Positions 1 through 21,772 of a DNA stretch of 21,772 nucleotides are shown piece after piece (the stretch's first letter is position 1; every line of letters begins with the position of its first letter). The DNA is from a virus. The position numbers and the translations under genes are program-made. The notes under the pieces are model-generated. The model made no database searches, was not told the DNA's origin, and saw only the letters and a list, made by a program, of their open reading frames with translations. Where the stretch lies: positions 1 to 21,772 of the IMG/VR virus record IMGVR_UViG_3300034109_000923; one strand, 5' to 3'.

Positions 1-328
1 ATTGGTAGAATCGATCCAAGGCTATCGGATAGCATTAGGTAAACTTATGTTACTGGGCTAGCATTAGGGTAGCTATTGTATCGGATTGTATCCTGGGGTA
101 TTGGATTGTAGGCTAGTAAGATCGTAGGCTAGCCTGGGGTAGATTCCTGGGGAATCGGTTTTAACTGGGCTAGCGTAGCGTTAGCCGATAGATAGCTACC
201 CTGGGGTAGAATTGTAGCTTAGTTGGGTTTGGTGTAGCGTATGGGGCTATTATGGGGCTATAAAACGAAAATACCCCAGGGGGTTATTCCTGGGGTATCT
301 ATCTTTTGAGGCTATCGACTATCGTAGG
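1..328. repeat. Non-coding left end rich in CCTGGGGTA and GCTAGC words
   Basis: No gene is visible here. The stretch is built from recurring short words: CCTGGGGTA or a close variant near 92, 133, 146, 200 and 290, with one inverted copy near 272; GGCTAGC or TAGGCTAG several times; GGATTGTA; and a tandem TATGGGGCTAT at 240-262. It lies downstream of the 458-aa minus-strand gene and includes that gene's terminator. The word CCTGGG is the same one scattered through the coding regions. Its role is unknown. Confidence 0.6.
262..298 (-). terminator. Intrinsic terminator after the 458-aa ParB-like gene
   Basis: A perfect 10-bp inverted repeat, ATACCCCAGG (271-280) and CCTGGGGTAT (289-298), encloses an 8-base loop. 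On the minus strand it is followed by TTTCGTTTTA (270-261). It begins about 30 bases after the stop codon at 329. Both arms are copies of the recurrent CCTGGGGTA word in opposite orientation. Confidence 0.75.
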
Positions 329-1705
329 CTATTCGTCAGACTTGTCCTTACCCTTGCGAGAATTTACGTATCCGATATCCAACCCACCAAAACAACGATA
401 ACTCGTTGGGGCCTTTTCATCGACGATACGGTATGAAGTCCAAACCGATGAAGTGGTGTCACCCGCTAAGATGTTTTTCACCAGTTCAACGAAAGCACTC
501 ATGCTAGCGATTGATAGCTTGGAATAGAGTAGCGATGTAAATTTATCCGTTCTCTTGTCCTTCGATTTCTTGTTGAATAGATCCCCGAAAACGGTTGCCA
601 ATGGGCCAGCGTTATCCGACGATTCGGCTAGCATTTTTAGGACATTGGAAACCAATTCCCAGTCAAGCCGGATATCGCTATCCGATGCCAAAAGACTAGC
701 TTGGTAGGCAAGTTTTCGCTCCGTGTAGTCCTCTGGGGCTTCGTCGGATTCTCGCACTACGTTTTCGGCTATTTCAGCGTCAATTACGTCTTGACGGTTG
801 GAAGCTAGGATTAACCCTGCCCCGACGATTGATAGCTCGAAAAGATCCATAAATGGACGATCTTGTTTGCCACTGGGTGACTTTGCGGATTCCCATAGGG
901 TTACACAAAGTCTTTCCAATTCCTGAGAATCGGCAAACCTATCGGCAAACGCCTTCTCATCGGGCCAGCTTAACTTGTCACCCGTTTTGCTGATATTCTT
1001 GCCCCCAAACCGATTGAGGACATTGGAAGCGATCTTGGAGCGTAGCTTGATTAACCCAGTACGCTCCGTAATCCTGTCTTTTCCTGGGGGTGTACGTTCC
1101 AATTGGATAGCTCCAATTAGTTCCTCAGTGAATAAAGTTTCGTCGCCATAGGAATCCTGAGTCTTGTTTCTTGCCCTGCCCTTGTCAGACCAGTCCCGAA
1201 ACTGAGGGGGCAATCCAAAGAAACATAGGAACGATAAATCCGCTAGGGATTCTGGATTGAGTATCGCAACGTGCAACGCTGCTATCAACGAGTGCTGAGC
1301 ACTCACTATCTGCCCGCGATCGTCGAAAACCAAAATACCAGCACCAGCACCCCACTTCCGGTTAGCTTGACTATGGGCATACGTCCCCGATTTACTCATT
1401 GGAGCAATTCGAGTAAGTGACAAGGGGCGGTTATACTTATTATTCTCGAATACGTACCCAGTCCCCCCAATTGTAACCGTAGGGTTTTCGCCTTCACGAC
1501 AGGGACGACAGCCCAACAATTTTTCAATGTTTTCTCTGGTTGCGGATACCCAACAAACAAAAGAGTTTCCAACCACACCGCGATTGAGTATCGCGACTTC
1601 ATCGCTCGTCAATTCGTCGGACCGAACCTGCCGAATTTGATTAGGGCGGAGCAACCCCAAAACGGTTGCCAATTCGGACGTTGAAACTGATTGTACTGGT
1701 TGCAT
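329..1705 (-). CDS. ParB-like 'DGQHRL'-family protein, 458 aa, divergent
   Basis: Residues 124-144 (ILVFDDRG then QIVSAQHSLIAAL) and 159-179 (a FGLPPQFRDW-SDKGRAR stretch) follow the pattern of a phage and plasmid protein family related to ParB N-domains. In that family an 'I-F--G-LIDGQHRLAA' core is followed by 'V--GL----D-IDxGR-R'. The central DGQHRL is changed here to SAQHSL, so the usual nucleotide-binding residues may be altered. The roughly 280-residue C-terminus is mostly helical and charged, and I do not recognise it. The ATG at 1705 has AGGGGA about 7 bases upstream. Family members often occur in phages without known function; a DNA-binding or regulatory role is inference. The gene stands alone between a hairpin at 1798-1828 and its own terminator. 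Confidence 0.55.
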   Translation of the reverse strand: MQPVQSVSTSELATVLGLLRPNQIRQVRSDELTSDEVAILNRGVVGNSFVCWVSATRENIEKLLGCRPCREGENPTVTIGGTGYVFENNKYNRPLSLTRIAPMSKSGTYAHSQANRKWGAGAGILVFDDRGQIVSAQHSLIAALHVAILNPESLADLSFLCFFGLPPQFRDWSDKGRARNKTQDSYGDETLFTEELIGAIQLERTPPGKDRITERTGLIKLRSKIASNVLNRFGGKNISKTGDKLSWPDEKAFADRFADSQELERLCVTLWESAKSPSGKQDRPFMDLFELSIVGAGLILASNRQDVIDAEIAENVVRESDEAPEDYTERKLAYQASLLASDSDIRLDWELVSNVLKMLAESSDNAGPLATVFGDLFNKKSKDKRTDKFTSLLYSKLSIASMSAFVELVKNILAGDTTSSVWTSYRIVDEKAPTSYRCFGGLDIGYVNSRKGKDKSDE

Positions 1706-1773
1706 AATGTTTTCCCCTATAGGAAAAGAGTAAAGCTAGTAGCCTATGCAAAACAACTAGCCGAATTAAAACC

Positions 1774-1790
1774 TAGTCCACTGTGGACTA
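1774..1790. promoter_or_regulatory. 17-base palindrome, possible operator
   Basis: TAGTCCAC and GTGGACTA flank a single central base, a perfect 8-bp dyad. It lies about 70 bases upstream of the start at 1705, where an operator controlling the 458-aa gene would be expected. I see no convincing -35/-10 pair beside it. Confidence 0.4.
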
Positions 1791-1797
1791 AGTTAAA

Positions 1798-1828
1798 GGA
1801 TTGCCCAACGTATTCCCCTGGGCAATCC
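1798..1828 (-). terminator. Hairpin ending the small-gene pair
   Basis: A perfect 10-bp inverted repeat, GGATTGCCCA and TGGGCAATCC, has an 11-base loop and begins 10 bases after the stop of the 88-aa gene. The minus strand continues TTTAACTTAG, a short T run, so termination may be partial. Confidence 0.5.
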
Positions 1829-1837
1829 TGGGGGTAT

Positions 1838-2104
1838 TTAGTTACTAAGGATTTCGATAAAGTAGAATGTTTTTCTGTTTTGTTTTGTTGACGATAAATT
1901 CCAGTAGCCTGAGTTTTCGGGGAAAACATAATCATTCAACCATTCCAAAATCTCGGCTACTGTTTTGGAATCGATTTTTCTAACGTATAGCCTACGGTTT
2001 GGCAACAAAATACAGCCCTCAAAATGAACTAATGGAAAGTGTAGTTCTAACCCTTCAAAAAATGATGAAATAGGGATACTCGAATCGGATAGAATTTTTA
2101 ACAT
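1838..2104 (-). CDS. Hypothetical small protein, 88 aa
   Basis: I do not recognise a family. The protein is soluble, aromatic-rich and mixed alpha/beta in appearance, with a hydrophobic segment LHFPLVHFEGCILL near residues 21-34. The ATG at 2104 has AGGA about 10 bases upstream, inside a 27-bp leader (2110-2136) that is repeated before the neighbouring 73-aa gene. A hairpin follows the stop. The shared leader and 32-base gap suggest the two genes are co-expressed, perhaps as a two-gene accessory cassette. Confidence 0.6.
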   Translation of the reverse strand: MLKILSDSSIPISSFFEGLELHFPLVHFEGCILLPNRRLYVRKIDSKTVAEILEWLNDYVFPENSGYWNLSSTKQNRKTFYFIEILSN

Positions 2105-2109
2105 CGGTT

Positions 2110-2136
2110 TGGATTCCTGGGTGAACTGGGTTTGGA
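2110..2136 (-). repeat. 27-bp direct repeat, copy A (leader of the 88-aa gene)
   Basis: Identical to 2364-2390. It fills the gap between the stop of the 73-aa gene and the start of the 88-aa gene. On the minus strand it carries CACCCAGGAA, whose AGGA lies at ribosome-binding distance from the ATG, so it doubles as the translation leader. Confidence 0.85.
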
Positions 2137-2358
2137 CTAGTCGACGGTTTCAATTTGATATTCTTCCGACATGATCGTATCTAAAAACGACTCGATTCTA
2201 TCCATTGTATCGAATGAACATTCGATATCAATTGTTTTGGAATCTGGATTTAAGCGGATATCCGCTTTCCAAGGTATTCTTTTAGCTCTGTGTAAAAGAG
2301 TACCAATCAACAATTGGAGGTAATTGTAATCGCGGGTGTGTAACCTAAATTTTTGCAT
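2137..2358 (-). CDS. Hypothetical small protein, 73 aa
   Basis: No family recognised. The N-terminus (MQKFRLHTRDYNYLQLL) is basic and aromatic. The C-terminal half (IDIECSFDTMDRIESFLDTI) is acidic and looks like a strand followed by a helix. The ATG at 2358 sits behind the same 27-bp leader as the 88-aa gene, with AGGA about 10 bases upstream. It is probably the first gene of a short transcript coming from the repeat-rich region to its right. Confidence 0.6.
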   Translation of the reverse strand: MQKFRLHTRDYNYLQLLIGTLLHRAKRIPWKADIRLNPDSKTIDIECSFDTMDRIESFLDTIMSEEYQIETVD

Positions 2359-2363
2359 TTTGC

Positions 2364-2390
2364 TGGATTCCTGGGTGAACTGGGTTTGGA
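2364..2390 (-). repeat. 27-bp direct repeat, copy B (leader of the 73-aa gene)
   Basis: Identical to 2110-2136 and in the same position relative to the start codon. The two genes behind the copies do not look alike, so the duplication concerns only the leader. Confidence 0.85.
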
Positions 2391-2430
2391 TCTTGTCTAG
2401 CCGTTATCGGCTTGCCCCCGTGGGCATTGG

Positions 2431-2436
2431 ATTATA
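2431..2436 (-). promoter_or_regulatory. Candidate -10 box for the 73/88-aa gene pair
   Basis: The minus strand reads TATAAT here, a perfect sigma-70-type -10, about 70 bases before the 73-aa start. No good -35 sits at 16-18 bases; TTGACT is only 6 bases upstream. The call is therefore tentative. Confidence 0.3.
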
Positions 2437-2481
2437 GGCAAAAGTCAAGCCTTAGAAAATCCTAAAATTCTGGACATTGTT

Positions 2482-2508
2482 GTAAACCCTTATCGGATAA
2501 GGCTTTAC
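2482..2508. promoter_or_regulatory. 27-base dyad, possible operator
   Basis: GTAAA-C-CCTTATC and GATAAGG-C-TTTAC surround one central base: 12 of 13 positions pair. It lies about 45 bases upstream of the TATAAT at 2431-2436. A transcription-factor site or other protein-binding dyad fits; no protein is identified. Confidence 0.45.
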
Positions 2509-2561
2509 GTCGATTCTAAAATTCTAAAATTCTCCCTTGGACATTTAGTTTTTGGGAATCG

Positions 2562-2687
2562 TCTCAATTTGAGACAATTCTGCGGTTCGATGCAAACCGT
2601 ATGCCAAACCCAAAAAATTCTACCAAGATTCTCAAATTGAGACAAGTGCAAATTCTGTACCAAACCCAAAAGATTCTCAAATTGAGA
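2562..2687. repeat. Three copies of a 13-bp palindrome (TCTCAAWTTGAGA)
   Basis: The copies are at 2562-2574 (TCTCAATTTGAGA), 2630-2642 and 2675-2687 (both TCTCAAATTGAGA). The last two share a 19-base identity, each extending to AAGATTCTCAAATTGAGAC. The phrase CCAAACCCAAAA also recurs at 2604-2615 and 2660-2671, so the unit is larger than the palindrome. Centre spacings are 68 and 45 bases. Three matching dyads in a gene-free region suggest repressor operators or replication iterons. Confidence 0.8.
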
Positions 2688-2724
2688 CGACTGCCAGAAT
2701 GACAGCCGACTGCCAGAATGACAG
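2688..2724. repeat. 19-bp tandem repeat, two copies
   Basis: CGACTGCCAGAATGACAG occurs at 2688-2705 and 2707-2724. Each copy holds an imperfect dyad, CTGCCA and TGACAG around GAA. It abuts the third 13-bp palindrome. Confidence 0.8.
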
Positions 2725-2729
2725 TCGAA

Positions 2730-2812
2730 GGGTGTACTAGCACACCCGTACACCCGATACCCCTCTACAGGGGGGGGTGAGTGTACTAGCTGACCAGTAC
2801 ACCCGCACTCAC
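2730..2812. repeat. Two hairpins with GTGTAC/GTACAC stems
   Basis: The first has GGGTGTAC (2730-2737) pairing with GTACACCC (2748-2755). The second has GTGTAC (2781-2786) pairing with GTACAC (2797-2802), with outer GTGAG/CTCAC arms. Both have 10-base loops starting TAGC. A palindromic TACACGTGTA follows at 2839-2848. No T run follows, so these look like binding or structural sites rather than terminators. Confidence 0.6.
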
Positions 2813-2854
2813 ACACAACAGCCTACCCCACACCCAGGTACACGTGTAAGACGA

Positions 2855-3012
2855 CTTTGGGGTTTTTTTATTTGGAAAATTTCCCGTACGAGGCCGGCCA
2901 CTGGGTTTTTTTGTGGAAAGTTTTTCCCGTACGAGAGGCCGTCTTGGGTTTTTTTAATTGAGAAAAAAGTTGTATGATTTCTCCCGTACGAGGCCCAATT
3001 GTGGGTTTTTTC
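2855..3012. repeat. Imperfect direct repeats: CCCGTACGAG and GGGTTTTTT
   Basis: CCCGTACGAG occurs at 2883-2892, 2926-2935 and 2983-2992, each followed by (AG)GGCC and then TGGGTTTTTT. A TGGGGTTTTTTT also precedes the first copy, giving four T-tract elements. The spacing is irregular (43 and 57 bases). Minus-strand ORFs running through here show the repeat as a protein pattern, but no real gene is evident. Only the last unit (CCCA-ATTG-TGGG before T6) could fold as a mini-terminator on the plus strand. Confidence 0.7.
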
Positions 3013-3100
3013 TGGGGGAGGAATTGGAGAATTATTGGCTATCATAGAAGATATAGAAGGACGGTTGTTGACGATTGTTGTTGCTAACGAAACGGGTGAG

Positions 3101-3152
3101 AGAAAAAAGCTGGATAGTAGAACGTGGAACCCAAGGTGTTCTACTATCCAGC
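3101..3152 (-). terminator. Strong intrinsic terminator of the 57-aa gene
   Basis: A perfect 15-bp inverted repeat (3109-3123 and 3138-3152, outer end GCTGGATAG) has a 14-base loop. The minus strand then reads TTTTTTCTC. It lies 57 bases after the stop of the 57-aa gene. This is the clearest terminator in the window and insulates the repeat region to its left. Confidence 0.9.
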
Positions 3153-3208
3153 CGGATCACTACTGCACTCATCAATCTGGCATTGACGGTTCAAGGGAGA
3201 AAGGCACC

Positions 3209-3382
3209 CTATACAGTTAGTGGATCGGGGTACTCAAGAGGAATACCGGCTTGAGTAAGAGAAGGAATGAGTCGATCGAAAGTAGGCCCGTCGATTTCCT
3301 GGGTGAGAGTGACATCGGAATAATGTCTAATGACGGTGAAACGGTTGTTTGTTACTTCGACAATTTGGACTAATCTTGGCAT
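3209..3382 (-). CDS. Hypothetical small protein, 57 aa
   Basis: This short frame starts MPRLVQIVEVTNN and ends GIPLEYPDPLTV before TAG. Support is strong for its size: AAGGA sits 8 bases before the ATG, the reading frame is uninterrupted, and a strong terminator follows. The sequence looks like a compact strand-strand-helix protein with 'FDRLIPSLTQAGIPLEY' at its end. I do not recognise a family. It stands alone between the end of the late operon and the repeat region, a position that suits a small regulator or accessory protein, but that is inference. Confidence 0.65.
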   Translation of the reverse strand: MPRLVQIVEVTNNRFTVIRHYSDVTLTQEIDGPTFDRLIPSLTQAGIPLEYPDPLTV

Positions 3383-3914
3383 GATGGTTTTCCTTACGAT
3401 GAACGATAAACGAAACTTGCTGGACTGAGGACAAATACAGGGCCTAGCTAAACTGAGAAGATAACAGACAAGCTAGCCGAGTTGTTTGTTTGGTATCAAT
3501 CTGTGATACTAATTCGCCTGGTGCTATTAGTGCCACGTTGAACTATACGCATCAGAGTATCGGTAGGCAAGAGACAAACCAGAAAAATTCTAGGATTGTA
3601 CTAAGTAAAATATACCCCTCGAAACATTTCAATTTAATATCACTATTTGATAGTATCCCGCCTAACGGATATCCTTACCAATTCCCGAAACATCATTTTA
3701 ATATCATAAAAAGATATTTAGTCGCTGTAGTTAAGTCAGTCGAAATAGGGGCGTAATCCCTACTTAAACCGCCCTAGCTTGACGTATAACAGCACCAAAC
3801 CATAAAAACGAGTAAACATACGTCAACCCAGGAAAAGAGCTTAAACAAGCGACTAACTATCGCTTTATGATATTCATCTAATGATGAATCTAATAAAGCA
3901 CTCGTATTAAGATA
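3383..3914. other. Gene-free stretch downstream of the late operon
   Basis: I find no convincing gene in these 532 bases. They contain a nested dyad at about 3732-3768 (TTAAG/CTTAA outside TAGGG/CCCTA) and two small hairpins at 3847-3889. One of the only two reverse-oriented CCCAGGAA words of the window lies near 3827. A plus-strand frame at 3490-3756 lacks a ribosome site and a recognisable product. Confidence 0.5.
3847..3889 (-). terminator. Two weak hairpins after the glycosyltransferase gene
   Basis: ATTCATC/GATGAAT (3872-3878, 3883-3889) and AAGCGA/TCGCTT (3847-3852, 3860-3865) lie 26-68 bases after the last late gene. The second is followed on the minus strand by GTTTAA. Stems are short, so they may end the late transcript only in part or with Rho. 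Confidence 0.35.
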
Positions 3915-5129
3915 CTAACTATCTCGACAGGTTAGAAATATACTTTCGAGTATCAGCTTAGTACCAGCTTCACTATAGGGAATGTTAGCAGCATGGGCTG
4001 AGGATCTTAACCATTGAAGAATAGTATCTCTGTTTTCTCTACAGCCTTTTACTCCCCAAGCATCCATAATTGCTGCTCGTTCTTCACAACCACAATTAGG
4101 ATTTGTTGGAGCAAACCAAGATAAGAATGAAGCAAGCATAGTTCCTGGGCCACCAGATTTTTCTAGTAGTGGAGACAATCCAGCTTCTAGTCTAATGGTG
4201 TTAGCAATAGATCGAGTAACTTCGTTGACTGATTGAGGACGACTACATCGATTGCATCCACGACATTCTTCTGGGGAGGGATAGTGTGGGATGGTTGCTA
4301 GTTCACTGATGATGTTGCAAGTACCGGTGTCGGCTTCAAGAAAATTACAAGGAGGGAGAGTGACCATGCTGTTGAATACCTTTACTCGATTAGGACAAGA
4401 TGACCAGTGTTTGATAAAACATGGGTATGAATCAAAATCTTTCATCCAATACTGATTGTTGTATTCTCTTGGAAGTAAAGATACTTTGAATGTTTGACAT
4501 TGATATTCTACCCATGATTGCTCGTCACAATGTTTCCTGGGGAGAGGATAGGTTGGTGGTTTCCATATGCTTGCTGATTCTTTTCTACAAACTACTACTC
4601 CGGTATTCAAGCACTTAGCTGGAATTTCTGTATCAAACGGTAGTTTTTGTGATTCGTAGACTGCCGACTTTTCTTCTGTTGATCGGATCATCCAATCAGG
4701 TTTAAAGTGTAAGTCGGGCCAGTCGTCAAACATTGCTACGTCGGCTTCACCAAGAATGTCTACTAGGTTTGGACAATCTGGGGAAACAACACAGTCGGCA
4801 TCGATAAAGATTGTGTACTTATAGTGACGAGCATACTCGTATACTCGAAACTTTTCATAGCCCCACCATTCCTGGGTGGTGTTGGTTAAAGCTACATAGT
4901 CTGCTCCGATAGATTGAGCATACTGTTGAATCGAGGGGTTGCACTCTAGGATAGATGCAAAGTCTTGACCAACTGCAACTGTAATGACTAGAATGTCTTT
5001 ATGAGTTGGAGGAATAGTTGGAACTACTGCTCGGTATCCTGTCGGCTTAATTCCTGGGGTGTGGATGATTCGTGTGACAGGAGTTGCTGTTGGTGACTGA
5101 GTTGGTGGAGTATAGATTACTTTTACCAT
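3915..5129 (-). CDS. GT8-like glycosyltransferase with Cys-rich C-terminus, 404 aa
   Basis: A Thr/Pro-rich N-terminus (about 45 residues) precedes a GT-A-type domain. The strand IFIDADCVV carries a DxD motif (D110, D112) for metal and nucleotide-sugar binding. LNTGVVV (174-180), DEQSW (202-206) and IKHWS (239-243) fall in the order seen in GT8-like enzymes. The remaining 140 residues hold Cys clusters: C289/C292/C295, and a CGCEERAA-MDAWG-KGC block (346-363) that I associate with other phage proteins and that may bind metal. It is the last gene of the late operon; its ATG overlaps the previous stop by 7 bases. Likely roles are glycosylating a virion or host surface component, but donor and acceptor are unknown. 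A general GT-A fold is more certain than family GT8. Confidence 0.7.
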   Translation of the reverse strand: MVKVIYTPPTQSPTATPVTRIIHTPGIKPTGYRAVVPTIPPTHKDILVITVAVGQDFASILECNPSIQQYAQSIGADYVALTNTTQEWWGYEKFRVYEYARHYKYTIFIDADCVVSPDCPNLVDILGEADVAMFDDWPDLHFKPDWMIRSTEEKSAVYESQKLPFDTEIPAKCLNTGVVVCRKESASIWKPPTYPLPRKHCDEQSWVEYQCQTFKVSLLPREYNNQYWMKDFDSYPCFIKHWSSCPNRVKVFNSMVTLPPCNFLEADTGTCNIISELATIPHYPSPEECRGCNRCSRPQSVNEVTRSIANTIRLEAGLSPLLEKSGGPGTMLASFLSWFAPTNPNCGCEERAAIMDAWGVKGCRENRDTILQWLRSSAHAANIPYSEAGTKLILESIFLTCRDS

Positions 5130-6406
5130 GTGAGAGTCCAGTTAGGAGAATTATAAGTGTGACAAACAGGAAGTGATGCACTCACTCCCACGTATGAGAA
5201 TGAAATCAAGTCAACTAAGTATCCGACGTTTTGAAAAGTTGGAGGATACGTTGTTCCGATCGCTGTACCACCGCAAACTGTTATAACAGAAAAAGGATCT
5301 CCTTGACAAACCCAGCTACAGTTATCAAGAGCTTTAGGATTAGTTATCGATAACTGTAGTGGGAGTACATAGTCTGGTGGTGTCGGAATAACTATTAACT
5401 CAAGTGTATACGATCTTGCTGAACCTGTATAGACAGCATAACATCGACTATCTAGTGGGGTGTCAGTGTCGATGAAGTTATAACCAAAATAACATTCAAG
5501 AGTTATTTCATATGATGATTCACCACGTTGAATGTAAATTGGTCTTGGAGCAACTTCTTCAATACAGAGTTCGAGTTCTTGTTCTGACGGTAATGCTCCA
5601 CAAGCTCCTGGCAAGTCGCACCATTCTGGGGTGGGGTCGTCTGGATCAAATACTTGTGGGCTGGTTAGTGTTGGTAATACTTTGGTTCTGGTTATCGACC
5701 ACGATCCGGCTGGAACACCGAGGCTCTCTGGAAGATAGTTACACACAGGAAATTTATCTTCACCTGACTCCGTGTCTTGTGTAAAGCTAGCATCGCCACA
5801 ACGAGTTTGAATGTCTGTACCAACGATCTGATTGTAGTAGTATTCTTGGGAGGGAGTGCTAATGTAGTAGTCGTAGTTGAATGTTACTGCAAGAGTGTAG
5901 ACACAAACTGGAGTACCGTAACTACAAGTCTGAAATGTTTTTCCGATTGTAACTGAAATGTTGTTCAGAACAACATTTGTACGAAAAACTATTTCACCTT
6001 TCTTTTGAATCAAAACATCGAATCGATAATCTTCTAGCAAGTCTGGTTGTGGACAAGGATAAGCACACGGTGCAGCTTCTGTTCCAGACACAGTAACTGT
6101 TGGATATTCACGAACCATGTACTTCACCCGAAATTCTTCTGATGAATTATAGCTCCACAATGACGTACACTGTTCCTGGGAGGGGGCAGGACTTGGTAGT
6201 GGAATTGTTCCTAATGGGCCGATGTTAGCGGTTACACAACAACCGCTAAATGCTTGCCAAGCTGAGTTGGGAATGTTGATTGCACCTGAACCGAAGTTAA
6301 GTGTCATTCCAGAAGGAAAAAGTTCTTCGATTTCTTCAAGAGTCAAGCAACACGTGGGTGGCGGTGGTGGAGTACAACAAGGAGTCAAACAATTGAACGT
6401 AGACAT
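5123..6406 (-). CDS. Cys-rich phage structural protein, 427 aa (tail tip or adsorption)
   Basis: No family recognised. The N-terminus has paired cysteines and a proline run (C10-C11, PPPPP, C19-C20), and many more cysteines are spread along the chain. The rest alternates beta-strand segments with Pro/Thr/Ser loops, as in extended surface proteins. There is no signal peptide or membrane segment. The start follows the preceding stop directly (TAA-ATG), and its end overlaps the glycosyltransferase start (ATGGTAA), so expression is coupled. Its position late in the tail module suggests a tail-tip or receptor-contacting part, possibly modified by the neighbouring glycosyltransferase. That link is inference. 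Confidence 0.6.
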   Translation of the reverse strand: MSTFNCLTPCCTPPPPPTCCLTLEEIEELFPSGMTLNFGSGAINIPNSAWQAFSGCCVTANIGPLGTIPLPSPAPSQEQCTSLWSYNSSEEFRVKYMVREYPTVTVSGTEAAPCAYPCPQPDLLEDYRFDVLIQKKGEIVFRTNVVLNNISVTIGKTFQTCSYGTPVCVYTLAVTFNYDYYISTPSQEYYYNQIVGTDIQTRCGDASFTQDTESGEDKFPVCNYLPESLGVPAGSWSITRTKVLPTLTSPQVFDPDDPTPEWCDLPGACGALPSEQELELCIEEVAPRPIYIQRGESSYEITLECYFGYNFIDTDTPLDSRCYAVYTGSARSYTLELIVIPTPPDYVLPLQLSITNPKALDNCSWVCQGDPFSVITVCGGTAIGTTYPPTFQNVGYLVDLISFSYVGVSASLPVCHTYNSPNWTLTW

Positions 6407-7174
6407 TTAACACTCCGCATAAACAATAACCCAACGACCATCGACTTCCACAGCAACAATGTTCTTGTTAGCTCCCACGGCAACAGTAGTGCTACGGTTG
6501 TGTCCCGTAAGTTGTACTGCTGTATTATTCCATCCACCACCGGACGGAACTTGTAAATAAAATGGGCCACTACCACCAGCACCAATAGCATTGATTGATC
6601 GACCGCACACACTAGATCGCAGTCTCCTAGTGAGGGAGACTAGAACGTGTGACTTAGATGGATCAAGTGTACCGATGATTTCTGCTCTACCAAACAGGTT
6701 GTATGTTAACGATCCGTTAACAATGTCAATTCCCCGATAGGTGGCGAAGTTAGCTCCTGGGAGAGTTCCTGATAGTTTGAGGAACGATACTCCGGTGAGA
6801 AGGACTGGTGCTGCCTGGGTTGCTGTAATAAGTCCGAGAGCGATACCCCAATGAGGAAGCCAACCATGAGTAGGACTAGAGAACTGAGAAAGTTTATCCA
6901 CGTATACAGTCGGGACATTTTGTGTTTCCTGGGGGAGTGATGGATTGTTGGTGTCGTAGGGTGCAATAGGTTGAGTGATAAGAACAGGTTCATAAGGTTC
7001 AATTACATCTGTCCTACCAGTTTCGATTTGTCCGTAGACTTTAACCGATTCGTTTTGAATGGAGACTGAGTCCACTACCATGGATGCTGGTTGTTGACGA
7101 GTAAGTTCGTTGATAAACTTACTTGTGATTACTTCTCGGAAGGGTGTTCCTGGGTGGACTGCTCGTCTAGGCAT
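6407..7174 (-). CDS. Phage tail-module protein of unknown function, 255 aa
   Basis: Not recognised. The first 100 residues are polar with many Pro, Thr and Gln. The middle has a hydrophobic, Ala/Leu-rich part (HWGIALGLITATQAAPVLLT, about 108-127). The C-terminus is Gly-rich and beta-like, with a GAGGSGPFYLQ segment and a final VEVDGRWVIVYAEC that resembles closing strands of phage fibre or capsid-like folds. The start codon overlaps the previous stop as TAATG. Position between a 373-aa putative baseplate protein and the Cys-rich protein suggests a tail-tip component. Confidence 0.55.
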   Translation of the reverse strand: MPRRAVHPGTPFREVITSKFINELTRQQPASMVVDSVSIQNESVKVYGQIETGRTDVIEPYEPVLITQPIAPYDTNNPSLPQETQNVPTVYVDKLSQFSSPTHGWLPHWGIALGLITATQAAPVLLTGVSFLKLSGTLPGANFATYRGIDIVNGSLTYNLFGRAEIIGTLDPSKSHVLVSLTRRLRSSVCGRSINAIGAGGSGPFYLQVPSGGGWNNTAVQLTGHNRSTTVAVGANKNIVAVEVDGRWVIVYAEC

Positions 7175-8295
7175 TATAGTTGGAATTGGATATAGTCTAC
7201 GTATTTGTAATGTTTGAGAATAGTTCGGTGTGAAGGTACTCGAATTACTCTACCTCTTGTGCTTGACAAGATTTGTGGAGCATACTCGTAAGATACGATG
7301 CTCCATCCTGGGTGGACACCTGCTGGGGAAGTTACCATAGCAGCTTCCTGGGTGGAAGGAAACTCTGGTTCATAGATGGTATCAAACTGATTGGTGGTTA
7401 CGATTACTTTCTTACCACCAATGTATTCAATTTCATCGTTTGGATTTGCAAGAGCTTCTGTTATATCCGAGAACTTAAAGTTAGGTTTGACTTCAAATTC
7501 AAGAGTCACTGGTACAGCTTGATACAAATCTCCCTCCCCAGAATAACCCATAAACATCACACTTCCTGGGGCGAAACCAAAGAAGGGTTTATTGTTAAGA
7601 CAGGTCATTAGTCTGGATAATCGACGAATGTACGAATACGTTAGCTTCGTCGGTGGCATGTACTGGGTGATTTGGAACTTGAAGGAACGAACGTAGACTT
7701 CTGCTCCTTCAATTCCATCTTCACTGTAACCAATGATTCCGTATGAACCGTTAGCATAAGGAAGTGCTTCTGTACTTGGTCGGTTCTTGGCTCTCTGACA
7801 TTCAACTACTCTAGCTTTTTGTATCTTCTCGGTGGTAACACTACCGTTAAAAGACACTTGAGTAAACTTGGTACTATTTTGTTCACCGTCAGAAGGCCCA
7901 GTTGCTCCACCAGAACCACCACCCTGGTTAGAACCGTTGTCGTCTGGAATGTCATAGGTTACTTTGATTTCCCATGTTGTCCAGTTGATTTGCTTGGCTG
8001 ACAAACTAGCACAATACAATAACTGATATTCTGTTTCACTAATGTAAAACATAAAGATCATTGGAACTACTCCGTAGAATATCGGGAGTAGTTGTTGTTG
8101 CATTACTTTGTCATCGTACAGCATTTCCAGGTCAGTTCCTGGGAGGTAGTGTGATTCTGCCCAGTCAACAAACCAGTCACTCGAAACTCTGAATACAAAG
8201 TCTTTTGTGACTGTTTGCCTGTTGATAGTGAAACTTCGTGATTCACCAAAAACTTCTTCGTAAACAATATCGTTTGGCCCAAAGTCACTAGGCAT
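7174..8295 (-). CDS. Putative baseplate or distal-tail protein, 373 aa
   Basis: I do not recognise the family by motif. The protein divides into two beta-rich parts joined by a Gly/Ser/Asn linker (about residues 123-138, with GGGSGG). A distal-tail or hub-like role is inferred from its place shortly after the tape measure, where siphoviruses encode Dit and Tal. The ATG is preceded by AGGAG at 7 bases, which overlaps the end of the 93-aa gene. Length fits a Dit-like protein with an insertion, but sequence evidence for it is lacking. Confidence 0.5.
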   Translation of the reverse strand: MPSDFGPNDIVYEEVFGESRSFTINRQTVTKDFVFRVSSDWFVDWAESHYLPGTDLEMLYDDKVMQQQLLPIFYGVVPMIFMFYISETEYQLLYCASLSAKQINWTTWEIKVTYDIPDDNGSNQGGGSGGATGPSDGEQNSTKFTQVSFNGSVTTEKIQKARVVECQRAKNRPSTEALPYANGSYGIIGYSEDGIEGAEVYVRSFKFQITQYMPPTKLTYSYIRRLSRLMTCLNNKPFFGFAPGSVMFMGYSGEGDLYQAVPVTLEFEVKPNFKFSDITEALANPNDEIEYIGGKKVIVTTNQFDTIYEPEFPSTQEAAMVTSPAGVHPGWSIVSYEYAPQILSSTRGRVIRVPSHRTILKHYKYVDYIQFQL

Positions 8296-8299
8296 TGTG

Positions 8300-8581
8300 C
8301 TACTCCTGGAAGTGTTGAGATTCCTCTACTAGAATCTGTTGAAGTTCTGGGCTGGACACAAAGTTGTACCGTTCTTTGAGATACGTGATTCCTTGTTGGC
8401 AATCAATATCCACGAAACCGAGCTTCTCACCAATGTTGTATGTCTTGATTGCCGGCACTTTTACTGGGGAGAATAGTGCTCGATAATCTTCATAGAACAT
8501 ACGAAAGGTAGGAGTCTTGTGTCGAGACAAGATAGAGAGCAATGCGTGTGCTATCTGGGTGCTTGCTTCGTTTGGTATCAT
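8300..8581 (-). CDS. Small tail-module protein, 93 aa
   Basis: Unrecognised. It starts within the tape-measure stop (ATGA overlap) and ends four bases before the next gene. The N-terminus is an amphipathic helix (STQIAHALLSIL), followed by a 'MFYEDYRALF' segment and a charged C-terminal helix ending ILVEESQHFQE. Position immediately after the tape measure suggests a small tail-tip adaptor. Complete coupling to both neighbours makes it a real gene. Confidence 0.6.
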   Translation of the reverse strand: MIPNEASTQIAHALLSILSRHKTPTFRMFYEDYRALFSPVKVPAIKTYNIGEKLGFVDIDCQQGITYLKERYNFVSSPELQQILVEESQHFQE

Positions 8582-11500
8582 CCGATTCCACCTTGTAATG
8601 AGAGTATTCGATTGGTTTCTTGTTGTTGTGCGACTTGTTCCTTGAGCAGATCTTCTTGCTTCTTGGTATCAGTTCGAAGAATTGCTCTGGTTGACATCGC
8701 ACTACCTGTGAGGGCTTGCAAGAACTTGGGAAGCTCTTGTTGCATCTGTTCTCCTGGGGTGGCTCTACCTGGTGCTCCTGGCATACCTGGACTACCTTGT
8801 TGGAGTTGATCCATAGCTTTGGCTCGTTCTTTCAGTTTCATATCAAGTGCTCCGATAAGACCTTCATAAGCCTGATCCATTCGGAAACTTGTACTTGCTG
8901 AACGATCGTTAGCTCTAGCTGCTTCTGCTGCTCGTTGTTTGGCTACTTCCTGGGGAGAGATAGCCATGATTTGTTCGAGTTGCTTGGCTCGCTGTTTACG
9001 TTCAGTTTCTAATGCCCCTCTTGCAGAGCTGGCACGCATTTCGGCTACTGATCGAGTTGCTGCGGCATCTGCTTGGATAGCTGCACCAGCTTGACCTGTT
9101 CCAGGAATACGACTAATTATTTGTCCGATGACTGATTGAAAGTCAGCAAGAAATGTTTGTAAAGTTTCAGTAAGAGAAATAATTCCCTTAAAGAAACCTG
9201 TGATAAACATATCGATGCCTTTAACGATTGTGGTAGCCATTGATGCCATACCACCGCCACCAGCACCGCCGTTCATGGCTCCAAAGATGTCACCGATTGA
9301 TGACATAATTGGAGAAGCCATAACACCAAGAGTCTTAGATACACCCTCAAAGATGCTCATAAAGATCACTTTAAGACCTTCGAAGATTTTCCTGAGGACG
9401 ATCCACATGTACTCAACATGGACTAGAAAAGTATTCCATGCTGCTACCAGTTGATTCTTGATGATGTCTACTAGACCCATGAATCCAGTTTGTAGAGCCT
9501 GTACCCCAACTCCTGCCTCCCCTTGTTGGAAAGCAGAGAAGGCTAGCTTGAACAAGTTCATTGCTGGGCCAGCATATGTAGCAACTTTACCAAGCTCACC
9601 AAAAGCACCAGAGATACCAGCACCCAAGGCTTTGAAAGCATTGACTACGGCAGGAATCTTATCTCCGAACAGTAGCAGGATATTAAATATCATGCCGACA
9701 AAGTTCCAAGAAAAAACAAACCGTGTAATTGATGCTGTTAACTTTAAGAACCCTATACCCAAGGTTAGAATTCCTTTACCAGACACAGCTGCTGTTCTAC
9801 CAATTACGCCTAGACCCTGCATCATGCCGGTCATTTGAGATTTCTTTGCTAAACCACCAGCAAGTGAGGCTGACTTTCTTGAAGCCAGCATTCGTTGTTT
9901 GTAGCCTGCTGCTGCTTGAGCATAAGGTGCAGGGTTAGCTCCACGTGCTTGTGCAGCAGCTGCTAGTGTTGATTGAAAACGATATTGCCGAGCCATTTGA
10001 GCAGCATGAAGGTTGTAACCTTTTTGTCGATTCTTGTAGAACTTTGTTTCTTGTCTGGTTTGAAGTCGTTCTCCAACAGCAGCACGTAATGCACTAAAAG
10101 ATGTCACTGCGTTTTGTCTTGCAGCAATTTGTCTTTTCATTTCAGAAAGTTTTGTGGTTCCTGAAATTAAAGATCGCATTCGTTTTCCTTGAGCTACTCG
10201 TTGCATAGCAGCAGCTGCTCCAGCAGGAGTTTTACCAGCTTGAGCTTTGGCCATAGCTATGTCCACAGCTTGCTGCAACTTAGCTACCTTTTGTTGTTGC
10301 TTCTTATAAGCAGCCATTTGAATAGCTATTTGCGATGGTGGTCTTTTTCCTGGGGTGAGTGCTTTACTTAGGTTTAGTAAAGATGTACCCATCAAGCCAC
10401 CCAATGACCGTAGTCCTTTACCAGCAGCAGTCAATCCACGGATAACTAGGGCTAGTCGTGATAGAGCAAATGATAGGGTGAGTGCTCCTACCATTGTGCC
10501 TGCGAAGATTACTGGGAGAGAGAGGAAGGTAGCTGCAAGTAGCTTATTCTTCTTCAACCATTCTTCGAACAGGGTGACGATGTAAGCACCCATGTTAAAG
10601 AGTGCAAGAAACTCACCTTCGACAAGTTTGCCGATTGTGATTTTGAGAGTCTCAAAAGCACTCGTTAAACGACGAACCGCACCACCTGGGCCTTCTTCCA
10701 TCTTAGCGGCAGCTAATCGAGATTCAGCACCAGCAAGTCTAATTGACTCGATGAACTTTTCGACTCGCTCGATTTCCTGGACGGAGGAAACTGCACGAGC
10801 ACCACGAATGTTGAAGATGTCTCCGAATAGTTCAGCTTTTTGAATCCGAGACATATTCTTAGTCAAGTTGAACAGCTCATACATTGTGGTGAGCAGGTCT
10901 TCATTCCCTTGAGCATCCGTTGATATTTTGAATGTAGGAAATGTCTGACGTAGCTTGTCTGAACTCTTAATCATGTTCAACAAAGCTGTATTCAAACTCG
11001 TACCAGCCAAGCTAGCTTTGAGTCCAGACTCTGACATCTGTACTAGGAAACCCAGTAACACAGGAAGTTTGATACCCAGGTTGCCAGCCGTACCAGAAGC
11101 ATACTTGAGTGATTCTCGAAGGTCTTGGATTTCAATTGTACCAAGACGGGTAGCCTTCACCATCTGGGAGGTTACGTTGGTGATGGTGTTCATTCGAGTT
11201 TCAAGACTATCGTTTTCCCCAAACATATTGAATGTTCGGACGACGTTAGCCAACATATCTGCTGACTCACCAAGAGCATAGCCAGTACCACGAGCAAAGT
11301 CGAGAGTACCTTGCAAGCTACCCTTGATTTCATCAACAGAGAAACCAGCTTGAGCAAGACTAACGGCAGCATCAGCAACTTCTTTAGAAGTGTATGCTGT
11401 TGTTCGACCGAGTTGCATAATGGTTGAACGAAGTCCAGCAATGTTGTTGGTTTGTTCTTGGGTGAGGTTTCCAAAGTATCCTAGCTTAACTGTAAGGTTA

Positions 11501-11727
11501 AGCATTTGATCTTCAAACGAAGTAAAGTCTTTAATGGTTCCACGAACAGCTAAGCCAGTAACAAATAAGCCACCAGCAGCACTTGTGGATAGGTTGCGGA
11601 GAGAACGAGAGGCTTTCATAATCTGAGAGGACAAGCCGCTGGTTAGCTTGCTGAACTGCATCGTTGCACGATCAGTAAGTTCTACAACGATAACTGCTTT
11701 ACCTGCTTGAATACTTTGGCGACTCAT
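8578..11727 (-). CDS. Tail tape measure protein, TP901 type, 1049 aa
   Basis: Tape measure proteins set tail length and fill the tube. Residues about 70-350 match the TP901-type core: 'FEDQM', 'TTAYTSKEVADAAVSLAQAG', 'MLANVVRTFNMFG' and 'MSESGLKASLAGTSLNTAL'. A hydrophobic stretch at about 397-430 and a second around 650-710 are possible membrane-inserting segments, typical of the family. The middle is Ala/Gln/Lys-rich and probably coiled. The C-terminus has a collagen-like GSPGMPGAPG run, then Gln-rich helix. The ATG overlaps the stop of the frameshifted chaperone frame (TAATG), with AAGGA 8 bases upstream. Its size predicts a long flexible tail. Confidence 0.9.
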   Translation of the reverse strand: MSRQSIQAGKAVIVVELTDRATMQFSKLTSGLSSQIMKASRSLRNLSTSAAGGLFVTGLAVRGTIKDFTSFEDQMLNLTVKLGYFGNLTQEQTNNIAGLRSTIMQLGRTTAYTSKEVADAAVSLAQAGFSVDEIKGSLQGTLDFARGTGYALGESADMLANVVRTFNMFGENDSLETRMNTITNVTSQMVKATRLGTIEIQDLRESLKYASGTAGNLGIKLPVLLGFLVQMSESGLKASLAGTSLNTALLNMIKSSDKLRQTFPTFKISTDAQGNEDLLTTMYELFNLTKNMSRIQKAELFGDIFNIRGARAVSSVQEIERVEKFIESIRLAGAESRLAAAKMEEGPGGAVRRLTSAFETLKITIGKLVEGEFLALFNMGAYIVTLFEEWLKKNKLLAATFLSLPVIFAGTMVGALTLSFALSRLALVIRGLTAAGKGLRSLGGLMGTSLLNLSKALTPGKRPPSQIAIQMAAYKKQQQKVAKLQQAVDIAMAKAQAGKTPAGAAAAMQRVAQGKRMRSLISGTTKLSEMKRQIAARQNAVTSFSALRAAVGERLQTRQETKFYKNRQKGYNLHAAQMARQYRFQSTLAAAAQARGANPAPYAQAAAGYKQRMLASRKSASLAGGLAKKSQMTGMMQGLGVIGRTAAVSGKGILTLGIGFLKLTASITRFVFSWNFVGMIFNILLLFGDKIPAVVNAFKALGAGISGAFGELGKVATYAGPAMNLFKLAFSAFQQGEAGVGVQALQTGFMGLVDIIKNQLVAAWNTFLVHVEYMWIVLRKIFEGLKVIFMSIFEGVSKTLGVMASPIMSSIGDIFGAMNGGAGGGGMASMATTIVKGIDMFITGFFKGIISLTETLQTFLADFQSVIGQIISRIPGTGQAGAAIQADAAATRSVAEMRASSARGALETERKQRAKQLEQIMAISPQEVAKQRAAEAARANDRSASTSFRMDQAYEGLIGALDMKLKERAKAMDQLQQGSPGMPGAPGRATPGEQMQQELPKFLQALTGSAMSTRAILRTDTKKQEDLLKEQVAQQQETNRILSLQGGIG

Positions 11728-12364
11728 TAGTAATTTCCTTTCGCAACCATTCCTTCAACTGCTGCTCTTAACTGTGCTGCACCAGAACCTTTAGCTTTGC
11801 TTCGGCTCTTGATTCTCTGGGGGAGGAGTTCATTGCTTTGTGCTGAACATGCCCAATTGATTTGGTCTCGTTCACTAGCAATCAACTCGATGTACATGAT
11901 TTCTCCAAGAGTCTTGGAGTTTATGTCGATTCCTCTGGATTCTGCTCTGAAAGCGACCTCGATGATTTGTCCATATCGAGACTCAACTGTTTCATCTCTC
12001 GTTTCAGCACCTTCCAGATTTCCAGCAAGACCCCCTTCTTCTGGGGGCTTGAAAAATTTACGATGGCACTCCAGAATGTTTCTCGGAAGTTTTCGATAGC
12101 TTCTGGTTCACTGTCGAGTAGTTCGAGAAACTTGTCCCAATCGTAAGTAACTTGTGATTCAAGGAAGAACCAGCACAGTCGAAGTGCAAGGTCATCGTCG
12201 ACTAGGATGCGGTGAGTTGTTGCCTGGGTGAGTTGTTCATCTACAAACAACTTGAGGATTTCGATGTTGAACTTTTCTGGGAGAGTGTTGTACGCCAATG
12301 ACCACGTGATGACGATTGGATACGATTTCTCATTGAACGAAAACTTGCTGACGGTCTTAGACAT
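11727..12364 (-). CDS. Tail assembly chaperone, -1 frameshift product (GT-type), 212 aa
   Basis: Translation starts at 12364 and follows the 147-aa frame for 104 codons to the heptamer AAATTTT at 12053-12059 (zero frame A-AAT-TTT). It then moves to the -1 frame, which stays open for 108 codons and stops at TAA 11729-11727, overlapping the tape-measure ATG. The -1 extension begins FKPPEEGG and contains YGQIIEVAFRAESRG and YIELIASERDQINWA, credible protein rather than noise. Five bases after the heptamer, CCCCC (12047-12043) can pair with GGGGG (12035-12031) around a 7-base loop. Gene order, overlap and ratio control match lambda G/GT, where the long form recruits the tape measure and tail tube. 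The heptamer differs from lambda's GGGAAAG. Confidence 0.82.
11921..12364 (-). CDS. Tail assembly chaperone, unshifted product (G-type), 147 aa
   Basis: This is the short chaperone form, sharing residues 1-104 with the frameshift product. The N-terminus, 'FSFNEKSYPIVITWSLAYNTLPE', is a strand pair, followed by a mostly helical region rich in Trp, Leu and acidic residues, as in siphovirus chaperones upstream of the tape measure. Its own C-terminal tail after the slip site (SSPQKKG to NPEEST) is Lys/Glu/Ser-rich. It is expected to be non-structural and absent from virions. Two hairpins lie in the 148 bases upstream, a sensible way to lower its output relative to the tail tube gene. Confidence 0.78.
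   Translation of the reverse strand: MSKTVSKFSFNEKSYPIVITWSLAYNTLPEKFNIEILKLFVDEQLTQATTHRILVDDDLALRLCWFFLESQVTYDWDKFLELLDSEPEAIENFRETFWSAIVNFSSPQKKGVLLEIWKVLKREMKQLSLDMDKSSRSLSEQNPEEST
12031..12059 (-). promoter_or_regulatory. Programmed -1 ribosomal frameshift signal
   Basis: The slippery heptamer AAATTTT is at 12053-12059, in frame as A-AAT-TTT. The spacer is TCAAG, then a 5-bp C5/G5 stem with loop AGAAGAA. The stem can extend by CAAG/CTTG (12048-12051 and 12026-12029) past a bulged T at 12030. Confidence 0.8.
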
Positions 12365-12404
12365 GATGTCTCCAAAAGAGGGTAAAAATACGGGTATTCA
12401 GACG

Positions 12405-12506
12405 ACTATCCTATGACTCACAAGGATTACAACTAGACAGATGTAATCGGTAGAGTCATAGGATAGTAATGTTTAACAGAGAGAATAAATTTATAAGTTT
12501 ATTCTC
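12405..12506 (-). promoter_or_regulatory. Two intergenic hairpins between tail tube and chaperone genes
   Basis: One is an AT-rich 9-bp stem (GAGAATAAA 12481-12489, TTTATTCTC 12498-12506) just after the tail tube stop. The other is a perfect 15-bp stem (12405-12419 and 12453-12467) enclosing a second 7-bp stem, GATTACA/TGTAATC (12425-12431, 12442-12448). There is no long T run, so attenuation, RNase protection or processing of the abundant tube mRNA is more likely than full termination. Confidence 0.7.
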
Positions 12507-12512
12507 GGTTTC

Positions 12513-13346
12513 TTAGACGTTCTTGACAATGTTGTCAAGAGCTTCTAGCAAAGCTGCTCGATTGAATCCACCCAAACCAACTGGGTTAGCCTTGAATCGT
12601 CGTGACGACCGTGGTCGGTTTTCTGGGGGGATTGGACTTGCGTCGACAAAACTGATAAGCAGATCATCGACTGTTGCTTCACCGAGGAACTTCAACAGTG
12701 GGCCGACCGAAGTGAAAACTTCTTCTGCGGTTGTACGGTTGATAGCTTGGTAGATCGAGTGTGCTTTGATTTCTTCGGCCAATGATCGAATATCCAAAGC
12801 AGCAAAAGCACCAGGATCGTAGGTTGCAAGTGTTCCTGCGGTGGCAACTTTAACTGGAGTGATCTTGCAACCAGACTTAACACAAGCTGCTGGTTTGAGC
12901 TTGAAGTTTTGCTTTGGTGCTCCGGTTTCTGGGGCGGTGATAGATCGGTCGAAGTTACGGAACTTTCCTTTGAAACCGACGTTGCCGACTTCGGTCAAGT
13001 ACCCGGTCAGAGCCAAGAAGTTTCTTGCGTATGCTCCTGGGCGGGCTGAGTTGACGTAGATGTATCCTTCGTAAGCTGGATCAACTACTTGCTCCCCAGA
13101 GATTTCCAAGTCACTCTTGGATTCGCTGTATTGCTTGTAAAACATGTCTGGGTCACGAACCGACAATTCTTCTTCGTCGTCGGTGTCGTTGATTGACAAA
13201 TCTCCTGTGATTCCCTTGTGGTAAACCCACACTGGAGTGGTACAAGATGAACCACCTGCGGTCGAAGGATCATCAGCAGTATCGTAGTACAACGATACTT
13301 CTGAGCCTTTCTTGTCGCAATTTGTAAGATCGGTAAGTCCTGGCAT
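12513..13346 (-). CDS. Putative major tail tube protein, 277 aa
   Basis: The call rests on position: directly after the neck/tail-completion genes and before the tail assembly chaperone and tape measure, where siphoviruses encode the tube subunit. The sequence suits it: Thr/Asp-rich N-terminus, beta-rich middle (GYIYVNSARPGAYARNFLAL; GNVGFKGKFRNFDRS) and no membrane segment. Its length is within the range for tube proteins carrying an extra domain. The start has AAGGA about 9 bases upstream. The hairpins just after its stop fit a high-copy transcript. No specific family motif is recognised. Confidence 0.6.
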   Translation of the reverse strand: MPGLTDLTNCDKKGSEVSLYYDTADDPSTAGGSSCTTPVWVYHKGITGDLSINDTDDEEELSVRDPDMFYKQYSESKSDLEISGEQVVDPAYEGYIYVNSARPGAYARNFLALTGYLTEVGNVGFKGKFRNFDRSITAPETGAPKQNFKLKPAACVKSGCKITPVKVATAGTLATYDPGAFAALDIRSLAEEIKAHSIYQAINRTTAEEVFTSVGPLLKFLGEATVDDLLISFVDASPIPPENRPRSSRRFKANPVGLGGFNRAALLEALDNIVKNV

Positions 13347-13363
13347 AAGGAATTGTCCTTGTG

Positions 13364-13798
13364 TTAGAAGTTGAACTGTCGAGCCAATCCTACCTTGAAC
13401 TCTTTAGCGATTGCACCACGAGCAGTTAGTTGCTTGAGGGTGTGCCCCATGTAAGATCGTTCAGGATAGGAGTAGTATGTAAACTGGCTGAAAAATGTTC
13501 CACCAAACTCGTGAATGTGTGGAACAGGTTGATTGAAAAAGTCGCTACTTGGAAACTTAACAGGCCCGATGATTGCGGCATCACCGTAAACAACAAACTC
13601 GATGATCCGTAATCCACCACGAGTCTTGGCAAACGGCGGATTTCCTGGGGAGGAGGTTTGTTTGCTGATCTTGAGTGTTCGGATGGATGCACCACGAATG
13701 AGTGCTGCTGTTCTAAACAAACCTTGTTTCTTACCTCGATCAACACGAGTGTTGAACTTTTGTAGGTAGAACAGTGATCGAGCAACAAACTTAAACAT
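13364..13798 (-). CDS. Neck / tail-completion protein, HK97 gp10-like, 144 aa
   Basis: I take the ATG at 13798, which follows the previous stop at 13800 with no gap; a longer frame back to 13885 only overlaps the upstream gene. A basic N-terminal helix (MFKFVARSLFYLQKFNTRVDRG) leads to a strand-rich region. The segment 'PVPHIHEFGGTFF' is close to the 'HEFGG' pattern common in HK97 gp10-type head-tail or tail-completion proteins. Position before the tube gene fits a gpZ-like role at the neck. Confidence 0.65.
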   Translation of the reverse strand: MFKFVARSLFYLQKFNTRVDRGKKQGLFRTAALIRGASIRTLKISKQTSSPGNPPFAKTRGGLRIIEFVVYGDAAIIGPVKFPSSDFFNQPVPHIHEFGGTFFSQFTYYSYPERSYMGHTLKQLTARGAIAKEFKVGLARQFNF

Positions 13799-13799
13799 G

Positions 13800-14267
13800 C
13801 TAGCAGACCTGTGTTGCGAAAGTAAACTCGGTCGATGACAAGAAGGTTCTTTGATTGAGTTCGATCTCAACTGGTGGTTGAGCATCGACGTTACTAAGGT
13901 TGTAAGGTTCCCACTCCTTACGACAAATAGCTAAGTCGATTCGTTCTCGAAGGTCTAATACTTTTCTGACTTCTTGCCAGTCTGTTACGTCGTTCTTGCT
14001 AAACGAAGTAAATGGAACTAAGAGAGTTACAGAGATTAGTGGTTGAGAAGCTATCGAAACTTTTCTATGCCGACCAGTCGAAGAATCCATTGAGATTCCA
14101 GTAAACAACGGCATCACGTACAACTTGTTTCCAGACGACTGACGAACCTTTTCAGGATCGAGTGCTGTTTCTGCTGTAACGTAAGTACCGAGCTTATAGT
14201 CACCCCACGTTGTTCCTGGGAGGGAGTTGAGGTAGGATGCTATTGATTCGGCTAGTTCGGCTAACAT
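13800..14267 (-). CDS. Putative tail terminator / neck protein, 155 aa
   Basis: The protein starts with an amphipathic helix (LAELAESIASYLNSL) and continues with beta-strands (KLYVMPLFTGISM; PLISVTLLVPF) and a charged helix (EVRKVLDLRERIDLAI). This layout resembles tail-terminator or minor tail proteins of siphoviruses, but no decisive motif is present. Its ATG overlaps the previous stop by 7 bases, and the next gene starts immediately after its stop. Order in the neck cluster supports the assignment. Confidence 0.55.
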   Translation of the reverse strand: MLAELAESIASYLNSLPGTTWGDYKLGTYVTAETALDPEKVRQSSGNKLYVMPLFTGISMDSSTGRHRKVSIASQPLISVTLLVPFTSFSKNDVTDWQEVRKVLDLRERIDLAICRKEWEPYNLSNVDAQPPVEIELNQRTFLSSTEFTFATQVC

Positions 14268-14623
14268 GAAGAACCTTTCTCGTTCATCACTAATACTGTG
14301 CGACGGTGTTCACCATCGTTGTAGAAGTAAGAACCTTTTGCATCGAGGACGAGTTCATAAGTCACGTTGGTAGCGGGGTTGATAACTTGTAGTCCTCGAA
14401 CCGGAATAATTTCGTACTTGGCAAGCTCCTGGGTGGGAACCATAATATGGAATCTAGGAGCTTGCACTTTAACTGCTGCGGAATCAAATAAGTGCTTGCA
14501 CTCGGAGATAGTACCCATTATTCGAAACTGGGGCTGGCCAGGATAACCAATGAGCAACTCAACATCAGTGAATTGTTCTGCTTGTTTATACAAGAAATCC
14601 AGCCCCCAGGAAAGAATATTCAT
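14261..14623 (-). CDS. Putative head-completion / head-tail joining protein, 120 aa
   Basis: The open frame extends back to 14749, but that part lies inside the decoration gene; the ATG at 14623 has GGAG 6 bases upstream and clears the previous stop, so I choose it. The protein has an N-terminal helix and a strand-rich body: VELLIGYPGQPQFRIMGT, FHIMVPTQELAKYEIIPVRG, and a C-terminal hairpin ending 'RRTVLVMNEKG'. Many small head-completion (FII-like) proteins have this size, position and beta character. The family is not proven. Confidence 0.55.
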   Translation of the reverse strand: MNILSWGLDFLYKQAEQFTDVELLIGYPGQPQFRIMGTISECKHLFDSAAVKVQAPRFHIMVPTQELAKYEIIPVRGLQVINPATNVTYELVLDAKGSYFYNDGEHRRTVLVMNEKGSSC

Positions 14624-14642
14624 AACTATCTCCAAGACGCAC

Positions 14643-15149
14643 TTAGTTGAAGGTTGTAACCGTTCCGATTGCTGGGGAAGGTTCTGCACTATGCAGCACT
14701 CGAACCGATGTTGCACCAGATGGAGCAGCAATTGCTTTGTTGGAACCATTCAAGGTAACTGCACCACCTGGGATGACCGCAGTACCGAGAATGAAACCAT
14801 TGGTTGGAGCAGTACGAACAGCACCACCAACAGCACTTGTTGCAACAGAAGCAACGTCGTAACTCCACCATACGGTGTCGTTTTGGAGGATGTCAGCAGC
14901 AAGAGTACCACCGATTCTGGCTTCAACAAGCCAGTCCATAACCAGTGTACCTTGTGTTCCTGGGAGGATGACTGACTGAGCAATCCCAACTCGACCACCG
15001 AACAAGACTGGTTCACCTTGAAGAATGGTGCTGCCAGTGGTGTTGTAGTAGTTGACGGAGATTGCTCCACCTTGTTTCTTTACGCAAGGTGCATCGTACC
15101 TTTCCAGCATCACTGGATCGGCAACTCGGTTTGGAGTCGAAATAGGCAT
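14643..15149 (-). CDS. Capsid decoration (cement) protein, DUF2190 type, 168 aa
   Basis: Sequence features match DUF2190 proteins, which coat and stabilise capsids: 'ILQGEPVLFGGRVGIAQ', a VEARIGG-like strand, 'NDTVWWSYD', 'GFILGTAVIPGGAV', and a closing 'TSVRVLHS'. The N-terminal 35 residues are an extra basic arm. It follows the capsid gene after a 212-base gap that holds a nested stem structure. The ATG at 15149 has AAGGA about 9 bases upstream. A high copy number on the capsid is expected. Confidence 0.72.
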   Translation of the reverse strand: MPISTPNRVADPVMLERYDAPCVKKQGGAISVNYYNTTGSTILQGEPVLFGGRVGIAQSVILPGTQGTLVMDWLVEARIGGTLAADILQNDTVWWSYDVASVATSAVGGAVRTAPTNGFILGTAVIPGGAVTLNGSNKAIAAPSGATSVRVLHSAEPSPAIGTVTTFN

Positions 15150-15182
15150 AACTGTGTTTCCTTGTGGAAGTTGTTCATGAAA

Positions 15183-15294
15183 AGCTCACGGACTAAGGTC
15201 TAGGTTGGAGAGTATTTTATTATCCCAAGTTGCTAAGGAGGAAACAACTTGGTCTGCTCTGTTAAACTCTCCTAGACTGCTTTGTCCGTGAGCT
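15183..15294 (-). promoter_or_regulatory. Three-tier nested stem in the leader of the decoration gene
   Basis: The outer stem AGCTCACGGAC/GTCCGTGAGCT (15183-15193, 15284-15294, 11 bp) encloses GGAGAGT/ACTCTCC (15207-15213, 15266-15272), with TCTA/TAGA outside it, and CCAAGTTG/CAACTTGG (15225-15232, 15245-15252). The terminal loop in the minus-strand RNA reads TTTCCTCCTTAG. It lies 34 bases before the start codon. The outer stem is followed by only TTTTC, so it may be a weak terminator, a processing site, or a translational control element. Confidence 0.7.
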
Positions 15295-15361
15295 GAATGT
15301 TGGTTCGGCTTACAGAGCTAAGCTGATAGGTGTCAGCGATGATGTCAAGCAACAGCTAGTC

Positions 15362-17506
15362 TTAGCCGTTAGCTCGGAGAACAGCTTCTCGTTCTCGTTC
15401 GTTGATTTCGATGTCCCAGAAACCACGAGTACCGACACCCAGCATGTTGGCTGGAAGATCGACAGCTTCGATGGTTGGTCGTCGTTGACCTCGCAAGTAG
15501 GTGATGCTGTATGGGCTGAATCGTTGCGACTTCGGCCACAGCAACCAGGTGTTCTCACTGACGAAGGTTCCAGTTCCCAACAAGCTGCTGTTGCTCATCT
15601 GGGGGAACGTGATCTGGTCGAGCTTACCAAACCAGTAGTTTGCTTCACCAGTCTTGGATGGACTTGCTGCACCAGTTTCCTGGACGATTCGGGATTGCCT
15701 GAGCAATTCGAAAGCAGTTTCTTCCCCAGTGATCGAGGTAATGAGAACCCAACGATCGTTGATGAGGTTGACAAAGTTCTTGCCACGATTTTCGTTGTAC
15801 TGACGTACAGCGTTGTAAGCCGTTGAAAGGTTTGCTCGGTTAAGTGCCAAGCTTTGTCGGCTGTTATCAGCATCGACCCAGAACGAGTTAGCTGCTGCTG
15901 CTTTGACAAGCATCAACTTGCCGAGCTTCATATCTGGAACGATCAATGCACCTTCGACCATCGCATCGAGCATGTCAGCAATCACACCCATATCGTCGTT
16001 GATGATGTCCTCACGATTGAACACAACCAACTGAGCCGAAGTCGAGAGCTTGGATCGATATTCGGTTTCCTTGCCGAACTCGGTTTCTTCGATTTTACCG
16101 TCGTTCTTCATTTCATCCCAAATCTTACCGCCACCTGGACGGATTCTCTGGGTGATCCGGAAGTCCTTGTTGGATTCTTCCTTGAGGTATTGAACTGCAA
16201 ACGGGGTGTTGATTGCCCATCGTTCTTCCAACATCATGCTCGTAACCTTCTTGAGAAGGTTTGGCATATCGATCATGGAGAATCCACTGTTGTTGATTCC
16301 CAAGAACGATTGTTGGGTTGAGGTCTTGATGGTGCTGCACAAAATGTCAACGTCACTGAAACCAGTGAATCGTCGTTGACGTTCGGTGCTGTTGGCCAAG
16401 TTGACCAAGGTTTCAACAAAGCTCCAACGAGATCCGATCATGCAGTTGTCAAGAACTTTCTTGTCGACGTGCTTGGAAATCGTTTCTGGGGAGATATTGC
16501 AAGATAATGCGAACTGTGCAACGATTTCGTCACTTGCCGACGATCGTTGTTGTGGTGTGAGGTTTGGAACTTGTGGAAGTCCGTTCTCAAAGAGTTTCAG
16601 CTTGATGCTGTTTTCGATAGCGGTGAGATCCGTACCAGCAGCATATTGAGTCTCGATGGACTCTGCATGGTCAGGATACGAATTCATCAGTCGAGCCATA
16701 CGAGCAAATTCTGCACGACCTACAACAGGGGCTGCAGGAGCAGGTGGAACAACAGGAGTCGTAGGAGCTGCGTTCTGTAGAGGAGCCGCAGGGGGAGCTG
16801 GTGGAACAGCAGGAGCTGCTGGGGCTGCTGGTGGTACAGCAGGAGGAGCAGGAGGAACATCAGGAGTGGAGTTTTTCAAAAGCATTTGTGCTTCCTTATT
16901 CAAGAGACCGAAGTTTGTGTCCGAATCACGACCAGACATCGTGATTGTCATTTCTTTGAGGATGGAACGTTCAGCAACGTACATTGGCCCCGTTACTTCA
17001 CGATTGTTGATAGTACGTTTAACTCCGTGTTTCAGGAACATAATATCTTCTTTGTTAGTGATTCGAAGCCCCATACTGGCTTCGAAAGGAAAACCGTTTG
17101 CCAAGGCTTCTGTCACAGTGTCTCTGGCTGTGGATGGGTAAGAACCCACACCTTCACCACTGACACTTGAATTTGTCTTGACTATCGAGGTCGAGTGACC
17201 AATTGGTTCCCAATGTTCAAACAAGAGTGGGATGGAGTTTTTGTGTTCCATACCACTAATGTTGTAAATCATCGGATATTCGTAACCGTAGTCTCGGAGA
17301 CTAACGGGTTGTCCAGAGTAACCAGCAAACGAGAACTTGACTAGCCCGTTCTCGTCTTTTCCTGGGGAGGAGGCTGGTGTAGCTAGATTGAAGATTGCTT
17401 CACCTTCAACTGGCTTGTAGGAGACTGGAGCAGGAGTGGGTGTACTATTGTGGATAGTACGGTCTCTTGCAGACTTGATAGCTTCGAGTCGTTTACTGAG
17501 TTTCAT
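15362..17506 (-). CDS. Prohead protease fused to major capsid protein, 714 aa
   Basis: Residues about 30-200 look like a phage prohead protease: His98 in 'LLFEHWEPIGHS', Ser144 in 'GFPFEASMGL', and a 'GPMYVAERSILKEMTIT' strand. H98 and S144 fit the His/Ser pair of that class. A Pro/Ala-rich linker spans about 213-262. The rest (about 320-714) is a major-capsid-like domain: 'RFTGFSDVDIL', 'FGKETEYRSKLSTSAQLVVFNREDIINDD', 'NSFWVDADNSRQSLALNRANL', ending in a beta-rich 'RGFWDIEINERER'. The protease presumably releases itself during head maturation. There is no separate scaffold gene. The start overlaps the portal end by 14 bases; GAGG lies upstream. Confidence 0.82.
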   Translation of the reverse strand: MKLSKRLEAIKSARDRTIHNSTPTPAPVSYKPVEGEAIFNLATPASSPGKDENGLVKFSFAGYSGQPVSLRDYGYEYPMIYNISGMEHKNSIPLLFEHWEPIGHSTSIVKTNSSVSGEGVGSYPSTARDTVTEALANGFPFEASMGLRITNKEDIMFLKHGVKRTINNREVTGPMYVAERSILKEMTITMSGRDSDTNFGLLNKEAQMLLKNSTPDVPPAPPAVPPAAPAAPAVPPAPPAAPLQNAAPTTPVVPPAPAAPVVGRAEFARMARLMNSYPDHAESIETQYAAGTDLTAIENSIKLKLFENGLPQVPNLTPQQRSSASDEIVAQFALSCNISPETISKHVDKKVLDNCMIGSRWSFVETLVNLANSTERQRRFTGFSDVDILCSTIKTSTQQSFLGINNSGFSMIDMPNLLKKVTSMMLEERWAINTPFAVQYLKEESNKDFRITQRIRPGGGKIWDEMKNDGKIEETEFGKETEYRSKLSTSAQLVVFNREDIINDDMGVIADMLDAMVEGALIVPDMKLGKLMLVKAAAANSFWVDADNSRQSLALNRANLSTAYNAVRQYNENRGKNFVNLINDRWVLITSITGEETAFELLRQSRIVQETGAASPSKTGEANYWFGKLDQITFPQMSNSSLLGTGTFVSENTWLLWPKSQRFSPYSITYLRGQRRPTIEAVDLPANMLGVGTRGFWDIEINEREREAVLRANG
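16719..16869 (-). repeat. Pro/Ala linker coded by GCA/GGA-type repeats
   Basis: A low-complexity stretch of alternating Pro and Ala codons encodes the flexible linker between protease and capsid domains. It also creates open but false frames on the plus strand. Confidence 0.7.
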
Positions 17507-18914
17507 CAGAGTCCTCTTGTGGGTCTACCGATTCAGTATCATCTTCTGGATCTTCTGGATCGGACAAAATAGTGGCGGCTGACGAGACTCGACCAGCTAA
17601 AAGTATTTCGCACATATCTTCGTATGTAATACCAAGCAAGTCTGCTTCTCGCTGAATCTCTCGCCGTGGGTTACGTCCACGTTCTGTGTAAATCCTTACG
17701 AGAGTCGTAGCACCAGTTTGAAGGTCAGTCGCAATGCTGTTACTGATCTTCTGGGGGTCGGGGTGGGAGAACACTTGAGAATAACTTAACGAGTAATTAA
17801 GTCCTTCTTCCTTGACAAATCGAATTGTTCGAGCAGTAAAGTAGTCAGGAACTAATGCTCCTGCTTCTGACCACAGACGAACCATTTTGTGGATCACTGG
17901 GGCAAAATCTTCTCGATCAATGTTGATTGTGTTTTTCCACGGCCCAAAGTCTACTTGGCTACTAGCCATGTTGTACTTACGGCTGTTACCTGTTGCCAGG
18001 TTGACAGGCATGTTAATACAACGAGCAGCAGCTCCCACCATAGCATCGAGTGCTTCTGCATCTTCTGCTGTGGTTCCTGAATAGGATAACCCTTCCAAGG
18101 TTGTTCCTGGGGGAAGGGTTGGTATCATACCAGGTTCGTACTCGAACTTTCCTTCTGGCATACCTACTGACTCTGCTGCTTCTTTACCCCACACTGTAGG
18201 GTCGAGCTTGAGAGCCATAGGGATTGCTGAACGAAACTCAGCACTACGGATGACAGCATCCAAGTATCTTTTGACTGACGGGAAAATGCATAGGGCCGGA
18301 GCACACTCTACAATCCCACAGATTTGATCTTCGTACTTGTTCTTCCACCAAAGAATAATGTCTTTAGTGTTGAAGAACTCACCAGTGTCAAGATGGATTT
18401 CAACTGGTTCCCAGTTGAGATTGTACTTAATACCGTCCCACCATCTTGATTCTGCTCCTTCTCCTGGGGGATTTAGGAGCTTCTCAGCAGTAACTACTCG
18501 AAGTCCTAATCGAACTTCGTGGCTGGTATTTTCCATTTTGAATGGGATACCAATACCGATTCCGGTACGGGCTGCTGCTCTACGAAGGAGTCTAATTTGG
18601 CTTCCTAGTCCTGTTTCTTGACAGAACTTGTTCCACTGATCTTCGATGTTTGTGTTGACATCTGGGTCAGTAGCACCACCAATAATGACTGGGGCTGGGC
18701 CTACACAGTCATTAGCTAGGGTGTTGAGGATACCGTGGTAGTGACTACCTTCTTCATCTTGTTCAATCGAAATGGTCATCAACTTACGTCTGACCCACGG
18801 GTGTTTGATGGCTCGCAAGAACCGTTCTCGTGGAATCTGGTTGTAAGGAACTGTTTCTCGATTGCGAAAGACTTGTGAGACATCAGCTAGAAATTGTTTC
18901 CAGCTACGAGTCAT
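17493..18914 (-). CDS. Portal protein, lambda gpB family, 473 aa
   Basis: The portal forms the dodecameric ring through which DNA enters the head. The N-terminus (LANDCVGPAPVI, about 66-77), the central 'QIRLLRRAAARTGIGIGIPF' and 'VTAEKLLNPP' blocks, and especially 'FSHPDPQKISNSIATDLQTG' with 'YTERGRNPRREIQREADLLGI' (382-429) match the lambda-type portal pattern. The C-terminal 25 residues are acidic (DPEDPEDDTES). The start overlaps the gpW-like gene by 11 bases, as expected for W-B order. Confidence 0.87.
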   Translation of the reverse strand: MTRSWKQFLADVSQVFRNRETVPYNQIPRERFLRAIKHPWVRRKLMTISIEQDEEGSHYHGILNTLANDCVGPAPVIIGGATDPDVNTNIEDQWNKFCQETGLGSQIRLLRRAAARTGIGIGIPFKMENTSHEVRLGLRVVTAEKLLNPPGEGAESRWWDGIKYNLNWEPVEIHLDTGEFFNTKDIILWWKNKYEDQICGIVECAPALCIFPSVKRYLDAVIRSAEFRSAIPMALKLDPTVWGKEAAESVGMPEGKFEYEPGMIPTLPPGTTLEGLSYSGTTAEDAEALDAMVGAAARCINMPVNLATGNSRKYNMASSQVDFGPWKNTINIDREDFAPVIHKMVRLWSEAGALVPDYFTARTIRFVKEEGLNYSLSYSQVFSHPDPQKISNSIATDLQTGATTLVRIYTERGRNPRREIQREADLLGITYEDMCEILLAGRVSSAATILSDPEDPEDDTESVDPQEDSDETQ

Positions 18915-19134
18915 TACAACTCCCTTTTGTTAGTGAGTCACAAGCACAATTGTTTTTGGGAACCACACGAGTCCAACCGATGTTGTTAAGACTTGGTTTC
19001 TTAGCACCAATTCGGTTAGCGGCATCGATCAGTTCTCTTAACGAAAACTGTTCGACTTCTTCTTGTGGGGTCTTGACTCGTTTAGGGCCAATACCTGATT
19101 GGATCTCTTGGATCTTTGATACAATATCGCTCAA
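18904..19134 (-). CDS. gpW-like head-tail joining protein, 76 aa, TTG start
   Basis: In lambda, gpW (68 aa) lies directly before the portal, as here. The sequence has a helical N-terminus (DIVSKIQEIQSGIG), then 'KRVKTPQEEVEQFSLRELIDAAN', resembling gpW's helix-hairpin-helix with its 'RV-----V-Y-S--EL' hairpin. There is no ATG in the frame; TTG at 19134 is the plausible start, overlapping the previous stop as TTGA, with GGGAGAG 4-5 bases upstream. The Cys/Lys tail (NNCACDSLTKG) is unusual. The call rests on position and pattern. Confidence 0.6.
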   Translation of the reverse strand: MSDIVSKIQEIQSGIGPKRVKTPQEEVEQFSLRELIDAANRIGAKKPSLNNIGWTRVVPKNNCACDSLTKGSCNDS

Positions 19135-19235
19135 GGTACTCTCCCTGAAAATATGGTGATTAGACTATCAATTAGTAATGCAAAAAATACAAAAAGAATT
19201 GCTAGTCCTTCTAAACCTCGTGAATCGTTATCCAT
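19131..19235 (-). CDS. Small single-span membrane peptide, 34 aa
   Basis: The frame extends upstream inside the 626-aa gene, but the ATG at 19235 lies just after that gene's stop and is the likely start. The peptide is MDNDSRGLEG, then a hydrophobic span (LAILFVFFALLIDSLITI), then FSGRVP. One transmembrane helix is clear. The ribosome site (AAAAGA) is poor. The stop overlaps the TTG start of the gpW-like gene. It could be a small membrane or holin-like peptide, but function is unknown and the gene could be dispensable. Confidence 0.45.
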   Translation of the reverse strand: MDNDSRGLEGLAILFVFFALLIDSLITIFSGRVP

Positions 19236-19242
19236 AATTCTT

Positions 19243-21123
19243 TTAGTTGTTGAATGCTGCATACTTCTGAATAGCTGGGCCATACAGAATGATACGTCCT
19301 GTTGCTGAGTCTCTGAGAGACCATTGCATACAGTTATCGGTTTGTGGTGCAATGCTGGGAATTGTTACAGACACAGCATTGGTTATTGATGTTAGTCCGG
19401 TTACGGCAGTCAAAGTTGTCTTGTCTGCACGTTCAATACAGAACGTCATTGGTTGACCATCAAAAACACCAGTTGCAAGTGTTATCAAATATGTTCGAGA
19501 CTCGTTGTTGAAGAAAACTAAAGTGTTCTTTTCAAGCAATGTGTTGTCGAGGTTGATAAATGCTTCTGGGGTGACTGATGTTGCACCGCCACCGCCTCCA
19601 CCACCTGCGGGTGCTAAGCTGAGAGCATTAGCTGTCCACTTGACTAGAGCTGTTCCGGATCCTACAAGCATTGTTGTTAGATCAGTTACCAATTGAGCTG
19701 TTGCTGTTGGTATTCTAGTCAGTAAGGTCGAAAGGCTAGTGTTGGTATCGTTGAGTGTTTTGCCGACTGTTCCTGGGGTGGTGTAGGAAGTGTGTGTAGT
19801 AGCTAACAGATTAGCTGACAGTGTGTTGTAAACTGTAGTTTCCAATGACGTCGGGTGGATGGAGTTTGGTTGTGACTCTCGTAAGTCTGCACCGACATTG
19901 TGAGCACCAGTTACATGTACTACTCGTTGATTGAAGTTTTGAGCAAGTAGAACTCCATCTAAATATCCTGCTCTAGCTTCTGATAATCGCTGAGTGAGTA
20001 GTGTTACATTGCCGGCCATAGTACCTGAGTCAATTTGTAACAGGGTTGGTTTGAGTGCCAAGTCTGAAACAATTTGAGCAAGGACTGTTGATTGGTCAAA
20101 GTCAACTACTGCTCCTGCCCAAATAGCGTATCTAGCTTCTGTGCTGGTTGTTCCACTACATTCAATTCGCAGGCTTTCCCTGGGGTGGGTGGATGCAACA
20201 GTATAGGTGAATCGATATCGTCCAACACTTGGGTTGGTGACTGCCGACAAGTTTGTGGAACGGTTAGTACCCGTGGAATTCGTAGCTGTGACTGTCGGTG
20301 CTGCATCCAGATTGACCAACTTACCTTCATCATCGTTGACAACAAGCGTAAACTCATAAACTGATGACCCGGTTTCTGGGGCTTCGAGGACTGCTGATCC
20401 GAACACGTTGCATTTAGCTGACAGGTTGTTAATTCCTGTGATTGCTCCGAGGATTGAACTTGTACTGGTTGCGATACTAGCATCAAGGAAGTTGAGTCTT
20501 GCATCGGTTGTCAGTAATGGATTGGTTGGGATAGCGGAGATTGGTGCATTTAAGTTGTTCAATCGACTATCAGTTGTCAACAACGGATTTGTTGGAATTG
20601 ACCCAATTGGAGCATTAAGGTTGTTGAGTCTGGTGTCTGTTGTCAGCAGAGGATTAGTTGGAATAGCATCAACACTTGTTTGTGTAGCTCTACTAGCAAC
20701 AGTTGTTTCATTTGCAACATTGGCAGGGAAAGTAACAGCAGCAGAGGCATTAGCGGTTTGCCCTGCAATCTTAGTTACGTTTGCATCGGTGTTTCGATTC
20801 TCAATTGAGAACGTCCGAAGGATCGTTCGAGTCAAGTCTTTTCCGTCTACTGTACCTGCTGTAAAAACAATGTCGTAATCCTTGCCGATCTCATAGACCG
20901 CATCGGAAGTGTCGATTACCAGTTCATGAAAGCCTGCTTTTGAATCGTAATCAACGGTTGGCTGAGTGATTCCGGTTGTAGTGATTTCAGTCGCAGAGTC
21001 TTTGTAGATTGCAACTGTTGGGTTGATTGATGGGGTTGTTGGTAAAAGTGCTTGGCTGAACGTGTTAAATTTTACACGAACAGTCTGCCCTTTTTTGAAA
21101 TCTCCAAGATATTTATCGGACAT
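19243..21123 (-). CDS. Tail-fibre-like protein with 22-aa repeats, 626 aa
   Basis: Residues 1-108 look like a beta-sandwich N-terminal domain of phage fibre or baseplate proteins (KKGQTVRVKFNTFS; GFHELVIDTSDAVYEIGKDYDIVFTAGTVDGK). Three 22-residue repeats starting IPTNPLLTTD are at 154, 176 and 198, each with RLN-L-A-I, a pattern seen in trimeric fibre stalks. A beta-sandwich-like middle (EFTLVVNDDEGKLVNLDAAP, about 245) and a Gly run (GGGGGGG) follow, before a C-terminal domain. The ATG at 21123 has AGGA 5 bases upstream. Finding a fibre gene before the portal is unusual. The exact role is inferred. Confidence 0.62.
   Translation of the reverse strand: MSDKYLGDFKKGQTVRVKFNTFSQALLPTTPSINPTVAIYKDSATEITTTGITQPTVDYDSKAGFHELVIDTSDAVYEIGKDYDIVFTAGTVDGKDLTRTILRTFSIENRNTDANVTKIAGQTANASAAVTFPANVANETTVASRATQTSVDAIPTNPLLTTDTRLNNLNAPIGSIPTNPLLTTDSRLNNLNAPISAIPTNPLLTTDARLNFLDASIATSTSSILGAITGINNLSAKCNVFGSAVLEAPETGSSVYEFTLVVNDDEGKLVNLDAAPTVTATNSTGTNRSTNLSAVTNPSVGRYRFTYTVASTHPRESLRIECSGTTSTEARYAIWAGAVVDFDQSTVLAQIVSDLALKPTLLQIDSGTMAGNVTLLTQRLSEARAGYLDGVLLAQNFNQRVVHVTGAHNVGADLRESQPNSIHPTSLETTVYNTLSANLLATTHTSYTTPGTVGKTLNDTNTSLSTLLTRIPTATAQLVTDLTTMLVGSGTALVKWTANALSLAPAGGGGGGGATSVTPEAFINLDNTLLEKNTLVFFNNESRTYLITLATGVFDGQPMTFCIERADKTTLTAVTGLTSITNAVSVTIPSIAPQTDNCMQWSLRDSATGRIILYGPAIQKYAAFNN
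20467..20664 (-). repeat. Three 66-bp repeats in the fibre-like gene
   Basis: The three units encode 22-aa repeats beginning IPTNPLLTTD. Units 1 and 2 are near-identical at protein level; the third is degenerate at its end (RLNFLDASI). Copies differ at synonymous sites, so the duplication is not recent. Confidence 0.8.
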
Positions 21124-21125
21124 GG

Positions 21126-21772
21126 TTATCCTATTAAAATGTTGTCGATTGGAGAGTAAGAACCACCACCACCAAACGCAGGCCCGTCAAACTCAAACAA
21201 CTGCAAGACACGAGTTAGGTAAGTTGCTGACGTAGCCACCGTTGTAGATGCTCCAGCCCAGTTGCTTAACTGACTTGCATTTGTGTCGTGAAGTACAGAT
21301 TTCCAGACACCCGCAGACGATTCAAAGTTAATGTTAGTCATGCCACTTGGCGCCGTCTCAAGGCTGTTCGTGGAATTTAGCTGAATACCTGTACCTATGT
21401 ACCAATTGTCATCAACTCCAGAACGATAAACCAATCCGTTTGTTTGCGCTGAATAGCTCACTGAAGTCGAAGTTGCAAAGCCTAATCCTATTGCCGATGA
21501 AATCGTCAGAATGCCAGTACTTCCGCGATAAACCGCGCAATGCATAGCTGAAGCGTTAGTCCATGTTCCGCTTGTCTCGCTTGAGGATTGAGCTAGCTTC
21601 CAACCTATTGCCGACGAAACTCCACTTGCACCAGTGCTAGACATAACGATCCATCCGCTAGGGATCGTCGGAGCTGTGGTATTATTTCTGTTGGCACAAA
21701 TAAGAATCAGATCCCCGCTTTGATGAGTCGGGATTGTGATTGTAGTTGCTTGTGCGGATGCTGAACCGACTC
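21126..21772 (-). CDS. Tail fibre / surface-recognition protein, partial (5' end outside)
   Basis: The frame is open to the right edge of the window, so the true start lies beyond 21772; the first ATG in view (21644) is internal. The visible part starts VGSASAQATTITIPTHQSGD and continues 'LILICANRNNTTAPTIPSGW', then 'AIGWKLAQSSSETSGTWTNA' and 'HCAVYRG'. This follows a pattern common in phage tail proteins ('GDLILI---R----P--P-GW', 'ETSGTWTN', 'VYRG'), beta-rich domains found near receptor-binding regions. The end (FGGGGSYSPIDNILIG) also matches that class. The stop lies two bases before the next ATG, so the genes are coupled. Confidence 0.7.
   Translation of the reverse strand, partial: VGSASAQATTITIPTHQSGDLILICANRNNTTAPTIPSGWIVMSSTGASGVSSAIGWKLAQSSSETSGTWTNASAMHCAVYRGSTGILTISSAIGLGFATSTSVSYSAQTNGLVYRSGVDDNWYIGTGIQLNSTNSLETAPSGMTNINFESSAGVWKSVLHDTNASQLSNWAGASTTVATSATYLTRVLQLFEFDGPAFGGGGSYSPIDNILIG

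Follow-up and report, generated by a model that had tools for sequence, protein, structure and literature searches.

Background

Does a small tail gene of an uncultivated phage encode one protein or, by a one-base backward slip of the ribosome within it, two? Slippage into the -1 frame that yields a longer tail assembly helper protein has long been known from phage lambda. The stretch analyzed here (the window) comprises 21,772 bases and is a single metagenomic IMG/VR virus record from an uncultivated tailed phage whose structural genes are encoded on the minus strand. A preliminary description of the window had proposed a programmed frameshift at an AAATTTT heptamer in the gene preceding the tape-measure gene.

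Here we examine this proposal by comparing the locus with its relatives, and we put at roughly 93 % the probability that it encodes a G/GT-type tail assembly chaperone pair through -1 programmed ribosomal frameshifting. Sequence and comparison together demonstrate a frameshift signal, its conservation and selection acting on both reading frames.

Results

Organization of the locus

The gene in question (12364-11921, minus strand, as are all features of the locus) encodes a 147-aa protein that we call a G-like tail assembly chaperone on the basis of its open reading frame, its relatives, purifying selection and weak fold matches. It sits directly upstream of the gene for the tail length tape-measure protein (11727-8578, 1049 aa), which is identified by PHROG tape-measure families (best 4.9e-35) and by Pfam PhageMin_Tail (3.7e-29). 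Preceding it is a 277-aa gene (13346-12513) at the place where a major tail protein gene would be expected; this gene is assigned by position, is kept as a neighbor in relatives and has no PHROG or Pfam match.

The heptamer A_AAT_TTT (12059-12053) lies across codons 102-104, in the context GTA-AAT-TTT-TCA of codons 102-105, which is the phase for tandem -1 slippage. It is followed by the 5-nt spacer TCAAG (12052-12048) and by a putative stimulatory hairpin (12047-12031), seen in the consensus fold and in single-strand folds, which is composed of CCCCC (12047-12043), a 7-nt AGAAGAA loop and GGGGG (12035-12031). The -1 frame extension (12053-11727), which we call T-like, holds 108 sense codons (12053-11730) and a TAA (11729-11727) whose last base is the first base of the tape-measure ATG at 11727. 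From the heptamer to the 0-frame stop, 129 nt (12052-11924) would thus be dual-coding, and stops are avoided there in both frames. The predicted slipped product consists of 104 residues of G and 108 of the extension, a GT-like protein of 212 aa.

These elements are as the preliminary description had given them: AAATTTT in the correct frame (on the minus strand, no strand having been named), a 5-base spacer, a C5/G5 stem and a 108-codon -1 frame whose stop overlaps the tape-measure start, by one shared base. The one amendment concerns the extent of the stem, which may exceed C5/G5.

The bare string AAATTTT is not rare, occurring 4 times in the window where 6.4 are expected, and the case is carried by phase, extension and conservation. 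Heptamers of the form XXXYYYZ occur in frame 8 times in the main genes of the window, which total 6,047 codons; in two of these eight Y is A or T and Z is not G, and the -1 frames that they open run for 108 codons at this locus versus 11 at the other.

Conservation in relatives

The 0-frame protein and the -1 protein, each used as a query of its own, retrieved the identical set of 13 IMG/VR contigs, in which the 0-frame product shows 63-90% identity. All 14 close sequences (these contigs and the window) carry an identical AAATTTT at the same codons, and in every one the -1 frame is open, over a length of 104-108 codons. Queries with the tape-measure and tail-protein genes, which are independent of the chaperone gene, added 5 contigs spanning the locus. 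AAATTTT is exact in three of these more distant contigs (L036, L037 and L038). The two most distant, L058 and L059, read GTT CTT TTT TCC at the same place, where slipperiness is confined to T_TTT, the A-site part; a 9-bp stem comes after this T run, and they still carry a homologous -1 extension. Across relatives the extension has invariant residues, and the adjacency of the chaperone gene to the tape-measure gene holds in those examined. The frameshift arrangement is not a chance one, because the comparison with relatives shows it to be conserved.

The neighborhood of the gene varies in some relatives. A staphylococcal-nuclease-like gene lies between the tail-protein and chaperone genes in L037 (4030-4350; Pfam SNase 1.6e-08) and L038 (3987-4307), and a different extra ORF occupies this place in L007 (4562-5020). 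In L037 (4331-4520) and L038 (4288-4477) the chaperone frame also extends 5' of its first ATG with homologous-looking sequence, and translation probably begins there at a codon other than ATG (VAKEIVRYK...).

Selection on both reading frames

Codons 102, 103 and 104 show zero synonymous differences among 11 distinct sequences; in codons 1-98, such silent invariance is found in 3 of the 32 degenerate columns whose amino acid is invariant. Ahead of the site the 0-frame evolves with a dN/dS of 0.14 (codons 1-101). Past the 0-frame stop, the -1 frame has a dN/dS of about 0.18 and 0 stops in the 11 sequences, against 1.4 and 1.7 in the other two frames of the same region, with 38 and 43 stops.

Within the overlap, synonymous shuffling predicts about three -1 stops per sequence and none is found in any sequence. 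A stop-free -1 overlap has a probability of 0.02-0.06 per sequence by this shuffling, values that are not independent of one another because the sequences are related. Changes that create a -1 stop occur at 0.29 of expectation inside the overlap versus 1.77 upstream, and the 0-frame itself is less tightly constrained within this stretch (pN/pS 0.45 vs. 0.30).

A putative downstream stem that differs between lineages

Frameshift signals are judged here by a downstream structure about 5-9 nt from the heptamer, and the C5/G5 stem of the window begins 5 nt after it. The RNAalifold consensus places the C/G stem immediately after the spacer, in an alignment of close relatives with few sequence changes and without double compensatory changes in the stem pairs. 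A longer stem is possible, in which CAAG (12051-12048) pairs with CTTG (12029-12026) as CAAG/CUUG past a bulged U. In the window the stability of the stem region is ordinary over 60 nt (z -0.64) and ranks within roughly the top 2% when the gene is scanned window by window. In each of the sequences the folding energy of this region falls within the most stable fifth of gene windows, and several sequences have it close to the top. Single-sequence folding energies do not alone prove the stem, and their z-scores are modest.

In L003, the G5 arm is lost to GGGAA and C5 can pair with a later GGGGG, giving 9 bp. The predicted stem of L037 is GCCCACAA/UUGUGGGC and that of L058 is UCCCCAACU/AGUUGGGGA, with 9 bp. 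Across lineages the stems start about 5-6 nt past the slip site despite unrelated stem sequences, and this apparent replacement of the stem between lineages is more telling than the fold of the close relatives.

Two further elements were sought by eye and rejected. Loop bases could pair just 3' of the stem, but there is no space for the crossing loop of a pseudoknot, and a GGAG that could act as a conserved Shine-Dalgarno-like upstream stimulator occurs in some sequences only.

A separate, very stable hairpin (12468-12405, z -6.8) occupies the gap that separates the G-like gene from the putative major tail protein gene. It recurs in L002, L003 and L005 (z -4.7, -4.9 and -6.5), where the stem of L005 differs in sequence and retains its pairing, and was not seen in L006. 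This hairpin may serve in RNA processing or attenuation and in this way set how much tail protein is made relative to chaperone.

Identity of the proteins

Searches of PHROG and Pfam with both products, whole alignments included, gave no match. Distant blastn against the phage collection and tblastn with the most divergent relative found no named relative, a sequence search of solved structures gave no match, and scans of bacterial and archaeal genomes found no host. The structure model of G (mean pLDDT 83) includes a predicted helix at residues 107-137. It has no fold match in the PDB and has weak matches in BFVD (best E 0.04, TM 0.4-0.5), several of the top ones being annotated as tail assembly chaperones. 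The extension modeled by itself is of low confidence (mean pLDDT 65.5) and was left out of the fold search. The name "tail assembly chaperone" thus draws on weak fold similarity and on the order of the genes, and sequence homology plays no part in it. A sequence match to a known chaperone family is not required for it, known pairs often being dissimilar. Common descent with lambda G/T is unsupported, because there is no sequence match and the fold similarity is weak.

Other features of the window and its relatives

In L021 the tape-measure frame breaks at residue 480 (6950-7075) near a GCCCCAAAAAGGCCC stretch where relatives read on, possibly through an indel or an assembly error. A 714-aa protein of the window (15362-17506) matches head maturation protease and "major head and protease protein" PHROGs, carries Pfam Phage_capsid_4 in its C-terminal half and has an Ala/Pro-rich linker whose coding DNA contains a 30-bp tandem repeat (16781-16856); it may be a protease fused to the major capsid protein. 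The region 2505-3050 of the window holds no convincing gene and has a 19-bp tandem repeat at 2688-2728.

Discussion

The reading of this locus as a -1 programmed frameshift, as first proposed, is supported and alone accounts together for an invariant heptamer, suppressed synonymous change, purifying selection on the -1 frame, a stop-free overlap, the lack of a conserved start codon from which the extension could be made by itself, and stems at the same spacing in lineages whose stem sequences are unrelated. The -1 frame had been called protein-like from its translation, and its conservation and low dN/dS past the 0-frame stop agree.

The -1 frame could instead be a separate gene with its own start codon. 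An ATG does stand at -1 codon 53 (11897), and the window, L002 and L003 have a GGAG ahead of it. That GGAG is present in only 3 of the 14 sequences, however, the ATG is missing from L007, L036, L037 and L058, no start is common to all, and in the window no earlier one follows the slip in the -1 frame. An independent start would also leave both the invariant heptamer codons and the openness of the -1 frame upstream of the ATG unexplained, and we consider it very improbable. It is slightly less probable still that the slip takes place in transcription, by a polymerase on a run of T. The site holds A3T5, and L058 and L059 hold T6, but L037 and L038 have only T4 and keep the phase of the heptamer exactly, and this phase, like a stem at ribosomal spacing, fits slippage by the ribosome. 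Short T runs slip poorly in bacterial transcription.

That the window is one metagenomic virus record leaves room for a sequencing or assembly error that split one gene, or for a chance overlap; yet the same frame relation is found in 13 other contigs and in 5 more distant ones, and stops close the other frames. An assembly artefact is excluded because the frame relation recurs, and the probability left to error or chance is negligible. A last alternative accepts the frameshift and gives the proteins another job in tail morphogenesis. The products have no sequence family match and their fold matches are weak, which would allow such a role; the place of the gene beside the tape measure in the relatives analyzed, size, frameshift architecture and chaperone-annotated fold matches speak against it, and we regard it as improbable, if less so than the other three.

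For a frameshifted chaperone pair, we infer that ribosomes slip, how efficiently they do so and that the products act as chaperones, and the sequence of events would be as follows. Translation of 12364-11921 would in most cases end at the stop of the gene and yield the 147-aa G-like protein. A smaller share of the ribosomes would pause at the hairpin, which lies about 5 nt further on, and move back by one base on A_AAT_TTT; tRNA-Asn would let go of AAU and pair with AAA, tRNA-Phe would exchange one UUU for another, and 108 more codons would then be read to give the 212-aa GT-like protein. By analogy, the pair would work like the lambda G/GT system: many G and few GT would coat the tape measure, and the major tail protein would be recruited through the T part. 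In lambda, binding to the tape measure is a property of G and binding to the tail protein one of T (review PMC5009743).

The locus resembles lambda G/GT in its gene order of tail protein, G, T and tape measure (V-G-T-H in the lambda record), with the 277-aa gene placed as tail protein by position, and in a -1 XXXYYYZ heptamer by which T is made, here by prediction, as a fusion to G. In the lambda record, G has 140 aa, the heptamer GGGAAAG lies at codons 133-135 of 140 and the -1 extension has 144 residues. The heptamer here is A_AAT_TTT instead, the shift falls at codon 104 of 147 rather than near 134 of 140, a simple hairpin is predicted, and searches with the window proteins found no sequence similarity to any family. 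The locus is also like the dsDNA phage chaperones of Xu et al. 2004 and PRFect (PMC10885494), in which the -1 frameshift is conserved though sequences are dissimilar. With 129 nt from slip to stop it is mildly unusual, in contrast to means of 36 nt in the Xu set and 26 nt in SEA-PHAGES (PMC10885494).

Since the shift precedes the 0-frame stop by 129 nt, the long product would lack the last 43 residues of G (105-147), the predicted helix included. We tentatively suggest, as a possibility that we hold somewhat short of even, that frameshifting swaps the conserved C-terminal helix of G for T, so that G and GT would have mutually exclusive C-termini, separate roles and a long dual-coding stretch.

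The preliminary description fairly considered AAATTTT less usual than the lambda site; to call it weak would be wrong by the rules known for E. coli. Motifs of the H_HH.U_UU.Y class, A_AAU_UUU included, ranked among the most efficient when assayed in that bacterium, and U_UU.Y tetramers shift given a strong stimulator (PMC4066793). These assays used IS3/IS911 stimulators. A text search of the literature for AAATTTT with phage and frameshift had as its sole match another gene in a Wolbachia phage and, with subscription papers largely outside its coverage, is no gauge of rarity.

Conclusions

The locus adds a well-supported, probable frameshifted tail chaperone from an uncultivated phage group for which searches of the phage collection gave no related G gene. 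It shows that divergent phages can retain a heptamer not of the lambda type and yet build the stimulatory stem anew from other sequences. PRFect failures have been reported where a long distance separates slip site and 0-frame stop (PMC10885494), and distance-based predictors would for this reason tend to miss the locus. Annotation of such phages should join both frames.
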